Part shown: positions 1 to 64,000 of the stretch, piece after piece | Layout: each line of letters opens with the position of its first letter | Numbering within the stretch: the first letter of the stretch is position 1 | NCBI GenBank assembly: GCA_019509785.1 | Contig: JAEKLQ010000021.1 | Coordinates: forward strand, 1-64,000 | Direction: 5' to 3' | DNA length: 64,000 bases | DNA from: Fibrobacterota bacterium | GTDB taxonomy: Bacteria > Fibrobacterota > Fibrobacteria > UBA11236 | The notes under the pieces: generated by a model | Told to the model about the DNA's origin: nothing | Database searches by the model: none | What the model saw: the letters and a program-made list of their open reading frames with translations, nothing else | Translations under genes and position numbers: made by a program

Positions 1-2240
1 CTCCTTCCCGCGCCTTCTCCAGCGCTTCGATCTTATGCTCCAGGACCGCATTCATTGCCTTCTGCGATTTCACTTCTTTATTCAATTCGATCATGCGAAG
101 TGTCATTTCCTCCATCGACTTGAGAAGACGCATATGCATATCCCCAACCGCTAACCCATCCCTTTTCAATTCCTGGGCGCTAGGGATTTCGGGCAAGTGC
201 TTGTTCTTCTGCACGTAGCGCTCCACTTCTTCCAGGCTTTTCATGGAATACCCCTTTTCGAATACGTAGTCGGGAGGAATGCGCCATGTATTCGTCCGGA
301 CTTCCTGGGCGGTTATGATTCCGCCCTCGATGGAAGTCACGCTCGGTATGGTATTGGGAGTCGTGCTCGAGAAATAGGCCGATCCCGCATACATCGTGGT
401 CACATTGGTTTCCCCCGGCACCGTCTCGCTCATGTTCATAGCCTGCGCGCTTACAGATGCATTCCAATGCGTGGCGGTCAAGGGGTCGGTACCCACAGTG
501 CGCGCATAGTTGGTCCCGCCGCGATAGTCCATGCTGGCAAAGCCCGTATCGCCCAAGGCTTGCGGCCCGTTCACTAGGAAGCCATTGTTGAACTCCGCCT
601 TCGCGGAGGCCGTTTGGGTGGCGCCATCGAAACGCATCGCCCAAGTGGTCCCCGGGCTCTGCTCCACGTACAAGGTGGGCACGCCGGCCGTGGTGGCCGA
701 CCGAAAGCCCCAGGCATTGGCCTCGTTGTTGTCCCCGAAGTACATCTTCTTGGAAGGCAGGTTCAGGATATCGTTGAACACCTTCAACTTGGAAGAACCC
801 TCGGTGGTCAGGAAGGAGTAGTTGTTTCCGGTCTCCTTATGCCATCCCAAGGTGATCTTCGAATTGGACGTACCCGGGTCATAGAGGTCCAAGGTGGAGG
901 GGAACAATTCATCCCCATCCGATGGCCGTAGATACATCCGTCCCGCGGGAATGGGCTGCTCCAAAGGGCCCGAAGGCAGCTTCCACCCCACCTCGACGTG
1001 GTCGTTACCGGTACCCTCCTTCATCAGGGCCTCGATGTAATAGAACTTTCCGGCAGTCAGGCTCACCGCGGCGCTCTTCTGCGACGGGTACCGCTCCCAT
1101 TCCAGGTAATTGGAATACGCCCCCAACGAAGCGATCAGGGTTTTGTTAACCGGGTTCGCATCCGAGGATACGCGCAATTCGGCATTGTAGTCGGCGCTGA
1201 TCCAGAAGGTATAGTTCCCCGACTCGGGCGCTTTTATCCATCCGCTCATCCGCACGCCGAAATTATCCGCGCGGTTCTGGAACCCATCGAAGGAGGGCCG
1301 GACCAAGGTGGCGGAAGGGTTGCTGGGATAGGCGGGGCCGGTGACCAGGTCTTCGATGGAGGTACCCGTAACCCCGGTCCACTCCTCGTAAAGGACCCCT
1401 TGGCCGGTAATCGGGGAGGCGCTCTGGATGGTGGCGATATCGGCGGCGGTCAAGGCGGCGCTGCCATCGGTGGCGCTGCCGAAGACGCGGATTTGGTCCA
1501 AGAGCCCCCTGACCATCTGGTCGGAGCCGCTATAGCGGTTGTCGCTGTTTATATTACCGAGGGCTAGAGTATTACCGGGAGAGGAGCCGACGTTGCCGCG
1601 GGCGTAAGTGCGCAGACAATCCCAATCGGCCACCGTGCCGTTCGAGCCGAAGTAGAAGCTGACCTGATTGGAGCTTAGGAGCGAATTGTACGTAACCGCA
1701 AAAAAGCGCCAGTTATTGTAGGAGGCGCTCGCATCAGCGGTGATTTTTCCGCCATTGCTGCGCACGCCGCCTTGGTCGTTCCACTGATTGATGCCGAGCC
1801 CCAGCGATCCATCCGCCTGGAGCGCCAGGTCGATCCCCTGCCCGCCGGCAGGCGCCAAAAAGGTGAGGATGCGATTTCCGCCCGCACCCACGGTGAGGTT
1901 TTTGCTGTTAATCCATCCGGAAATGGTAAAGGATTTCAGGTTCTTAAGAGTCGCCGGCGTTCCCATCTCCACGTAATAGGTGGAATTGACTGTGGTGCCG
2001 TAATCCAGACTGAAGGTACCCCCATTGACGGGTGCACTGGTGGACCAGGAAGGATAAGTGGAGGGCCGGCTCGCGCTGCCGCCAGCGGCGCCGGTGTTAG
2101 CTAGGGTATTGCCGGTTCCCTCTGTCATGAGGAGCTCCACGATGGGCGTGGGCTTGGCGAAGAGGAGGACGGGAAGGCCTAGAAGCAGAGCTGCTAGGGT
2201 GGCCTTTGGGGAGAGGACAAAAAGGGAACCAAGGCGCATA
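1..2240 (-). CDS. Secreted LamG/PA14 surface protein with tail-fibre-like C-terminus (3' end outside window)
   Basis: The frame is open from an ATG at 2240 to the left edge, so the C-terminus is missing. The first ~28 residues form a signal peptide (hydrophobic run ending LLFAKP). Residues ~35-265 resemble a LamG/concanavalin-like lectin fold (FTISGWINSK, WRFFAVTYNS). Residues ~280-437 resemble a PA14 carbohydrate-binding domain (GNYTFWISADYNAELRVSS; FYYIEALMKEG). Near residue 650 there is PPDYVFEKGY followed by SLEEVERYVQKNKHLPEIPS and a predicted coiled coil, a C-terminal arrangement familiar from tail-fibre-like proteins of Bacteroidetes. The likely role is an extracellular or surface sugar-binding protein. 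The start is supported by a GGAAGGAG-type Shine-Dalgarno sequence just upstream. Domain names are by eye; substrate unknown. Confidence 0.8.
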
Positions 2241-2779
2241 GGAAAACTCCTTCCCACATAGGGGATGCAACGCAAGGGCTCCCATTGGAACCCTGAAGGT
2301 CATGTTTGAACGGCACACGCGCACTCGGCCCATTCCGGGGCCGAACCGGGACACATTTACCTGCGATCAATCCGTCTCTTGCGAGGAGCCGCGGAGCAAG
2401 CGTTTCAGCTTAGGCCGGAGCGAAGGGATGAAAAGCGGGAGGTATCCTGATGGAAAGTAAAGTAATCACAAAGGGGAATTATCGTTAGATGATTTCACAA
2501 CTATTTTTGTTGCATTTTTGTAAGGGCGGAGCTCAAAAATATTGTCACCAAACAAAATGGTGCCTACGGAATTAATACCCTTTCTCAAAGTTACTATTGG
2601 GGAGCAGTTTGCCCCGCGCCCCGAGAAGCCATCCTTAGTACAAGATTGGAAAGGACTTACGGGCAACGGGCCATCAGTTCAGCGTACTGTAGTACGCCAA
2701 AATCATCTGGCGAAATGAGCGTTTGGAGCGAAGGGTTAGTTTAAAAGGCGGACTAGTTCGAAATTTGAAAGGATCCGAG
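2241..2779. other. Intergenic region, AT-richer than surroundings, no convincing gene
   Basis: This 539-bp gap separates two minus-strand genes. From about 2455 to 2780 the base composition is clearly richer in A+T than the flanking genes. I see no well-supported gene. A 66-codon minus-strand frame at 2466-2666 ends in a protein-like stretch but has no visible start signal or relatives I recognise. A perfect inverted repeat (GCGTACT, 2-nt spacer, AGTACGC) lies at 2682-2697. The promoter of the LamG/PA14 gene should lie in the left part, but no clear hexamers were found. Confidence 0.5.
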
Positions 2780-3163
2780 CTATGGACTCTTGGCGTGCTT
2801 CTTCAACAACGCATTCACCCGGTCCAGCAACTCTTGCTTCCCAAAAGGCTTGGTGATGTAGTCCTCCGCCTTCATCACGTGCAGGCCCACCATCAGATCC
2901 ACCGACTTGTTGTTGCTGGTCAGGAAGGCGATGGGCACCTTCGCCAAAGGGGCCTGCTCGCGTAGCTCGCGGAAGATATCGAAACCGTCCACGTGCGGCA
3001 TGACCACGTCGAGCAAGATCAAATCGGGATTCACGTCCAGGGCGGTCTGGACGGCCGCTTCGGGTTCGGTGACTACGGTGACTTGATGCTGGCCCAACTC
3101 CAGGACGAGTTTGACCAAATCCGCGATATCCCGTTCATCGTCCACGCAGAGTATCTTCGCCAT
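2780..3163 (-). CDS. Single-domain response regulator (CheY-like)
   Basis: The 127-residue protein is one receiver domain with no output domain. It has the acidic pair in ILCVDDE near residue 8, the phosphoacceptor Asp in LILLDVVMP near residue 52, the conserved Thr in FLTS and the Lys in ITKPF. All key residues are intact, so it should be phosphorylated by a histidine kinase elsewhere. It is the last gene of a compact minus-strand run with the KaiC-like ATPase and two small membrane proteins; the gap to the preceding gene is 25 nt. A GGAGGA Shine-Dalgarno sequence 6 nt before the ATG fixes the start. The context suggests it relays a signal to or from the KaiC-like protein, which is inference. 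Confidence 0.9.
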   Translation of the reverse strand: MAKILCVDDERDIADLVKLVLELGQHQVTVVTEPEAAVQTALDVNPDLILLDVVMPHVDGFDIFRELREQAPLAKVPIAFLTSNNKSVDLMVGLHVMKAEDYITKPFGKQELLDRVNALLKKHAKSP

Positions 3164-3188
3164 GCGTCCTCCGTTCCGTGGGCTGGGT

Positions 3189-3488
3189 TCAGCCTTTCGC
3201 CAACTCGCGCGGCAGCCAATCCCAGTAAAAGTAAGTTACCGTGCAGCCGATCAGCAGGCCGATCACGTCCAATGCGGTCGCCGCCGCCGCCATATAAGGC
3301 AAATCCAGTTCCACCATGCTCAGCACCATGGATAACATCATCAGGAAGCTGGCGACATAATACAGATTATACAGGGGCCGCTTCTTCTTGGCGGCCCCGA
3401 AAATGCGGCTCAAGGACGCGACCACCAAGAAGGTGACGATGAAGGTCAAATGCAGGATTACGCTGGTGAGGGCGGTGGTGGAAACCAT
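3189..3488 (-). CDS. Small integral membrane protein, unknown function
   Basis: The 99-residue protein has about three hydrophobic segments: residues ~8-28, ~42-60 and ~66-88. Short charged turns separate them (for example GAAKKKRP), and the end is basic and cytosol-like. I recognise no family. It starts one base after the stop of the preceding membrane-protein gene and is followed by the receiver gene, so it belongs to the KaiC-like operon. It could be a membrane anchor or sensor for that ATPase, but no motif shows this. Confidence 0.6.
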   Translation of the reverse strand: MVSTTALTSVILHLTFIVTFLVVASLSRIFGAAKKKRPLYNLYYVASFLMMLSMVLSMVELDLPYMAAAATALDVIGLLIGCTVTYFYWDWLPRELAKG

Positions 3489-3489
3489 A

Positions 3490-3792
3490 TCAATCCACGC
3501 TCATCATGGTCCGGTACAACGCATAGCCCAGTCCGGAGAAGGCGAGGCCGCCACCGCAGACCAGGGCGGTGCCCATGTAGGCGGCGGCATGGACCGGATG
3601 CGCCTGGAAGGCCAGGACGGTTTTAAGCAGAAGCCCGGCTACGAGCACGACCAAGGCGATCTGAAGGTAACGGTGGGGCGGGCCCTTGGAGAATTTCTGG
3701 CGGTAGAATTTGGCGATCAGGGTGAGATACCATCCCACCACTCCGAACAGGAGGGAAGTGAGGGCCATGCCCGCCGCCTGGAAGGTTGCCAA
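3490..3792 (-). CDS. Small integral membrane protein, unknown function
   Basis: The product is 100 residues with three likely membrane helices (residues ~10-27, ~43-62, ~70-92) and a basic loop (AKFYRQKFSKGPPHR). No family is recognised. The called start is a TTG 2 nt after the stop of the KaiC-like gene, which suits tight translational coupling. An ATG at 3768 (92 residues, preceded by AGGCGG) is a good alternative. Two adjacent small membrane proteins of similar size may form a pair, but I see no clear sequence similarity between them. Confidence 0.55.
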   Translation of the reverse strand: MATFQAAGMALTSLLFGVVGWYLTLIAKFYRQKFSKGPPHRYLQIALVVLVAGLLLKTVLAFQAHPVHAAAYMGTALVCGGGLAFSGLGYALYRTMMSVD

Positions 3793-3794
3793 GC

Positions 3795-4577
3795 CTACTT
3801 GCCTTTCTTCTTCGCGAACGCGGAGAAGGCTTCCACGAAGGTGTCTGCGTCGGTCTTGACCGGCGATCCGCTCATCACGCCTTGGCGGCCGACGAACTTC
3901 TCCATGATTTCGATGCCGCTGGGGCCGATATGGAATTGCCGGATGTCCTTGGCATGCTGGCTGCCGCGCATCTTCAGAACCAGGATGGCCTTGGATATGG
4001 CGCTGTCTATCTCGACGTAACGCAGGATGAAATAGTTATCCGCGATGAAGGGCGCCTGGGACAAACTGTTGGTATCGCCCAGCAGATTGCTGTTCTCACG
4101 CAGCAAGAGCGAGGTGATGCCTTCGCGCTTGAGGCTGGTGATGAAGTCGTATTCCATCTCCCGGAGGGATTCCGATTCTTCCGCCGCGTATTCGAAATGG
4201 GTGAGCGAATCCACCAGGCAACGCTTGATGCCCAGTTCATCGATGAGGGTCTCCAGGCCACCGCCCAGCTCTTCGACCTCGCTGGCCACCGTGGAGGGAT
4301 CGGAAAAGATGATCTTCAGCAAGCCCTGATCCTCGTACTTCTTCAGATCCCAGCCGAAGTTGAGGGCGTCATGATAGTACTGGCTCGGGAACTCTTCGAA
4401 GGTGAGGATGAGGCCGGGTTCCTGGAACTTTTCGATGCCGTTGATGATGAACTGCATGCCGAGGGTGGTTTTGCCGGTGCCGGGCGCGCCTTCCACCACG
4501 GTGGCGCTTCCGCGCACCACTCCCCCGCCGATCATCCTGTCCAAAGCCTCGATCCCGAATGGCGCTCTTTCCAGCAT
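3795..4577 (-). CDS. KaiC/RAD55-like RecA-superfamily ATPase, single domain
   Basis: The 260-residue protein has a Walker A motif (GAPGTGKT) at residues 30-37, a KaiC-type acidic motif (LTFEEFPS) at ~58-65 and a Walker B ending at Asp123 (KRCLVDS). The opening, with FGIEALDRMIGGG, is typical of KaiC/GvpD/RAD55 proteins. Unlike cyanobacterial KaiC, which has two ATPase domains, this has one, and there is no kaiA or kaiB nearby. Such single-domain KaiC homologues act as ATP-driven switches in bacterial and archaeal signalling. It lies 17 nt downstream of argF and heads a unit with two small membrane proteins and a receiver. AGGAG lies 6 nt before the ATG. The partner relation is inferred from gene order only. 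Confidence 0.85.
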   Translation of the reverse strand: MLERAPFGIEALDRMIGGGVVRGSATVVEGAPGTGKTTLGMQFIINGIEKFQEPGLILTFEEFPSQYYHDALNFGWDLKKYEDQGLLKIIFSDPSTVASEVEELGGGLETLIDELGIKRCLVDSLTHFEYAAEESESLREMEYDFITSLKREGITSLLLRENSNLLGDTNSLSQAPFIADNYFILRYVEIDSAISKAILVLKMRGSQHAKDIRQFHIGPSGIEIMEKFVGRQGVMSGSPVKTDADTFVEAFSAFAKKKGK

Positions 4578-4594
4578 GAGTCTCCTACAAGGTT

Positions 4595-5533
4595 CTAGCG
4601 TTTCCCGATCAAGGTCAGCAGCACGGCCTTCTGCGCATGCAGACGGTTCTCGGCTTCATCGAAACAGACGCAACGGGGGGAATCCATCACGTCCTGGCTG
4701 ATTTCTTCGCCCACGTGGGCGGGCAGGCAATGGGTGACGATGCATTCCGACGGCGCCTTGGCCAAAAGTTGCGCGTTCACCTGGAAGCCCGCGAATTGCT
4801 TTTTCTTGGTTTCCGCCTGGGCCTCTTCGCCCATGCTCACCCACACGTCGGTGTAGATGCAATCGGCCTTGGCCACCGCGGCCGCCGCGTCATGGGTCAT
4901 GGAGTAGCTGCCGCCGTTCCGCTTGAACAGGGGCTCGAGGCTCTTCAGGACATCCGGGTTCTGCTCGAAGCCGACCGGGCAGGCCAGGATGAAATGCATG
5001 CCGAGATGGGCCGCCAACTCGGCCAGGGAATTGGCCACGTTGTTGCCGTCGCCCACGAAGGCGAGCCGCAAGCCGGCCAGCTTCCCGCGCTTTTCCGCCA
5101 GGGTTTGCCCCAAGGCCAGGGCCTGGCAGGGATGATGCAGATCGGTCAAGGCGTTGATGACAGGCACGGTGGCGTACTTGGCCAGGTCATCCACCAGCTT
5201 ATGGCTGAAGGTGCGCGCGACGATGGCGTCGATCCAGCGCGAGAGGCAGAGGGCCGCGTCCTTCACGGACTCGCGGTTGCCGAGGGAAATCTGCCCGGGG
5301 TCGAGATTGATGGCGGCGCCGCCCAATTGGATCATGCCGGCCTCGAAAGTGACCCGCGTTCGTAGCGAGGGCTTTTCGAAGATCATGGCCAGGGTGCGGC
5401 CCTTTAGGGCTTCGTTCGAACCGCTGGCCTTGTACTCGGTTTTGATGGATGCGGCCAAGGAGAGGACGGCTTCCAGCCGGGCCCGGTCCCAGTCCAACAA
5501 GGTAGTGAGATGCTGTGGTTGCGAAAGACTCAT
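4595..5533 (-). CDS. argF: Ornithine carbamoyltransferase
   Basis: It catalyses carbamoyl phosphate plus ornithine to citrulline in arginine biosynthesis. The 312-residue protein shows the carbamoyl-phosphate motif SLRTR, the HPCQAL motif, the ornithine-side segment FVGDGNNVANS and the C-terminal HCLPAH, all with normal spacing. Length is typical. An upstream in-frame TTG would add 18 residues, but the ATG at 5533 begins where family members begin and lies about 18 nt after the predicted transcription start. Carbamoyltransferases of some FCB bacteria use N-acetyl- or N-succinylornithine; the motifs seen favour ornithine but do not exclude these. It is followed closely by the KaiC-like operon, so read-through is likely. 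Confidence 0.9.
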   Translation of the reverse strand: MSLSQPQHLTTLLDWDRARLEAVLSLAASIKTEYKASGSNEALKGRTLAMIFEKPSLRTRVTFEAGMIQLGGAAINLDPGQISLGNRESVKDAALCLSRWIDAIVARTFSHKLVDDLAKYATVPVINALTDLHHPCQALALGQTLAEKRGKLAGLRLAFVGDGNNVANSLAELAAHLGMHFILACPVGFEQNPDVLKSLEPLFKRNGGSYSMTHDAAAAVAKADCIYTDVWVSMGEEAQAETKKKQFAGFQVNAQLLAKAPSECIVTHCLPAHVGEEISQDVMDSPRCVCFDEAENRLHAQKAVLLTLIGKR

Positions 5534-5557
5534 GTCGCCCCGGGATCGAATCCGTCG

Positions 5558-5587
5558 ATTATAGGTTATCCGCGGGGTCGGGAACAA
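5558..5587 (-). promoter_or_regulatory. Predicted sigma70-type promoter of argF
   Basis: On the minus strand TTGTTC (5587-5582) and a perfect TATAAT (5563-5558) are separated by 18 nt. Transcription would start near 5551, about 18 nt before the argF ATG. Confidence 0.6.
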
Positions 5588-5649
5588 CCGGTTTCCAGAG
5601 TTCCCCGCCGGCTAACGTTATAAATATTAAAAGCTAATTTAACCCCGCC

Positions 5650-6513
5650 ATGAGCGCCTCGGCCGAGACCGTCCCTTGCTTCGGGAAAATAAATTTGTTT
5701 CTGGAGATCGGCGCGAAACGCCCGGACGGTTACCACAACCTGGGAACCCTGTTCCAAACGGTGGACTGCGGGGATAGGCTCAGCGCCGATTCGGCCGGGG
5801 AGCTTTCCCTGGCGGGCGCCGAAGGCATCACCGCGCAGCCTGAAGATAACTTGGTATTGAAAGCGGCGCGCTTGCTCCGCGAGAGCTTCCCGGAGCGCGT
5901 CCGGCCGGATGCCGGAATGCGGTTTTCCCTGGCCAAAATCCTGCCGACCGGTGCGGGGCTCGGGGGCGGCAGCTCCAACGCGGCCGCGGCTTTGGGCCTG
6001 TGCAATCGCATCTGGAAGATGGGTCTCTCCGATCAGGACTTGCTTCCCGTCGCGGCCAAACTGGGCGCCGACGTTCCGTTCTTCCTGTTCGGCGGGACCT
6101 GCTTCGGCGAGGGCATCGGTGAACTCCTGACCCCCGCACCCGATCCGTACCCCTTTCACGTAGTCATCGGCACGCCTAACTGTCGGGTGGAAACCGCCTG
6201 GGCCTATCGGAATCTCGATCCGGAACGCAGGCAGGAATGGGCCCGCTTCAAGGCCCTCTACCTTACCTATTGCGAGGACTGGGAATTCTACCAGGTGCTG
6301 CGGAACGACTTCGACGGACCCATGCGCCGGCACTTCCCCGAGATCGATTCCCTGGCCGGGAACATGGCGGAATTCGGGCCCGTGAAAACCTTGCTCAGCG
6401 GGAGCGGCGCCAGCGTCTTCAGCCTGTTCCGGGAAAAGGGCAAGGCGGATGAGTGCCTGAAGGCCATCCAGCCGGAGTGCCGTTTTTCCTGCGTGGCTGG
6501 CTTCGCCAGCTAA
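5650..6513 (+). CDS. ispE: 4-diphosphocytidyl-2-C-methyl-D-erythritol kinase
   Basis: A GHMP-family kinase of the MEP isoprenoid pathway; it phosphorylates CDP-methylerythritol with ATP. The 287-residue protein begins with the substrate-binding segment FGKINLFLEIGAKRPDGYH. It carries the ATP-binding loop PTGAGLGGGSSNAAAAL near residue 100, with ADVPFF following, and the C-terminal GHMP motif LLSGSGASVFSLF. All three GHMP motifs are present and the length is normal. It is transcribed divergently from argF across a 116-bp gap and ends in a good intrinsic terminator, so it is probably monocistronic. Confidence 0.93.
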   Translation: MSASAETVPCFGKINLFLEIGAKRPDGYHNLGTLFQTVDCGDRLSADSAGELSLAGAEGITAQPEDNLVLKAARLLRESFPERVRPDAGMRFSLAKILPTGAGLGGGSSNAAAALGLCNRIWKMGLSDQDLLPVAAKLGADVPFFLFGGTCFGEGIGELLTPAPDPYPFHVVIGTPNCRVETAWAYRNLDPERRQEWARFKALYLTYCEDWEFYQVLRNDFDGPMRRHFPEIDSLAGNMAEFGPVKTLLSGSGASVFSLFREKGKADECLKAIQPECRFSCVAGFAS

Positions 6514-6514
6514 T

Positions 6515-6546
6515 AAACCCTCTAATTCCCCGTAATTGGGGGTTTT
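6515..6546 (+). terminator. Intrinsic terminator after ispE
   Basis: A roughly 12-bp stem (6515-6527 paired with 6534-6545, one bulged T) with a 6-nt loop is followed by a T-rich tail. It begins 2 nt after the ispE stop codon. Confidence 0.7.
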
Positions 6547-6594
6547 GCTTTGCTTCCTCCAGCATTTCTTCCTACCTTTCCGCGCCGCTTCCGG

Positions 6595-6669
6595 TGGGGC
6601 GTCGTCAAGTGGTAAGACAACGGTCTTTGGAACCGTTATTCGCAGGTTCGAATCCTGCCGCCCCAACCA
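6595..6669 (+). tRNA. tRNA-Gln (anticodon TTG)
   Basis: The acceptor arm TGGGGCG (6595-6601) pairs with CGCCCCA (6659-6665), and CCA is encoded at 6667-6669. The anticodon loop CTTTGGA places TTG at 6627-6629, reading CAA codons. The T-arm sequence GGTTCGAATCC is canonical. The total length of 75 nt is normal. Confidence 0.97.
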
Positions 6670-6680
6670 CCGGGGGCTAT

Positions 6681-6702
6681 CGGGCGTTACGCATAACGCC
6701 CG
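6681..6702. other. Perfect hairpin downstream of tRNA-Gln
   Basis: A 9-bp perfect stem (6681-6689 with 6694-6702) closes the tetraloop CGCA, 12 nt after the tRNA CCA end. No T-run follows, so it may guide tRNA 3' processing, terminate weakly, or lie in the rplY leader. Confidence 0.55.
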
Positions 6703-6805
6703 TAAAGGCCGTGGACCGGGCATCCCGCCCGTCCGTTAACGTCATCAATACGCCGGGAAGGCATGCGCGGCCTCGCATGAATACCGGTACGAAAAGGATT
6801 CCGCC

Positions 6806-7483
6806 ATGTCGACCGCCCTGTTGTCCCTCGCCGCCAAGAAGCGGCCCAAGTCCACCAAATCATTTCTGAACCAGATGCGCAAGGACGGCCGCGTTCCCGC
6901 CATCGTATACGGCCTCGATAAAGAGCCCGAACTTGTCGAAGTTACCGCCGTCGACATGCGGTCGCATCTTACCCAGCGCAATCACGTGATCGAACTGAGC
7001 GTCGCCGGCGCCGGTTCCCAGAAGGTGATGCTGAAGGTCGTCGAGCGCGACCCCATCCGCAAGGATCTCGTGCACATCGACTTCCTGCGCGTGGACAACG
7101 AGCATCCGGTGATCGTGAACGTGCCGGTGACCACCTTCGGCATGCCGTTCGGCGTCAAGACCGAAGGCGGCGTGTTCTCCGTGATGAAGAAATTCGTGAA
7201 GCTACGCGCCAAGGTCCAGGACATCCCGGACAAGTTCGATCTCGACGTATCGGATCTTCACTCGGGCACCATCTTCTACGTCAAGGACTTGAAGTTCGAT
7301 AAGGGGACCTTCGTGACTCCGGGTAAGACCGCGCTCTTCGGCGTTACCACCGGTAAGGCCGAGGTCGAGGAAACCCCGGCCGCAGCCCCCGCCGCCGCGG
7401 CCGCAGCCCCCGCCGCGGATGCCAAGGCAGGCGCCAAGCCCGCCGCCGGCGACAAGAAGGACGAGAAGAAGGACAAGAAGTAA
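6806..7483 (+). CDS. rplY: Large ribosomal subunit protein bL25 (Ctc family)
   Basis: The 225-residue protein has the N-terminal L25 domain that binds 5S rRNA (residues ~1-95, with GRVPAIVYG) and the C-terminal beta domain of the longer Ctc/TL5 form (residues ~96-190). The tail is low in complexity: an Ala/Pro-rich stretch, then a Lys/Asp run ending DEKKDKK, probably disordered. AAGG lies about 9 nt before the ATG. The next gene, pth, begins 3 nt after the stop; rplY-pth pairing is very common in bacteria and supports both calls. Confidence 0.93.
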   Translation: MSTALLSLAAKKRPKSTKSFLNQMRKDGRVPAIVYGLDKEPELVEVTAVDMRSHLTQRNHVIELSVAGAGSQKVMLKVVERDPIRKDLVHIDFLRVDNEHPVIVNVPVTTFGMPFGVKTEGGVFSVMKKFVKLRAKVQDIPDKFDLDVSDLHSGTIFYVKDLKFDKGTFVTPGKTALFGVTTGKAEVEETPAAAPAAAAAAPAADAKAGAKPAAGDKKDEKKDKK

Positions 7484-7486
7484 GCC

Positions 7487-8056
7487 GTGCATATCTTGCT
7501 GGGGCTCGGGAACCCGGGCCCCAAGTACGATCGCACCCGCCACAACGTCGGCTTCGATTTCGCCGATCGCCTGGCGCAGGACTTGGGGCAAGCCTCTTGG
7601 AAGATGGAATCCAAGAGCCTCGCATGCCGGACCACCTTGGCCGGCAAGCCCCTGCTCATCGCCAAGCCCCAAACCTTCATGAATCTGTCCGGCGAGGCCG
7701 CCCAGGCCTTGCTGGCCTTCTACAAGGTCTCCCCCCGCAATCTCATCGTCGTCGTGGACGAGATCTATCTCGATCTAGGCGCGGTCCGCATTCGCACCCA
7801 AGGGAGCGCGGGCGGGCATAACGGGCTGCGCGATCTCATCCAACATTGCGGCGACGAATTCACGCGCATCCGCATCGGAGTCGGCCCGGTCCCAACTGGA
7901 CACGATAGGGCCGATTTCGTGCTCCGGAAATACGGCCAGGATGAGGCGAAGATCCTGGAATCCGTTCTCGCCAATTCGAAAAGCATTATCGAAACCGGAC
8001 TCACGCTCGGATGGGAGCGCGCCGGTTCGGACTTCAATCGGCGCTCGGCAGGGTAG
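7487..8056 (+). CDS. pth: Peptidyl-tRNA hydrolase
   Basis: It frees tRNA from peptidyl-tRNA released during aborted translation. The 189-residue protein starts at a GTG, with the family's opening motif LGLGNPGPKYDRTRHNVGF containing Asn and the catalytic His. KPQTFMNLSG is present near residue 60, and VVVDEIYLDLG is followed by GSAGGHNGLRD near residue 110. All catalytic residues expected for bacterial Pth are visible. It is almost certainly co-transcribed with rplY, and an intrinsic terminator lies about 150 nt downstream. Confidence 0.95.
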   Translation: MHILLGLGNPGPKYDRTRHNVGFDFADRLAQDLGQASWKMESKSLACRTTLAGKPLLIAKPQTFMNLSGEAAQALLAFYKVSPRNLIVVVDEIYLDLGAVRIRTQGSAGGHNGLRDLIQHCGDEFTRIRIGVGPVPTGHDRADFVLRKYGQDEAKILESVLANSKSIIETGLTLGWERAGSDFNRRSAG

Positions 8057-8088
8057 CTTCGCGGTGTCGGGCCGATAGGAATACGAGA

Positions 8089-8203
8089 CGCATCGGAAGA
8101 TGCGGCCTAGTCGTGTTTTGCTGCTTATTTTATCTTTTTCGCCACATCGGCATGCGTGGTTTTCTTCTCATGGACTAGGCCACGCGTTCCGCTTCGGCAA
8201 AGG
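8089..8203. ncRNA. Candidate structured RNA between pth and the zinc-ribbon gene
   Basis: The stretch contains a perfect 6-bp hairpin with a GGAA (GNRA-type) loop at 8089-8104. A long-range 9-bp inverted repeat (8104-8112 with 8173-8181) encloses a smaller CCAC/GTGG stem. An intrinsic terminator follows at 8204-8233. This looks like a folded transcript end: either a small RNA or a structured 3' untranslated region of rplY-pth. No known RNA family was recognised; motifs of tmRNA, RNase P and SRP RNA are absent. Confidence 0.35.
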
Positions 8204-8233
8204 ACCCGCAAGGAGCGCGCATGCGGGTTTTTT
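8204..8233 (+). terminator. Intrinsic terminator
   Basis: ACCCGCA (8204-8210) pairs with TGCGGGT (8222-8228), followed by a run of T ending near 8232. It ends transcription from rplY-pth or from the candidate RNA upstream. Confidence 0.8.
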
Positions 8234-8263
8234 ACTAGTTTGCTAATAAGTTCAAAGCGCGAC

Positions 8264-8297
8264 CTGCGCGGGATCCGTATCGCGGATCACCGCGCAG
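8264..8297. other. Strong leader hairpin upstream of the zinc-ribbon gene
   Basis: A 14-bp stem with one bulged A (8264-8277 with 8283-8297) closes a 5-nt loop. A perfect 12-bp palindrome CTTTAATTAAAG follows at 8311-8322, just before the start of the next gene. Either may be an operator or a leader structure. Confidence 0.45.
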
Positions 8298-8335
8298 AGA
8301 GCCTCACTACCTTTAATTAAAGTCGGGTGATCAGG

Positions 8336-9052
8336 ATGCAAGAGGATTTACAGTACCTTTTAGAGCTCTCGGCGGTGGACAAAAAGGTCTACGAACTCAA
8401 GCTCACGAAGAAGGATCTTCCTGTTCGGATCCAGACCTTGAAGGAAGAAATCGAGCGGGAGAAGGCGAACGCCGAAAAGCTCGATCAATCCATCTCCGAG
8501 ACCCAGGGGAAGATCAAAGAAAACCAGGAGATGTCGGTCCAGGAGCAGGCCAATCTCACCGAAAGCAATAAGCGCCTGGAGGCCATCAGCACCAATCGCG
8601 AATACGATGCGGTGCACCTGGAAATCGCCACCCACAAGCGCAACATCGACAACTCCCAGGCCAACGTCATCCATTTCCAGCAGATACTCGAGAACCTGCT
8701 CAAGGAAAAGGAGACCGCGGATACGGCCTATAAGACCGTGCTGGACAAGAACGGCCCCGAGTTGTCCAAGCTCACCGAGGAACTGAACGGCATCGAGGAT
8801 CGCATGGCTACCGAATTGGCCAAGTCCGACGCGCCCCGCAACAAGATCAACAAGAAGGTCCTGGCGGTATACGATCGGGTGGTGAAGCGCCGCGGCAATC
8901 CCAACGTCATCGCGGCCATCAACCGTACCCAGAAGGCCTGCCTGGTATGCAATCGCACCCAGACGCCTCAGCGGGTTATCGAAATAAGCAAGCGGAACGC
9001 GCTGCTCACCTGCGAAAGCTGCGGCAGCATCCTGGTTTGGAAGGAAGACTAA
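8336..9052 (+). CDS. Coiled-coil protein with C-terminal C4 zinc ribbon
   Basis: The 238-residue product is mostly heptad-like coiled coil (residues ~5-170), ending in a zinc ribbon with CLVC near residue 205 and CESC near residue 228. This is the layout of the widespread zf-RING_7/CT398-like family, which is thought to act in nucleic-acid or secretion-related complexes but has no settled function. A GTG at 8327 would add three residues; the ATG at 8336 was chosen, with GGGTGA upstream. It appears to be a single-gene unit between two terminators. Confidence 0.8.
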   Translation: MQEDLQYLLELSAVDKKVYELKLTKKDLPVRIQTLKEEIEREKANAEKLDQSISETQGKIKENQEMSVQEQANLTESNKRLEAISTNREYDAVHLEIATHKRNIDNSQANVIHFQQILENLLKEKETADTAYKTVLDKNGPELSKLTEELNGIEDRMATELAKSDAPRNKINKKVLAVYDRVVKRRGNPNVIAAINRTQKACLVCNRTQTPQRVIEISKRNALLTCESCGSILVWKED

Positions 9053-9098
9053 GAGCCCTTCCGAAGCCTGGCATCCCCGGCTCCCCCAGCCGGCAAGC

Positions 9099-9126
9099 AA
9101 CCCGGGTCCTACGGCCCGGGTTTTTC
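9099..9126 (+). terminator. Intrinsic terminator
   Basis: AACCCGGG (9099-9106) pairs with CCCGGGTT (9115-9122), followed by TTTTTCTTT. It ends the zinc-ribbon transcript, 14 nt before the convergent neighbour's stop. Confidence 0.85.
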
Positions 9127-9139
9127 TTTGCTTCGGTTT

Positions 9140-9799
9140 TTATCCCGGAGTAGCAGGAACGCTGCCGGGAGCGGAGGCGGCGACAGGGCGGCTCTTCACA
9201 GCCTTGGCCAAGGCCTTGGCTGCCACGACTGAAACCGCCTCGGCCATGATGCGCATCCGCTTTTCGCGTTCAAGTGGAGGAACCTTGCCCCAATCCTCTT
9301 CGGGGGTGAACAGGAAGCCGGGTTCGTGAACCGCGGCGGCCACCAGGCTATCGAAGACGACGCTTCCCTTGACCCCGTCCACAACGCGCAGGCGCATTCC
9401 CTGCGTCCAAGTGTTCTTCACGGACCACGGCTTCCACCAGGTCCGCTTCGAGTCCACCGCGATGCGTTCCAGGCTCCCGTAGGCGAGATAGGCATCTCCC
9501 ACTTCGCGGCGGAGAGCCTGGGGATCGACGGGCCGCAGGTCCGGGCCGCGCAGGATACCTTGGGAGAAAAGCTTATCGATCTCTTCGCCCGGGATCGAAT
9601 TCACGGTCGGATCGGCGCCTAGTTCGGCGCGAATGCGCTTGGCGATGGCCTCGCTGATTTGCGGATCGGACGCGTCGGTTAGGCCGAGGAAAGCCACCGC
9701 GGCTTTCCTCGTCCCCGCAGGGGCCTGGGCGCGGGCCTGGAGGACCAGGAATCCCAATCCCAGCAGGATGGCGAGCATGGATTTGAGGAGGGAAGCCAT
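9140..9799 (-). CDS. Secreted protein with TolB/CsgG-like N-terminal fold, unknown function
   Basis: The 219-residue product has a signal peptide (residues ~1-25, ending ARAQA). A domain follows whose opening (KAAVAFLGLTDASDPQISEAIAKRI) resembles the N-terminal alpha/beta domain of TolB or CsgG-type periplasmic proteins, which build an alternative-reading 'pathway energy' or pore structure. The rest (TWWKPWSVKNTWTQGMRLRVVDG) is not recognised, and the C-terminus is Ala/Pro/Ser-rich. It is read in the same direction as mutL, 63 nt downstream of it, so it may share its transcript. The family link is tentative. Confidence 0.6.
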   Translation of the reverse strand: MASLLKSMLAILLGLGFLVLQARAQAPAGTRKAAVAFLGLTDASDPQISEAIAKRIRAELGADPTVNSIPGEEIDKLFSQGILRGPDLRPVDPQALRREVGDAYLAYGSLERIAVDSKRTWWKPWSVKNTWTQGMRLRVVDGVKGSVVFDSLVAAAVHEPGFLFTPEEDWGKVPPLEREKRMRIMAEAVSVVAAKALAKAVKSRPVAASAPGSVPATPG

Positions 9800-9834
9800 G
9801 CCTGGATTATCGGATAGGCGGAAGGGGAAGTGAA

Positions 9835-9874
9835 GGGCCGATTACGACTTCAGTCGGGCCGATTACGTCTTCAG
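9835..9874. repeat. 21-bp tandem duplication across the mutL stop codon
   Basis: Two copies of a 19-base unit (9835-9853 and 9856-9874) differ at one base and are spaced 21 bp apart. The right-hand copy contains the last codons and stop codon of mutL; the left copy would encode a second in-phase stop. Confidence 0.8.
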
Positions 9875-11860
9875 CCCGAATTTCCGTTGGATCTCATCGA
9901 GGGAAAAGCGGACCACGACCGGGGCCCCCGAGGGGGATACGTAAGGATTCTGGGTCGCGAACAGGCTGTCGATCAAAGCCGCCACTTGGGGATATTCGAG
10001 CGGGTCCCCCAGTTTCACGGAAGCCACGCGCGCGTAAACGCGCGCCAGCCGCTGTTGGAACTCTTCGCCCTTGGGAGCCGATGCCCCCCGCTCCGGCCGC
10101 AACAGGCCGTCAAGCAACTCGTGGATCACGCGACGGCCCTGGTCCGGCTTCACCTCCATGGGAAGCCCCCGCAATTGGAAGGCATTGCCGCCGAAGGACT
10201 CCAGGTCGAACCCCAGGGCTTGTAAGCGATCGAGATGGCCTTCGAGAAAGGCGCTGTCCGGGGAAGGGAGTTCCAACACTTCCGGGAAGAGCAATTGCTG
10301 GGATGAAAAGCGCCCGGTCTGCCGCATCTCTTCCAGGGCTTTTTCGTAGAGCACCCGCTCATGGGCGGCCTGCTGGTTCACGATCATCAGGCCGCTTTCC
10401 ACCCCGAACAGGATGAAGCCGTTATGCAATTGCAGGAACGGGATCTCGGATGGGCGCGAACGGGCCGCCGGAACGCTTTCATCGCCCGGGAAAAAGCGCG
10501 AGACGGGACCGGCCGGGGCCTCCGGCGCGTTCGGGAACAGCCGGATCTGGTTCCGGGCATCCGGAGCCGTGCCGCGGCCTAGTAACGTGTCGGTTACCTT
10601 GCCGGCGGATGCGGCGTCAGAGGATCCGGCGGAACCGGCGGACCCTGAAGCCGGGCCGGGAACGCCGCCATCCTCGCCTTCTCCGCGAGCGGGCGGACGG
10701 GAAGCGAAAGCGAAAGGCGGAGCGAGGCCGGGACCCCGGCCGGTACCGAACTCCGGAGCCAACTCCAGGGGGGCGGCCGAAGCTTCCGTCGACGTGATCT
10801 CCGTATCCGACCCCGCCGGAGCGGCCATCGGATCCCCGAGATCCAGCATCGGGATCCCCGCGATCTTGCGGAGCGCGACTTTCACCGCCTGTGAAATCGC
10901 CCAGTAAATGCGGCCTTCGTTGAGGAAGCGCACTTCCTTCTTGGTGGGATGCACGTTGACGTCCACTTCCTCCGGGGTCATGGTCAGGAAGAGCACGGCC
11001 AAGGGGAAACGCCCGGGCGGCAGCACATCGTAGGCTTCGGCCAGGGCGCGGGACGCCAAACCGCTCGTGATGGGGCGCCGGTTGATGAAGAAGAACTGAT
11101 GGGTCGAGCGCAGGCGCGCTTGCTGCGGCGCGCACACGTAGCCTTCCACGTGGATGGCCCCGCGGCCGCCCTGCATCCCGTCGGACCATTCCACGGGCAC
11201 GAGCTCCGCCGCGATGTTGAAGCCCAGCACTTCGCCCACGCGGTGCTTGAGCGAACCTTCGGTATAAGCCAGGATCTCGCGGCCCTTGTCCAGGATCTTG
11301 AAAGCCACGGCCGGATGGGCCAAGGACGCGCGGCTCACCACGCTCAGGATGCGCGCGGTCTCGTTCTTCGCGGAGCCCATGAATTTCCGCCTCGCCGGAT
11401 TATGCAGGAACAGGTTGCGGACGGATACGGTGGTGCCCGGGTTGCGCGGTACCTCGCGGCTTCCCGTCTCCCGCGAGTCCGACACGGTGATGGCGATGCC
11501 GGTGGGCTCGGCGGCATGGCGCGTCTCCAGGGTCAGCTCGGCCACCGCCGCCATGCTGCAGAGGGCCTCCCCGCGGAAACCGTAGGTGGCCACGTATTGC
11601 AAATCGTCGGCCGCGCGGATCTTGCTGGTGGTATGCGGCAACCAGGCCAGCTGGGCATCTTCCCGCAGCATCCCCTTCCCGTTATCGCTCACCCGGATCA
11701 GGTCCAGGCCGCCTTCTTCCAATGCGATCGTGATCTTGGTCGCGCCCGCGTCCAACGCGTTCTCGAGCAATTCCTTGACCGCATTGGCGGGACGCTCGAT
11801 AACCTCGCCGGCCGCGATCTTATGGATGGTCTCTGGGGAAAGGAGGTTAATGATGCCCAT
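9863..11860 (-). CDS. mutL: DNA mismatch repair protein MutL, degenerate endonuclease site
   Basis: The 665-residue protein has an intact GHKL ATPase domain (residues 1-~335): ENALDAGA with the metal-binding Glu-Asn, SDNGKGM, and TYGFRGEAL. A Pro/Ala/Ser-rich linker (~340-465) and a C-terminal dimerisation domain (~470-665) follow. In most bacteria lacking MutH this last domain nicks DNA and carries DQHA-x2-E, a Cys-Pro-His motif and FxR-type residues. Here the first reads NQQAAHE (495-501) and the Zn-binding loop reads VSPSGAP (641-647), so the metal-binding Asp, His and Cys are replaced. ATPase and MutS signalling should remain. The gene is divergent from the Rrf2 regulator. Confidence 0.92.
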   Translation of the reverse strand: MGIINLLSPETIHKIAAGEVIERPANAVKELLENALDAGATKITIALEEGGLDLIRVSDNGKGMLREDAQLAWLPHTTSKIRAADDLQYVATYGFRGEALCSMAAVAELTLETRHAAEPTGIAITVSDSRETGSREVPRNPGTTVSVRNLFLHNPARRKFMGSAKNETARILSVVSRASLAHPAVAFKILDKGREILAYTEGSLKHRVGEVLGFNIAAELVPVEWSDGMQGGRGAIHVEGYVCAPQQARLRSTHQFFFINRRPITSGLASRALAEAYDVLPPGRFPLAVLFLTMTPEEVDVNVHPTKKEVRFLNEGRIYWAISQAVKVALRKIAGIPMLDLGDPMAAPAGSDTEITSTEASAAPLELAPEFGTGRGPGLAPPFAFASRPPARGEGEDGGVPGPASGSAGSAGSSDAASAGKVTDTLLGRGTAPDARNQIRLFPNAPEAPAGPVSRFFPGDESVPAARSRPSEIPFLQLHNGFILFGVESGLMIVNQQAAHERVLYEKALEEMRQTGRFSSQQLLFPEVLELPSPDSAFLEGHLDRLQALGFDLESFGGNAFQLRGLPMEVKPDQGRRVIHELLDGLLRPERGASAPKGEEFQQRLARVYARVASVKLGDPLEYPQVAALIDSLFATQNPYVSPSGAPVVVRFSLDEIQRKFGLKT

Positions 11861-11931
11861 GGGAAATCGCTAAGTGCGGATGGAAAGATGCAAAAGGGAA
11901 GGCTCCGGCGCCTCCTGGAAGGCTCACCATA

Positions 11932-11960
11932 TTGTTCCTATCAGTTTTATATGTTATATT
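11932..11960 (+). promoter_or_regulatory. Predicted promoter of the Rrf2-cys operon
   Basis: TTGTTC (11932-11937), a 17-nt spacer and TATATT (11955-11960) precede the ATG at 11968 by only 7 nt. The expected transcription start falls at or beside the A of the start codon, suggesting a leaderless message. The stretch GTTCCTATC inside it could be a half-site for the Rrf2 protein. Confidence 0.55.
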
Positions 11961-11967
11961 CCGTAAA

Positions 11968-12408
11968 ATGAAGGTGACATCGAAAACCCTGTACACCTTG
12001 CACTTCCTCACGGCCCTGGCTATAAAGTCCAAGGACTTCCCCGGACGGCCCATTCACCTGCGGGAAATCGCCCAGGAATACAATATCCCCTTCAAGTTCC
12101 TGGAGCAGATCGCCATCCTCATGAAGAGCGTCGGCTTGGTGCGGGGGTCGAGGGGAAAGTTGGGCGGCTACCAGCTCGCGGACCTTCCCGAGAACATCCA
12201 TCTGTCGCGAATCATCAAGGCCACCGAGGGCGAGATCCTGCCCTGCGCCGAGATCGAAGGGGGAAACGAAGTCATCACCGGGCTCGTGCATCGCGCGATC
12301 CAGGATGGCCGGGAACTGGTGGACAAGAAGCTCGCTTCGGTGACCCTGGCCCAGTTGGCCGAGAAGGCCAGGCAACAACTCGAACCCGTTCCCATGTACT
12401 ACCTCTGA
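11968..12408 (+). CDS. Rrf2-family transcriptional regulator of the cysteine operon
   Basis: The 146-residue protein has the Rrf2 winged helix at residues ~1-80: a Leu-rich first helix (TLHFLTALA), LREIAQEYNIPFKFLEQI, the recognition segment and the GKLGGYQL wing. Unlike IscR it lacks the three-Cys iron-sulfur cluster; only one Cys is seen (ILPCAEI). Cluster-less relatives such as CymR control cysteine metabolism, often through contact with CysK, and cysH and cysK lie directly downstream. The ATG at 11968 is preferred over an upstream TTG because that TTG lies inside the predicted -35 box. The regulatory role is inferred from family and position. Confidence 0.85.
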   Translation: MKVTSKTLYTLHFLTALAIKSKDFPGRPIHLREIAQEYNIPFKFLEQIAILMKSVGLVRGSRGKLGGYQLADLPENIHLSRIIKATEGEILPCAEIEGGNEVITGLVHRAIQDGRELVDKKLASVTLAQLAEKARQQLEPVPMYYL

Positions 12409-12427
12409 ACATCGCTTATGAGGCCCT

Positions 12428-13228
12428 ATGACTCCCGCTGATACCGATCGCCCCGAATCCCGCTCCGCCGTTCCTCGCGGCGCCCTGGACGCCCCGCCCG
12501 CCTCCGGTCCCGCCGCTCCCGGAAGCTTGCAAGCCTTCGCCCAGGATCTGGACCGCGAGTTCGCCTCCCTGACCGCCGACGAGCGCATCCGCAAGGCATG
12601 GGCGCTGTTCGGCAAGGAGTTGATCGCGACCACCTCTTTCGGGAGGGATGCGGGCCTGCTCCTGCACCACCTGCATCGCCTGCAAACGCCTCTCCGCGTG
12701 TTCTTCATCGACACCTCCTTCCATTTTCCCGAGACCCTCGCCTATCGCGATACCCTCACCTCCGCCTACAAGTTGGATCTGCGCGAATCGCGTTCCTTCG
12801 AGCCCGACAACCGCCGTTACGGCAAAACCGAGGACGGGAAGATTTCCATTTCCGATACCTCCGCATGCTGCGCCATCAACAAGGTCGGCGTACAGGCGGC
12901 CTTCCTGGGGCGAAGCGACGTGAAGGCTTTCCTGACGGGCCTGCGCCGCGACCAGAGCGATTCGCGGGCGCATACGCCTTTCGTGCACGTGCAAAAGGGG
13001 AAGATGAAAATCTGCCCCTTCGCCGATTGGCCGGCCGCGGAAGTGGACATGTATCTGCACCTATGGGAGGTGCCCGAGCATCCGCTCGCGGCCCAGGGGT
13101 ATTCCAGCATCGGCTGCAGCCCGATTACCTGCACCAGCAAACCGATCGACCCGGGCGATCCGCGCTCGGGGCGATGGGTCGGGGACGCGAAGACGGAATG
13201 CGGACTGCACCTCGATTACGAGCCCTGA
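12428..13228 (+). CDS. cysH: Phosphoadenylyl/adenylyl-sulfate reductase
   Basis: It reduces (P)APS to sulfite in assimilatory sulfate reduction. The 266-residue protein shows the PP-loop-like TTSFGRDAGLL, the TGLRRDQSDSRA motif, and the catalytic end KTECGLH. A Cys-Cys pair (SACCAINK) and a downstream Cys pair indicate the iron-sulfur type that normally uses APS. The downstream pair reads GCSPITC, i.e. CX4C, where APS reductases normally have CX2C (GCxPC); two residues seem inserted. The N-terminal ~35 residues are Pro/Ala-rich and unlike the family. The gene lies 19 nt after the Rrf2 gene and 1 nt before cysK, in a clear operon. Confidence 0.88.
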   Translation: MTPADTDRPESRSAVPRGALDAPPASGPAAPGSLQAFAQDLDREFASLTADERIRKAWALFGKELIATTSFGRDAGLLLHHLHRLQTPLRVFFIDTSFHFPETLAYRDTLTSAYKLDLRESRSFEPDNRRYGKTEDGKISISDTSACCAINKVGVQAAFLGRSDVKAFLTGLRRDQSDSRAHTPFVHVQKGKMKICPFADWPAAEVDMYLHLWEVPEHPLAAQGYSSIGCSPITCTSKPIDPGDPRSGRWVGDAKTECGLHLDYEP

Positions 13229-13229
13229 T

Positions 13230-14153
13230 ATGAGATACTGCCAGGACCTCACCAGCCTAATCGGCGGCACCCCGCTGGTCCGCCTCAACAAGGTGATCCC
13301 GCGCGAGGACGCGTTGTTCTTGCTTAAACTCGATCAGCGCAACCCGGGCGGCTCGGTCAAGGACCGCATCGCATTGAACATGATCCTGGAGGCCGAGAAG
13401 AGCGGCAAGCTGAAAGCGGGAATGACCATCCTGGAGCCGACCAGCGGCAATACCGGCATCGCCTTGGCCTGGATCGCCTCGGTGAAAGGCTATCAGACCA
13501 TCCTGGTGATGCCGGAATCGATGAGCGCGGAGCGCCGCAATCTGCTGCAAGCTTATGGCGCCGAATTGATCTTGACCCCCGCCCACTTAGGCATGGCCGG
13601 GGCCATCGACAAGGCCAAGGAGATGCTGCGGACGCGCAAGGATTGCTTCATGCCCCAGCAATTCGACAATCCCGCCAACGCGGACGCGCATCGGCGCCAT
13701 ACCGTCGAGGAAATCTGGAAAGACACCGAGGGCAGGCTGGATGTATTCGTGTCCGGAGTGGGCACGGGCGGCACCATCACGGGCGTAGGCGAAGTGCTGA
13801 AGATCCGCAACCCGGCCATCCAAGTCGTAGCCGTGGAACCAACCGCTTCCGCCGTGCTGAGCGGCGGGAAACCGGGCAAGCACGAGATCCAGGGCATCGG
13901 GGCGGGTTTCATACCCAAGGTGTTGAATACGAAAGTCTATGACGAAGTCGTGAAGGTGACGGACGCGGAAGCGCTGGAGATGTGCCGCCGCCTGGCCCGC
14001 GAAGAGGGCATCCTGGCGGGCATCTCGACCGGGGCCAACGTGAAGGCCATGATCGAGGTAGGCAAGCGCCCGCAGATGAAGGGCAAGACCCTGTTGACCC
14101 TGGCCTGCGATACCGGCGAACGTTACCTGAGCACCATGCTATACGGGGGCTGA
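13230..14153 (+). CDS. cysK: Cysteine synthase (O-acetylserine sulfhydrylase)
   Basis: A PLP enzyme that makes cysteine from O-acetylserine and sulfide. The 307-residue protein has the Schiff-base lysine in NPGGSVKDR near residue 44, the substrate loop TSGNTGIAL near residue 72, and the PLP-phosphate loop GVGTGGTITG near residue 176. CysK and CysM cannot be separated with certainty by eye; the context with sulfate reduction favours CysK. One base separates it from cysH and one base from the following moeB-like gene, so translation is coupled. Confidence 0.92.
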   Translation: MRYCQDLTSLIGGTPLVRLNKVIPREDALFLLKLDQRNPGGSVKDRIALNMILEAEKSGKLKAGMTILEPTSGNTGIALAWIASVKGYQTILVMPESMSAERRNLLQAYGAELILTPAHLGMAGAIDKAKEMLRTRKDCFMPQQFDNPANADAHRRHTVEEIWKDTEGRLDVFVSGVGTGGTITGVGEVLKIRNPAIQVVAVEPTASAVLSGGKPGKHEIQGIGAGFIPKVLNTKVYDEVVKVTDAEALEMCRRLAREEGILAGISTGANVKAMIEVGKRPQMKGKTLLTLACDTGERYLSTMLYGG

Positions 14154-14154
14154 C

Positions 14155-14964
14155 ATGGCCATCTTCAACGAAAGCCAGATGCGGCGCTATCAGCGCCACT
14201 TGAGCCTGAAGGAAGTCGGCTTCAAGGGCCAGATGAAACTGGCCGCCTCCAAGGTCCTTTGCGTAGGGGCGGGGGGCCTGGGTTCGCCGGCCCTATATTA
14301 CCTGGCGGCGGCCGGGGTCGGCACCCTCGGCATCGCCGAAGGCGACGTGGTGGACGAATCCAACCTGCAAAGGCAGATCCTCCATTTCACCGAGGACGTG
14401 GGCCGGCCCAAGCTCGATTCGGCGCGCGAGAAGCTGGTCCGCATCAATCCCGACCTGAAGGTGGTGGAACATCCCGGTTACCTCTCCGCCGCCGACGCGG
14501 TTGAAATCATCTCTGCTTACGATTTCGTGATCGACGGGACGGACAATTTCCCCGCCAAGTTCCTGATCAACGACGCCTGCGTGATCGCGGGAAAGGCTTT
14601 CTCCCACGCCGGCATCCTGCGGTTCGAAGGGCAGACCATGACGGTGGTGCCGGGCAAAAGCCGCTGCTACCGCTGCCTGTTCAAGGAACCGCCTCCGGCG
14701 GATGCCGTACCCAGTTGCGCGGAGGCCGGAGTATTGGGCGCCATCGCGGGGGTGATGGGGACCTTGCAGGCCACCGAAGCCCTCAAGTTCCTGTTGGGCA
14801 AGGGCGATCTGCTCACCGACCGCCTGCTGGTTTTCGATGCCCTGGCGATGCGCTTCCGCGAAATCCGCGGGGGGCGCGATCCGGATTGCGCGGTATGCGG
14901 GGATCATCCGACCCTCAAGGCGCCGGTGGATTACACGCGGCCGGCTTGCGCTTCGGATATCTGA
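14155..14964 (+). CDS. MoeB/ThiF/HesA-family adenylyltransferase
   Basis: The 269-residue protein has the E1-like nucleotide motif GAGGLGSPALYYLAAAGVG (~38-56), the SNLQRQ arginine motif, DGTDNF, and two Cys pairs for structural zinc (CYRC and CAVC). Such enzymes adenylate the Gly-Gly end of a small sulfur-carrier protein (MoaD, ThiS or a CysO-like carrier). It is the last gene of the Rrf2-cysH-cysK operon, suggesting a role in a carrier-dependent sulfur transfer linked to cysteine. No carrier protein or rhodanese domain is visible in the operon, so the partner must lie elsewhere. The exact subfamily is not assignable by eye. Confidence 0.85.
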   Translation: MAIFNESQMRRYQRHLSLKEVGFKGQMKLAASKVLCVGAGGLGSPALYYLAAAGVGTLGIAEGDVVDESNLQRQILHFTEDVGRPKLDSAREKLVRINPDLKVVEHPGYLSAADAVEIISAYDFVIDGTDNFPAKFLINDACVIAGKAFSHAGILRFEGQTMTVVPGKSRCYRCLFKEPPPADAVPSCAEAGVLGAIAGVMGTLQATEALKFLLGKGDLLTDRLLVFDALAMRFREIRGGRDPDCAVCGDHPTLKAPVDYTRPACASDI

Positions 14965-14987
14965 AAAATCCTTTTAATCCAGGGTTT

Positions 14988-15035
14988 TCCTGAACAATCT
15001 TGACTTATCCTGAAACGTCAGGTATCTTCAGGATA
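14988..15035 (+). promoter_or_regulatory. Promoter and probable operator of the RHH/Doc module
   Basis: TTGACT (15000-15005), a 17-nt spacer and TATCTT (15023-15028) form a good sigma70 promoter. A perfect 9-bp inverted repeat, TATCCTGAA (15006-15014) and TTCAGGATA (15027-15035), overlaps the spacer, the -10 box and the start codon. A further TCCTGAA half-site at 14988 lies exactly 20 bp from the next one. This arrangement suits dimeric ribbon-helix-helix autorepression. Confidence 0.6.
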
Positions 15036-15247
15036 TGAAGCAGGAAAAATTCTCCACCCTGGTCGACGATGCGGTCCTTGCCGAGCTGAAGCAATATTCC
15101 CAGGAAAGCGGGAAAAGTATTTCCTGGCTGGTGAATGAAGCCGTGGCGGAATACCTGCAGCGCTCCCGCCTTCGTCCTGCCTTCCTGGAATCGATGAATA
15201 GGGTCCTCGATAAGCACTCCGATCTCATGCAGCGGCTCGCGAAGTGA
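15035..15247 (+). CDS. Ribbon-helix-helix antitoxin
   Basis: The 70-residue protein has a short beta-strand segment (KFSTLVDD), then a helix-turn-helix pair (AVLAELKQYSQESGKSISWLVNEAV) typical of CopG/MetJ-type dimeric DNA-binding antitoxins. The C-terminal part (~45-70) would wrap the toxin. Its stop overlaps the GTG of the toxin gene by 4 nt, the classic antitoxin-first order. It should repress its own promoter through the TCCTGAA repeats that overlap it. The predicted transcription start falls on the ATG, so the message may be leaderless. Confidence 0.8.
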   Translation: MKQEKFSTLVDDAVLAELKQYSQESGKSISWLVNEAVAEYLQRSRLRPAFLESMNRVLDKHSDLMQRLAK

Positions 15248-15702
15248 AGGAGTCCGTTTTCCTCACTTTGGAGGAATGCCTGCGTTTGCATGAGGAGCAG
15301 ATCCGGCGCTTCGGAGGATTGGCCGGGCTCCGGGATCCGGGCCTATTGGAAAGCGCCCTGGCCCGGCCGCGATCGGGATATTACCAGACCCTGTTCGAAC
15401 AAGCCGCGGCGTTGATGCAAAGCCTGGCTATGAATCACTGCTTCGTCGACGGCAACAAACGTATGGCCATGGGCTGCGCGTTCATATTCCTGGATTGGAA
15501 CGGCTACGAGATCAACGTGGGCGGAGAGGCCGCCGAGAAATTCCTATTGGAGAAAGTGATTCTCGGCAAAGCCGATGTCGCGGTAATCGCGGGTTGGCTG
15601 GAAGATCATGCGGCATCGCTTTCGCCGGATGGAACGAAGAAGAGGACCGCGGCGTCCCCCAAGAAACGCCGCTCCGGCCGGACCGGGCGGGGCAGATCTT
15701 AA
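15244..15702 (+). CDS. doc: Doc-type Fic-fold toxin (death-on-curing family)
   Basis: The 152-residue protein carries the Fic/Doc motif HCFVDGNKRMA near residue 72, with the N-terminal LTLEECLRLHEEQI seen in Doc proteins. Doc of phage P1 phosphorylates EF-Tu and stops translation; the GNKR form (Lys instead of Gly before Arg) marks the kinase-type Doc clade rather than AMPylating Fic. The last ~30 residues are a Lys/Arg-rich tail beyond the usual ~125-residue length. Start is GTG, overlapping the antitoxin stop. It forms a type II toxin-antitoxin pair with the preceding gene. Confidence 0.85.
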   Translation: MKESVFLTLEECLRLHEEQIRRFGGLAGLRDPGLLESALARPRSGYYQTLFEQAAALMQSLAMNHCFVDGNKRMAMGCAFIFLDWNGYEINVGGEAAEKFLLEKVILGKADVAVIAGWLEDHAASLSPDGTKKRTAASPKKRRSGRTGRGRS

Positions 15703-15722
15703 GAGCCCCAAACTTGTGGGCT

Positions 15723-17867
15723 CTAAACCAACGCCTCCCGGATTTTCCCTTCCAGCGCCGACAAGGTGAAGGGCTTCTGGATGAAGGCTCTTCCGCCTTC
15801 GGAGACTTCCTGGCGGAAGACCACGTCCTGCGTATAGCCCGACATGAATAGCACGCGCAGGCTGGGCATGATCTTGCCCATCGCGTCGGCCAATTCCTTG
15901 CCGCCCATCCCGGGCATCACCACGTCGGTCAACAGCAAATGCACGGGCTGCGGATACGTCTCGGCGAGGGCCAGCGCCTCGCGGCCTTGGCGGGCTTCCA
16001 GCACCATGAAGCCTTGGCGGCTCAAGAGTTCCCGAACGATGCCGCGCACCTCGTCGTCGTCCTCGACCACGAGGACGGTCTTGGGGACGAAGGAGGAGGA
16101 ACGGAGCGCCTTCTGGACTTCGGCCTCTTCCTCGGGCTCCTCTTCGCTGATGGGCAGGTAGCACGAGAACACGCTTCCCTTGTCCACTTCGGTTTCGACC
16201 AGCACGCAACCGCTGTTCTGGGTGATGATGCCGTAGACGGTCGAAAGGCCCAGCCCCGAGCCCGAACGCCCCTTGGGCCCATCGCCTTTCCCCTTGGTCG
16301 TGAAGAAAGGATCGAAGATATGCGGCAAGTCGTCCGTCCCGATCCCTTTTCCGGAGTCGGCCACTGAGATGCGTAAATGCGGGCCCGCGTGGACGCGCCC
16401 GTAAGCCCCGGGTATGTCCCCCGACAAAACCACCTGGCCAGTCGACAACGCCAAGGTGCCGCCGTCGGACATGGCATCGCGGGCGTTGACCACCAGGTTC
16501 ATGATCACTTGTTCCAATTGCACCGGATCCATGCGCACTTGGCCCGCCCGCGGATCCAGGCTCAGGCTCAGCTCGATGTTTTCTTCCAGAAGATGGCGCA
16601 GCATCCGTTCCATCGAACCGATCACGTAGTTGGGTTGGATCACTTTCGGCTGCGGGATCTCCTGGCGGCTGAAAGCCAGCAATTGGCGGATCAGGCCCGC
16701 GGCCCTTTCGCTGCCGTTGAGGATCTCCCCCACTTCCCGTCGCACCGGATGGCCCGGTTCCAGGCGCAGCTGCATCAATTCGCAGTAGCCCATGATGGCG
16801 GCCAACAGGTTGTTGAAATCATGGGCGATGCCGCCGGCCAACCGGCCCACGGCTTCGAGCTTCTGGGATTGCCGCAACTGATCTTCCTTGATCCGCAGGG
16901 CCTCCTCGGAGTGCCGGGTCTCGGTCACGTCGGAAACGGCCCCGATCCATTTTACGGCCACCCCGTTGGCATCCCAGACGGCCGTGCCTTGATCGCGCCA
17001 TACGCGCCAGGACCCGTCCCGGCACCGCACGCGGTATTCCGCCAGGAAAGGCGCGCGCCCGCGCTGGTGCTTTTCGATGGCCGACATCACGCAACTCCGG
17101 TCCTCGGGATGCAGCAAGGCTTCCCAACCTTCCAAGGTGCGCGCGATCTCGCCATGCTTATAGCCCAAGCGCTCGTCGATGGGGCCGAACCATTCCAGCA
17201 CCCCCGAAGCCATGTCCCATTCGTAGATGAGGTCGTTGCCGCATTCGGCGGCCACGCGCATTCGCTCTTCGGATCGCCGCAGGGCCTCTTCTTCGCGCTT
17301 CCGCTCGGTGATGTCCACGAAAGTGCCCATGACGCTTTCGAGGTTCCCCTGTTCGTCCTGGATGGGCGATCCGTAAACGATCAACCGCGTCCGGCGTCCG
17401 TAGCGGCCGATCACTTCCACTTCGTAATGCGAGCTTTGGCCCACCCACCTGCGGGCGTGTTCCCGCTTTATGATCTGGACGCTTTCGGGGGTGAAGAATT
17501 CTTCGTAGAGCTGGGCCGATCCGATCAATTCCGCCGGGGAATCCAGCTCCAGGAACTCGCTCATGACGGGGTTGATGTAGATGGTCCGCCCTTCCCGGTC
17601 GAGATGCCAGATGCCCACCGGGCTGCTCTCGGCTAAGGCGCGGTAGCGCATCTCGCTCCTTTGCAGGTCGAGTTGCGCCTCCACTTTATGGCCTTCCAGT
17701 TCCGCCCGCACTTGCCGCAGGGCCTCGCTATCGGCGCGGTGCCGATCCCCGCGCACGGTGGCATCCCGGTTGAGCTGCGAAACCTGGCGGGTGCGGGTAC
17801 GCATTCGCCAGATGAACAACCCATTCACGGCCAAGCTGGCGGCCATGGCGGCGAGCCAGAAATCCAT
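15723..17867 (-). CDS. Hybrid sensor histidine kinase (TM-PAS-PAS-HisKA-HATPase-receiver)
   Basis: The 714-residue protein has one N-terminal membrane helix (~2-20), a coiled-coil linker, and two PAS domains (~72-190, ~200-318; the second with a PAC-like [11 protein letters not shown]). The HisKA box has the phospho-His at ~349 (GGIAHDFNN). The HATPase domain (~448-573) has [16 protein letters not shown] and GSGLGL. The C-terminal receiver (~595-714) has VVEDDD, the phospho-Asp near 648 (LLTDVVMP) and IQKPF. It is a complete phosphorelay kinase without a DNA-binding domain, so it needs an Hpt partner elsewhere. An upstream TTG would add 27 residues; the ATG at 17867, directly before the membrane helix, was chosen. 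It converges with the Doc gene, with a shared hairpin at 15702-15724. Confidence 0.9.
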
Positions 17868-17988
17868 CTGGTAAATGCCTTTCTCCCGGTTTCCGTCGGG
17901 CACGTGCCGATCCTCCCGCGGCGCGCGTACGGGCCGGAGGAGGGACAAGCGGGATTGTATTATAAATGACGGTTTCAGGCCAATCGTT

Positions 17989-18726
17989 TTAATGGAAGAG
18001 AAGCTGGGCGCCGGTCAGGGCCAGAAGGCCGTAAACGAGCCAATCGAAAGCCTTTTGGGGTAAAAGCCGGTTGGCCAGCCAACCCACCGCCACCCCGACC
18101 GGGATACATGCCAGATAGCGTAAATCCAGTTTCAGGGATTCCGTCGTGATCAACCCGGAAAACAGATAGGGCGGCACCTTAAAGAGATTCAGGGCCGTGA
18201 AAAAGATGGCGTTGCTGGCGACGAAAACCGTCTTGTCCGCCTTCTGGGCCAAAAGATAGATGGCCATGATGGGCCCGGCCCCATGCGCGATAGTGGAAGA
18301 GAATCCGGCCGCCACCCCGACCAATACGGACGCGGCCACGGAGGGTTTCCACGCGCGTTCGGGATACCACCAATTGCGAAACAAGAGCAGAGCCGTCAGG
18401 ACCAGCGCCGTGGCCCCGATGGAAACCCGCAGCAGGTGCTCGGAAATATGGCTGACGAAGGCCATGCCGATGGCGACGCCGCCCAAAGCGCCCCAGAAGG
18501 GCATGCGGATGAGGCTTAAGTCCCATTTTTTCCAGAAGGCCGAAAGCGTGAACAGATCCGCAAAGCAAAGCAGCGGAAGTATGATGCCGATCGCCTGCCG
18601 CGCCGGGACCGCCGTGGCCAGCAAGGGAGTGGTAAGCATGCCCAAGCCGGTGGCGAAGCCGGCCTTGGAAAGACCGATCAGGAATGCCCCGAGATAGGGA
18701 TAGAACCAGGCGGGAGGCGCGTACAC
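17989..18726 (-). CDS. TauE/SafE-family membrane permease
   Basis: The 245-residue protein has about seven or eight hydrophobic segments and the TauE/SafE features of two half-repeats. Each half contains a small-residue-rich helix start (GLSKAGFATGLGMLTTPLLA near residue 18; VAAGFSSTIAHGAGP near residue 135). Members export sulfite, sulfoacetate or other organic anions. The start is a GTG at 18726, 2 nt after the stop of the DJ-1 gene, indicating an operon. A link to sulfur metabolism is possible given the cys operon 4 kb away, but nothing in the sequence fixes the substrate. Confidence 0.85.
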   Translation of the reverse strand: MYAPPAWFYPYLGAFLIGLSKAGFATGLGMLTTPLLATAVPARQAIGIILPLLCFADLFTLSAFWKKWDLSLIRMPFWGALGGVAIGMAFVSHISEHLLRVSIGATALVLTALLLFRNWWYPERAWKPSVAASVLVGVAAGFSSTIAHGAGPIMAIYLLAQKADKTVFVASNAIFFTALNLFKVPPYLFSGLITTESLKLDLRYLACIPVGVAVGWLANRLLPQKAFDWLVYGLLALTGAQLLFH

Positions 18727-18728
18727 GT

Positions 18729-19280
18729 TTACCGGGCCACGATCTGCGCGCGCACGGTTTCGGCCGCGGCCGGGCCTTCCAGGTAGGCTACCAGGGCCAG
18801 CGCGAATTCTTCGGCCGTGCCCGCGCCGCGGGAGGTGATGACCTTGCCGTCCACCACCACCCGATCCCGAAGGTAGGCTTTCGCGATGGGGACCAGTTCG
18901 GCCTCCCGCGACGGAAACGAAGTAATGGCATGCGACTGCGCCACCCCGGCGTCGGCCAGGATCACCGGAGCCGCGCAAATGGCCGCGATCGGCACTCCCG
19001 CGGCGTAGCTGCGACGCACCAATTCGGTTACGCGGATATCCTTGCGCAACCGATCCACCCCCGGCCCCCCGGGGAGGATGAGCATATCGAAGGTTTCCCG
19101 AAGGCAATCGTCCAATAGGCGATCGGCCTGCACCTTAATCCCGCGCCCCCCGGCCACCACCAGGCCTGGCCCGGTGGAGGCGGCCACCGCTTCCACCCCG
19201 GCCCGGCGGAGCAGGTCCAAAGGGGTAACCGCTTCCATTTCCTCGAAGCCCTCGGATAGGATCAAAAGCACCCTTTTCAT
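18729..19280 (-). CDS. DJ-1/PfpI-family protein (YajL-like)
   Basis: The 183-residue protein has the DJ-1 features: an early Glu (ILSEGFEEMEA, ~residue 12), the nucleophile elbow with its Cys (AAICAAPVIL, ~residue 105) and a C-terminal Gly-rich loop (TSRGAGTAEEF). YajL/DJ-1 proteins have been assigned oxidative-stress, chaperone and glyoxalase-like activities; which applies here cannot be told. GAGGAC lies 7 nt before the ATG. The gene is read with the downstream TauE permease and away from hslO (Hsp33), another redox-stress protein. Confidence 0.88.
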   Translation of the reverse strand: MKRVLLILSEGFEEMEAVTPLDLLRRAGVEAVAASTGPGLVVAGGRGIKVQADRLLDDCLRETFDMLILPGGPGVDRLRKDIRVTELVRRSYAAGVPIAAICAAPVILADAGVAQSHAITSFPSREAELVPIAKAYLRDRVVVDGKVITSRGAGTAEEFALALVAYLEGPAAAETVRAQIVAR

Positions 19281-19371
19281 ATTTTGTCCTCTTACGCCTG
19301 AGAGACGCTCAGAGCCTTCGGGCCATAAAATTAGTTAACCCACCCTGGCCGCCGTCGGCTGTTTGGAAGAC

Positions 19372-20364
19372 ATGGAAGATCGCATCATCAGGGCGACCGG
19401 GGAGGTCGCCGAATTACGCTTCGTTCTGGTGGACGCCACCCAGGCCGCCAATGCCATCGGCGGGTACCATGACGCGCGCGCGTTCACCCGCATCCTGATG
19501 GGCGAGACCATCGTCTCTTCCTTGTTGCTCGCCTCTGGCCTCAAAGGCAACGGTACGGTGCAGGTGAAATTCCAATACTCTGGGGACTTCCCCATGGCCA
19601 CCGCCGATGCTACGCCCTTGGGGCTGGTGCGGGCGATGATCCCCTTCGAGGACGTGAAACGCATCGGCGATTTCGAGCCCTTGCTCTCGCCGCAGACCAT
19701 GACCGTTCGCAAACGCAATGAGCAAGGCACCGCGCTTTCCGAGGGCATAGTGGAAATGCCCTCGGAAAAGATCGGCCCCTGTACGGCTTACTACCTGCTG
19801 CAAAGCGAGCAGACGAGATCGGCGGTGGGCATCATGGCGCGGCAGACCCCGGCCGGGCAGGATCCGACGGGGCAAACCGCCAAGGGGCCGAATGCCCCCG
19901 GCGATAGCCTGGGCTTCTGCGGCGGGTTCCTGGTCGAGGCCTTGCCCAAGGCCGATGCGAAAACCCTTGCCATCCTGGAGCAGGTCGTGAAGGACATGCC
20001 GTCCATCGAAACCTATCGCGCCGAGGGCGGCGGCCTCGATTTGGAAAGGATGCTCGCGGATCTTGCGGGCCCGTTCCGTTACACGGTCCATCGCGAGATG
20101 AAGGTGCTGCCTTTTTGCCCATGCTCGGAGACCGGCGTGCTGAAGGCCATCTCGGGCATGCCCCGCGAAGAATTGGAAGAAGTGGTCATCAAGCATGAGA
20201 CCTTGGAACTGCATTGCGAGTATTGCCGGAAGCGTTATCTGGCCACTCCCGCCATGATCCGGGAATTGCTCGACGGAATGGACGAAGAGCCGGAAGCGGA
20301 CGAAGACGAAGGCGGGGACGAAAGCCTGGACGAAGGCAAGGGGCCGGACGATTTCCCGGGTTAG
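19372..20364 (+). CDS. hslO: Redox-regulated chaperone Hsp33
   Basis: The 330-residue protein has the Hsp33 N-terminal domain (AFTRILMGETIVSSLLLASGLKG) and the C-terminal zinc centre with CPC (FCPCSE, ~residue 250) and CEYC (~residue 287). The Cys-x-Cys and CxxC pairs sit at the expected distance. Oxidation of these four Cys releases zinc and turns on holdase activity. The middle of the protein has a Pro/Gly-rich insert (QTPAGQDPTGQTAKGPNAPG), and the C-terminus ends in an acidic, probably disordered tail of about 35 residues, longer than in E. coli. The ATG at 19372 is chosen; a TTG three codons upstream is possible. Confidence 0.92.
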   Translation: MEDRIIRATGEVAELRFVLVDATQAANAIGGYHDARAFTRILMGETIVSSLLLASGLKGNGTVQVKFQYSGDFPMATADATPLGLVRAMIPFEDVKRIGDFEPLLSPQTMTVRKRNEQGTALSEGIVEMPSEKIGPCTAYYLLQSEQTRSAVGIMARQTPAGQDPTGQTAKGPNAPGDSLGFCGGFLVEALPKADAKTLAILEQVVKDMPSIETYRAEGGGLDLERMLADLAGPFRYTVHREMKVLPFCPCSETGVLKAISGMPREELEEVVIKHETLELHCEYCRKRYLATPAMIRELLDGMDEEPEADEDEGGDESLDEGKGPDDFPG

Positions 20365-20571
20365 GCAGGCGCGGCGGGAAGGGCCCGGGAGAAGGGCTCG
20401 GAACGACTTGCTCCGGTAGTCCGCGCCGGGCTTTTAGGCTAAATTTCGTCTCCTGCCGTATTATCTTTGGCGCCGGTCCGGGGAGACCCCCGGAATCCGG
20501 CGTACAGGTCCCCGCGGGGATCAAGGGAGCGATCGAGTGGTCATGGTTGAACGCCGCGGAAGGAAGGACCG

Positions 20572-21480
20572 GTGACCTCGGAATCGAAGTCGCTGCTGGT
20601 CCTGGAATCCGATGACGGGATCCAGGAGATGATCCAATCCATCGTACTCGATCACGACTTGTCCATGCTTTCCGCTTTCAACCTGGAGGACGCGAAGCGC
20701 CTGATCGGAACCGGCCGCACGCTGGCGTTCGCCTTCAACCTTTCCCTGATCGGCGATGAACCTCTCGCCTTCGTGCGCCGCCTGCGCCAGGAACATCCCA
20801 ATCTGCCTCTCATCGCCCTGGTGGGCGCGGCCCACCAAGGCCTTACCGTGTCCCTGCTCCAGTCCGGCACCTATGCCTGCCTTTCCATGCCTCTGCAAGT
20901 GGGCGAGCTCGCGTACAATCTGACCAAAATCATGGCCAGCCTCGCGGACGCCTACAACCCGTTCGCCATGCGGTACGAGGAACGCATCCTCATAATGCCC
21001 AACGATTTCGCGCTTGTGATGCAGGTGGCCAAGAACCTGGTGGAATCGACACTCCCCTTGCACGAGAAGAACCGCTACCACATCATCCTCGGATTGTCCG
21101 AGGTCATCAACAACGCCATCGAGCACGGCAACCTGGGGATTTCCTTCGAGGAGAAAAGCGATGCGCTGAAGGCCTCGCGCTTCTACCCGCTGGCGATCGA
21201 ACGCTCCCACAAGGAACCGTACAAGGACCGCGTGGTCACCATCCGCTCCCGGGTCTTCCCCAACCTGCGCCGCATCGAGTACTTCATAGCCGATCAAGGC
21301 GTCGGCTTCGATTGGCGCGCGCTGCCCGATCCCAAGGACAAAAGCAACCTCCTCAACCGCAACGGGCGGGGCATCATGATGGCGCGCTACGCGTTCGATG
21401 AGATGGTCTACAACGACACCGGCAACGAGGTGACCCTGGTGGTCAACCTGGACGTGCCTTACCGCGGCCGCAGGACCTGA
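20572..21480 (+). CDS. Pseudo-receiver fused to an RsbW-like ATPase domain
   Basis: The 302-residue protein has an N-terminal domain shaped like a receiver (residues ~8-125). Where receivers carry phospho-Asp, Thr and Lys it has Asn (FAFNLSLIG), Gly (ALVGAA) and Met (SMPLQ), so it probably cannot be phosphorylated normally. The C-terminal half is an HATPase_c_2/RsbW-type domain with N box LSEVINNAIEHGN, ADQGVGF and GRGIMMARYAFDEM. Such domains bind anti-sigma-factor antagonists or sigma factors and can act as Ser kinases. GTG start with GGAAGGA ahead. It ends 2 nt before dnaX, so it is likely in the same transcript. Its partner is not in the window. Confidence 0.8.
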   Translation: MTSESKSLLVLESDDGIQEMIQSIVLDHDLSMLSAFNLEDAKRLIGTGRTLAFAFNLSLIGDEPLAFVRRLRQEHPNLPLIALVGAAHQGLTVSLLQSGTYACLSMPLQVGELAYNLTKIMASLADAYNPFAMRYEERILIMPNDFALVMQVAKNLVESTLPLHEKNRYHIILGLSEVINNAIEHGNLGISFEEKSDALKASRFYPLAIERSHKEPYKDRVVTIRSRVFPNLRRIEYFIADQGVGFDWRALPDPKDKSNLLNRNGRGIMMARYAFDEMVYNDTGNEVTLVVNLDVPYRGRRT

Positions 21481-21482
21481 AC

Positions 21483-23501
21483 ATGGCTTATCTGGCGATG
21501 GCGCGCAAATGGCGCCCCAAGAACTTCGAAGACATGGTGGGCCAGGATCACATCGCCCAAACCATCCGCAACGCCATCGAGGGCAAGCGCATCTCCCACG
21601 CCTACCTGTTCACCGGCACCCGCGGCGTGGGCAAGACCACCTCGGCGCGCATCCTGGCCAAGGCCCTCAATTGCAAGAACGGGCCCACCCCCATCCCCTG
21701 CGACGCTTGCAAGAACTGCAAGGCCGTGAACGCGGGCAGCTCGCTGGACGTGCTGGAGATCGACGGCGCCTCCAACAACAGCGTGGACGATATTCGCGAG
21801 CTGCGCGAGAACGTGAATTACGCGCCCATGAACGGCAGCTACAAGATCTACGTCATCGACGAGGTCCACATGCTCACCAAGAACGCGTTCAACGCGCTCT
21901 TGAAGACGCTGGAAGAGCCGCCGCCCCACGTGGTCTTCATCTTCGCCACCACCGAGGTCAACAAGGTCCCGCATACAATCCTGTCGCGCGTGCAACGCTT
22001 CGATTTCAAGCGCATCTCGGAACAGCACATCCGCGAGCGCCTGGAATACATTTGCGCCCGGGAAGAGATCAAAGCGGAGCGCGAGGCCTTGGAGGCGGTG
22101 GCCCGCAAGGGCGACGGATCGATGCGCGACGCCCTGAGCCTTTTCGATCAGGTCTATGCTTACGCGGGCGCGGACTTTACCCTGGAGGCGGCCCGCAAGG
22201 TATTGGGCCTGCCGAGGGAAAGCCTTTGCGACGGCCTCATCCGCGCGTTGGTCCAGCACGATCAGAAGACCTGTTTCGCATCCTTGCAGGACGCCCTGAA
22301 CGAAGGCATCGAGATCCAGGACTTCCTGATCGCTTTCGGCGAATACCTGCGCAACATGCTTTTCGCCCGCCAAGGCGTGAGCCCGGTGGCCTTGGGCCTT
22401 TCCGAGGCCCGCTACGCCGAGCTCGCCGCGGTCGCCCCGGAATTGCGCGACGGCGATATCATCCGCTTCGCCAAACTGATATCCGACATCCTCGTTTCCC
22501 TCAAGTCGGCGGCGCATCCGCGGCTGGCCGCGGAGCTGGGGCTGGCGCGCATGGCTTCCTTGGATCGCGTGGTGAGCTTGTCGCAGGTGCTCGGCGCCGG
22601 GGGAACTACCGGAGGGCAGGCGCCATCGTCCGCCGCCGAATCCCAGCCCGCTCCGTTGAGGGCCGCCCCCGACCTCGCCGAGGTCAAAAAAAAAAGCCCT
22701 GAAATAGACGCCGAGAAGGGCGAGAAAGCAGCCGTGAAGATCGCGATGCCGCCTACCGCGATGGCAACGCCACCGGCCTCCGCGCAGCCGGCCTCCGCCC
22801 AGGCATTCGCGCCTGCAGCCCAACCCCAGACCGCCGTCGCCTCCGCACGCGAAACCGCGCCGCTGCGCCCGCCTGCCTCCGACCCGACCGCATTCGAGCC
22901 GGGCCATGTGGTCGTCGCCACCTTGGCCCCCGTTCGGGACCTTAACCCTGCGGAAATCGACGAGCGCCTTGCGCCGCCTATCGAATCGGAATACGGGGAC
23001 CCCGATCCCGACTATCCCGCCGATGCCGAGGATCCGGACGCCCCGCCTTCGCATATGGCGCCAACGCAGCCTACGGCCCAAGCGCCCCGCCCTCCGGAAG
23101 ATCCGGTTACCGTCCCGCTGCAAGCCTCCCCCGCGGCTTTGCCCGGCCTGTGGCCCCGCCTGGTCGCCGAATTCAGCGCCGCCCGGCCCTTGGTGGGATC
23201 GAACCTGCTGCGCTCGCGCTTGGCCTGGGAGGACGGGGAAACGCCGGGGTTACGGGTGATCTTCCTGGAGCGGAGCGCCTGGTCCCTGGTCGGCGAGGAT
23301 CCCGATTCCCGCAAGACCATCCAGGCTTTCCTGGCGTCCAAGTCGGAAGGCGGCCGCGAGACGCCGGTGCGCTTCTCCTTGGACCCCGATGCGGCCGCCA
23401 GCCCGGCCCCGGCCATGGCGGCTTACGTGGAGAACGATCCGATGAAAAGGGAACCGATCATCGGTTTCATCCAGGAATTGTTCGAAGGCAGACTACTTTA
23501 A
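21483..23501 (+). CDS. dnaX: DNA polymerase III subunits tau and gamma
   Basis: The clamp-loader ATPase of the replisome. The 672-residue tau form has the AAA+ core: Walker A (GTRGVGKT, residues 45-52), four zinc-binding Cys (64, 73, 76, 79), DEVHML and the SRVQRF sensor/arginine-finger region. The clamp-loader domain III lies at ~220-365, followed by a long Pro/Ala-rich linker and a C-terminal tau domain (~545-672). Codons 402-404 are AAA AAA AAA within a run of ten A (22686-22695). In the -1 frame a TGA follows at 22700-22702 and in the +1 frame a TAG at 22705-22707, so slippage would give a gamma-like product of about 405 residues. ybaB follows 21 nt after the stop. Confidence 0.95.
   Translation: MAYLAMARKWRPKNFEDMVGQDHIAQTIRNAIEGKRISHAYLFTGTRGVGKTTSARILAKALNCKNGPTPIPCDACKNCKAVNAGSSLDVLEIDGASNNSVDDIRELRENVNYAPMNGSYKIYVIDEVHMLTKNAFNALLKTLEEPPPHVVFIFATTEVNKVPHTILSRVQRFDFKRISEQHIRERLEYICAREEIKAEREALEAVARKGDGSMRDALSLFDQVYAYAGADFTLEAARKVLGLPRESLCDGLIRALVQHDQKTCFASLQDALNEGIEIQDFLIAFGEYLRNMLFARQGVSPVALGLSEARYAELAAVAPELRDGDIIRFAKLISDILVSLKSAAHPRLAAELGLARMASLDRVVSLSQVLGAGGTTGGQAPSSAAESQPAPLRAAPDLAEVKKKSPEIDAEKGEKAAVKIAMPPTAMATPPASAQPASAQAFAPAAQPQTAVASARETAPLRPPASDPTAFEPGHVVVATLAPVRDLNPAEIDERLAPPIESEYGDPDPDYPADAEDPDAPPSHMAPTQPTAQAPRPPEDPVTVPLQASPAALPGLWPRLVAEFSAARPLVGSNLLRSRLAWEDGETPGLRVIFLERSAWSLVGEDPDSRKTIQAFLASKSEGGRETPVRFSLDPDAAASPAPAMAAYVENDPMKREPIIGFIQELFEGRLL
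22686..22695 (+). other. Ten-A slippery run in dnaX
   Basis: Ten consecutive A residues fall between the ATPase core and the tau-specific linker. Both alternative frames stop within about 12 nt. This matches the way Thermus dnaX (nine A) makes gamma by slippage. Confidence 0.7.
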
Positions 23502-23522
23502 GAGCCCGAAAGGATCCGTTTC

Positions 23523-23828
23523 ATGAACATGCAGAAAATGATGAAAGAACTGCAGAAGATGCAGGGCAAGATGGCCAACGTACAGAAGGAGATGGAGAGT
23601 ACCGTCTTCGAAGCCGAGGCCGGCGGCGGAATGGTGAAGATCGCCATCAACGGCAAATACGAAGTACAATCGGTCAAGCTGTCGAAGGACGCGGTCGATC
23701 CCGACGATGTGGAAGCCCTGGAGGATTTGCTTTTGGCGGCCTTCAACTCGGCCCGCGCCAAGGTAGAGGACGCCTCTTCCGAAAAGATGGGCGGCCTGAC
23801 CAAGGGATTGGGAATTCCGGGCATGTAG
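23523..23828 (+). CDS. ybaB: YbaB/EbfC-family nucleoid-associated protein
   Basis: The 101-residue protein has a Met/Lys/Gln-rich N-terminal helix (QKMMKELQKMQGKM), then FEAEAGGGMVKIAINGKYEV and the DPDDVEALEDLLLAAFNSA segment that defines the family. These dimers bind DNA without strong sequence preference. It lies directly after dnaX, as in very many bacteria, and the usual next gene recR is absent here. A small hairpin (23846-23851 with 23861-23866) follows the stop but has no T-run. Confidence 0.95.
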   Translation: MNMQKMMKELQKMQGKMANVQKEMESTVFEAEAGGGMVKIAINGKYEVQSVKLSKDAVDPDDVEALEDLLLAAFNSARAKVEDASSEKMGGLTKGLGIPGM

Positions 23829-23910
23829 CCAGTGCGGATGGCAACGGCGTGCCAAAAAGACACGCCTTACGCGATATGGCACGAACCCCGATTTTTTAGG
23901 TTTTAAGCGG

Positions 23911-24717
23911 ATGCAAGCCCTTATCATTCTCCTGAAGTTCCTCGTGCCCTTGGCCTACGTCGTGACCACCATGGTTTATGCGCGCCTTTTCTTCTCTCCC
24001 GAGGAGAGCAAGTTCTCGAGCAAGGCGCATATCGGCATGGCCATTTCGCTCTTGGCCCATACCGGGCTTCTCATCGCCCTTGGCTTCTATCTCGGCCGCT
24101 GCCCGTTGGGCACGGTCGGCGAAGGCCTCTTGTTCCTGGCCTGGATGGTCGGCGTCATCCAATACCTTTCCGAGTGGCTGGCCGATACCCGCCGTCTCGG
24201 CTTCTTCACCTTGTTGCCCACCTCGCTGTGCGTTCTCATCGGCGTCTTCTTGCAGCGCCCCGAATACGTCCTGCCCGAATCCCTGCGCAGCTCCCTCTTG
24301 GTGTTCCACATCGTGGCCAGCTTGGCGAGCTATGCTTGCTTCTCCCTGGCCTCCATCCTGGCGGCGCTTTACCTGGTCCTGCACGGGAAGCTGAAGCACA
24401 AGAATTTCGACATCACCTTCCGCAAGCTGCCCCCGCTCGATAAGCTGGACAAGCTCTCCGCCAATTGGTCCTTCCTCGGGAGCGCGACCATGGTCATGAG
24501 CTCGATCATCGGCATCTGGTGGGTGCGCAAGGGCGGCGTCGCCGGGATGAGCCTGCGCGAAGCCGGCATCTACCTGGTCCTGGCGGTTTTCCTGGGCGCG
24601 GCCTTCTCGCGCCGCCTCTTCGGCTTGCGCGGCAAGCGGCACGCCATGGTGATCCTGGCCGGTTTCGGCATCCTCTTGCTGACCAACCTGGTCGGCACCC
24701 ACGGATTTTCCGGCTGA
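23911..24717 (+). CDS. HemX/CcsA-like membrane protein of the heme operon
   Basis: The 268-residue protein has eight likely membrane helices and resembles the cytochrome c assembly (CcsA/CcmC) family. It includes a conserved His in the SSLLVFHIVASLASYACF helix and another in LAHTGLLIALGFYLG. A protein of this type (HemX) precedes hemA in Bacillus and many other bacteria and lowers the amount of glutamyl-tRNA reductase; a heme-handling role is also possible. Its stop overlaps the hemA start (TGATG), so it is the first gene of the heme operon. The expected Trp-rich heme loop of true CcsA is not obvious, which favours HemX. Confidence 0.8.
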   Translation: MQALIILLKFLVPLAYVVTTMVYARLFFSPEESKFSSKAHIGMAISLLAHTGLLIALGFYLGRCPLGTVGEGLLFLAWMVGVIQYLSEWLADTRRLGFFTLLPTSLCVLIGVFLQRPEYVLPESLRSSLLVFHIVASLASYACFSLASILAALYLVLHGKLKHKNFDITFRKLPPLDKLDKLSANWSFLGSATMVMSSIIGIWWVRKGGVAGMSLREAGIYLVLAVFLGAAFSRRLFGLRGKRHAMVILAGFGILLLTNLVGTHGFSG

Positions 24718-26039
24718 TGGAGAAGCGCCCCGATAGCGTTCCGGCCCACGCCTTCGTGCTGGGGGCCAACCACCTGACCGCGTCGGTGTCTCTTCGCGAT
24801 CGGCTTCTCTTCTCCGAAGCCGAGTTGCCCGAATTCTGCAAGGCCCTGATGGAGGTGCCCGGCATGCGCGAAGTGGTGGTGCTTTCCACCTGCAATCGCT
24901 CCGAAATCTACGGCATCTCCTCCCAGCCGGTGCAGAGCCGTCCCCTCATCGAGAAATTGTGGGGCGCGGGCAAGGGCGTGAGCGAGGACGAGATCCGCAA
25001 CCATGGTTATTTCCATTCCCAGGGCGATGCCATACGCCACCTGTTCCGGGTGATCGGATCGTTGGACAGCCTGGTGTTGGGCGAGATGCAGATTTTCGGG
25101 CAGATCAAGGAAGCCTATCGCATCGCCGTGGAGGCCCGTTGCGTGGACTTCTACCTGAACCACCTGTTCCAGGCCGGCATCCACGTGGGTAAGCGCGTGC
25201 GCAGCGAAACCGCCATCCACGAAGGGGCCGTGAGCATCAGCTACGCGGCGGTCGAGTTGGCCAAGAAAGTGCTCGGCGAACTGAAGGGGAAAACCGTGGG
25301 CGTGGTGGGCGCAGGCGAAATGGGCGAGCTCGCGGCCCAGCATCTGCATAAGGCCGGCGCGGCCAAATTCATCTTCTTCAACCGCACCCTCGCCACCGCG
25401 GAAAAGCTGGCGGCCGGCTTCGGCGGGGAACTTTGCCTGCTCGCCGATCTGGGCAAGCGCCTACCGCAATGCGATATCCTGGTCTCGGCCACCGGCGCCC
25501 CCGACATGGTTATCACCAAGGCGCATGTGCATGACGCAGCGCGCCAACGCGGCGGCCGGCCGCTCTTCCTGATCGACATCGCCGCCCCGCGCGACATCGA
25601 TCCCGAAGCGGGCCAGGTCTCCAACGCCTACCTCTTCACCATCGACGATCTCAAGAACGTGGTGAACGAGAACGTGGCCCAGCGCAAGGAGGCTTCGCAA
25701 CGGGCCCTGTCCATCGTGGAGGAAGAGGCCGCCAAGGTGGACGGCTGGTTCCAGGGATTGGACGTGGTGCCTACCCTGCGCGTGCTGCGGGACAAGTACC
25801 AGGGCATGGTGGACAAGGAAATCGAGAAATGGGCGGCGGGCCAGCCGGACGAGGTGCGTAAGAAGATGGAGGCCATGGGCAAGAGCTTGCTGAACAAGTT
25901 CCTGCACCATCCCAGCACTCGCCTGAAGCTGTTGGGCGAGCAGGGAGACGGTAAACGGGCGAGCTATTTCGCCGAGTTGCTCTTCGCGTTGGAAGAGGAA
26001 GGCGGCGAAGGCAAGGAAAGCGGACATGGCAAAGGCTGA
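24717..26039 (+). CDS. hemA: Glutamyl-tRNA reductase
   Basis: First committed step of C5 tetrapyrrole synthesis: glutamyl-tRNA to glutamate-1-semialdehyde. The 440-residue protein has ANHLTASVSLRDRL at the N-terminus, the catalytic Cys in LSTCNRSEIY near residue 58, and GSLDSLVLGEMQIFGQIKEA near residue 117. The NADPH loop GVVGAGEMGELAA (~195) and the C-terminal dimerisation helix follow. The ATG is embedded in the stop of the preceding gene (TGATG). The 3' end overlaps hemC by 14 nt. The organism therefore makes heme precursors from glutamate, not from glycine and succinyl-CoA. Confidence 0.95.
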   Translation: MEKRPDSVPAHAFVLGANHLTASVSLRDRLLFSEAELPEFCKALMEVPGMREVVVLSTCNRSEIYGISSQPVQSRPLIEKLWGAGKGVSEDEIRNHGYFHSQGDAIRHLFRVIGSLDSLVLGEMQIFGQIKEAYRIAVEARCVDFYLNHLFQAGIHVGKRVRSETAIHEGAVSISYAAVELAKKVLGELKGKTVGVVGAGEMGELAAQHLHKAGAAKFIFFNRTLATAEKLAAGFGGELCLLADLGKRLPQCDILVSATGAPDMVITKAHVHDAARQRGGRPLFLIDIAAPRDIDPEAGQVSNAYLFTIDDLKNVVNENVAQRKEASQRALSIVEEEAAKVDGWFQGLDVVPTLRVLRDKYQGMVDKEIEKWAAGQPDEVRKKMEAMGKSLLNKFLHHPSTRLKLLGEQGDGKRASYFAELLFALEEEGGEGKESGHGKG

Positions 26040-27114
26040 CGGGAAGACCGGCGAAAAAGCCGGCGGAAACAAGAAAAGCGCGGGAACGGCCGGTGCCCCG
26101 AAGGGTCCGGCGGGCAAAGGCGACTCCGCGGGCAAAGGGACCTTGATCATCGGCACGCGCGGCAGCGCTCTGGCGCTGACCCAGTCGAACATGATGGCCG
26201 AGGCCTTGCGCAAGGCCCATAAGGGCCTGGACGTGCGCCTGGAGATCATCAAGACCTTAGGCGACGCCGATCAGAAGACCAAACTGCACGCCTTCGCGGG
26301 CATGGGCGTGTTCGTGAAGGAGTTGCAGGCGGCGCTCCTGGAAAAGCGCATCGATTGCGCGGTGCATTCCCTGAAGGACGTCCCCGAGGACGAGCCCGAG
26401 GGCCTGGTGCTGGCCGCATTTCCCGAGCGCGAAGATCCCCGCGACGTTTTCATCTCGGATGGGCGCGCCTTCCGCGCCTTGCCACCCGGATCCAAGGTCG
26501 GCACCGGTTCGCCCCGGCGCGTGCTCCAGCTCAGGGCCCTGCGTCCCGATCTGGAGTACGTGGGCGTGCGGGGTAACGTGGACACGCGCATCGGCAAGGT
26601 GCGGAGCGGGGAATTGGCGGGCGTGGTATTGGCCGCCGCGGGCATGCGCCGCCTGGGCCGCGCCGCGGAAATCACCCATCCCTTCTCCTTCCAGGAACTC
26701 ATCCCCGCCATCGGCCAGGCCAGCTTGGGGATCGAATGCCGCGCCAACGACGCGCGCGTGCTCAAATTATTGGAAGCCGTGGACGATCCCGAAACCCACG
26801 ACGCCGTGACCTTGGAACGCGAGTTCATGAAGCGCATCGGCGGGGGCTGTAAGGTTCCTATGGCCGCCCACGTCTATCCCTACGGGGAAGCCTTGCGGAT
26901 GCTGGCGGTGCTGGGCAATCCCGCCACCGGCGCCCTGGCCCGCATCGAGCAGAACCTCGAGGATGACGAAGAGGATGAAATGCTGGAGGAAGTGGCGCTG
27001 CGCATGGAGTCGGAATGCCGGGAAAAAGGCATCCCCCTGCCCCATGATGTCGCCGATCATGCTTTATTGGCGGATGGCCCTTTCGGCGCCTCCGCCTTCG
27101 AGGACGGGCCCTGA
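26026..27114 (+). CDS. hemC: Hydroxymethylbilane synthase (porphobilinogen deaminase)
   Basis: It joins four porphobilinogen units into hydroxymethylbilane. The 362-residue protein shows the opening IIGTRGSALALTQS, HSLKDVP with the catalytic Asp region, GTGSPRRVLQL, and the dipyrromethane cofactor Cys in GGGCKVPMA near residue 284. The first ~38 residues are an extra Lys/Gly/Ala-rich stretch (with repeated AGKG), not part of the fold; an internal start further down is possible, but the coupling to hemA favours the called ATG. It overlaps both neighbours (14 nt with hemA, 1 nt with hemD). Confidence 0.94.
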   Translation: MAKADGKTGEKAGGNKKSAGTAGAPKGPAGKGDSAGKGTLIIGTRGSALALTQSNMMAEALRKAHKGLDVRLEIIKTLGDADQKTKLHAFAGMGVFVKELQAALLEKRIDCAVHSLKDVPEDEPEGLVLAAFPEREDPRDVFISDGRAFRALPPGSKVGTGSPRRVLQLRALRPDLEYVGVRGNVDTRIGKVRSGELAGVVLAAAGMRRLGRAAEITHPFSFQELIPAIGQASLGIECRANDARVLKLLEAVDDPETHDAVTLEREFMKRIGGGCKVPMAAHVYPYGEALRMLAVLGNPATGALARIEQNLEDDEEDEMLEEVALRMESECREKGIPLPHDVADHALLADGPFGASAFEDGP

Positions 27115-27950
27115 TGGCCGTGGTCCTCAATACGCGGCCCGCCGATCAGAACGCCGGATTGTCGGCGCTTTTGAAGGCCGCCGGATTCGATCCCCTGGAG
27201 ATCCCTCTGGTCGGCATCGAACCCGAACCCGAGGGCCTGGATCGCCTTCGCCACATGCAGCCCACCGGCTTCACCGGCATCTTCCTCTCCAGCCCCAACG
27301 GCCTGCGCCAGATGGCGGGCGGGCTCATGCCCGTCGAGTTGGAACCCTGGATGGCCAAGCCTTTCTACCTCGTAGGCCCCAAGGCCGGGGCCCTGGTCCG
27401 CGAGAACGGGGGCCGGGTCGCCTTCCATCCCCAAGAAGCCTCCCTGGAAGGCTTTCTCAAGGAATACGCGCCCTCGTCCAAGGGTAACGCGGGAGTAACG
27501 GGCCTGGTCCTGGCCCAGCGTTGGCTGCACCCCTGCTCCGTCTCCACGCGCCTCGACCCGGCGGCCTTCCGGAAAAAGGGGATCGAAGTCGAGAACCTCC
27601 CCGTCTATCGCCCGGGCGCGAATCCCGAAGCTCCCGGCCTGCTGGACCGGCATGCGGCCTCCCTCGACGCCATCGTGTTTTGCTCCGGTTCCGCCGTGGC
27701 CAACTTCTTCGCCGCCGCCCCGCCCGCCTTGGCCGCGCGCCTGGGCAAGAAGGACGGCGTACTGGCCGTATCCATCGGCCCTTCGACATCCCAAGCGCTG
27801 GGGGAAAAGGGCGTCGAGCAGGGTTGCGAGGCCGCCCATGCGGACGACCCCGGCCTGGTGGACGCCTTGAAGCAAGCCTTCGGATCCCGGGCCACCCGTA
27901 TCCTTTCGCGCGCGGCCCCGCCGCCAAAGCCCCCGGAGAAGAAACCATGA
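27114..27950 (+). CDS. hemD: Uroporphyrinogen-III synthase
   Basis: The 278-residue product has the two-domain alpha/beta pattern of HemD: an N-terminal [16 protein letters not shown], the [13 protein letters not shown] segment, and the C-terminal [15 protein letters not shown] with [11 protein letters not shown]. HemD sequences diverge strongly, so position between hemC and hemL is important support. It cyclises hydroxymethylbilane with ring-D inversion. The C-terminus ends in a Pro/Lys-rich tail that overlaps the hemL start by 4 nt (ATGA). Confidence 0.9.
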
Positions 27951-29230
27951 CCTCGTCCCATGCCGCCCGCCATGAACGCGCTAAGAACGTCATCCCCGGC
28001 GGGGTCAATTCGCCCGTGCGCGCCTTCCAATCCGTAGGCGGCGCCCCGGTCTTCATGCGCTCGGCCAAGGGGCCCTACATCACCGACGCGGACGGCCGCG
28101 AATACATCGATTACGTCTGCTCGTGGGGGCCGATGATCCTGGGCCATGCCCATCCCGCCGTCATCGAAGCGGTTATCCGCGCCGCCAAGGACGGCACCAG
28201 CTTCGGGGCCTGCACCGAAGCGGAAACCGAAATGGCGGAAGCGGTGCGCGCTTGCGTTCCCTCGTGCCAGAAGGTGCGCCTCACCTGCTCGGGCACCGAG
28301 GCCACCATGAGCGCGGTGCGTCTGGCCAGGGGCTATACCGGCCGCGAGAAGATCGTGAAGTTCCGCGGCTGCTACCATGGCCACGGCGATAGCTTCCTGA
28401 TTTCCGCGGGCTCGGGCGCGCTCACCCTGGGGAATCCCTCCAGCCCGGGCGTGACCAAGGGTAGCGCTCAAGATACCCTACCGGCCGAGTACAACGACCT
28501 GGCTTCGGTGCAGGCCGTGTTCCGGGCCAATCCCGATTCCATCGCCGCCATCATAGTGGAGCCGGTGGCGGGTAACATGGGTGTCTTGCTTCCCGAACCT
28601 GGCTTTCTGCAAGGACTGCGGGCCTTATGCGACGGCAAAAAGACCTTGCTCATCTTCGACGAGGTCATCACCGGTTTCCGTTTGGGGCTTGCGGGGGCCC
28701 AAGGTTACTACGGCGTTACCCCGGACCTGACGACCCTGGGCAAGATCCTGGGCGGAGGACTTCCTCTCGCGGCTTATGGCGGAAGGGCGGACATCATGGA
28801 TATGATGAGCCCCGTGGGGCCGGTCTATCAGGCGGGGACCCTGGCCGGCAATCCCGTCGCGACCGCCGCCGGCCTGGCCAACCTGGCCGAACTGCGGAAG
28901 CCCGGGTTTTACGAGGCCTTGAACCGCAAAGCCGAAGGCTGGGAGAAGGATTTGCGCTCGGCCCTTTCCGGGCTGGAGGCCCCCTGGTGCCTGAACCGGG
29001 TGTGTTCCATGCTCACGGTGTTCTTCACCGGCGGCCCGGTGCGGGACTATGATTCGGCGATCAAGGCGGATGCCAAGCTTTATGGCCGCTTCTTCCACGC
29101 CATGCTGGACCAGGGCTTTTACCTGGCGCCTTCCCAATTCGAAGCGGCCTTCTTGTCGGCGGCCCATGACGGCGCCGTGCTGGCGAAAACGGCGGAAGCC
29201 GTCAGGAAAGCGGTCGCCGCGCTCGCTTGA
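27947..29230 (+). CDS. hemL: Glutamate-1-semialdehyde 2,1-aminomutase
   Basis: A PLP enzyme making 5-aminolevulinate from the HemA product. The 427-residue protein has [16 protein letters not shown] at the start, [18 protein letters not shown] near 120, and EPVAGNMG with FDEVITGFR near 205-245. The PLP Lys is in [11 protein letters not shown] near residue 267, with AGTLAGNP after it. The ATG at 27947 overlaps the hemD stop. hemB, needed for the next step, is not in this operon. No clear terminator was seen after the stop. Confidence 0.95.
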
Positions 29231-29285
29231 TTCGCCTCGCTTGATTCCCGGGATGCGCTACCCATCCATGCGCCGAACCTGGCTG

Positions 29286-29798
29286 CTACTGAAGTCCGAT
29301 CAGATCGATCTTCATCGATACCCCGATGGTATTGTCTCCTGATGATCCGGGATAAATCCGGTAAAAGAAATTGACGGCCATGCCCCTATCCATTTGGCGC
29401 AAGGGAATGGGGATGCACAAATCGGGGGCCAAGAACTCCCCGAAGCCCTTATCGGAGAAGGACAAGCCCGCCTCGAAAAGGAAAAGCGCCGCCCCGAATT
29501 CCATCCCAGCCTCGATCCGATGATGCTGGAATTCATACCTGGCCAGGCCGCCGAGCAGCAGAATGCCATCGGGTTCGAGGCCGTTCTTTCCGGCCGATAA
29601 TTCCAGACCCGGCCCGGCCTTGGTCAGGGTCATGCCCGGATTGACGAAATAGAATGTCCCCATTCCGCTCATCGGGTCGGATCTGGAATCGGAAAGAGAA
29701 GCCAAGATCAGCAAGATAAGCGAGCCTAGGCTTCGCGTAGAAAGCCATTTCGGGCAGGCGCCGACTATCCTTCGTTCGCCGACCTCGAGATTCATCAT
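29286..29798 (-). CDS. Secreted protein, possibly a small outer-membrane beta-barrel, unknown function
   Basis: The 170-residue product has a basic N-terminal region then a hydrophobic stretch (SLGSLILLILASLS), a probable signal peptide. The rest alternates polar and apolar residues (LELSAGKNG, GGLARYEFQHHRIEAGMEFGAALF, GMAVNFFYRIYP), as in small barrels. No family was recognised. An upstream TTG at 29873 is possible, but the ATG at 29798 has AGGG about 8 nt ahead. It stands alone between hemL, which converges on it, and the divergent peroxiredoxin gene. Confidence 0.5.
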   Translation of the reverse strand: MMNLEVGERRIVGACPKWLSTRSLGSLILLILASLSDSRSDPMSGMGTFYFVNPGMTLTKAGPGLELSAGKNGLEPDGILLLGGLARYEFQHHRIEAGMEFGAALFLFEAGLSFSDKGFGEFLAPDLCIPIPLRQMDRGMAVNFFYRIYPGSSGDNTIGVSMKIDLIGLQ

Positions 29799-30025
29799 GA
29801 AATCGCCCTGCATTTCCTGGTTCGCGAAGTTCTGCAAAAAAGCGGCAACCGCAATCCTTTGCTTAGAATCCAAATGCTTAGCATTTACCGGGATTCATTC
29901 CAAGTAGGGCCATCAATCCGACATCGGCGCCCCGTAAAAATCGATATTAGATCGGAGCCGCTCTCCAAGGGCGGCCCGTCCGCATTCTTCTTTTCCGGGC
30001 GGTTTTCCAAGCAAGGAGACGAACC

Positions 30026-30505
30026 ATGAGCGTGTTGCAACCAGGCCAGACGGCGCCCGAATTCGCATTGCCGGCCGCCTACGATCATAAGGTCTCGCTC
30101 TCGGAATTCCGCGGCGGGAACCTCATCCTCATCTTCTACCCCGCCGATTGGAGCCCCGTCTGCTCCGACGAGCTGTCGGTCTTCAACGAAATCCTCCCGA
30201 TGCTTAAGGAATTTAACGCCCAGATCCTGGGCATATCCGTGGATGGACCCTGGTGCCACCAAGCTTTCCGCCAGGCCCGCAACATCAAATTCCCGCTACT
30301 CTCCGACTTCGAGCCGAAGGGCGAGGTCGCGCGCAAGTACGGATCCTATCGCGAGGGCGAAGGCACCAGCGAAAGGTCCCTCTACGTAATCGATGGCGAA
30401 GGCATCATCCGTTGGAGCTATCTCTCGCCCCTGGGCGTGAACCCCGGCGCCGACGGCGTCCTCGATGCCCTTGAGTCCCTATCCCATGCGGAGGTTTCCC
30501 GATGA
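30026..30505 (+). CDS. Peroxiredoxin (AhpC/TSA family)
   Basis: The 159-residue thiol peroxidase has a thioredoxin fold with the peroxidatic Cys in FYPADWSPVCSDEL near residue 51 and the downstream Arg in the RSLYVIDGEG region. A clear resolving Cys of the AhpC type is not seen; one further Cys (PWCHQAF, ~residue 82) could serve, so it may be an AhpE-like or atypical 2-Cys form. GGAGA lies 8 nt upstream of the ATG. Its stop overlaps the next gene, a DsbA-like oxidoreductase, by 4 nt, so the two probably act together in redox protection. An inverted repeat AAATGC/GCATTT at 29872-29886 lies in the divergent upstream region. Confidence 0.9.
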   Translation: MSVLQPGQTAPEFALPAAYDHKVSLSEFRGGNLILIFYPADWSPVCSDELSVFNEILPMLKEFNAQILGISVDGPWCHQAFRQARNIKFPLLSDFEPKGEVARKYGSYREGEGTSERSLYVIDGEGIIRWSYLSPLGVNPGADGVLDALESLSHAEVSR

Positions 30506-31041
30506 GCCCCACAACCCGGCTGCGCCTTCCCGTCAACGAGAAGGATCATAAGGAGGGGCCGTCGAACGCGCCCATCGTGATCGTCGAATACGGGGATTTC
30601 CAATGCCCCCATTGCGGCCGCGCCTATCCCGTCATGAAGCGTTTGAAAAAAACCTTGGGCGATAACCTGCTCTTCGTCTACCGCCACTTCCCCATGGCCG
30701 AAGCCCACCCGGACGCGCCGAATGCCGCGCGCGCCGCGGAAGCCGCCGGGAGGCAGGGCCGGTTCTGGGAAATGCATTCCTTGTTATTCGAAAACCAAAA
30801 CGCATTGGACTCCGATAGCCTGGTCGGCTACGCGGAATCGCTGGATCTGGATATGGAACGCTGGCTCCTCGACATGGACAGCGACGAGATCGAAGCCAAG
30901 GTCGAAGAGGACTTCAAGAGCGGCGTGCGGAGCGGCGCGAACGGAACACCGACTTTTTTCGTGAACGGTTCCAGATACGACGGGGATTGGGCGTACGAGC
31001 CGTTTTTGGAGGCGATTTCCTCCGGCGTCACCGAGGCGTAG
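30502..31041 (+). CDS. DsbA-like thioredoxin-fold oxidoreductase (no signal peptide)
   Basis: The 179-residue protein has the CPHC active site in YGDFQCPHCGRAYP near residue 35, a helical insert, and the cis-Pro loop GTPTFFVNG near residue 150, as in the DsbA/FrnE/thioredoxin_4 family. No signal peptide is present, so it should be cytoplasmic and may act as a disulfide reductase or isomerase, for example reducing the peroxiredoxin encoded just upstream (ATGA overlap). The 3' end overlaps the convergent cytochrome gene by 14 nt. Confidence 0.88.
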   Translation: MSPTTRLRLPVNEKDHKEGPSNAPIVIVEYGDFQCPHCGRAYPVMKRLKKTLGDNLLFVYRHFPMAEAHPDAPNAARAAEAAGRQGRFWEMHSLLFENQNALDSDSLVGYAESLDLDMERWLLDMDSDEIEAKVEEDFKSGVRSGANGTPTFFVNGSRYDGDWAYEPFLEAISSGVTEA

Positions 31042-31540
31042 ATTTGCCCGCCGCCGCGGCATAGGCGGCGTAACCGGCGGAATCCATCGAGGGCAGCTTC
31101 TTCAAGAAGGCTACAATAGACCACAATTCATGTTCATCGTGGGTCGATCCGAAGGCGGGCATGCCGCTCATCTTGATCCCGAATTTCGTAATCCAATAAA
31201 GTTCGCCCGGGCTCCATTCCTCCGCGGGATGCTTCAGCTTGGGCGCCTTCGGATATAGGCCTTTGGCGTATTCGGAGGCCGGCACTCCCGGGGCGCCGTG
31301 GCAATCGACGCACATCTCCTGATAATGGCTGAACCCGAGATTAACCATGGCGGTATCCTCGAGGTTGGGAGCCGCGATGCCCTTGGCGTGGCGCTTTACC
31401 GAGTTATCCATGGTCATGGAAATCAGCCTTTTGACTATCGGCCAATGGGGTGTCGCTGCGGATATGTCATAGGTTCCGGAATAGATGAAGGCGAGTCCCC
31501 CAACGACCAGCAAGAGAACAAGGGTCAACAGCTTTTTCAA
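31028..31540 (-). CDS. Membrane-anchored or secreted c-type cytochrome
   Basis: The 170-residue protein starts with an uncleaved or cleaved signal anchor (KKLLTLVLLLVVGGLAFIYSG). One heme-binding CVDCH lies near residue 82, and a likely axial Met is in IKMSGMPAFG near residue 128, typical of class I cytochrome c. The called TTG start at 31540 has GGGAGG about 6 nt upstream; the frame stays open for 10 more codons. It could carry electrons in a periplasmic respiratory chain. It is monocistronic here and overlaps the end of the convergent DsbA-like gene. Confidence 0.85.
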   Translation of the reverse strand: MKKLLTLVLLLVVGGLAFIYSGTYDISAATPHWPIVKRLISMTMDNSVKRHAKGIAAPNLEDTAMVNLGFSHYQEMCVDCHGAPGVPASEYAKGLYPKAPKLKHPAEEWSPGELYWITKFGIKMSGMPAFGSTHDEHELWSIVAFLKKLPSMDSAGYAAYAAAAGKSTPR

Positions 31541-31612
31541 AACGCCTCCCGGTAAAACGGACGAGTACAACCGCCAACTTAGAAAAAGTGTTTTTTCCGA
31601 TCGGTCCGCTCT

Positions 31613-31647
31613 GGCAAAAAAATAGCCTAGCCTTTTCAGGCTAGGCC
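31613..31647 (-). terminator. Intrinsic terminator of the PKD-lipoprotein gene
   Basis: Read on the minus strand, GCCTAGCC (31646-31639) pairs with GGCTAGGC (31632-31625) around a 6-nt loop, then a run of seven T follows (31620-31614). It ends the transcript of the gene at 31675-35184. Confidence 0.85.
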
Positions 31648-31674
31648 ATCAGAAATACGAGGCTCCGCCTGCTA

Positions 31675-34600
31675 CTACGGAGTCGTAGGTTGAGGTTGAG
31701 ACTGCGCTTTTTCCACCGGTATAGTCGTGGCGGAAACGGGGGACGTCGTGATAGGGTCGGTAGTTATCGGAGGGCCGATTATGATGCAGCACAGCTTGCA
31801 GCAGGGATAAGCGGCGGTGTAATTAACGTCGGCTGTGACGGGATCCGTGGTGGTCCCGCGGTTGACGTTGAATAAGACCCCATCCTTATTCCATTGCGTG
31901 AATTTAGTACCGGAAGCATTCGTGCTATCGGTTGTGATATTCCACTTGGTGCCGAAGCTGGCAGGGGTGACGACCGAATCCGGTCCAGACCCGACGAGGC
32001 AGAAATGGAGGATACAAAGCCGCGGATCGGTGCAGGTGGTAACTTGGTTCACGCAGAGATCGTGCCCGTAAATCTTCAAGGTAAAAGATCGCACGTCAAA
32101 GGCCGCCGCAACCGTGTGGTTCGCGGCGATCCCCGACAGCGAGTATGTCGAGGTGTTCATCCGGTCGCCGGTGAGGCTCGCCACCACATCGGTTCCGTTG
32201 TCCGTGAAGGCCGAAACCCACACGCCTGTCGAAGGTGAGCCGGAGACCATGGTGATGGCCTGGGTGCTCCCCGAATCCACTTCCGTCGTCCCGACGGGCG
32301 AGATGGTCCCGGTTCCGGTAACGCTGGTCGTAAGCGTATAGGTCTTCAAAAACGTCGCCACCAGGGTATGGCTCTTCGTCACGTTGGTCAGCTTATAGGT
32401 CTTCGGCCCGAACTTCGTCGCCGTGCCGAGGGACGCCAAAGCCGCTCCGCTATCCGTAACCGACAAGATCCGGTATCCTACCAGCGGTGTCAACGTGATC
32501 GAAGTATCCTTCCCATGCTGGATTTGGATGCTGGCATGGTCGAATGCGCCGCCCACGAAGCCCGAAATGGTTCCGGTAATGGTATAGACGTTGATGGCGA
32601 AGGAACCCGTGGCCCGCACCGTCGCGGCCTTTACCGTCAGCTTGGCCGGATTGGCCGTCGAATCCGAAGACCCGGTCCCGAAAGTTCCGGACCCCTCGGT
32701 CAACGCCCACTTGGCGAAATGGAAGCCCGTCGAATCGGGCGCCTTCAGATTGACCACGGCGCCCAGCGGGGCTTCCAGCGAATCGACGACGATGGTCACG
32801 GCTCCGATGGCGCGGGAGACGATGACCTTGGCGCGGCGGACCACTTTCACCGTATAGGTCGACTTGGCTTTGCCGTCTTGGGCGGTCACGACGATCTTGA
32901 AAAGGTTATCGCCCACGTCCAGGGCCAAGGGGCTGCTGACGGTGCCCGAGGTCAAGGCCGTATCGTTCACCGTCAGCTTGGCGGCGGGATGGGATGCGGT
33001 GGGCTTCACGGTGACCGAAGCGACCTTGAAGGCCACGGTGTCGGCGTAGTCGAAGATATCGCTCTTGAAGGACGGCTTGAGGACGAAGCCGGCAGGGTCG
33101 AGTTTAGCGAGGCTGGCATCCGTGCTGGGGGCGCGGGTGACGGCGATGCTGTACGACTTCTGGGTGCCGTCCTGCGCGGTTACCACGATTTCGAAGGCTT
33201 TCAAAGTGGTACCCACGGCCAAGGCGACCGAATCGGAGGACTTGCCCGAGGCGACCGGTTTGCCGTTGATGAGAAGGGAAGCCGCGGGGTCGGTCGTGGT
33301 CGCGACGACTCCCACCAGGCTATCGGTATAGGCTACGGCCATGGAGTAGGCCACGGTCACCGGCTTGAAGGACGGCGTCAAGGTACCGGCCGAGGGGATG
33401 AGGCTCGAGAGATCGTTGTTGGATTTGGACGGCGGGAGCAGGGTCACCACCATGGTGTCTTCCGCGCTGTTGCCGTCGTCATCGGTGACGCGGCCTATCA
33501 CGACGACCTTACCCGTATCGCCCGGCACCACCATGCTGGTATCCTGCTTGCCGAGGTTCAGGAAAGACGCGGAGCCGACCTTGATTTCGCGCTTGGCGAT
33601 CGCGCCGAACTTGTCCGATCCCTTCACCGAGAAATTCACCGGGGAGCCGGCGATGACCGAAATGTCCGGGCCCATATCCGCGGTCGGCGGATCGAGTACG
33701 ACGGTGATGAGGACCGAGTCGGTGCCGGTCTTGCCGGCGTCATCGGTGGCGTAGAGGGTGGCCACGTATTTGCCGGGCGCGGAGTACTTATGCCCGCCCT
33801 TGATGGAAGCGGTGGAATCGTTGGCCTTGATGCTATCGTCGAGCTTTCCGTCGCCATCGTAGTCCCATCCGACCAGGGCCACCTTGCCTTCGGCATCGCG
33901 GACCTTGGCTTCCAGGGCCACGAAGTCGTTGATGGAAACGAGGGTATCCTTGCTCTTGCTTACGGTTTCGGGCGGCTGATTGCCGATGTCGACCGTGACG
34001 GTCGCGACGGCTTCGTTGCCTTCGCTATCGCGCACCAGGAAATGGACTTGGTGGGAACCTTCCTTGGTGAAGGTGGTGGTTTGGGTGGGGAGGTCCGCTA
34101 CGTTGCCCAGGAACGGGCCGGGCAGGCTATCGTCCCAGGTGCTGTCCCCGTCGAGGTCCCATTTGAACATCACGATGGAACCGAACTCCTGGGTGGCCTT
34201 GGGCGAGAAGTCGATGGGGGAATTGACGGCGGCGCCGGACTTGTTGGAGACGGTGAGAACGGGTACGTCGCGTTTGACGCGGATACGCGCGAGCGCGGAA
34301 GCATCGCCGAACTTGGCCATGACCGTGGCGACGCCTTCCTTGAGGCCGTGAACGCGGCCTTGGTCGTCCACCTTCACGACCGCCTCGTCGGAGGAAGACC
34401 AGGCGATTTCCCCGTCCTTGGCGTCCGGCGCGGTGGAAGCCTTGAGAACGCTGTCGGGCCCGCCCAGGTACAGACTGAGGGAATCGGGTTGCAAGGAGAT
34501 GCTGCGGCCGCCTGTCGATCCGATCTGGACAACGATTACGGCCGTTTTGGTGGAGTCGTGCTTGGCCCGGGCCCTGACATGGGCCGTGCCGTTCTTGAGG

Positions 34601-35184
34601 GGGATGACCAGGGCTTCCGAGGAGTTGGGGCCGTTGGGCAAATCCAGGGTGGCGACGGAAGGATCATCGACGGACCAGATGAAGGATTGCTCGGCGAATT
34701 TGGGGAGGATGGCGGCGGTGACCTTGACGGCGGGATCGCCTGCTTGGAGGCTCAAGGATTCGGGGGAGAGTGAGAGCGAGTTGGGAACGGCTCCGGGTTC
34801 GGAGAGGGTGTCCACCACGACTTTGCCGCCTTGGTCGTCGAAGGTGCGGTTTTGATCCGCGCAAAGCGAACCATCTTTGAACCAACCCCGCACGTGGACC
34901 TGGGCGCGGCCGCCCTTGTACTTCGAGGCGTCGAGGCCGTTCAATTCATCCAGCGACTTGAGGGGCCCTTCGAAAAGGGTATCCAGGACCTTGCCCGAGG
35001 TATCCAACAGTTCCACTTGCAGGGTATCGCAATGGGTCCATGCCGAATCGGGCGTCAAATTGAATTTGGTTTCGCCGTCGGCTTGGTTCAATTGGCAGGA
35101 CCAGAAAATGAGGAGGCCGGCGATGGAAGCGAGGGCGGCCAGGGCGAAGGCGCGGAAGCGGAGGGCGGATTTATGGCTGTTCAT
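31675..35184 (-). CDS. Large PKD/Ig-like multidomain lipoprotein (copy 1, lipoprotein partner)
   Basis: The 1169-residue protein begins with a lipoprotein signal (Cys near residue 30, LIFWSC). Then follow a conserved N-terminal domain (~35-130), two BIG_2-type Ig-like domains (~135-305) and PKD-like domains (~310-585, with FKWDLDGDSTWDD and GWDYDGDGKLDD). Two cadherin-like beta-sandwich domains (~590-785) and several InlB/bacterial-repeat domains (~785-1025) come next. The last ~140 residues hold two Cys clusters (CVNQVTTC...C...C and PCCKLCC), unusual for a surface protein. It starts 6 nt after the membrane-protein gene at 35191-35925, and this pair is duplicated at 36131-38147. It is likely an outer-membrane surface adhesin or scaffold; function unknown. 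Confidence 0.8.
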   Translation of the reverse strand: MNSHKSALRFRAFALAALASIAGLLIFWSCQLNQADGETKFNLTPDSAWTHCDTLQVELLDTSGKVLDTLFEGPLKSLDELNGLDASKYKGGRAQVHVRGWFKDGSLCADQNRTFDDQGGKVVVDTLSEPGAVPNSLSLSPESLSLQAGDPAVKVTAAILPKFAEQSFIWSVDDPSVATLDLPNGPNSSEALVIPLKNGTAHVRARAKHDSTKTAVIVVQIGSTGGRSISLQPDSLSLYLGGPDSVLKASTAPDAKDGEIAWSSSDEAVVKVDDQGRVHGLKEGVATVMAKFGDASALARIRVKRDVPVLTVSNKSGAAVNSPIDFSPKATQEFGSIVMFKWDLDGDSTWDDSLPGPFLGNVADLPTQTTTFTKEGSHQVHFLVRDSEGNEAVATVTVDIGNQPPETVSKSKDTLVSINDFVALEAKVRDAEGKVALVGWDYDGDGKLDDSIKANDSTASIKGGHKYSAPGKYVATLYATDDAGKTGTDSVLITVVLDPPTADMGPDISVIAGSPVNFSVKGSDKFGAIAKREIKVGSASFLNLGKQDTSMVVPGDTGKVVVIGRVTDDDGNSAEDTMVVTLLPPSKSNNDLSSLIPSAGTLTPSFKPVTVAYSMAVAYTDSLVGVVATTTDPAASLLINGKPVASGKSSDSVALAVGTTLKAFEIVVTAQDGTQKSYSIAVTRAPSTDASLAKLDPAGFVLKPSFKSDIFDYADTVAFKVASVTVKPTASHPAAKLTVNDTALTSGTVSSPLALDVGDNLFKIVVTAQDGKAKSTYTVKVVRRAKVIVSRAIGAVTIVVDSLEAPLGAVVNLKAPDSTGFHFAKWALTEGSGTFGTGSSDSTANPAKLTVKAATVRATGSFAINVYTITGTISGFVGGAFDHASIQIQHGKDTSITLTPLVGYRILSVTDSGAALASLGTATKFGPKTYKLTNVTKSHTLVATFLKTYTLTTSVTGTGTISPVGTTEVDSGSTQAITMVSGSPSTGVWVSAFTDNGTDVVASLTGDRMNTSTYSLSGIAANHTVAAAFDVRSFTLKIYGHDLCVNQVTTCTDPRLCILHFCLVGSGPDSVVTPASFGTKWNITTDSTNASGTKFTQWNKDGVLFNVNRGTTTDPVTADVNYTAAYPCCKLCCIIIGPPITTDPITTSPVSATTIPVEKAQSQPQPTTP

Positions 35185-35190
35185 GACGTC

Positions 35191-35925
35191 CTACTTGGCG
35201 GCCTGGGTTTGGTTCGGAATGGTGATGGTATGCGTCGCAGGGGTATTGTCCGAGGTCGAAATGAGATAGACCACGGTTCCGGCCGTAATCAGGCCAACGC
35301 CTCCCGCCACCCACATGCCTTTGCTCTTCCAGAAGGATTCCTTTTCCTGGTGCGTCGCATCCTGGTATTCCTTGGACGGGCCGGCAGGCTGGGAAGCGGC
35401 GGCCTGTTCGGTATGGGCGGCGGAGCCGGTAGCGGGCTTTTCGGGCGAGGAGATCTGGGTGCTGTCGACGCCGAAGCCCTTCTGGCGGGCCACGAACTCC
35501 TTGCGCACCTTTTCGAAGATGCGATCGATTTCATCGCTGACGAACATATCGACCAGCTCGGCGGACGGCATCATTTCCAGCAGGCGGTACATGTAGTACT
35601 TCCCCTTCTCGCGCGTTTGCGGATTGGCCGAATAGACCACGGCCAAATGCTTGGCGATGAAGATGCTGTCGCCGCGCGAATATGTCTTATTGGATTTGGT
35701 GAAGGTCTCGATCAGCTTGGTGACCTTTTCGAAATCCCCTTCGTTGTAGGCGTTGTGGATGGCCTTCTGATCGAGCACCGTTCCCGTAGAAGCCTGGGCG
35801 GGAGCAGGTTGGGCGGCGGACGCGGCGGCCGGCTGGGGCGTGGGCGAAGATTGGCCCGCGAAAACCGAGGCGACGAGGAAAAAGATCAAGGTAGACCGGA
35901 TCAGGACGGTGAGGACGCTATGCAT
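35191..35925 (-). CDS. Conserved-domain membrane protein (copy 1, paralogue of 37137-38147)
   Basis: The 244-residue product has a signal peptide or anchor (~1-25) and a short Pro/Ala linker. A helical domain at ~50-155 contains HNAYNEGDFEKV, DSIFIAKHLAVVYSANP, KYYMYRLLEMMP and DEIDRIFEKVRKEF. A Ser/Ala-rich linker and one membrane helix (~200-222) then a Thr-rich tail follow. The domain could be a TPR-like helical repeat, but no standard consensus fits. The same domain, linker and C-terminal helix occur in the gene at 37137-38147. Each copy is followed by a PKD lipoprotein gene 4-6 nt downstream. An upstream non-ATG start would add 14 residues; the ATG at 35925 suits the signal peptide. Confidence 0.75.
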   Translation of the reverse strand: MHSVLTVLIRSTLIFFLVASVFAGQSSPTPQPAAASAAQPAPAQASTGTVLDQKAIHNAYNEGDFEKVTKLIETFTKSNKTYSRGDSIFIAKHLAVVYSANPQTREKGKYYMYRLLEMMPSAELVDMFVSDEIDRIFEKVRKEFVARQKGFGVDSTQISSPEKPATGSAAHTEQAAASQPAGPSKEYQDATHQEKESFWKSKGMWVAGGVGLITAGTVVYLISTSDNTPATHTITIPNQTQAAK

Positions 35926-36130
35926 ACGATATTCCCAGGAAGGAAGGATGATGCCGAAGGCTCGCAAAATCTAGTTATTCAGGAACTCCGGCCCATTAGA
36001 TCCCGCCGGCCGTAACGAGCCCCTAAATCCTCCACCCTTGTCTTCCGGGCACGGGTTTCCCCGGAAGATCGCCTGAAACCATTCCCACGCGGCTTGCCGG
36101 CCGCTCCTGGGGTATGGAAGATGATCGGCT

Positions 36131-37132
36131 TTAAGGGGTAACCGAGGAATCGGGAAGATTTCCGGAACCGGAATTTCCGGCAGGGGTCACGTGCACCACC
36201 AAGGTGTCGTAGGCCATCAGGTTATCCGAATCGATCACCCGCAGGATGCAGGTGAGATCGCCGGAGGACTTCGGGACCGGGAGGGTGGTCTCGGTTTGCG
36301 GCACGTTCGCGAACGGCGCTCCGTCAAAGCTCCAGGCGCGGTAGACGATGGGCCCGAACCCATCCTCGCCGCGCGCATGCAATAGGATTACCCCGCCTAC
36401 GGGGACCGTAGTGTCCTTACCGGCGTCGGCCCAGGGAGGATCGAGCTCCACATTTACCTTCACTTTGGCTTCCGCGAGCCCTTTCTTCAGATCCCAGACG
36501 CGCAGGGTGCATACGCGTTGGCCGGAGTCGGCATAGCGGACGCCGAAACGGATGCGGGCCTGGGAGCCGAGGATGACGGCCGAGTCCTTGGGGCCGTCGC
36601 CGCATTGCCAAGCATAAGAGGCGAGGTCCCCGTCGGCATCATAGACTTCCGTCGTGAGAGGCACGCTGTCGCGGATGGAGACCGCGGTGTCGGAAGGGAA
36701 CGAGGATAGGAAGGGCGGATGGGACGCCCCGGCCGCGGTTCCCGGATCCGGAACGGCCTTGGCCGAATCGTCGAATCGTTCGATGCGCAAGTCGAGAAGC
36801 CGCTGGGTGCTGCCTTCGTAAAGGCGGGTCTCGCGGTAAGCCAGGCGGGAGCCATGGTAGCCCTCGATCAGGATGCGCGCGGTTTCGCCGGAGTAGCTGC
36901 GCGCGGGCAGGCGCTCCAGGCGCTTGAGGTCCGGCAGGGTATCGTCATAAAGGGTCGCGACGCGTCGGCCGGTGGTATCGTCCAGATTGATGGCGATGCG
37001 GGAATAATCGAGGAGATTCGGTCCGGCCTCGAGGCGGAAATAAGTCTCGGGCTCGGTCGAGTTCAGGCAAGCCGATACGCAAAGCGATGCCGCCGCCGCC
37101 AGCAAGCGCAGGAATCCATTAAGAGACCCCAT
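36131..37132 (-). CDS. PKD-like lipoprotein (copy 2, lipoprotein partner)
   Basis: The 333-residue protein has a lipoprotein signal (AAAASLCVSAC, Cys near residue 22). Its N-terminal domain (~25-125) matches that of the large lipoprotein at 31675-35184 in order and pattern (LDDTTGRRVATLYDDTLPDL compared with LLDTSGKVLDTLFEGPLKSL). Two PKD-like segments follow (~145-225 and ~230-315, with DADGDLASYAWQCGDG and DPPWADAGKDTTVP). It lacks the BIG_2, cadherin-like and Cys-rich parts of copy 1. The called ATG lies 4 nt after the preceding stop; an ATG at 37171 with a GGGAAAG box ahead of it would overlap the upstream gene and is a real alternative. Confidence 0.75.
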   Translation of the reverse strand: MGSLNGFLRLLAAAASLCVSACLNSTEPETYFRLEAGPNLLDYSRIAINLDDTTGRRVATLYDDTLPDLKRLERLPARSYSGETARILIEGYHGSRLAYRETRLYEGSTQRLLDLRIERFDDSAKAVPDPGTAAGASHPPFLSSFPSDTAVSIRDSVPLTTEVYDADGDLASYAWQCGDGPKDSAVILGSQARIRFGVRYADSGQRVCTLRVWDLKKGLAEAKVKVNVELDPPWADAGKDTTVPVGGVILLHARGEDGFGPIVYRAWSFDGAPFANVPQTETTLPVPKSSGDLTCILRVIDSDNLMAYDTLVVHVTPAGNSGSGNLPDSSVTP

Positions 37133-37136
37133 GCCG

Positions 37137-38147
37137 TTAGGGGCTCTTAGACAAGCTCGCGGGAACCGCATAGGTCTTTCCCGGCCCGCCGCTTTCGGAG
37201 CCGGCGTGCCAAAGGGTGAAGGCGATGGCCGCGATCGCGGCTCCGCCGCCGATCCAAACTCCCGGCTTTTTCCAGACGGGATTGGACGTGTCGGACTCGG
37301 AGACGTTCTCGACCCCGGCTACCGAAGGCGCCGCCAGGTCGACCGTGGGCCGGGACGGCGAAGAGTCGAAGGCGGAATCGACCGCCGGCGCTCGGGCGGG
37401 TTCGGAACCGGAAGCGCGCGGGGAATGATCGGCAAGGGGCGCATCCCAAGGCCTGTATGGCTTGGCGGGAACCGCTTGGGGGCGGACGGCCGAGCGAACC
37501 TTGGGCGCGCCGGCCCGGCCCCTAGGCCGGACGGCGACCCTGGCCGGCAAGGTCCAGTCGTCGGAATAAGCGGGTTCGGAAGATTCACTCGGGGGCGCGG
37601 CCGGAATCGCACCTGCGGTTGAAGAATGGGAGGCGGGCGACATCGCGGCGATTGACGCTGCGGCCGTAGCCGGCGCGGCGGACAGCGGAGCCGATGACTT
37701 GCGCGGCGCCACGGGTACGGTCCGGGCAATGGCCGCGGAAGCGGGGGCCGGGGTTTTGCCTTGGCTGTCCGAAGCGCGCAGATCATGCTCCTTGCGGACT
37801 TTCTCGAACACCGCATCCACCTCATCGCCGACGTACATATCCAGCAAATCGGCGCGCGGGGAAAGATCGAGCAGGCGGAACATATGGTAGCGGCCCAGTT
37901 CGCGCGTGGCCGGCGCCGCCGCCAGCACAACGGCGAGATGTTTCTCCGCGAAAATGCTGTCGTCCTTGACGCAGGCGCATTGGCCCTTTCCGTACGGCTC
38001 CAGTTCGCGCAAGATCCGCTCGAATTCCCCGTCGTGGTACAAGGCGTGGATGCGGGCGCGATCGAGGGAACGGCGCGGCGCGGCCCAAGCCATGCTCGCG
38101 CAGAGGAGGGCGGCGGAAAGGATGAGGATGCGGGCCGGCAGGGCCAT
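37137..38147 (-). CDS. Conserved-domain membrane protein (copy 2, paralogue of 35191-35925)
   Basis: The 336-residue protein has a signal peptide (residues 1-22, ending MAWAAP). The helical domain at ~27-130 matches copy 1 nearly motif for motif (HALYHDGEFERI, DSIFAEKHLAVVLAAAP, RYHMFRLLDLSP, DEVDAVFEKVRKE). Between it and the C-terminal membrane helix (~300-318) lies a Pro/Ala/Arg-rich linker of about 165 residues, much longer than in copy 1. It could span the periplasm. AAGGGAA precedes the ATG. The lipoprotein gene of the pair follows 4 nt later. Function unknown. Confidence 0.75.
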   Translation of the reverse strand: MALPARILILSAALLCASMAWAAPRRSLDRARIHALYHDGEFERILRELEPYGKGQCACVKDDSIFAEKHLAVVLAAAPATRELGRYHMFRLLDLSPRADLLDMYVGDEVDAVFEKVRKEHDLRASDSQGKTPAPASAAIARTVPVAPRKSSAPLSAAPATAAASIAAMSPASHSSTAGAIPAAPPSESSEPAYSDDWTLPARVAVRPRGRAGAPKVRSAVRPQAVPAKPYRPWDAPLADHSPRASGSEPARAPAVDSAFDSSPSRPTVDLAAPSVAGVENVSESDTSNPVWKKPGVWIGGGAAIAAIAFTLWHAGSESGGPGKTYAVPASLSKSP

Positions 38148-38282
38148 GGATTCCCTTCGGAATTCTTTCGCGGGCGGAAGGCCGCCATCGCGATCCGATC
38201 ATAGGGACGGGAAGGGGCGGAGGGCAAGCCCCGCGACCGGGCCCGGGGCCGAGGTAACCTGTAAGTTAACGCGGAAGCTGGC

Positions 38283-38382
38283 GCGGGACTTGAAGCTAGA
38301 GCGGAAGGCGAAGTCCGGCTTCAACTCCCGCTGCTAAGATGCTAGCTCCGCTTCGGAGCGCCCGCTCCTAGGCGGAGCGGGC
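38283..38382. other. Cluster of three strong hairpins between convergent-order genes
   Basis: Within the 241-bp gap 38148-38388 there are three stems. The first is a 13-bp stem with a single C-C mismatch (38283-38296 with 38318-38331). The second is a 6-bp stem (38345-38350 with 38354-38359). The third is a perfect 9-bp stem (38360-38368 with 38374-38382). No T-run follows on either strand. Since the minus-strand dehydrogenase-like gene ends at 38389, they may act as a terminator-like mRNA end or a leader of copy 2 of the two-gene unit. Confidence 0.5.
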
Positions 38383-38388
38383 AAGCCG

Positions 38389-40101
38389 TCAGAGCGAGTA
38401 TTTGATCTTGAAAAGCCCCGAACCGATGCCGGCGGGCACGGAGATGAATTGGCTGTAGGCGTCCTGCCTTTGCGAGGCCTGGGCTGACCAGATCGTCTTG
38501 CCCTGGAGGTCGTACAAGGTGAAGCCGCGGTATCCGAGGGGAACTTCGATCTGCCGCTCGGAATCCCAGCCCAGGTGGATCAGCCCGCTCTTGCCCGACT
38601 GGAAAGGCGAAGCCATATCCTTATGGATCGAGACCGCCGGGGCGCAGGGGGCGCCCGTGTAGTCGAGCCGGAAGATCTTCGGCGGGGTGGAAGAGAAAGG
38701 CACCGGCATCGATCCGTTGGAGGTGAAATTGTAGAGGTTGTAATAGTCCAAGACGTACATCACCCCGTCGGGCCCGATATAGATTTCCAACGGGTGGATG
38801 AAGCCGCCGTTGGCGCCGGTATAGAACCGGGTCCGGTTCAGCACCTTGGTGTTATCCGCGTTCAGGGTATGCGCGTAAATGGTGCCGGCGTTCTTCCAAT
38901 CGGTCACGAACCACACGCCGTCGAATTGGCCCGGCAGCTTCTTCGTCGAAGTCTGGGCCGGGTTGTAGCGGTAGATGGGCCCGGTGATGGCGGCGGCCTG
39001 GGTGTAGCCGTAGATCGCCCCTTGCGCGGGCGGCAGCTTCTGGACGCCGGTATTGTGGATGCCCGTATTCATGGGGGCGGCGGGGTCCTTGACGGGCGCG
39101 GCCTTGTACTGGTAATGCGGATTGCCTTCGGCGCCGGCGAAGTAAGGCCACCCCATGAAGCCCGGATGGGTCACGAGATTGAGCTCTTCCGTTTGCCAGC
39201 CCATGTCCGGGCCCACATCGCCCCAGGTCAAGAGGCCCTTGGCGTCGTCGACGGAAATGGTGTAGGGATTGCGATGGCCCATGGTGTAGATCTCCGGCCG
39301 GATCTTGGCGAGTTCGGCGGGAGAATACATGGATGCGTAGTAATCCTTGAGGTTCCCGGGGGGAACGGTGTAACCCCCGTCGGCGGTGGGATGGATGCGC
39401 AGGATCTTGCCGCGCAAATCGTTCGAGTTGGCCGAATGCCCTTCGTCATCGGCATCGGGATAGCGGGTGTCGATGTAAGCATTCGAATCCGCATCCCCGG
39501 AAGCGGGATTCAGGGTGTTATTGCCGACGGAGATCCACAGATCCCCCTTGCCGTCGATGCGGATGTCCCCGCCGGTATGGCAGCAGTAGTTCTTCTGGGT
39601 GGGCCAGGACAGGATCACCTTCTCGGAACCCATGTCCAATTGGTTCCCCGTAACCGTGAAGCGCGAGAGATGGGAGGAGTCCACCGCCGCCATCTGGTAA
39701 TCGACGTAGAGCCAGTGGTTGGTCTCGAAGTTGGGATCGATGGTGAAGCCGACCAATCCGAATTCGTTATTGACGTTGTTCATGCTCATATGCAGCGGGG
39801 AAGTGGTCGGAAAGGAATTGATCTTCCCGAGCTTGGTCACCGTCGCGCCGTCCGCGCTCAGCATCTTGATGGAGCCGCCCCGTTCCGAGAAGTAAATCGA
39901 TCCGTCCTTGGCCACCGCGAAGCGGGTGACTTCGTCCAGATTCGGGTCTTTAGTCTTGTCCAGCACCGAGACCTTATTGAAATTGGCCTCCGTCACATCC
40001 GTGCAGTTGGGCGCGCTGAACTTATCCTGGCCCCGCGCGGTCCCGAATCCTACCCCTGCCGACACCAACGCCGCCAGAGCCCATTTGCCATTCCTGCCCA
40101 T
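38389..40101 (-). CDS. Secreted PQQ-type sugar dehydrogenase-like beta-propeller protein
   Basis: The 570-residue protein has a signal peptide (~1-25, ending TARGQ). A six-bladed propeller of the glucose/sorbosone dehydrogenase (GSDH) family follows, with NNEFGLVGFTIDPNF, YCCHTGGDIRIDGKGDLWISVGNN, SNDLRGKILRIHP, MGHRNPYTISVD and HPLEIYIGPDGVMYVLDY. These hold the PQQ- and Ca-binding positions of the family, though activity cannot be judged by eye. After residue ~500 comes a C-terminal beta domain with LYDLQGK, like that of the GH44 protein, probably a sorting or attachment domain. The ATG at 40101 has GAGAGG 8 nt ahead; the frame is open upstream. Confidence 0.85.
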   Translation of the reverse strand: MGRNGKWALAALVSAGVGFGTARGQDKFSAPNCTDVTEANFNKVSVLDKTKDPNLDEVTRFAVAKDGSIYFSERGGSIKMLSADGATVTKLGKINSFPTTSPLHMSMNNVNNEFGLVGFTIDPNFETNHWLYVDYQMAAVDSSHLSRFTVTGNQLDMGSEKVILSWPTQKNYCCHTGGDIRIDGKGDLWISVGNNTLNPASGDADSNAYIDTRYPDADDEGHSANSNDLRGKILRIHPTADGGYTVPPGNLKDYYASMYSPAELAKIRPEIYTMGHRNPYTISVDDAKGLLTWGDVGPDMGWQTEELNLVTHPGFMGWPYFAGAEGNPHYQYKAAPVKDPAAPMNTGIHNTGVQKLPPAQGAIYGYTQAAAITGPIYRYNPAQTSTKKLPGQFDGVWFVTDWKNAGTIYAHTLNADNTKVLNRTRFYTGANGGFIHPLEIYIGPDGVMYVLDYYNLYNFTSNGSMPVPFSSTPPKIFRLDYTGAPCAPAVSIHKDMASPFQSGKSGLIHLGWDSERQIEVPLGYRGFTLYDLQGKTIWSAQASQRQDAYSQFISVPAGIGSGLFKIKYSL

Positions 40102-40223
40102 CGCAATACCTCTCAATCCTGAAAAAGGAATCTCCCGGTTCTTAGTTACCTTATCTGGCCGAAGCGTTTTGTACAAACCCGGAAAGCCCGCACGGGCGGC
40201 CCGGGGCACTACCCGGAGGACCC

Positions 40224-41084
40224 ATGCCCGCCCCATTCCGCTTTCCCGCATTCGCTCCCGCTTTCGCCGCCTGGGCCGCCTGCGCGGCCCTTCCGGCATC
40301 GGCTTTCCGCGTCGCCAAGCCCGATTTCGCCCGCTTCGCGGGATCCCTCGACTGCCAATGGGACGGGGAATCCTGCCCAGGAGCGGCCAACGGCTTTATC
40401 GTCAAGGGACTGGCGGGAAGCGGCATTCCCGATCCGACCGCGGCCGAACTGGCCGCCGGGGGTAAGGTAGTGGTGGGATTCCTGGAAGGCAAGCCATTCT
40501 CTTGGCCGCGCTACTCCGTGGATTTCCCTTCCGCCAAATACCGTTGGGTGGTACTCAACGAACTTTCTTCGGGCGATCAGAACGACGTCTTCCTCACCAT
40601 GTGGAAGTCCGTCGGCGACAGCCTGGAATTCGTAAAAGCGAATCCGCGGGCTTATCCCCTCGATCTGGGTGAAACCTACGTCTACGCCAAGGCCCCGCTG
40701 CCCGACAATTCCCTGCTCGTCATCCTCAAAGGGGAAGGTTCGGACGCGGGCGTGACCCTGCAGGATTTCCGTTTCCTGCGCCTGCAAGCGCCGGATAAGG
40801 TCACCGAAGTGGCGCGCCGGACGAATAAAAGCGAAATCCCCGTGCAGAAGATCCTGGAGCGAATCAACAATGACGAACCGGTGGAAGCGGTAATCGACTC
40901 TTCTTTGACCTGCGAAATCGTGAAGGGCAAGAAGGCCCCGTCCGGCGGCCCCTTGATCCGTTTCCTGAAAACCCGCACCAGCGTCCTGTATACCAAGTCG
41001 GGTCCGCAGGAATCCCCGCTGGGAAAGGAAGAAACGACCCTCGACATCTGGAAACTCGCCAAGACAGGCCAAACCGTTCGTTGA
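40224..41084 (+). CDS. Secreted protein of unknown function
   Basis: The 286-residue product has a signal peptide (~1-28, ending PASAF). A mature domain follows with two early Cys (DCQWDGESC) and an all-beta-looking middle (KYRWVVLNELSSGDQNDVFLTMWKS). No family was recognised. GGAGGA precedes the ATG. It is divergent from the propeller protein across 122 bp, so the two may share regulation. The promoter of the downstream DUF342 gene overlaps its stop codon, so it appears to be a separate unit. Confidence 0.6.
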   Translation: MPAPFRFPAFAPAFAAWAACAALPASAFRVAKPDFARFAGSLDCQWDGESCPGAANGFIVKGLAGSGIPDPTAAELAAGGKVVVGFLEGKPFSWPRYSVDFPSAKYRWVVLNELSSGDQNDVFLTMWKSVGDSLEFVKANPRAYPLDLGETYVYAKAPLPDNSLLVILKGEGSDAGVTLQDFRFLRLQAPDKVTEVARRTNKSEIPVQKILERINNDEPVEAVIDSSLTCEIVKGKKAPSGGPLIRFLKTRTSVLYTKSGPQESPLGKEETTLDIWKLAKTGQTVR

Positions 41085-41110
41085 CCGCGCTCTAACCGCT
41101 GCCCTATAAT
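41081..41110 (+). promoter_or_regulatory. Predicted strong sigma70-type promoter of the DUF342/HD-GYP operon
   Basis: TTGACC (41081-41086), an 18-nt spacer and a perfect TATAAT (41105-41110) overlap the stop codon of the preceding gene. The start near 41117 leaves a ~19-nt leader with GGAGG 7 nt before the ATG at 41136. Confidence 0.7.
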
Positions 41111-41135
41111 GGGTCCGGGTATCCGGAGGCCCTAC

Positions 41136-42506
41136 ATGGAGTTGCGCGTCGAAAAAGGCGGCCTGGAAGCGCGGCTCCGTCTGGCACCGGTGAAAACCGA
41201 AACCGGAGGGTACGTCCTCCCCTCCCTGGCCGAAATCGAAGTTTTCCTCAAAGAGAAAGGGGTCAAGGCCCCGATGGATGCGGCCGCGGTCGAGGCTTGT
41301 TTCGAGCGCCTGGCCCATGGCCTTAACGCCGAGCCCATCGCCGCGCGAGGCAAACCTCCGGTCCCGGGCAAGGACGGGACCCTGGAATTCCTGATCGATC
41401 TCGAAACCGCCTTCGTCCCGCCCTCGGCGGACGCGGGCGCCGTCGATCTGCGCGCGTCCCTCATCCATACGGTGAGCCCGGGCCAGCCCTTGGCGGTATT
41501 GCATCCGCCCACCGCCGGCCTTCCCGGCCTGGACGTATTCGGCAACCTGGTGGGCTCCATCCCCGGCAAGGCGCTCCAGCCGCGCCTGGGCGCGAATACC
41601 ATGCGCTCGGAGCACGATGCCAACTTGATCGTAGCGAAGACCTTAGGCCATGCCCGTCTCCAGGGCGGCGTCATGGAGGTGGAGGAATTCTACCAGGTTC
41701 CCGGCGACGTGGATTACGCCTCGGGCAACATCGCCTTTCCCAAATCGGTGCAAGTGCGCGGGGACGTGAAGGCGGGCTTCGCGGTGGAAGCGGGCGGCGA
41801 CGTGGAGATCGAGGGCTTGGTGGAAGACTGTTCGGTGAAAGCCAAGGGCAAGCTGCTGGTGAAGGGCGGATTCACGGGGCAAGGGAAGGGCATGGTGCAG
41901 GCGGGCGGGGAAATCAGCCTGGGCTACGTGCGCAACCAGGCGGTGCGCGGCGAGGAATCCATCCGGGTGGCAAAGGAGGCGGTGAACAGCCGCATGCAAT
42001 CGCGCCAGTCCGTATTGGTGAACGGCCTCTTGGCGGGAGGCAAGGTGCAGGCGCGCCATGCCATCGAATGCCAGGTGGCCGGGACCGAGACCGGTACGCC
42101 CACGCATTTGGAAGCGGGCTTCGATTACATCACCGCCGAGGAGATGGCGGACATCCGCGCGCAGATGGAAAAGATGGGCAAGTACGCCCGCAAGCTCGAA
42201 GAATCGCTACGGCACATCCACGATATGGAGCGGATGAACCGCGGGCTCGATCCCTGGGCCATCGATATGGTTTTCCAGATGGAAACGATGCGGGGCAAGG
42301 TGGACACCAAGATCAAGTCGCTGCGGGATCGATACAGCGTGCTGGATCGGTTGAGCGGAACCTCCGAATCGGCGACCATCACGGTGCATCGGAAGACCTA
42401 TCCCGGCGTGGTGATGAAAATCGGCCGCGATATATTGCTCGTGGACGAGGTCCTTAACGGCCCGAAAACCTTCTTCGCCAAAGACGGCGCCATCCTGATC
42501 CGCTGA
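41136..42506 (+). CDS. FapA/DUF342-family protein (short form)
   Basis: The 456-residue protein has the DUF342 pattern: an N-terminal domain with PPVPGKDGTLEFLID and GLPGLDVFGN, then a right-handed beta-helix (~190-320) of short repeats (DVKAGFAVEAGGDVEIEG, GKLLVKGGFTG), and a C-terminal coiled coil (~325-420). FapA is named for flagellar assembly but is widespread in bacteria without flagella, where polymer- or signal-related roles are suspected. The ATG at 41136 has GGAGG 7 nt upstream. A larger paralogue lies at 47014-49050. The next gene, a degenerate HD-GYP protein, starts 6 nt after the stop. Confidence 0.85.
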   Translation: MELRVEKGGLEARLRLAPVKTETGGYVLPSLAEIEVFLKEKGVKAPMDAAAVEACFERLAHGLNAEPIAARGKPPVPGKDGTLEFLIDLETAFVPPSADAGAVDLRASLIHTVSPGQPLAVLHPPTAGLPGLDVFGNLVGSIPGKALQPRLGANTMRSEHDANLIVAKTLGHARLQGGVMEVEEFYQVPGDVDYASGNIAFPKSVQVRGDVKAGFAVEAGGDVEIEGLVEDCSVKAKGKLLVKGGFTGQGKGMVQAGGEISLGYVRNQAVRGEESIRVAKEAVNSRMQSRQSVLVNGLLAGGKVQARHAIECQVAGTETGTPTHLEAGFDYITAEEMADIRAQMEKMGKYARKLEESLRHIHDMERMNRGLDPWAIDMVFQMETMRGKVDTKIKSLRDRYSVLDRLSGTSESATITVHRKTYPGVVMKIGRDILLVDEVLNGPKTFFAKDGAILIR

Positions 42507-42512
42507 GGGCCC

Positions 42513-43715
42513 ATGGAAAGACCTCCGATCCTTTGGGACAACCGGCGCGACCGGGAAGTCCGGCAAACCATGTCCGAGTTGAAAGCGCTCGAGGAGAAGG
42601 GCTATTTCGACGGCCTGGGCCTGACCGCCTCCGATGCGGAGGACCCGAAGGCGCGGGAGGCGGTGGAGACCCTCTTGCTCCGGAGCGCCCCCTTCCTGAG
42701 GCGGGTTTCGTCTTTCAAGCCCTTGGACAATCCCGTGGGGCCGGCCCTGGCCCAGTTCATGACCCAGCTGCGGCCGCGCGAGAGGACGGAGATCTACAAG
42801 AACGAGACCCATAAGCGTTTCCAGGACGCCGTGGGGCAGGTGCGCATCCTGTACGGGAAGATCCTGCGGGGCGAGATCGCCAGCAACGCCATCGTGCGTT
42901 CCATCGTGGGATCTTTCATGGATACCTTCATGAAGGACCGCAATCTGCTCCTCAACCTGGCGAGCGCGCCGCACGCGGGCCACGATTACCTCTTCGACCA
43001 TAGCCTGAAGCAATGCCTGCTCTCGTTATCGCTGGCCTCGGCGGCGGGTTATTCCCGCAGCCAGTCCATCGAGATCGCGCAAGGGGCCCTCTTGGCCGAC
43101 GTGGGCATGATGCTGGTGCCCGAGCGCATCCGCCTCAAGCGAGGCAAGCTGAGCGAGGGGGAGATCTTCGAGGTGCGTAAGCATCCCATGCTGGGCATGA
43201 CCCTTCTGGAGCACGTGCACGGCTTGTCCGAAGCGGCCTTGCTGATCCCCTACCAGCACCATGAGCGGATGGGCGGGGGCGGATATCCCGATAAGCGCGC
43301 GGGCGCCGCCGTGAGCCGCTTCTCGCGCATCGTCAGCATCGCGGACGTTTTCACCGCCCTCATCAGCCCCCGCACCTACCGCGACTCCATGCTGCCCTAC
43401 CAGGCCATGGTTTCCTTGCTCACCCTGGGAGGCGCCGGGCAGCTCGACGGCGATCATATCAAGCAGTTCCTGAAAACCATGTCCATGTTCCCCTTGGGCT
43501 CGCTGGTGCGCCTGTCCAGCGGGCGCGTGGCCAAGGTGGTGGCCCCCAATCCCATGGAATTCACCAAGCCCATGGTGTCGCTTCTGACCGACGAGTCGGG
43601 CGCGTCCTTGCCCAGGGCCGCCATCGCGCAAATCGATCTGGCCGACTCCCTGGAGAAGATCGTGGAAGCCCTGCCGGGCGCATCCATCCCCCAGCAGATC
43701 CTGGACGGATTTTGA
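42513..43715 (+). CDS. Degenerate HD-GYP domain protein
   Basis: The 400-residue protein has an HD-GYP-like domain at ~150-300: an early His (FDHSLKQC), ALLADVGMMLVPERI where active enzymes have HDIGK, a kept KHPMLG, HHERMGGGGYP, and SIADVFTALISPRTYR. The His of the HD pair is Ala, the following Lys is Met and the DGSGYP loop is GGGGYP, so metal binding and c-di-GMP hydrolysis are doubtful. It may instead bind a nucleotide or act as a scaffold. The first ~140 residues are unknown helical sequence and the last ~90 a small beta domain. It is co-transcribed with the DUF342 protein. Confidence 0.82.
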   Translation: MERPPILWDNRRDREVRQTMSELKALEEKGYFDGLGLTASDAEDPKAREAVETLLLRSAPFLRRVSSFKPLDNPVGPALAQFMTQLRPRERTEIYKNETHKRFQDAVGQVRILYGKILRGEIASNAIVRSIVGSFMDTFMKDRNLLLNLASAPHAGHDYLFDHSLKQCLLSLSLASAAGYSRSQSIEIAQGALLADVGMMLVPERIRLKRGKLSEGEIFEVRKHPMLGMTLLEHVHGLSEAALLIPYQHHERMGGGGYPDKRAGAAVSRFSRIVSIADVFTALISPRTYRDSMLPYQAMVSLLTLGGAGQLDGDHIKQFLKTMSMFPLGSLVRLSSGRVAKVVAPNPMEFTKPMVSLLTDESGASLPRAAIAQIDLADSLEKIVEALPGASIPQQILDGF

Positions 43716-43778
43716 TTCCGTAATCGGCGGAAGCCGCGCCCTGCAAAAAGGCCGGGGGATGGCATATCTTTTATCGCC

Positions 43779-44483
43779 ATGCCTTCCTTTCGAATACATC
43801 CCGCGCTGGTTGCCGCGGTCCTGCTCCTGGGTGGCTGCCTGATCAAGGATAGGCCGGCCAAAGCGAGCGCGGCCGGCTTGGTGCCTCCCTGGGACCCGGC
43901 CAAGTTCGCCCCCAAGCAGTTGGAAGGCCCGGCCTACCTGGATTCGGCCCGCACCTTCGCAGTCTTCGATTCCATCGCGCGCATCGACAGCCTGGCGGGC
44001 GATCCCAAGGGATGGACGGCCGAGAAAGGTTCCACGGATACCCTGCGCTTGGAGGCGATGTTCGATACCGGTTTCGTTTTCCCGCAAACCCCGGACGCCG
44101 TGATGCCGTATGCATATGACGATTCCTATCGGGATGATACGCTTTGGCGGAGCGCCTACGGGAACGGGCTCTTCACCCAAGATCATCCCTGCGCGCTCAA
44201 CTACGTGCTGGCGGGACAGTTCCTGCATCCCGCCAAATGGCTCAAGCGGGGCCTGCGGCAAGAGGAAATCCTCTCGACGCTGGGGAAGCCGGCGTATCGC
44301 CAGGTCGGCGTACTCCGCTATTTGTCGAAACACCCCGGCCAGCGGCCCGAGGGGAGCGGCGAAGAATCGTCGAGCACGACCGCGGATTCTTCGGCCTATG
44401 ATGTGTACGAGGGCGTGAACTTCTATTTCGAGAACGACAGCTTGTTCGCGGCGGTGTTGCAGAGGTCGCAGCCTTGCCATTGA
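43779..44483 (+). CDS. Lipoprotein of unknown function
   Basis: The 234-residue product has a lipobox (LLLGGC, Cys at residue 20) and then a mature part with many aromatic and acidic residues (DDSYRDDTLWRSAYGNGLF). A segment LRQEEILSTLGKPAYRQVGV near residue 160 recalls the SmpA/BamE-like turn, and a Ser-rich acidic stretch near the end. Family not recognised. No strong Shine-Dalgarno sequence is seen. It follows the HD-GYP-like gene by 63 nt on the same strand and may belong to that unit. Confidence 0.6.
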   Translation: MPSFRIHPALVAAVLLLGGCLIKDRPAKASAAGLVPPWDPAKFAPKQLEGPAYLDSARTFAVFDSIARIDSLAGDPKGWTAEKGSTDTLRLEAMFDTGFVFPQTPDAVMPYAYDDSYRDDTLWRSAYGNGLFTQDHPCALNYVLAGQFLHPAKWLKRGLRQEEILSTLGKPAYRQVGVLRYLSKHPGQRPEGSGEESSSTTADSSAYDVYEGVNFYFENDSLFAAVLQRSQPCH

Positions 44484-44559
44484 GGTGGGTCTGGGCGGGT
44501 GAGGGTCCGTGGCTCGGCGCGGGCTCGGATGCTCGCTGGTCGTGGGTTCGGTCGATGCC

Positions 44560-44691
44560 CGTTTCGGGAATGCGGCGCCCGCGAAAGCTTCCCTGGTTCT
44601 TTTACGACGGCCGCCATCGAAGGGCGATTTCGGACCGGCCTGATCCCGTCGCGGGCTTTCTAAAGCCTTCGCCTATTGCATTCCCGAAACG
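44560..44691. repeat. 132-bp element bounded by perfect 14-bp inverted repeats
   Basis: CGTTTCGGGAATGC (44560-44573) and its exact complement (44678-44691) enclose 104 bp. The inside has further pairing (GCCCGCG 44577-44583 with CGCGGGC 44650-44656; CGACGG 44605-44610 with CCGTCG 44646-44651). It could be a miniature inverted-repeat element or a folded RNA. No target-site duplication was seen, and no protein gene lies in the gap 44484-44884. Confidence 0.6.
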
Positions 44692-44747
44692 TGCGCGCTC
44701 GCAGCTCGCCCGCGCCGAGCCCCGGCCCCTCCCCCGCCCGTCCATAG

Positions 44748-44884
44748 CCTCCTTGGCAAGGGTTGCGACATCTTTCGCCTCGGGGGAAAGATGGGGGCAT
44801 TTCCGTAATACGGCGCAGTAGGCAAGTTCTGGCGGACGCTGATTCCAGGTTTTAGTTTCAGATCTCCTTTGCCAAGGAGGTTCT
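44748..44884 (+). promoter_or_regulatory. Structured leader that can pair with the ribosome-binding site of the VOC gene
   Basis: CCTCCTTGGC (44748-44757) is exactly complementary to GCCAAGGAGG (44871-44880), which contains the Shine-Dalgarno sequence 4 nt before the ATG at 44885. Between them lies a perfect 8-bp hairpin (44769-44776 with 44786-44793) and a smaller CCGT/ACGG stem. The layout resembles a riboswitch or thermosensor-type leader with an SD-sequestering closing stem. No known class was recognised. Confidence 0.4.
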
Positions 44885-45364
44885 ATGGCCGCGAAAGTAA
44901 AACCTGTTCCGGAAGGCTTACATACGGTGACCCCATACCTTTGCGTGCATGGGGCGGTGGAGGCGATGCGTTTTTATGAGAAGGCTTTCGGAGCCAAAGA
45001 GAAAGTCCGGTTCCAGACGCCTGATGGGAAGATACGGCATGCCGAAATCGAAATCGGCGATTCTCGCGTGCTGATTTCGGATGAGTTTCCCGAGATGCCC
45101 AATGCATTGATTGCGAGTCCGACGTCCCTGAATGGCTCCTCCGTCTGCCTGCAGATCTACGTCCCGGACGTGGATGCGCTTTTCGAGCGAGCGGTGGCGG
45201 CGGGCGCGGAGGTGCGCCGCCCGTTAGAGGATATGTTCTTCGGCGATCGGAGCGGGGCGGTCGAGGATCCTTTCGGCCATATCTGGAGCCTCTCCACCCA
45301 TATCGAGGAAGTGAGTCCCGAGGAAGCCGTGAAGCGCATGTCCGGGAGGGCGAAGGCGGTCTGA
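44885..45364 (+). CDS. VOC-family protein (PhnB/glyoxalase-bleomycin resistance fold)
   Basis: The 159-residue protein has the paired beta-alpha-beta-beta-beta modules of the vicinal-oxygen-chelate fold (VTPYLCVHGAVEAMRFYEKAFGAKE; LQIYVPDVDALFERAVAAGAEV; FGDRSGAVEDPFGHIWSLSTHIEE). It resembles the PhnB-like subgroup, which includes many proteins of unknown substrate. A strong AAGGAGG lies 4 nt upstream of the ATG. It appears as a single-gene unit with a long structured leader, the only such leader in the window, which hints at post-transcriptional control. Confidence 0.88.
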   Translation: MAAKVKPVPEGLHTVTPYLCVHGAVEAMRFYEKAFGAKEKVRFQTPDGKIRHAEIEIGDSRVLISDEFPEMPNALIASPTSLNGSSVCLQIYVPDVDALFERAVAAGAEVRRPLEDMFFGDRSGAVEDPFGHIWSLSTHIEEVSPEEAVKRMSGRAKAV

Positions 45365-45399
45365 GATCGCCAGAGGCGGACGTTCGGGCGGCTTCGCGC

Positions 45400-46284
45400 T
45401 TAAGCGGCTTCGAACAGGACGTACCCGTAGGTCCGGTTGGCGAGGCGGCGGAAGAGGGCGGGCGCGACCGCCTTGAACCAGGACCAGGGAAATCCGATCG
45501 GCAAAGTGCGTCCGATGCTCTCGCCGATATCCAGGATGTGGAAGTCTTCGGCGGGTCGCCAGCCTAAGGGGCCGAAAAAGGCTTTGGGATCCTCGACGTT
45601 GAATTTGAAAGGCGCATTTTGGAGGCGTTGGGCGATGGCCTTACGTTCGCGATGATTTCGGAATTTTCCCTGTCGGTAATCGAGGATCCAGAAACGGAAG
45701 CCGGCCGCGGCGCGCATGTCCCGCGCCAGATCGGCGGCGCTTTCCGGATCGAGGTAGGCGATGACGCCCTCGGTCAGGAGCACGGTAGGTACTCCGTCCC
45801 GGGACAGATCGGCGAATAGGGAACGACGCGCGCCTTTGTCCGAAAGATCGAGCCCGATGCGGCGGACCGGGCAGGCGGCCGTTTCTTCCGCGAGCAGGCT
45901 TTCCTTTCCGGAGATGAGTTCCGGGAAATCGACTTCGACCCAGTCGAAGGAGGATGGGAGCTGCAGCCGATAGGGTCGCGCGTCCAACCCGGCGCCCAGG
46001 TTCACCACCCGTTGGGCCCCGCAACGGATGGCTTCGGCGAGGAGGCGATCGATGGCCGTCGTCCGTACGGTGAGGGCGTAGTCGATGGCGGAGCCCAAGG
46101 GCATGGATGCGGCCAGTTCCCGGCCGCGCGTCCCGGCCAGCTTGGCGGCCAGAGGGTCGCGGAAAGCCGCATCGGGGCGGGCCGATTCCCGCGCGCGTAC
46201 CGCCGCAACCCAAAGGGCCGTGTCGCTTACATGCGTGACGGCCGGCTCCGCGGGAGTTATCGCATCTGACTGCTTTGCATCCAT
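45400..46284 (-). CDS. SAM-dependent methyltransferase, LCM/PPM-like class
   Basis: The 294-residue protein has the SAM motif VVNLGAGLDARPYRL near residue 90, the acidic loop WVEVDFPELI, and LTEGVIAYLDPE, the signature of the leucine carboxyl methyltransferase-like family. That family has many bacterial members of unknown substrate, some in polyketide or siderophore pathways. GGAAGG 5 nt before the ATG at 46284 supports the start; the open frame extends 31 codons further up from a TTG. It converges with the VOC gene. Nothing nearby suggests its substrate. Confidence 0.85.
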   Translation of the reverse strand: MDAKQSDAITPAEPAVTHVSDTALWVAAVRARESARPDAAFRDPLAAKLAGTRGRELAASMPLGSAIDYALTVRTTAIDRLLAEAIRCGAQRVVNLGAGLDARPYRLQLPSSFDWVEVDFPELISGKESLLAEETAACPVRRIGLDLSDKGARRSLFADLSRDGVPTVLLTEGVIAYLDPESAADLARDMRAAAGFRFWILDYRQGKFRNHRERKAIAQRLQNAPFKFNVEDPKAFFGPLGWRPAEDFHILDIGESIGRTLPIGFPWSWFKAVAPALFRRLANRTYGYVLFEAA

Positions 46285-46497
46285 TAGGCCTTCCACAGCG
46301 GTTGCGGGCGTTGGGTTTGGAACCTTGGGCCGGATTCGGTTTTTGGGAAATGTACGGTTCGCATGCCGGATAGGCAAGGGATGGGATTAAAGCCGGGGCG
46401 AAAACGCTAAAGGATTTCCGGCGCCGCGCCGACATCCTTGCATGGGGCCGATCCGCCGGGCGACCGCGCGCACGACGGATCCGAACCCGGAGCGACC

Positions 46498-47007
46498 ATG
46501 CCGGCCTTACACGCCTTGAAAATCGATTCCGCCGACACCACCGACTTCGACGTAGATGTCGCCTTGCGGAAGCTGGCGCCCAACCTGGCGCGGGCCACCT
46601 CCGAAACGGTTTCCGCCTTCTTCAGCGCCCCGGCCTCGCTCGCGCCCGCCTGGGAAGCGCCGCGCATCCACGAATTGGGGCGCATCCAATGCTCCCAGAA
46701 AAACGTGGGCGACAAGTACCAGATGGTCTGCAATCTCACCGCCGACAAGTCGGGATGGGATCGCCTTTTCCCGTCCGACGTGGACGACTCGATCAAGATG
46801 GACGCCTATTGCGAGTTGGCCAATTGCATTTGCGGTGAACTTCTCGCCGATGCCGGGTTCGCCGATTGGTTCGGCTACCTGATTCCCTGCGTTCCCTGTT
46901 CGGGCCCCGGATGCGCCGGCGAAGGGTCGCATGCCGTCAAGGGCGCATTGCGCCTCAACGGCGCCTGGATCCTCTTCAGCTTCGCCGTACGCGAAACCGA
47001 AGCCTAA
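46498..47007 (+). CDS. CheX-like (CheC/CheX/FliY-family) protein 1
   Basis: The 169-residue protein has the phosphatase signature E-x-x-N in DAYCELANCICGELLAD near residue 105 and the alpha-beta layout of CheX. Members remove phosphate from CheY-type regulators using these Glu and Asn residues. It also has a Cys-rich loop (IPCVPCSGPGC), not usual in CheX. GGAG lies 7 nt before the ATG at 46498. It is convergent with the DUF342 gene, 6 bp apart, and two CheX-like and several CheY-like proteins lie within 13 kb. Assignment rests on the motif and length. Confidence 0.65.
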   Translation: MPALHALKIDSADTTDFDVDVALRKLAPNLARATSETVSAFFSAPASLAPAWEAPRIHELGRIQCSQKNVGDKYQMVCNLTADKSGWDRLFPSDVDDSIKMDAYCELANCICGELLADAGFADWFGYLIPCVPCSGPGCAGEGSHAVKGALRLNGAWILFSFAVRETEA

Positions 47008-47013
47008 GATTCC

Positions 47014-49050
47014 TTAAATCGAATTCCCTTCCGTCGAGGGCATCGGCCCCTTGTCCCGGAAGGTCCAGCGTCGGTTGGAGACCGCCGACGGCAGCACGAT
47101 CAAATCATCATGGTACTTGAGCACGGTTCCCGGATGGGCCGTACCGCGGATGATCAAGGTGCAGGGTTCGCGGATGTACATCCTGCGCGCCAATTCCCCC
47201 AATTCCCGGCGCAGCCTTCCGATCCAGCCTTCCAGGATCTGCATCGCGCCTTGCACGCGTTTCTCCAGGAGGATGTCTTCGTCCGCGGCTCCCCGGCGCA
47301 GGCGCAAGACGTTGGCGAGCTGATCGGACATGTCGCGCAAGAACTCCAGGTCGTTGGCATGCTCGATCAGGACCTGATTCTTGGCGGTGATCTCCGCCTC
47401 CACTTCGAAATCCTTGCCTACTTCGAGGATGGTCTTGGCGCCCGTCTCCGAGCCCACGTTGAACAGATCGATGCCTTCGCCCGCCAGCAGATGCCCGCCC
47501 AATACCGAGAACTTGCCGAACTTCATGCTGATGGTCTTACGCGCCAAGAGCGTACTGTTGATGATCTCGTTGAAGACCACGATGTGGGAATGCGATTCGA
47601 TGCGCTGGTTATGCAAATAGCCGATGGTCACCGAAGACAAGCGGGACTTGATGATGCCCCCGCCCGATCCGTTCACGCCTCCCTTGATCACGATCGCCCC
47701 GTCGGAGCGGATCACGCTGTCCTCGACCGTGCCCACCACTTCCACGTCGCCTTCGGACTTGATCTGCATGCGGCTGTGCACGTCGCCCGCCACGCGCACC
47801 GCGCCGGGGAATTCGATGTTTCCCGTCTTCAGGGAAACGTCGCCGGTCACGTCCAGCACCTCCACCACTTCCGGCACCCCCACTCGCAAGGCGAAGCGGC
47901 CCGCCGCCGTGGTGACCAGATAAGCGGAGTCCGGGGCTTCCAACGCCGTGTTGCGCCCGAGCTGCTTATCGAAGGGACGCCCCGGGGGCGGCGGCACCTC
48001 TTCCCCATGTACGTTCAGGCCGGGTTCGCCCGCGGTCGGGGGCAGGATCCGCGCCAAGCGCGCTCCCCTGGGCACGGTGCGGAAGAAGGAGAATTCCTTG
48101 AAGTCGATGCTGCCATCAGGCGCGGGCAAAGGGACGTCGGGTTCGGGGTCGATCAAGAGCTCGATCAATCCATCGTTGCCGGGAACGGGCGGGCGGCCGC
48201 GCGCCACCGGCAAGCTGACCGGCTGGCGATCCTGGTTGAACTTGTTGAGCGCGCCTTGGATCTCGGCCTCCGGGGCCATGAGCGCCACGCCTTGTTCCCG
48301 CAAGGCCTGCCGCACCATGTCCAAGGTCACGGTCCAATCGTTCAGGTAATTCCCGCCCAGCACCAGATTGGCCGACATCTTGTCCTCGGCCACAAGCACC
48401 TGGCAGGTGGGAAGGCTATCCGAACCCAGGACCTTGAGCTGGCCGTCCTCGATGATGAGCGCGCCTTCGCAAACGGCGATGACCTTCTTCTCCTTGAGGA
48501 AAAGCGATTTGCCGAACGGGGGCAGCCGCTCGCGCAGGCTCAGGCCCGGGACCGGCGCGCCGAAAACGTCGCAGCCCGCTTGGCCCTTCTCCACCTCCTG
48601 GAAGCTGAGAACGGTCTCGCCGGAAGATACCCAGTAGCTGGGATCGATATGCTCGCGCAGCCCTTCGAAGCCCCAGGCATCGGCCTTGCGACGCAGGTCC
48701 CCGATGGCCTCGGCATTGCTCAGGTAGGCATGATGGAAGATAAGGCCCTGGGGCTCGTCGTGCCCGGGCGGAACGCCTTGGGCCACGTCCACTTCTTGCG
48801 CCGCTTGCAGATCGGCGGATAAGGCGGAGGCGGGAGAGAAAGCCAAGGTTTGGGAGATCCACCGCAGTACGTCGTCCCGGATGCAGCGCGAGGCGATGCC
48901 CTGGGATTCCAGAAAGGCGCGCAGGCGGCGTTCGCCTTCGAGCCCGGTGGGCCCGGAGATCCCGGATTTCCAATCTTCCTGATCGAAAGAATCGATGCGG
49001 AGCTTGGCTCCCATTCCGTCGCCGGAGACCGCGATGCTAAGCCGAGGCAT
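47014..49050 (-). CDS. FapA/DUF342-family protein (long form)
   Basis: The 678-residue protein has a long extra N-terminal region (~1-210) then the DUF342 core: RPPVPGNDGLIELLID, GEPGLNVHGEEVPPPPG, and a beta-helix (~395-530, e.g. GDVHSRMQIKSEGDVEVVG, GAIVIKGGVNGSGGG). A coiled coil (~540-620) and small C-terminal domain follow. It is a paralogue of the protein at 41136-42506. It overlaps by 14 nt with the upstream pseudo-receiver gene, so the two are translated together, and it is flanked on both sides by CheX-like genes. A role in assembling or anchoring a signalling complex is possible, not shown. Confidence 0.82.
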   Translation of the reverse strand: MPRLSIAVSGDGMGAKLRIDSFDQEDWKSGISGPTGLEGERRLRAFLESQGIASRCIRDDVLRWISQTLAFSPASALSADLQAAQEVDVAQGVPPGHDEPQGLIFHHAYLSNAEAIGDLRRKADAWGFEGLREHIDPSYWVSSGETVLSFQEVEKGQAGCDVFGAPVPGLSLRERLPPFGKSLFLKEKKVIAVCEGALIIEDGQLKVLGSDSLPTCQVLVAEDKMSANLVLGGNYLNDWTVTLDMVRQALREQGVALMAPEAEIQGALNKFNQDRQPVSLPVARGRPPVPGNDGLIELLIDPEPDVPLPAPDGSIDFKEFSFFRTVPRGARLARILPPTAGEPGLNVHGEEVPPPPGRPFDKQLGRNTALEAPDSAYLVTTAAGRFALRVGVPEVVEVLDVTGDVSLKTGNIEFPGAVRVAGDVHSRMQIKSEGDVEVVGTVEDSVIRSDGAIVIKGGVNGSGGGIIKSRLSSVTIGYLHNQRIESHSHIVVFNEIINSTLLARKTISMKFGKFSVLGGHLLAGEGIDLFNVGSETGAKTILEVGKDFEVEAEITAKNQVLIEHANDLEFLRDMSDQLANVLRLRRGAADEDILLEKRVQGAMQILEGWIGRLRRELGELARRMYIREPCTLIIRGTAHPGTVLKYHDDLIVLPSAVSNRRWTFRDKGPMPSTEGNSI

Positions 49051-49507
49051 CCACGGCCCTTTCCACGCGCGCCAGCACTTCCAGCAGCTTGGCCTTGTCC
49101 TTGGGCTTCAAGGTGGGAGGATGGCGCAGGAATTCCATCGCCTTGTCCACCTGGCGCAGGTCCAACGGCTTGGCCAGGCAGGCCAGCACGTTGGGGTAAC
49201 GGGATAGCTCGTCGCGGCGGAGATCCAATTCCCTGGACGGCATCAAGAGCACGATGGGCGTGGTAACGCCGGCGCGCTTAAGCCCCTTCACGATGCGCAG
49301 GCCGTCGATGGTGTTCTCGCGCAGCGCCAGGAAGATGAGATGGTAGTCCTGGACCAGGGCCATGTGGAGGCCCGACACCCCCGTCTCCGCGGAATCCCAA
49401 ACCAGTCCGCGGTTGGCGAAAGAGGTTTCCAGCAGCTTGAGGATCGCCACGGGGAAATCGATATGCAGGACCCGGGGCGGATCCTTTGGCGCGGTCGCGG
49501 ATGTCAC
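49037..49507 (-). CDS. Pseudo-receiver domain protein
   Basis: The 156-residue product has a receiver-like pattern (VLHIDFPVAILKLLETSF; GLRIVKGLKRAGVTTPIVLLMPS; LACLAKPLDL). The phosphoacceptor position reads FLALRE instead of an Asp, and only one acidic residue remains in the first loop; the conserved Lys is kept. It is probably a phosphorylation-independent partner-binding module. The last ~35 residues form a Lys/Glu-rich helix. The start is a GTG at 49507. It is translationally coupled to the long DUF342 protein and divergent from CheX-like protein 2 across 131 bp. Confidence 0.7.
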   Translation of the reverse strand: MTSATAPKDPPRVLHIDFPVAILKLLETSFANRGLVWDSAETGVSGLHMALVQDYHLIFLALRENTIDGLRIVKGLKRAGVTTPIVLLMPSRELDLRRDELSRYPNVLACLAKPLDLRQVDKAMEFLRHPPTLKPKDKAKLLEVLARVERAVDASA

Positions 49508-49566
49508 GTTAGGCTATTAAATCATGACTGGGAGGGAAGGTTCAAGCTTCCCGGCCCTCGGGAGGG

Positions 49567-49586
49567 GGGAAACGCGCGCGTTTCCC
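49567..49586. repeat. Perfect 20-bp palindrome between divergent genes
   Basis: The sequence GGGAAACGCG followed by its exact reverse complement lies between the pseudo-receiver (start 49507, minus) and CheX-like 2 (start 49639, plus). A dyad this perfect could be an operator for both directions, or a hairpin. Confidence 0.6.
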
Positions 49587-49638
49587 GCCCCTGGCGCGGG
49601 CATTCGCCGCCTCCGGAATGGGATAATGCTGGCGTGCC

Positions 49639-50157
49639 ATGAAAGACTCGGTCGTCCGCGATCTGATCGCCAATAACCTTGCCCGCCTCGTCAATGGCGG
49701 CTTGCAAGGGGTGTATTCCGACCCGTTCGCCGCCCGTTTGGCGAAAGGGGAAGCCGTCTACCCGGTGCAAGCCCCCGTGGTGCTTTCCCAATTGGCGATG
49801 TCGCCGCTGTCGCAGATCCTTTCCTTCCTGACCATGGAAACCGATTCCATGGTGCGCGTGGGCAAGCGAATCCTCCCCGACAAGCCCAAGGAGGAGGCTC
49901 TGAAGCTGGTGGTTTCCGCCAACGCGGAAATCCTCAATTTCGTCACCTCGCGGCTGGCCTGGCTTCTGTCCAAGCTGGAGAATTCCCGGGAAACGGAAAT
50001 CTCGCCGCCGCGGGTCGGCAATTTCTCGGGGGTCGCGAGCGCCACCGGCTTCCCCGCCTTCCGCATCCGTGCCGAGGAAGGCGTCTGCTACGATTTCGAG
50101 TGCGCTCCGCAGCGATTGGCCTTCCGGTTCGCCTGCTGCGTGCAGACCATCGCATGA
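49639..50157 (+). CDS. CheX-like (CheC/CheX/FliY-family) protein 2
   Basis: The 172-residue protein shows the E-x-x-N phosphatase motif in SANAEILNFVTSRLAWLLSK near residue 98, preceded by a beta-sheet region (QAPVVLSQLAMSPLSQILSFLTM), consistent with CheX/CheC. It is followed 47 nt later by a CheY and then a CheA-like kinase gene, the natural partners for such a phosphatase. A GATAAT element at 49622-49627 lies just upstream, so the message may have a very short leader. The family call is moderate; it could also be a relative without activity. Confidence 0.65.
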   Translation: MKDSVVRDLIANNLARLVNGGLQGVYSDPFAARLAKGEAVYPVQAPVVLSQLAMSPLSQILSFLTMETDSMVRVGKRILPDKPKEEALKLVVSANAEILNFVTSRLAWLLSKLENSRETEISPPRVGNFSGVASATGFPAFRIRAEEGVCYDFECAPQRLAFRFACCVQTIA

Positions 50158-50184
50158 AACGTGGCCGTCCCTGCGGCCCCATGT

Positions 50185-50190
50185 TATAAT
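50185..50190 (+). promoter_or_regulatory. Possible -10 element of the CheY/CheA-like pair
   Basis: A perfect TATAAT lies 15 nt before the ATG of the CheY gene. No convincing -35 box was found at the right distance, so activator dependence or another sigma factor is possible. Confidence 0.35.
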
Positions 50191-50204
50191 CGAGGCGAAC
50201 GCCT

Positions 50205-50591
50205 ATGCCCAATTCCGTGGTCATCATCGACGATTCCAAGTTCCAGATCCTCCAGCTCGGGAGGTTCTTCGGCGAAGTCATGGGCTTCACCGTCGCCGGC
50301 ACCGGCGAGAACGGCCAGGAGGCGGTGGAACTCTACCGCGCCCATCGCCCCGATCTCATCACCATGGACCTGACCATGCCCAAGCTCGACGGCCGCGGCG
50401 CGCTGACGCAGATCCTCCAGGAATTCCCCGACGCGAGGGTGCTGGTCATCTCGGCGGTGAAAGGGCCCCTCTTGCTCGATTGCCTGACCCTCGGGGCCAA
50501 GAGCTATATCGAAAAGCCCCTTCGCTTCGACAAGGACGATTTCGTCCGCGACTTCAAAGCCACCATCGGGGAAATCCTCCGCTCCCCGTGA
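50205..50591 (+). CDS. CheY-like response regulator
   Basis: The 128-residue single receiver has all key residues: VVIIDDSKFQ at the start (acidic pair ~9-10), the phospho-Asp in LITMDLTMPK near residue 55, a Ser in the Thr position (LVISAVKG) and Lys in YIEKPLRF. It closely resembles chemotaxis-type regulators. GAGGCG lies ~8 nt before the ATG. Its stop overlaps the GTG of the CheA-like gene by 4 nt (GTGA), so the pair is translated together and the CheA-like protein is its probable phosphodonor. Confidence 0.9.
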   Translation: MPNSVVIIDDSKFQILQLGRFFGEVMGFTVAGTGENGQEAVELYRAHRPDLITMDLTMPKLDGRGALTQILQEFPDARVLVISAVKGPLLLDCLTLGAKSYIEKPLRFDKDDFVRDFKATIGEILRSP

Positions 50592-52126
50592 CGGGCGTAC
50601 TGGCCGCATCCATGGACGCCGGCAACGAGGGTTTCTTCCTGCTGCGGTTGGATGGGACCATCCTGCCCGCTTCCGAACTGGCCGCCCTCGCTTCCGGCCG
50701 CCCGCCCGCTCCCGCTTCCCGCCCCACCTTCCAGGACGTCTTGCGCCTTGGTCCCGAGCAAGCCGGGCAATTCGCCAAATGGCTGGACCTGGTCCGTAAA
50801 CGGCACGGCGAGATGCGGTGGGAGAAGCTGGCGCCCCTGGCTCCCATCCAGGAAACCTGGACCGGCAAGGCCGACGAGGAAGCACCAACCCGATTGGTCT
50901 ATCGTAAGATCGCCGATGGGGAGGGAGGCCTGGCCGCGCTCGCGGTTTTCTTCGCCGATACCCCGCCCAACCGGACCGTGACGCGGCAATTGGAAGAAGA
51001 GCGTCAGCGGCATCAATTGGAGATCCGCGACGTGCTGGCCTTGGCCGCCAATCCTCCCGAGACCGTGGGAGCCTTCCTGGAAGAAGCGCGCGCGCGCTTG
51101 GAATCGTCCCGCCGGGAATGGGATGGATGGCTGGCCGATCGCAAGCGCGCCGGCGAGGCGTCGCCCGGGCTTTGGCAGGCCGGGAGCGGCGAAAGCGCGG
51201 GCCAACGGCTTTTCCGCGAGCTGCATATGATCAAGGGCAACGCCGGCGCCTTCGGGTTCGAGAACCTGGCCGCGGGGGCCCAAGACTCCGAGGATTTGCT
51301 GGAGACGCTCAAGGATCCGGCGGCCGGCGAACGCGCGGCCAACCGTTTGACCGAGGCCTTGGGGGCCCTGCGATCCCAGTTCGACGAGTTGCAACGGGCC
51401 ATGAAGCTGATCGCGGGCGAGGGCCAGGACGCGATGGCGCGCATCCTGAAATGGAAGTTGGAACGCCTGGTGTCGGCCGCCGGCGCCCTCGAATCCGAAA
51501 AGCTCGATCCCAATTTACGCGCGTTGGTGGAATCCACCCGCCGCCTGGCCTTCCTCAGCCCGGCCTATCTGGCGCGTAAGTACCGCAACCTGGTGGAACG
51601 CCTGGCCCATAACCTGGGCAAGCACGTGGTCTTCCGGGTGGCCAGCAATTCCGGGGACGTCCACCCCGAGTCCTTCGCCCGCGTGGACGAGGCCTTGGTC
51701 CACATCCTACGCAACATGATCGACCACGGCATCGAGCTGCCGGAAGAACGCGCCGCCGCGGGCAAAGGCGAAGCGGAAATCGAAATGGAATACGTGGCGG
51801 AGGAGGACCGGGTCTTCCTGCGCGTGCGCGACAACGGGCGCGGCATGGAACCAGCCGCCATCGCGGCGCGCGCCCTCTCGCTGGGGCTCTTGACCCAAGG
51901 CGAAGCCGACGCCCTCGACGAGGTGGGACAGTTGGGGCTTATCTTCCGGGAAGGCTTCACCACGCGGAGGGAAGCGAGCATGGTCTCGGGCCGGGGATTG
52001 GGGCTGGCGCTGGCCGCCCGCTGCGTCGCCGATCGGGGCGGCAACCTCTACGTGTTCTCAAGACCGGGAGAAGGCACGCGCTTCGCCATCGAACTTCCCC
52101 ATGTGGGATTCAAGGCTTTGCCCTGA
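50588..52126 (+). CDS. CheA-like Hpt/HATPase histidine kinase without CheW-binding parts
   Basis: The 512-residue protein has a PAS-like or unknown N-terminal region (~10-130) and an Hpt domain with the phospho-His at ~213 (LHMIKGNAGAFGF). A linker helix pair and a CheA-type ATPase (~355-510) follow, with LVHILRNMIDHGIELPEER, RVRDNGRGM and GRGLGLALAARCVA. CheA normally has P2 (CheY docking), P3 and P5 (CheW-like) domains; P2 and P5 are missing here, so it is unlikely to sit in a standard MCP-CheW array. The start is a GTG overlapping the CheY stop; an ATG at 50612 is an alternative. Confidence 0.85.
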   Translation: MTGVLAASMDAGNEGFFLLRLDGTILPASELAALASGRPPAPASRPTFQDVLRLGPEQAGQFAKWLDLVRKRHGEMRWEKLAPLAPIQETWTGKADEEAPTRLVYRKIADGEGGLAALAVFFADTPPNRTVTRQLEEERQRHQLEIRDVLALAANPPETVGAFLEEARARLESSRREWDGWLADRKRAGEASPGLWQAGSGESAGQRLFRELHMIKGNAGAFGFENLAAGAQDSEDLLETLKDPAAGERAANRLTEALGALRSQFDELQRAMKLIAGEGQDAMARILKWKLERLVSAAGALESEKLDPNLRALVESTRRLAFLSPAYLARKYRNLVERLAHNLGKHVVFRVASNSGDVHPESFARVDEALVHILRNMIDHGIELPEERAAAGKGEAEIEMEYVAEEDRVFLRVRDNGRGMEPAAIAARALSLGLLTQGEADALDEVGQLGLIFREGFTTRREASMVSGRGLGLALAARCVADRGGNLYVFSRPGEGTRFAIELPHVGFKALP

Positions 52127-52137
52127 GCGCCGTCCGA

Positions 52138-52593
52138 TTAGTACGACAAGCCGACCTGCCAGAAGAATTTCTTCCAATCCTCCACCATCCCGACTTTCAC
52201 GCCGAAGATGAGCAAGGACAGCTTGGCTTCCGCGCCATATTCGCTGCGGGAGAAATGCCCCCAGCGATTCTGGGCGAAGAAGTCCGCCGTGAACCCGTAG
52301 GTGCCTTTCTCGGGCATACGCACGCCCATGGCGAAGCCCGCCCCCACGCGGTTGGATTCTGAGCCGGCTTCATCCATCAGGTACGGGCCGGTGAAATTGC
52401 CCATCCACTCCTTGCTCTTGAAGAATTGGGCGATGAGATCGTATTCGAAGGAATAGCCGTTGTAAGGGCCGTACCAGAGGCCCACCATGCCGTTCAAGCG
52501 TTCGCCCGCGGAGGAAGAAGAGGAGGAGGAAGGCTCATCGGCGCGGGCGGCCGCGGCCAGCAGGAGCAAGGAGAGGGAAAAGGCTTTCAGCAT
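52138..52593 (-). CDS. Small secreted protein, outer-membrane beta-barrel-like
   Basis: The 151-residue product has a signal peptide (~1-19, ending AARA) and a Ser-run linker. Amphipathic strands follow (GLWYGPYNGYSFEYDLIAQF; GAGFAMGVRMPEKG; TYGFTADFFAQ), ending in FFWQVGLSY, an aromatic C-terminus typical of barrels inserted by BamA. No family was recognised. It converges with the CheA-like gene, 11 bp apart. The Nudix gene lies 53 bp upstream on the same strand. Confidence 0.55.
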   Translation of the reverse strand: MLKAFSLSLLLLAAAARADEPSSSSSSSAGERLNGMVGLWYGPYNGYSFEYDLIAQFFKSKEWMGNFTGPYLMDEAGSESNRVGAGFAMGVRMPEKGTYGFTADFFAQNRWGHFSRSEYGAEAKLSLLIFGVKVGMVEDWKKFFWQVGLSY

Positions 52594-52646
52594 GGGACAG
52601 GCCCTTCGGTTCGCGTCGCGACGAATCTACTCAATTCCGCGACGCT

Positions 52647-53168
52647 TCACACCGAATCGCCGAGGTAGACGACGCCGTCGCCCGGGTCCGTTGCAGAAGG
52701 CCCGGCTTGCAAGCGGTCCGCGTGCTGATGGCCCGCATGCGAATGGCCCGCTCGCAAAGGGCCCACCAAGACCCGGGGGAAGAACGCCGCTTCGGAGAGC
52801 TGCTCCAACGGCAGCCATTCCAAGGCCTCCTGGCCCGCATCGGGAGTCAAGGGACGGGTCAAGGGCCGCTCCAGCAAGCGGCATTCGAAGTACAGGTTCA
52901 CGAAGTGCATACCCCCGTGGGCATCCTTGAATAGGTGGTTGCGGCCCACGTACTCCTGCACGTAACGGAGGCGCCCCGGTTCCACGCGCGCGCCCAGTTC
53001 CTCCAGGCATTCGCGTTCCAAGGTCGCGGGCAAAAGCTCTCCCGGCTCCTGCCCGCCTCCCGGCAGCACGTAATAGACGCCAATGTCGCCGCGCTTGCGT
53101 AGGCAAAGCAGGCGCCCGTCTTCGATGATGAGGGCCTTGGCGGCGTAGCGGAGAACGGTAGAAGCCAT
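52647..53168 (-). CDS. Nudix hydrolase
   Basis: The 173-residue protein has a perfect Nudix box: GGGQEPGELLPATLERECLE followed by ELG, near residues 37-59, with the REUxEE core that binds the metal. The N-terminal KALIIEDGRLLCLRKRG is typical. Substrates of such small Nudix proteins range from ADP-ribose to oxidised nucleotides and cannot be told here. After the domain there is a His-rich segment (GHSHAGHQHAD, ~140-152) that may bind metal and is not usual for the family. Confidence 0.9.
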   Translation of the reverse strand: MASTVLRYAAKALIIEDGRLLCLRKRGDIGVYYVLPGGGQEPGELLPATLERECLEELGARVEPGRLRYVQEYVGRNHLFKDAHGGMHFVNLYFECRLLERPLTRPLTPDAGQEALEWLPLEQLSEAAFFPRVLVGPLRAGHSHAGHQHADRLQAGPSATDPGDGVVYLGDSV

Positions 53169-53222
53169 AGGGGCAAATTTACTCTCCTATGGCGGGCAAT
53201 TGCGGCGAATGCCGTCGGAGGA

Positions 53223-55745
53223 TCAATCCAGGCTGCGCACCAGCGAGCGGGCGCCCCGGAAGCTCGCGAAGTAGAGGCCGCGCGGCAGCGAAGCGATACC
53301 TACGCGGGCCGACGACCGGATCTCGCGGCGGAGCACCACTTTCCCTTGCAGATCGCATAGGACCAACGTCCCGTCACCGCTCAGGACCAATTGCCGGCCT
53401 TGTTGGACCAGCGCGGCGCGCTTCGCGCTCCTGGACGCGATCCCTATCCCGGTAGCGGCGGCCTTGATGGACACGTTGTCCAGGTTGACCGTGGTGCCGG
53501 CGACGCCGGCCCCGCCGATGTCGAAGGAGAGCTTTCCCGATTCCGTGGAGTCGGAGACGAAAGTGTAGTTGTACGTCGTGGTCGCGGTTCCGAGGGTCAC
53601 GCTCTTGTCGAAGGCGCCCAGGTTGGCGTAAACCTTGATGTTACGCGCCACGTTGGCCGAGGCATCGAAGGAAAGCGTGTAGGTGGTGCCTTTCACGAAG
53701 GGCACGGAGGTCTGGAAGATCTGCACGTCCCAGGTGTCGGGTCCGCCGTTGGCAACCGCGAAGGAGAACACGCCGTTCTGTACCGAGGGCGTTCCCGCGG
53801 CCGACCCATCCGCGCTCCAGGCGGAAGGCGTCCATCCGGTGGTGCTGTTGGAAAAGTCGCCGTTGGTGATCAGGTTCGAGGCCGAAAGGAAGATGGCCTG
53901 CACGGTATGCGGCGCATCCATGGTCAGGGCGAGCGCGGGGTTCTTTCCGGAACCATCGCGGCTCCAGCCGCCGAAGGTCCAGCCGTCGGCCGGCACGGCG
54001 GTAAGGTTCACCACGGTTCCGCGGGGGACGAGCGCGGTGCGGATCGAGCGGGTCACCGAGCCCTGGCCTACCACCTCGATTTGCAGCGCCACGAGGTCGG
54101 GGCTGGGCAGGGAGACCTGGGCGTCGGTGGAGACCACGAAGTGGGTCGCCGAGGTGGCGGGCAAGGTGTAGTCGAATCCCGATGCGGTGACGCCGGTGGG
54201 GGCCGCCAGTTTCGTGATGATGGAATCCGTCGAAAAGCCGTAGGCCACCGCGGACTGCCAGGCCTTGCCTGAAAGGGCTAGGGTGACGGCCTTGGCCGAG
54301 GACGACTTGTTGATCGCCACGATGTGCAAAAGCTTGGGGTTCTTCGAGTCCAAGCTCGCATAGGTGGAGAAGACCGTGCTGTCGGGGTTGTCGGCCGCGA
54401 CGTAGGTGTCGCCGAACGCGTTCCCCTTGCCGTCGAAGTTACGGTACAAGCGGAAGGCCGTCGCCAGATATCCCGAGAAGGTCGAGTGCATGTTGGCCGC
54501 CTCGAGGTCGAGTTTTCCGAACACGCCCAGCACGTCGGCCTCCGCAAGCGCCCCTGACCAGTGGTTTTCGCCGCCGTAGCCGTATTCGGTCAGGGCCAGG
54601 CGGGTGCCTGGCCAGGCCGTGTCGATGGAACTCAAGGTACGGGTGAGGATATGCACCGGCTTGTTGCCGGTCATCGCCGAAGGGATCCAGTCGTTTTCGA
54701 GGTAGGCCGGATCCCAAAGCGAGCGCGGGGCCTGCAGGCGGGCCTCGATGTCCTTCGCCGTCCCGCCGGTCGCCTGGCCGCCTCCATCGATGCGCGAATC
54801 GCCCATGTCCTCCGGGTACCAATGGATGGCCAGCACGTCGATCAAGCGCTTGCCGGCCGCAGTCGAACGGGTCTTCATTTCCCCCAGAAAGGCCGCGACG
54901 GCCCAATCGTACTTGGAGGAGTAGGCGCTCCAGTCGGAGCATTCCGGAATGGAGCTCGGGGTCCCGGCCACGCACTTCCACATCTCCATCGCTCCGAAGC
55001 TCTCCGATCCCATCACCTTGGCGGAAGGGTCCACGGCCTTGACCGCCTTCGCCAGGGCCTCGCTCTTGTCCAGCAGTTCCTTGTAGGTGAGGCTTTGCGG
55101 ATGGATGCGCGGATGGGTCCCGCCCCAGAGCGCCGGTTCATTGTCCAGCGAGTAATAGGGCACGCCGCCCTGGTCGGCCCGGCCGAACTTCTGCACCAGG
55201 AAGTTCACCTCTTCGTCCATGTATACGGCGGAATCCGTCGTGGCAGGCGCCAGGGAGAAGGCGCTTCCCTTGGCGAAGACCACCTTTTTCCAGCGCGCCG
55301 AGGGCGCTACTTCGGCCACGGCTACGGGACCTGAGCCGTCCGCGGCCACGTAGCCCGCCATCTGCAATTGCACGATGGGCTTGCGCCCCAACCCGAGGTT
55401 GCGCTCCACGAAATTCCCCACGGAACCGCCGCTGCTAGCCGGGGTGGGAAGCGGGTTCTGGGTCAACCAGTTGTCGCTGTTGTGCTGGTAGTCGGATCCG
55501 GCGTTAGAGTAATTGTTTTCCCAATTGTAGCCCGTCATGCGGTTGCCGCCCATGCGGTCGGATCCGAGCATCGCGGAATCGGCCGCCAGATATGAATCCT
55601 TTCCCGTGGCCAGGGAGTTGATGCCGTAGATGGCCGGACTAATGGCATGGCCCGGGGCTTCCGCACGCACGCGGATGGTGGGCGCCGCATCGGTCGTTGC
55701 GGCCATCGCGGCCAAAGTGAGGGCGAGGGGGATGGTTCGCTGCAA
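53223..55745 (-). CDS. Secreted GH44 endoglucanase/xyloglucanase with CBM and sorting-like C-terminus
   Basis: The 840-residue protein has a signal peptide (~1-22). A GH44 catalytic domain (~25-545) contains RMGGNRMTGYNWENNYSNAG, the acid/base Glu at ~203 (SLDNEPALWGG) and the nucleophile Glu at ~387 (LALTEYGYGG). A bacterial-repeat domain (~580-655), a CBM4/9-like jelly roll (~665-790, LITNGDFSNSTTGW) and a C-terminal beta domain with LCDLQGK and LPRGLYFASF follow; the last is like type IX secretion or related sorting domains. Substrates are beta-1,4-glucan or xyloglucan. The TTG start at 55745 has GGGAGAG 5-6 nt ahead and gives a clean signal peptide; a further upstream TTG is less likely. 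Confidence 0.9.
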   Translation of the reverse strand: MQRTIPLALTLAAMAATTDAAPTIRVRAEAPGHAISPAIYGINSLATGKDSYLAADSAMLGSDRMGGNRMTGYNWENNYSNAGSDYQHNSDNWLTQNPLPTPASSGGSVGNFVERNLGLGRKPIVQLQMAGYVAADGSGPVAVAEVAPSARWKKVVFAKGSAFSLAPATTDSAVYMDEEVNFLVQKFGRADQGGVPYYSLDNEPALWGGTHPRIHPQSLTYKELLDKSEALAKAVKAVDPSAKVMGSESFGAMEMWKCVAGTPSSIPECSDWSAYSSKYDWAVAAFLGEMKTRSTAAGKRLIDVLAIHWYPEDMGDSRIDGGGQATGGTAKDIEARLQAPRSLWDPAYLENDWIPSAMTGNKPVHILTRTLSSIDTAWPGTRLALTEYGYGGENHWSGALAEADVLGVFGKLDLEAANMHSTFSGYLATAFRLYRNFDGKGNAFGDTYVAADNPDSTVFSTYASLDSKNPKLLHIVAINKSSSAKAVTLALSGKAWQSAVAYGFSTDSIITKLAAPTGVTASGFDYTLPATSATHFVVSTDAQVSLPSPDLVALQIEVVGQGSVTRSIRTALVPRGTVVNLTAVPADGWTFGGWSRDGSGKNPALALTMDAPHTVQAIFLSASNLITNGDFSNSTTGWTPSAWSADGSAAGTPSVQNGVFSFAVANGGPDTWDVQIFQTSVPFVKGTTYTLSFDASANVARNIKVYANLGAFDKSVTLGTATTTYNYTFVSDSTESGKLSFDIGGAGVAGTTVNLDNVSIKAAATGIGIASRSAKRAALVQQGRQLVLSGDGTLVLCDLQGKVVLRREIRSSARVGIASLPRGLYFASFRGARSLVRSLD

Positions 55746-55850
55746 GGGTCTCTCCCGGAATGCTAGGTGTCCGGTCAATCTGGACGAATCCCGGGATCCG
55801 CACCAGAAGAATCCGCGCTCAAGCGTTTTGTGTATAGTCCAAGATTCCGA

Positions 55851-56978
55851 CTAGGGCCGGGCCCGCCCGTAATAGCGCAAATCATCCAAACGGAAATCGG
55901 TCGTTTGGAAGACGATGAACTGCAAGAAGCGGACCCGTTTGGAATCCACGGCCCAGCTTCGCCCCGCATCAATCGGCGCCAGGGCGGAGGCCGTCACGGT
56001 ATGACGGGTCCAGGCCGAGTCCAGGGAAAGGACCAGGGCGTGGCTGGTCACCCCGCCGCCCGTGTCGGCGACGAGCTCGACGCGAACCGATCCGCTTCCC
56101 TTGATCCAGAACACGAGGCTATCGAGCCCGGAAAGATCCACTTCATCGGCCTGGGTGGGCCCGAAATGGAAGCCCACCAGACCGTAGCTGTTCGAGGCCG
56201 GGGGAGGGAAGGAGAAGCCCGCATGCAGGCTCGCCCGGCCGCCATGGGCATCCAGCGTGTCTTTCATCAAGGCGATGTCCCGGACCGTCTGGCTGTCGGC
56301 GCCTTGCGATGCCACGTACCACCAGCCTCCGCCGACGAGGCTTCCCAAGCGGGTGCGGCTCTCGCCGCCTTCGAAGTCGTCCAGCAGCCATCCCGCCCCG
56401 ACCTCCAGATCCCCGCCGGAGGCCGGCACGAACAGGTCGTACACGTCCCCGTTCGCCAAGGTGGCCCGCACCCATAGATCGGCCGAGGGCCAACCCGTGA
56501 GGACGGCGCGGCCCGAATCATCGGTCGCGATCGCGCGACCCAGGCCATAGGCCTGCAGGACCGCCGACACCGGCTTCCCCGATGGATCGCGTAAACGCAC
56601 TTGCCGGGGAGGTTGGGCTTCCGCCAGGATCCGGCCCGGCGACTGCCCGCGATCGAGATCGACCAAGGCCCGGACCGTATCCGTCCCCTCCCATCCCGCC
56701 ACCTCCAGCCGGAACGCGGTCCCGGCCGGTAGTTCAAGGCGGAAGAGTCCGGCGCTGTCCGTCGCCGCTTCCCGTAGCGCCTTTTCTTCCAGCGAGTTGC
56801 TCGCGCGAAGACGAACCGAGGCGCCCACGATTCCCCGGCCCGAGGCGCCCGCGACCAAGCCTGAAATCGTCTCCCCGCCGAACCCGCCGCCGCCGTCGGC
56901 CAGCGGCTCCGAACTGCAAGAGGCGAGCGATGATGCGAGCAAGCCCGACAACCCGAGCGCAACCAGGCGCCCTCTCAA
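55851..56978 (-). CDS. Lipoprotein with carboxypeptidase-regulatory-like and carbohydrate-binding-like domains
   Basis: The 375-residue product starts at a TTG (56978) that overlaps the preceding stop (TTGA) and has GGAAGGA ~6 nt ahead. It has a lipobox (LLASSLASC, Cys at ~residue 22). A first Ig-like domain (~35-105; GETISGLVAGASGRGIVGAS) and a second beta domain (~110-185) follow. The C-terminal domain (~195-375) begins LLDDFEGGES and contains FWIKGSGSVRVELV, a pattern of CBM11/CIA30-like sugar-binding modules. It is translated together with the TIGR02147-family regulator, a pairing that may mean the regulator controls or is controlled by this envelope protein. Confidence 0.75.
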   Translation of the reverse strand: MRGRLVALGLSGLLASSLASCSSEPLADGGGGFGGETISGLVAGASGRGIVGASVRLRASNSLEEKALREAATDSAGLFRLELPAGTAFRLEVAGWEGTDTVRALVDLDRGQSPGRILAEAQPPRQVRLRDPSGKPVSAVLQAYGLGRAIATDDSGRAVLTGWPSADLWVRATLANGDVYDLFVPASGGDLEVGAGWLLDDFEGGESRTRLGSLVGGGWWYVASQGADSQTVRDIALMKDTLDAHGGRASLHAGFSFPPPASNSYGLVGFHFGPTQADEVDLSGLDSLVFWIKGSGSVRVELVADTGGGVTSHALVLSLDSAWTRHTVTASALAPIDAGRSWAVDSKRVRFLQFIVFQTTDFRLDDLRYYGRARP

Positions 56979-57823
56979 GAGTCCTTCCTTCCGTAGCCCA
57001 AGGGGAAAAGCTCCAGGTTGAGTTGCATGACGCGATCGGGCGAGTCGTCCTTCTCGGCCAGCGTCAGGAAGCGCTGCACCAGGGCGCGTAGCTCGGCCTG
57101 CATGGTCTCCAGGGTCTCCGCGGAGACCGAGAGCGTCGCCCAGCCATGGTGCCGCTCGGAACGCGGGAAACGCTCCATCGCCTCGCCGCCCAGCTCGTGG
57201 ACCTGCCGCATGAAACCCCGCGTGGCCGACTCCGTGTAGGCCGTACCGGTGACCAGACGCGGATCGGTGCGTACGATCCCCCGCGCGGTCCGATGCGCCA
57301 ATCCCAGCGCCAGCAGAAGATCGAGGGAATCGCGGACCTCTTGGGCCGTGGCGGCCGGGACCATGCGCTCGCCCCATTGCGCCTCGCCCCCTTGGAACGG
57401 ATCGATCCCCAGCATCTCGCGCAAGGCCGCATGCCGCCACGAAGCCAGAAAGGCGTTCTGGTCCTCGCGCAGCCGCGTCGCCGGGGTCCCGTTGAGATCC
57501 TGGAGCCGCTGGAACATGATGCTGCGCTGGGAAGGCAGGTCTTCCTGGTTGCAGGAAACGAGGAGTAGGAAGTATTCGCGTTCCTTGGCCTTGAGGCCGA
57601 TGCAATCCGCGAAGCCCATCGCCACTTCCATCGATATGTTCGACCTGCGCTGGAGCACCAGGCTGAAAAAGGCATGCGAGCGGTAGCCCACCTCGCGCGC
57701 CAGGACCCGGTAGGAGAAACCCCTCTCGCGCCTTTTGCGCGCGTCGTACCAGTCCTTAAGGTAGACCCGGTAATCCAGGTACCCGAGGACATCCGGCATC
57801 CCGATCCCATCCGGCTTCACCAT
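56975..57823 (-). CDS. TIGR02147-family (Fibrobacter-type) regulator
   Basis: The 282-residue protein opens with LGYLDYRVYLKDWYDARKR, followed by FSYRVLAREVGYRSHAFFSL and AMGFADCIGLKAKEREYFLLLV. This is the N-terminal pattern I associate with the TIGR02147 family, a paralogous group described mainly from Fibrobacter succinogenes. The N-terminus contains a helix-turn-helix-like region (~35-75); the C-terminal ~200 residues are unknown. DNA binding is a guess from this layout. The called ATG is at 57823; an ATG at 57799 matches the usual family start better. Direct and inverted TGGAC repeats lie upstream (57870-57887). It overlaps the lipoprotein gene by 4 nt. Confidence 0.8.
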   Translation of the reverse strand: MVKPDGIGMPDVLGYLDYRVYLKDWYDARKRRERGFSYRVLAREVGYRSHAFFSLVLQRRSNISMEVAMGFADCIGLKAKEREYFLLLVSCNQEDLPSQRSIMFQRLQDLNGTPATRLREDQNAFLASWRHAALREMLGIDPFQGGEAQWGERMVPAATAQEVRDSLDLLLALGLAHRTARGIVRTDPRLVTGTAYTESATRGFMRQVHELGGEAMERFPRSERHHGWATLSVSAETLETMQAELRALVQRFLTLAEKDDSPDRVMQLNLELFPLGYGRKDS

Positions 57824-57869
57824 AAGGTAATGATGCCAATTTCAGCGGTCATCCGCCCTACCCTTCTTC

Positions 57870-57887
57870 CTGGACCTGGACTGTCCA
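57870..57887. promoter_or_regulatory. TGGAC-type repeats upstream of the TIGR02147 gene
   Basis: CTGGAC is repeated directly at 57870-57875 and 57876-57881, and TGGAC-T-GTCCA at 57877-57887 is a perfect dyad. The site lies about 50 bp upstream of the regulator gene and could be its operator. This is pattern recognition only. Confidence 0.35.
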
Positions 57888-57919
57888 CAAAACGGTAGAA
57901 ACCGGCGGGCCCCTCGAAC

Positions 57920-59440
<1,521 letters not shown>

Positions 59441-59448
<8 letters not shown>

Positions 59449-59827
59449 GATGGGCCCCCAGTACCGATTCCATGGCCTTCTTGAGTTCTTCCGGCGTAAA
59501 AGGCTTGCGCAAAAATCCCTTCACGCCCTGATCCTTGAGGGCTTGCAGCCGGGTAGCGCTGCCCTCGGTCGATACGATGATCACGGGAATATCCCCCATG
59601 CCGGGGTCGGCTTTCATCTGCGTGACCATCCCCACCCCGTTCAGCACGGGCATGTTGATGTCGGCGAGCACCAGATCGACCCATTCGCGGCGGAGGACTT
59701 CGATTCCCTCGGCCCCGTTGGCGGCCTGGAACAGGCTCCCCAGCGCCACCCCGGCGAGCCCGATCGATTTGGCGATCACCGCGCGCATGGTCTCGGAATC
59801 GTCCACCACCAGGATGTTATACGCCAT
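59441..59827 (-). CDS. cheY: Chemotaxis response regulator CheY
   Basis: The 128-residue single receiver has ILVVDDSETMRAVI, the phospho-Asp in LVLADINMPVLNG near residue 55, Ser in the Thr position (IIVSTEGS) and Lys in FLRKPFTPEEL. All are intact. Its position among cheD, the CheX-like gene and cheB identifies it as the operon's CheY. It overlaps the CheX-like gene by 8 nt and begins 3 nt after the cheD stop. Confidence 0.93.
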
Positions 59828-59830
59828 GTT

Positions 59831-60307
59831 TCACAGCTCCTTCTCTTCCCCGGCCATTTTCAGGAGGGTGCGTCCCGAGTCCAGGTACAGGTACATCGTG
59901 CGCGGCACGCTCCCGCCGACATCCTCGCCCGCGATCAAGATCTCGTTTTTCCAAAGCACCTTGCGGACCACGGTGTAGTTACGTTCGCCGATGTTGAAGA
60001 CCCCGCCGGCATCCATGATGCGGGAAGCCCCGGCCACCTTGGCGACCAGGCTCTTGCGCTGCGCTCCCTGATCGAACATGGCCTGCAACAATACCGACAT
60101 GCCCGTATCCACGTACATGAGGGGGTTCTTTTCGGCCTTGGCGGGATCGATGCGCGAAAGCGGCAGCATGCAATGGATGAGGCCGCCCACGCGGCCGACC
60201 GGATCGTACAAGCTAACGCCCACGCAGGAGCCGAGGGCGTAAGTGGCCAGCACGTCCCCGGGATCGGCGGACACTTTCATCTCGGCGATGCCGACGGTAT
60301 GGTTCAC
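59831..60307 (-). CDS. cheD: Chemoreceptor glutamine deamidase CheD
   Basis: The 158-residue protein shows the CheD active-site motifs: the catalytic Cys in TYALGSCVGVSLYDP near residue 28 and His in GGLIHCMLP near residue 45, with the following Thr region (YVDTGMSVLLQAMFDQGA). It deamidates receptor glutamines and, where CheC is present, is held by it. The GTG start at 60307 overlaps the cheR stop by 4 nt and has GGAGGG 5-6 nt ahead. The frame is open further upstream within cheR, but that part is not CheD-like. Confidence 0.93.
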   Translation of the reverse strand: MNHTVGIAEMKVSADPGDVLATYALGSCVGVSLYDPVGRVGGLIHCMLPLSRIDPAKAEKNPLMYVDTGMSVLLQAMFDQGAQRKSLVAKVAGASRIMDAGGVFNIGERNYTVVRKVLWKNEILIAGEDVGGSVPRTMYLYLDSGRTLLKMAGEEKEL

Positions 60308-61116
60308 GCGACCCTCCGGTAGACGGAAGGGAGCACGCTCTGGAAACCGGTCGTCAGCCCGGTAAGGCTTTCGGAATGCCCGACGATGAGGAAGGCGCCC
60401 GGGGCGAGCAGGCGATGGAACTCTTCCAATAGCCGTTGGCGCACGGGATTGTCGAAGTAGATCATCACGTTGCGGCAGAAGATGAAATCCATGGGTCCGC
60501 GCATGGGGAACGGGGGCGTCGCGAGGTTGAGGCGGGCGAAACGGAGCAGGGCCCGGAGCTCGGGGCGCGCCGACCACAGCGGCTCATCGCGGCCGCCGAC
60601 GCGATCGAAGTACCGCTGGGCGAAGCCCGGGGGCAGGGCTTCGATGCGGGCCTTGGCGTATTTCCCTTCCTTAGCCGCATGGAGGACGCGGGTCGAGATG
60701 TCGGTGGCGAGGATCTTGATATCGCAAGCGGGATCGGGCTGGCATTCGCGCACCGTCATCGCCAGGGTATACGGCTCTTCGCCCGTGGAAGCCGCGGCGC
60801 ACCAGATACGCAGGCGGTTCCGTCCGGTCTTCAACAGCTCTTCCAAACGCGCCCGCAGGAATTCGAAGTGGACCGGTTCGCGGAAGAAGCTGGTGACGTT
60901 GGTGGAGATGGCATCCAGCATCAAGGTCATCTCTTCTTCGCCGCCTTTGCCCTTCACCCAATCGAGATATTCCGGAAAGCGCGTCAGGCCCAATTGGCGC
61001 ATGCGCTTTCCGATGCGGGATCCGACCAGGGCCTGCTTGCCTTCGCCCAGGACTATCCCGCTCCGGCCGTAGACCAGATCGCGGAAGGCCTCGAAAGAGC
61101 GCGCGTCGATATCCAT
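60304..61116 (-). CDS. cheR: Chemotaxis protein-glutamate methyltransferase CheR
   Basis: The 270-residue protein has the N-terminal helical domain (FEAFRDLVYGRSGIVLGEGK) and the SAM-binding domain with TNVTSFFREPVHFEFL, RIWCAAASTGEEPYTLAM near 108, ILATDIS and FIFCRNVMIYFD near 210. It ends with the usual GHSESL loop. It methylates MCP glutamates. The ATG at 61116 lies 2 nt after the stop of the porin-like gene. No TPR extension is present. Confidence 0.94.
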   Translation of the reverse strand: MDIDARSFEAFRDLVYGRSGIVLGEGKQALVGSRIGKRMRQLGLTRFPEYLDWVKGKGGEEEMTLMLDAISTNVTSFFREPVHFEFLRARLEELLKTGRNRLRIWCAAASTGEEPYTLAMTVRECQPDPACDIKILATDISTRVLHAAKEGKYAKARIEALPPGFAQRYFDRVGGRDEPLWSARPELRALLRFARLNLATPPFPMRGPMDFIFCRNVMIYFDNPVRQRLLEEFHRLLAPGAFLIVGHSESLTGLTTGFQSVLPSVYRRVA

Positions 61117-61118
61117 GC

Positions 61119-62648
61119 TTATTTCAGGGACGACGTGATACGGACCCCGGCGGAAAAAGCGTTGGCGTCCGGATCGGTCGCATCCGAATAGAGGCCGGCT
61201 TCCAGGCGCGCCTTTCCCCACGCTTTGCGGACATAGGCGTTATACAGGATTTCCTTGTCCTTGCCGGCCACCTTCCGGTTCGGCGACCATTCGGCTTCCA
61301 GTGACAAGGCATCGAGATACTTGCCCATCGGCGGGCGGATGCCCAATAGCAAAGGCGTATCATCCGCCTTACCGTCCGCCTGCAGGACGGCGCCTTCGGC
61401 GAAAGCCTGCCAACCCGCGCCCAAGGGGCTCAGCACGCCGGCATCGAAGCGCTGGAGGATAGGGGCGTCCGGATATTTCCAGCCATCGAATACGTTCGCG
61501 CGGTATCCCAGCATGGCCTGCAAACCGGACGGGGCCGTGAACTTCTGGAGCGCGCGCAGGAAGCCGCGATCCAGCTTCTTATCCGATGCGCCCAACAGAA
61601 CCGACGAGGACCAAGCCTTATTGCTCCAAGTCCCTTCCGTGGCGTTATGCACCGCGGGCCGCGCCAGGAAAGCCCCCGACGGGCCCAGGTCGATGTAATT
61701 CCCGTAAGTGGCGCTCTGGCTTTCCTGGGTTTCGAAGCGACCGAACCTTATTCCGAAGGCGCCGGGCGTGAAGCGGACCCAAGCGTGGTTCACCAATAGC
61801 TTGGAAGACGGCTGGGTCTGGGTCTTGAGGGCGCCTTGGCCGGTCGTGTCGAAAGTCGCGCCCGTCAGGGGTTCGTAACCGAATCCTTCCGGGAAGATGC
61901 GCAGGTTCACCTTGGACTGGAATCCCGGGCTCTTGTATTCGGTCCCGATGTTCACCCGTCCCCAGAAATTATCCAGGTTGTCTTGCTTGGAGCCGGTGGC
62001 GAAGCGCCTTTCGCCTTGGATTTGCACATCGCCGAGGACGGTCAGCGCCGGAGGCAACGGGGATGAGGCGGGAACCGTAGCCGGCCCGGCGGGCAAGGCC
62101 GGAAGCTTAGCAGCCGGGGCAGCGGATGGAGCGGGTGACGGGGACGCGGGCGGGGTGGAAGCGCGCGTCGACTGGAGCAATGCCGTCAGCTCCCGCATTT
62201 CTTTCCGCAAAGCGCGCAGGTCGCCCTGCCCGGTCGTATCGGCATCGGGATGCGCCGGGACCCCGGCGGATGCGGCCACGGGGGCCCCAGTAACCTTCTG
62301 GTTACCCCCATCCGGAGGCAGGGATGATTTGGCGGCGCGGGCGCGCTCGGCCGCCTCTAGGGCGGAGATCCTCGCGCTCAAGGAATCGTAGCGCGCGGTC
62401 AAGGCCGGCAGAAGGGAATCGGCCTTGGATCGGGCCGCTTTCGATGCGGGAGCGCCTTGGGCGACCGCTTTCCGCAGCTTGCCCATTTCCCCTTCGAATT
62501 GTCCCATCTGGAATTGCAAATCATTGAGACCCTTTTCCACTTGCGAAAGCTCCTGGGACCGGGCCGGAGCGGCGAGCAGGACGGCGAAGACGGCCGCCCA
62601 CGCTGTACGGCCTACCTGACGGCCCTGCTTCGATTCGGAAACGTGCAC
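61119..62648 (-). CDS. Coiled-coil porin-like outer-membrane protein within the chemotaxis operon
   Basis: The 509-residue product has a signal peptide (~1-31, ending APARSQ). A coiled coil (~32-110, with LRALRKEMREL later) could span the periplasm or bind peptidoglycan, and a Pro/Ala linker (~160-200) follows. The C-terminal half (~200-509) is of phosphate-selective porin type (GDVQIQGERRF, RVNIGTEYKSPGFQSKVNLR, LLVNHAWVRFTPGAFGIRFGRF). It starts at a GTG directly after the MCP stop with AAAGGAGG upstream. An MCP, this protein and CheR are co-transcribed, unusual company for a porin; it may supply the attractant the MCP senses. That is inference. Confidence 0.8.
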   Translation of the reverse strand: MHVSESKQGRQVGRTAWAAVFAVLLAAPARSQELSQVEKGLNDLQFQMGQFEGEMGKLRKAVAQGAPASKAARSKADSLLPALTARYDSLSARISALEAAERARAAKSSLPPDGGNQKVTGAPVAASAGVPAHPDADTTGQGDLRALRKEMRELTALLQSTRASTPPASPSPAPSAAPAAKLPALPAGPATVPASSPLPPALTVLGDVQIQGERRFATGSKQDNLDNFWGRVNIGTEYKSPGFQSKVNLRIFPEGFGYEPLTGATFDTTGQGALKTQTQPSSKLLVNHAWVRFTPGAFGIRFGRFETQESQSATYGNYIDLGPSGAFLARPAVHNATEGTWSNKAWSSSVLLGASDKKLDRGFLRALQKFTAPSGLQAMLGYRANVFDGWKYPDAPILQRFDAGVLSPLGAGWQAFAEGAVLQADGKADDTPLLLGIRPPMGKYLDALSLEAEWSPNRKVAGKDKEILYNAYVRKAWGKARLEAGLYSDATDPDANAFSAGVRITSSLK

Positions 62649-64000
62649 TCAGACCTCCTTTAAATCCGCGTAATCCATGGGAATGACTTGTCTCGGCCTC
62701 ATCGCATTTCCCTTGCCGCGCGCGACCGGCGCCCAGTCGCCGCGGGGCCTGGAAACGACTTTCCCGGCATTTGGGGATGCGGCAACCCGCGTGCCCCCGC
62801 CTTTCACGATCCCAATCAACACCTGTAACATGTCGCCCAGTTCCTTGGCCTGGGCGGCCAATTCCTCGCTGGCGCTGGCCGACTCTTCCGCGTTGGCCGC
62901 ATTCGATTGGGTCAGCTTATCCATCTGCGTCACCGCCGTGCCGATTTGCTCGATGCCCTTGCTTTGCTCATCGCTCGCCGCCGAGACTTCGCCGATGAGC
63001 TGGGCCAATTTCTGCACGCTCTCCACGATCTGGGAGAGCATGTTCCCCACCTCGCTGGAAACCGCCACGCCGTTGTCGGCGTTCTGCTGGCTCTCCTCGA
63101 TTAGGGCGGCGGTATTCTTGGCCGCTTCGGCGCTGCGCTGCGCCAGATTACGGACTTCTTCGGCCACCACCGCGAAGCCCTTGCCCGCGTCGCCGGCCCG
63201 CGCCGCTTCCACCGCCGCGTTCAAGGCCAATAGATTGGTCTGGAAGGCGATCTCGTCGATGGTCTTGATGATCTTCGCGGTCTGATCGGAGGAGCCCTTG
63301 ATCTTGTTGATGGCGTCGCCCATGCGCGTCATGGCTTCCCGGCTCTTTTCCACCGACTTCCGGGCCTCTATGGCCATGGCGTTAGCCTGGCGGGAATTCT
63401 CGCTGTTCTGCTTGGTCATGGAGGACATCTCCACCAAGGAAGCGGAGGTCTCTTCCAGGGAGGAGGCCTGTTCGCCGGCGCCTTGGGCCATTTGCTGGCT
63501 GGATTGGCTCACCTGGTTGGACGCCGAAGCAACCTCATCGCTGCCCGAGGTTAAACCGGAAATGACCCGGTTTAGCGCAGCCGTAATGGAACGGCCCAAG
63601 AAGAGGCTACCCGAAAGCACAAGGGCCACGCCCCCCAGTCCCAGCAGGGAAAGCAGAAGAGCTCCTCGGCTGATCTTGGCCCCGGCCAGGGTTTCGTCGC
63701 TCTTGTTGCGCTCGGTGGCCATGTCGACGATTTCCAGGATCGCGGCCCGATGCGCATCATAAGATGCCTTGAGGGGGCCTTGCAGCAGACGGGCGGCCTC
63801 GGCCCGGTCTTTCCTTAGGACCGCGGGGATGAATTGTTCGTCCCGGATCCGGAGGAAATCCATTCCGAGCCCGTAAGACTTCTCGACCAGGGTCGCTTTC
63901 AGGCTGCCCGGCTCCAGATCGCCGTTCCAGAAAGCGCGCCTGTCCTCGAAATCGGAGCGCAGGCCCTTGCCTCTCTCGATCAGCGCCCGCGCCGCTTCGG
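62649..64000 (-). CDS. Methyl-accepting chemotaxis protein (5' end outside window)
   Basis: The frame runs to the right edge, so the N-terminus is missing; 450 codons are visible. The visible part begins within a helical periplasmic sensor domain of 4HB type ([21 protein letters not shown]). One membrane helix ([18 protein letters not shown]), a short linker and a full cytoplasmic signalling hairpin with [19 protein letters not shown] and [15 protein letters not shown] follow. The adaptation helices are flanked by Gln/Glu-rich segments. It ends in a basic tail without the CheR-docking pentapeptide. It is the receptor for the CheR/D/Y/X/B products encoded downstream; cheA and cheW would be expected beyond the edge. 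Confidence 0.95.

Follow-up and report, generated by a model that had tools for sequence, protein, structure and literature searches.

An undescribed, lineage-expanded family of membrane protein–lipoprotein gene pairs in Fibrobacterota is connected to a conserved kinase–FHA locus

The 64,000-nucleotide stretch of contig JAEKLQ010000021.1 analyzed here (the window) comes from an almost uncultured branch of the little-known Fibrobacterota of soil and groundwater, and it carries two adjacent gene pairs, each encoding an exported membrane protein with a helical domain (protein 1) followed directly by a lipoprotein (protein 2). The question raised by this locus is what kind of unit such a pair represents, where it came from and what it might do in the cell envelope.

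All features described below lie on the minus strand. In pair A, gene A1 (37137 to 38147) encodes a protein of 336 residues comprising a signal peptide, a helical domain predicted to be TPR-like (37770 to 38066; profile match E 4.8e-40), a long Ala/Pro-rich linker, a C-terminal membrane helix (VWIGGGAAIAAIAFTLWHA, 37203 to 37259) and a short tail. It is followed after 4 nt by A2 (36131 to 37132), a lipoprotein of 333 residues with its lipobox cysteine at position 22, an Ig-like lipoprotein N-domain that we call LPN (36797 to 37072; profile match E 9.8e-25) and a K319L-like PKD domain (PF22352, 36449 to 36691) whose match at E 4.3e-7 exceeds the curated cut-off. Pair B has the same layout: B1 (35191 to 35925, 244 residues) comprises a signal peptide, a helical domain of the same predicted type (35470 to 35775; profile match E 2.4e-48), a linker, a C-terminal membrane helix (MWVAGGVGLITAGTVVYLI, 35260 to 35316) and a short tail, and B2, 6 nt further on (31675 to 35184, 1169 residues), is a lipoprotein whose LPN begins at the lipid-modified cysteine (34807 to 35103; profile match E 5.4e-29) and in which Pfam recognizes a Big_2, two PKD and two cadherin-like domains and a weak InlB-B-repeat-like stretch. 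The four genes are placed as in the first-pass annotation, and codon usage supports real coding for all of them. The homologies that it had proposed are also borne out: A1 and B1 share 50 of 105 residues in the helical domain (48%, E 1e-29), and the N-termini of A2 and B2 are 27% identical over 88 residues (E 8e-7), with their PKD parts also alignable. The linkers between helical domain and membrane helix are indeed unequal, but they measure 51 and 170 residues rather than the 45 and 165 first given. Upstream of the pairs lies a gene for a glucose/sorbosone-dehydrogenase-like secreted protein (38389 to 40101; GSDH, E 3.6e-24), and related genes stand ahead of the orthologous tandem in three other genomes; we regard it as a syntenic neighbour rather than a demonstrated member of the two-gene unit.

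The conserved core of protein 1 had been described as a family that could not be named. A1 and B1 have neither a Pfam match nor an NCBIfam name and fall below every TPR cut-off, but the family profile converges on TPRs, so that in part it does hit a well-described domain, the outcome that the first-pass annotation had named as a refutation: it touches designed TPRs (0.0027), a few of the 87 family members match TPR_2 at 3.5e-6 or TPR_6 at 8.4e-5, the protein at locus L113 has a TPR match at 1.3e-5 (25.3 bits, under the cut-off of 27), and distant homologues show a recognizable TPR motif. An AlphaFold2 model of the B1 helical domain (pLDDT 91) consists of five helices stacked in antiparallel pairs. 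When this model was compared by Foldseek, the best match was BamD (probability 0.99, TM-score 0.57, E 0.24) and the others were largely alpha solenoids of TPR/PPR type, including AspH, TadD and AimR/NprR, none with a significant E-value. On the profile matches, the model and the Foldseek comparison, a novel helical fold was dropped in favour of a predicted degenerate TPR-like five-helix bundle. BamD shares the helix-turn-helix bundle, but it has five TPRs, a lipid anchor and a place in the BAM complex, whereas the window proteins have five helices, lack a lipobox and end in a membrane helix; judged from the models, the kinship would be one of fold only, and the window proteins would not count as BamD members.

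The N-domain of protein 2 is, from its AlphaFold2 model (pLDDT 79 for B2), a predicted Ig/FnIII-like beta sandwich. Its likenesses, in a comparison that gave no significant E-value, are to FnIII modules, SpyCatcher, CopC and a Bacteroides adhesin; we also considered a known domain, and found no Pfam match and PDB sequence matches at the level of chance. An LPN profile built from the nine copies in the window's own genome finds A2 and B2 at E 1.5e-32 and 2.1e-31, both having belonged to the training set, and on iteration it reaches about 60 lipoproteins. A lipobox cysteine is present in at least 90% of 58 aligned N-domains, which places these proteins among bacterial lipoproteins. Behind the N-domain the stalks vary: among 57 lipoproteins, Big_13 occurs in 29, Big_2 in 27, cadherin-like domains in 22 and PKD_4 in 20, and a few carry LamG, Y_Y_Y, BNR-type or beta-helix domains. 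The label of PKD lipoprotein thus holds insofar as the stalks are of Ig/PKD type, but PKD itself is found in only about one third of them (20 of 57), and other modules are as common or commoner.

The window copies are not a tandem pair standing alone but two among many. When the window's own genome (5.4 Mb) was searched in tblastn fashion, the helical domain turned up 12 times. Across 168 genomes of the phylum, a profile scan found 9–19 copies per genome in five congeners and four in one order-level relative; in the sister genus it found at most one copy per genome, in a different architecture, and two genomes have it. LPN is restricted to the window's genus, at 10–19 per genome, apart from one weak match in the order-level relative. 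To follow the pairing we took 72 complete genes with the order signal peptide, helical domain, linker and membrane helix. The first-pass annotation had staked its reading on such genes mostly preceding a PKD-type lipoprotein, and in 57 of the 72 the next gene, on the same strand, does encode an LPN lipoprotein, of Ig/PKD type. Six more precede other lipoproteins; in the remainder, one is truncated by the end of its contig and five others adjoin an FHA gene. Start and stop codons overlap in many pairs. Because the pairs recur as paralogues, and because 57 of 72 compares with a lipobox in only 5.8% of the other genes at these loci (a crude test applied alike), chance is excluded as the explanation of the pairing. 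A recurring two-gene unit of Fibrobacterota, with a conserved module and interchangeable stalks, is therefore supported.

Each window copy is represented at the corresponding position in every one of the six genomes, and in a tree of 110 columns it clusters with these positional orthologues from the five others (support 99/86 for copy B and 99/98 for the six copy-A rows). This placement, with the orthologues rather than with the neighbouring copy, rules out an isolated tandem duplication, and on the tree we regard the two window copies as old. The orthologous lipoproteins can be aligned across most of their length, the mature copy-B forms ranging from 857 to 1488 residues; for copy A, linker, helix and tail together take up 112 to 210 residues behind the helical domain, depending on the orthologue. 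Across the family, the trees of the helical domain and of LPN are correlated (r 0.55, against a maximum in 2000 shuffles of 0.28 overall and 0.23 within genomes). At the level of sequence this shows joint inheritance and is not proof of binding, as linkage alone can yield correlated trees. The same point serves the view that two generic envelope proteins have duplicated jointly through adjacency and are merely co-expressed, with no functional partnership; this is also consistent with the existence of partnerless lipoproteins and of second helical-domain genes that stand beside FHA-SLT and transglycosylase genes with no lipoprotein behind them. We consider it very unlikely, since the order of membrane protein and then lipoprotein is kept in the 57 units, in another order-level relative and at distant loci, and since, where the helical domain has been lost, a partner made of signal peptide, linker, helix and tail is still there.

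We instead favour, with a probability of roughly one half, the reading that each pair is a modular envelope display unit in which protein 1 serves protein 2 as its dedicated partner in the envelope. The TPR-like domain is placed in the periplasm because protein 1 has a signal peptide and because relatives of the domain are fused to a domain resembling an outer-membrane barrel (OMP_b-brl at 2.6e-5, below its cut-off), a fusion found once per genome in every genome of the window's genus. Protein 1 would thus be exported, with its TPR-like domain in the periplasm, and would be anchored to some membrane by the single C-terminal helix through a flexible linker that spans 10–170 residues across the family (median 44). 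Protein 2 would hold its Ig-like N-domain directly behind the lipid anchor and bear an exchangeable stalk composed of Ig, PKD, cadherin-like, lectin or propeller domains. The TPR-like domain, the helix with its tail, or both, may dock onto the base of the lipoprotein and so link it to components of the inner envelope, leaving the stalk to extend outward, putatively at the cell surface, where it could bind polymers or neighbouring proteins in an adhesive or scaffolding role. In one Fibrobacterota genus, about 10–19 copies of the pair would have arisen and spread through the genome, leaving behind the kinase and regulator described below.

The composition of protein 1 bears directly on how such docking could work. 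The helical domain is not the irreducible core of the unit: three partners of about 100 residues consist only of signal peptide, short linker, membrane helix and tail, four more LPN lipoproteins come after a longer partner whose central part is unrelated and one after a protein with another body, so that eight LPN lipoproteins in all have a partner without the helical domain, while several others have no partner whatever. The constant element of protein 1 may therefore be the helix rather than the helical domain, and docking through the TPR-like domain could not be universal, given the partnerless lipoproteins and the eight partners that lack it. Beyond the helix the tail is 2–27 residues long (median 16). 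An extension of the type found at locus L020 was at one time read as CsgG plus PEGA, a reading withdrawn when Pfam gave it no backing.

These variants also touch on the idea that protein 1 is a dedicated biogenesis factor, acting as chaperone or export adaptor for its own lipoprotein alone and bringing it to the outer membrane or the surface while staying outside the final structure. The one-to-one pairing with a lipoprotein gene, often translationally coupled, would suit such a role, as would a TPR-like domain whose nearest structural match is a component of an assembly machine. A single helix, however, could not translocate a protein by itself, and with some family lipoproteins lacking such a partner and some partners having lost the TPR-like domain, we consider delivery by protein 1 unlikely.

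Of 71 membrane helices, 52 have more positive charge in the N-terminal flank and six have more in the C-terminal flank. For a protein with an exported N-domain this bias runs against the positive-inside rule, and it counts against the display-unit reading. The reversed bias fits poorly with every rival as well.

A further point that counts against display units is that the neighbours of the dispersed cassettes have no single common function. Genes for 3-keto-disaccharide hydrolases are in slight excess (5 of 131 representative neighbours, with 17 in the whole of the window's own genome), and a polysaccharide-utilization locus was considered and set aside, the signal being weak and most neighbours being unrelated housekeeping genes. 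Neither a TonB-dependent receptor nor SusD is among the 25 commonest neighbour families, out of 160 matched in all. The family lipoproteins resemble the Sus/SGBP-type lipoproteins of Bacteroidota in having a lipid anchor, an Ig-like base, variable distal modules that include LamG lectins, and acidic residues past the lipidated cysteine: at positions +4 to +10, 49 of them have acidic frequencies of 0.22–0.39 per position, against 0–0.14 in 29 other lipoproteins. This acidic stretch recalls the lipoprotein export signal (LES) of Bacteroidota, C-x-K-(D/E)2 (PMC5080379), without matching it exactly, which likewise counts against display units; the family lipoproteins have no C-x-K-(D/E)2 and do not show the pattern of surface-exposed Bacteroidota lipoproteins, in which positions +2 to +6 hold K-(D/E)2 or an S-D-D-type motif. 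The two groups differ further in that the neighbour families listed here include nothing clearly of SusC/SusD type and glycan binding by the cassette proteins is putative. Within the phylum, proteomics of F. succinogenes has led to TPR proteins being proposed as scaffolds of surface complexes (PMC6851124); these too are exported, and we draw the comparison as an analogy, with no claim of homology to the cassette proteins.

The origin of the cassettes is illuminated by more remote relatives. The family profiles also pick up remote copies elsewhere in the phylum, in other families, at loci that comprise a Ser/Thr kinase-PEGA gene, an FHA-GAF-sigma54 activator, a TPR membrane protein and a lipoprotein. 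At 12 of them the helical-domain gene is preceded at short distance by a co-directional kinase gene, in a few cases with an FHA gene between, and the order of the lipoprotein and FHA-GAF-sigma54-activator genes varies; a Pfam scan of 44 neighbours returned 14 Pkinase, 12 PEGA and 10 sigma54-activator proteins. The dispersed cassettes differ from these loci in that, as a rule, they have no adjoining kinase or FHA regulator, and none adjoins the window pairs. Three loci of the same genus bridge the two arrangements. At L167 a helical-domain gene and an LPN lipoprotein gene stand behind the gene of an upstream protein with a PEGA-like end and are followed by an opposed FHA-type gene; at L150, in the window's own genome, an old-type helical domain stands with an LPN lipoprotein and an FHA-GAF-sigma54 gene; and at L112 old and new pairs are adjacent, beside an FHA-type gene. 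These bridging loci tie the cassettes to the kinase–FHA locus. Judged from sequence comparison, the membrane-protein/lipoprotein half of this phylum-wide locus is the most likely source of the cassettes, and the dispersed ones are most simply read as copies from the locus that have lost its kinase and regulator.

Such an ancestry invites the reading that the pairs are envelope sensors, in which the lipoprotein would detect an outside polymer or strain, the TPR membrane protein would relay the signal and a kinase/FHA-sigma54 pathway would answer, the dispersed cassettes serving as extra receptors for a shared pathway. The kinase-PEGA and FHA-GAF-sigma54 genes beside the distant homologues, and the FHA regulator retained beside the bridging pairs, are consistent with this, as are an ECF sigma gene directly upstream of one cassette and a lipoprotein gene that follows a sigma/anti-sigma/caspase operon. 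Among the dispersed cassettes, however, a regulator is nearby in isolated cases only, and the tail past the helix is insufficient for a signalling domain, so we hold a sensory role to be possible but rather unlikely. A bolder version, which we find quite unlikely, is that the pair forms the receptor half of an undescribed kinase-PEGA/FHA-sigma54 pathway, which one genus would have multiplied into a repertoire of 10–19 surface receptors that can replace one another, every one of them having a separate transmembrane partner; in that case the helix might lie in the outer membrane, which would account for the reversed charge bias.

Whether or not the pairs act as display units, the reading that we prefer, they form an undescribed, unnamed and lineage-expanded family of cassettes that is built from known kinds of domains and connected to a conserved phospho-signalling locus. 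We found no description of the unit in the open-access literature searched, which does not prove that none exists. The cassettes may furnish these cells with a stock of exchangeable envelope or surface proteins. If they are surface units, they would offer a handle on how Fibrobacterota may attach to or sense polymers, and the approximately 60 one-to-one protein pairs would be a natural set in which to study docking specificity.

Across the two window genes, whose C-terminal membrane helices lie at 35260-35316 and 37203-37259 (minus strand), and 69 relatives, the charge bias flanking this helix reverses the positive-inside rule in most members, and the tails behind it often close with a K-x-Y-x-V-P-like motif. 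In the order-level relative, one helical-domain gene (L110:8024-8676) is spread across two reading frames, the result of a frameshift or else of a fault in the assembly.

The degenerate TPR-like helical domain also occurs in other architectures. In the window's genus, a single gene per genome (loci L016, L063, L066, L076, L131 and L133) fuses it to an outer-membrane-barrel-like domain; a gene that by appearance is heptosyltransferase-like follows, and a sigma-70-like gene precedes the fusion gene in most of these loci. In a second form (L020, L086, L090, L091, L093, L094, L104 and L106), the domain is joined to an unnamed stretch of approximately 260 residues, with a membrane helix at its end. 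This gene, with ParA-like and MurA-like genes in its vicinity, occurs once per genome in the window's genus and also in two sister-genus genomes; the L020 protein has no Pfam match.

An ECF sigma-70 gene lies immediately upstream of one cassette (L017:7959-10521). In the window's own genome, genes for an ECF-type sigma factor (assigned by reading), a zf-HC2 anti-sigma protein, a caspase-like protein and a lipoprotein that carries the Ig/FnIII-like N-domain apparently form one operon (L154:3631-8508).

A conserved Fibrobacterota locus (L113, L115, L155, L156, L159-L162, L164-L166 and L187) combines a Ser/Thr kinase-PEGA protein, a TPR-like membrane protein with two membrane helices in most instances, a short lipoprotein and an FHA-GAF-sigma54 activator, often with a LamG protein next; our literature searches turned up no account of this locus.

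Finally, at L015:4117-13829 and its relatives L067, L132, L135 and L136, helical-domain membrane-protein genes are flanked by genes for a transglycosylase (PF00912) and an FHA-SLT lytic transglycosylase, and this placement between the two suggests that the subgroup is linked to peptidoglycan.
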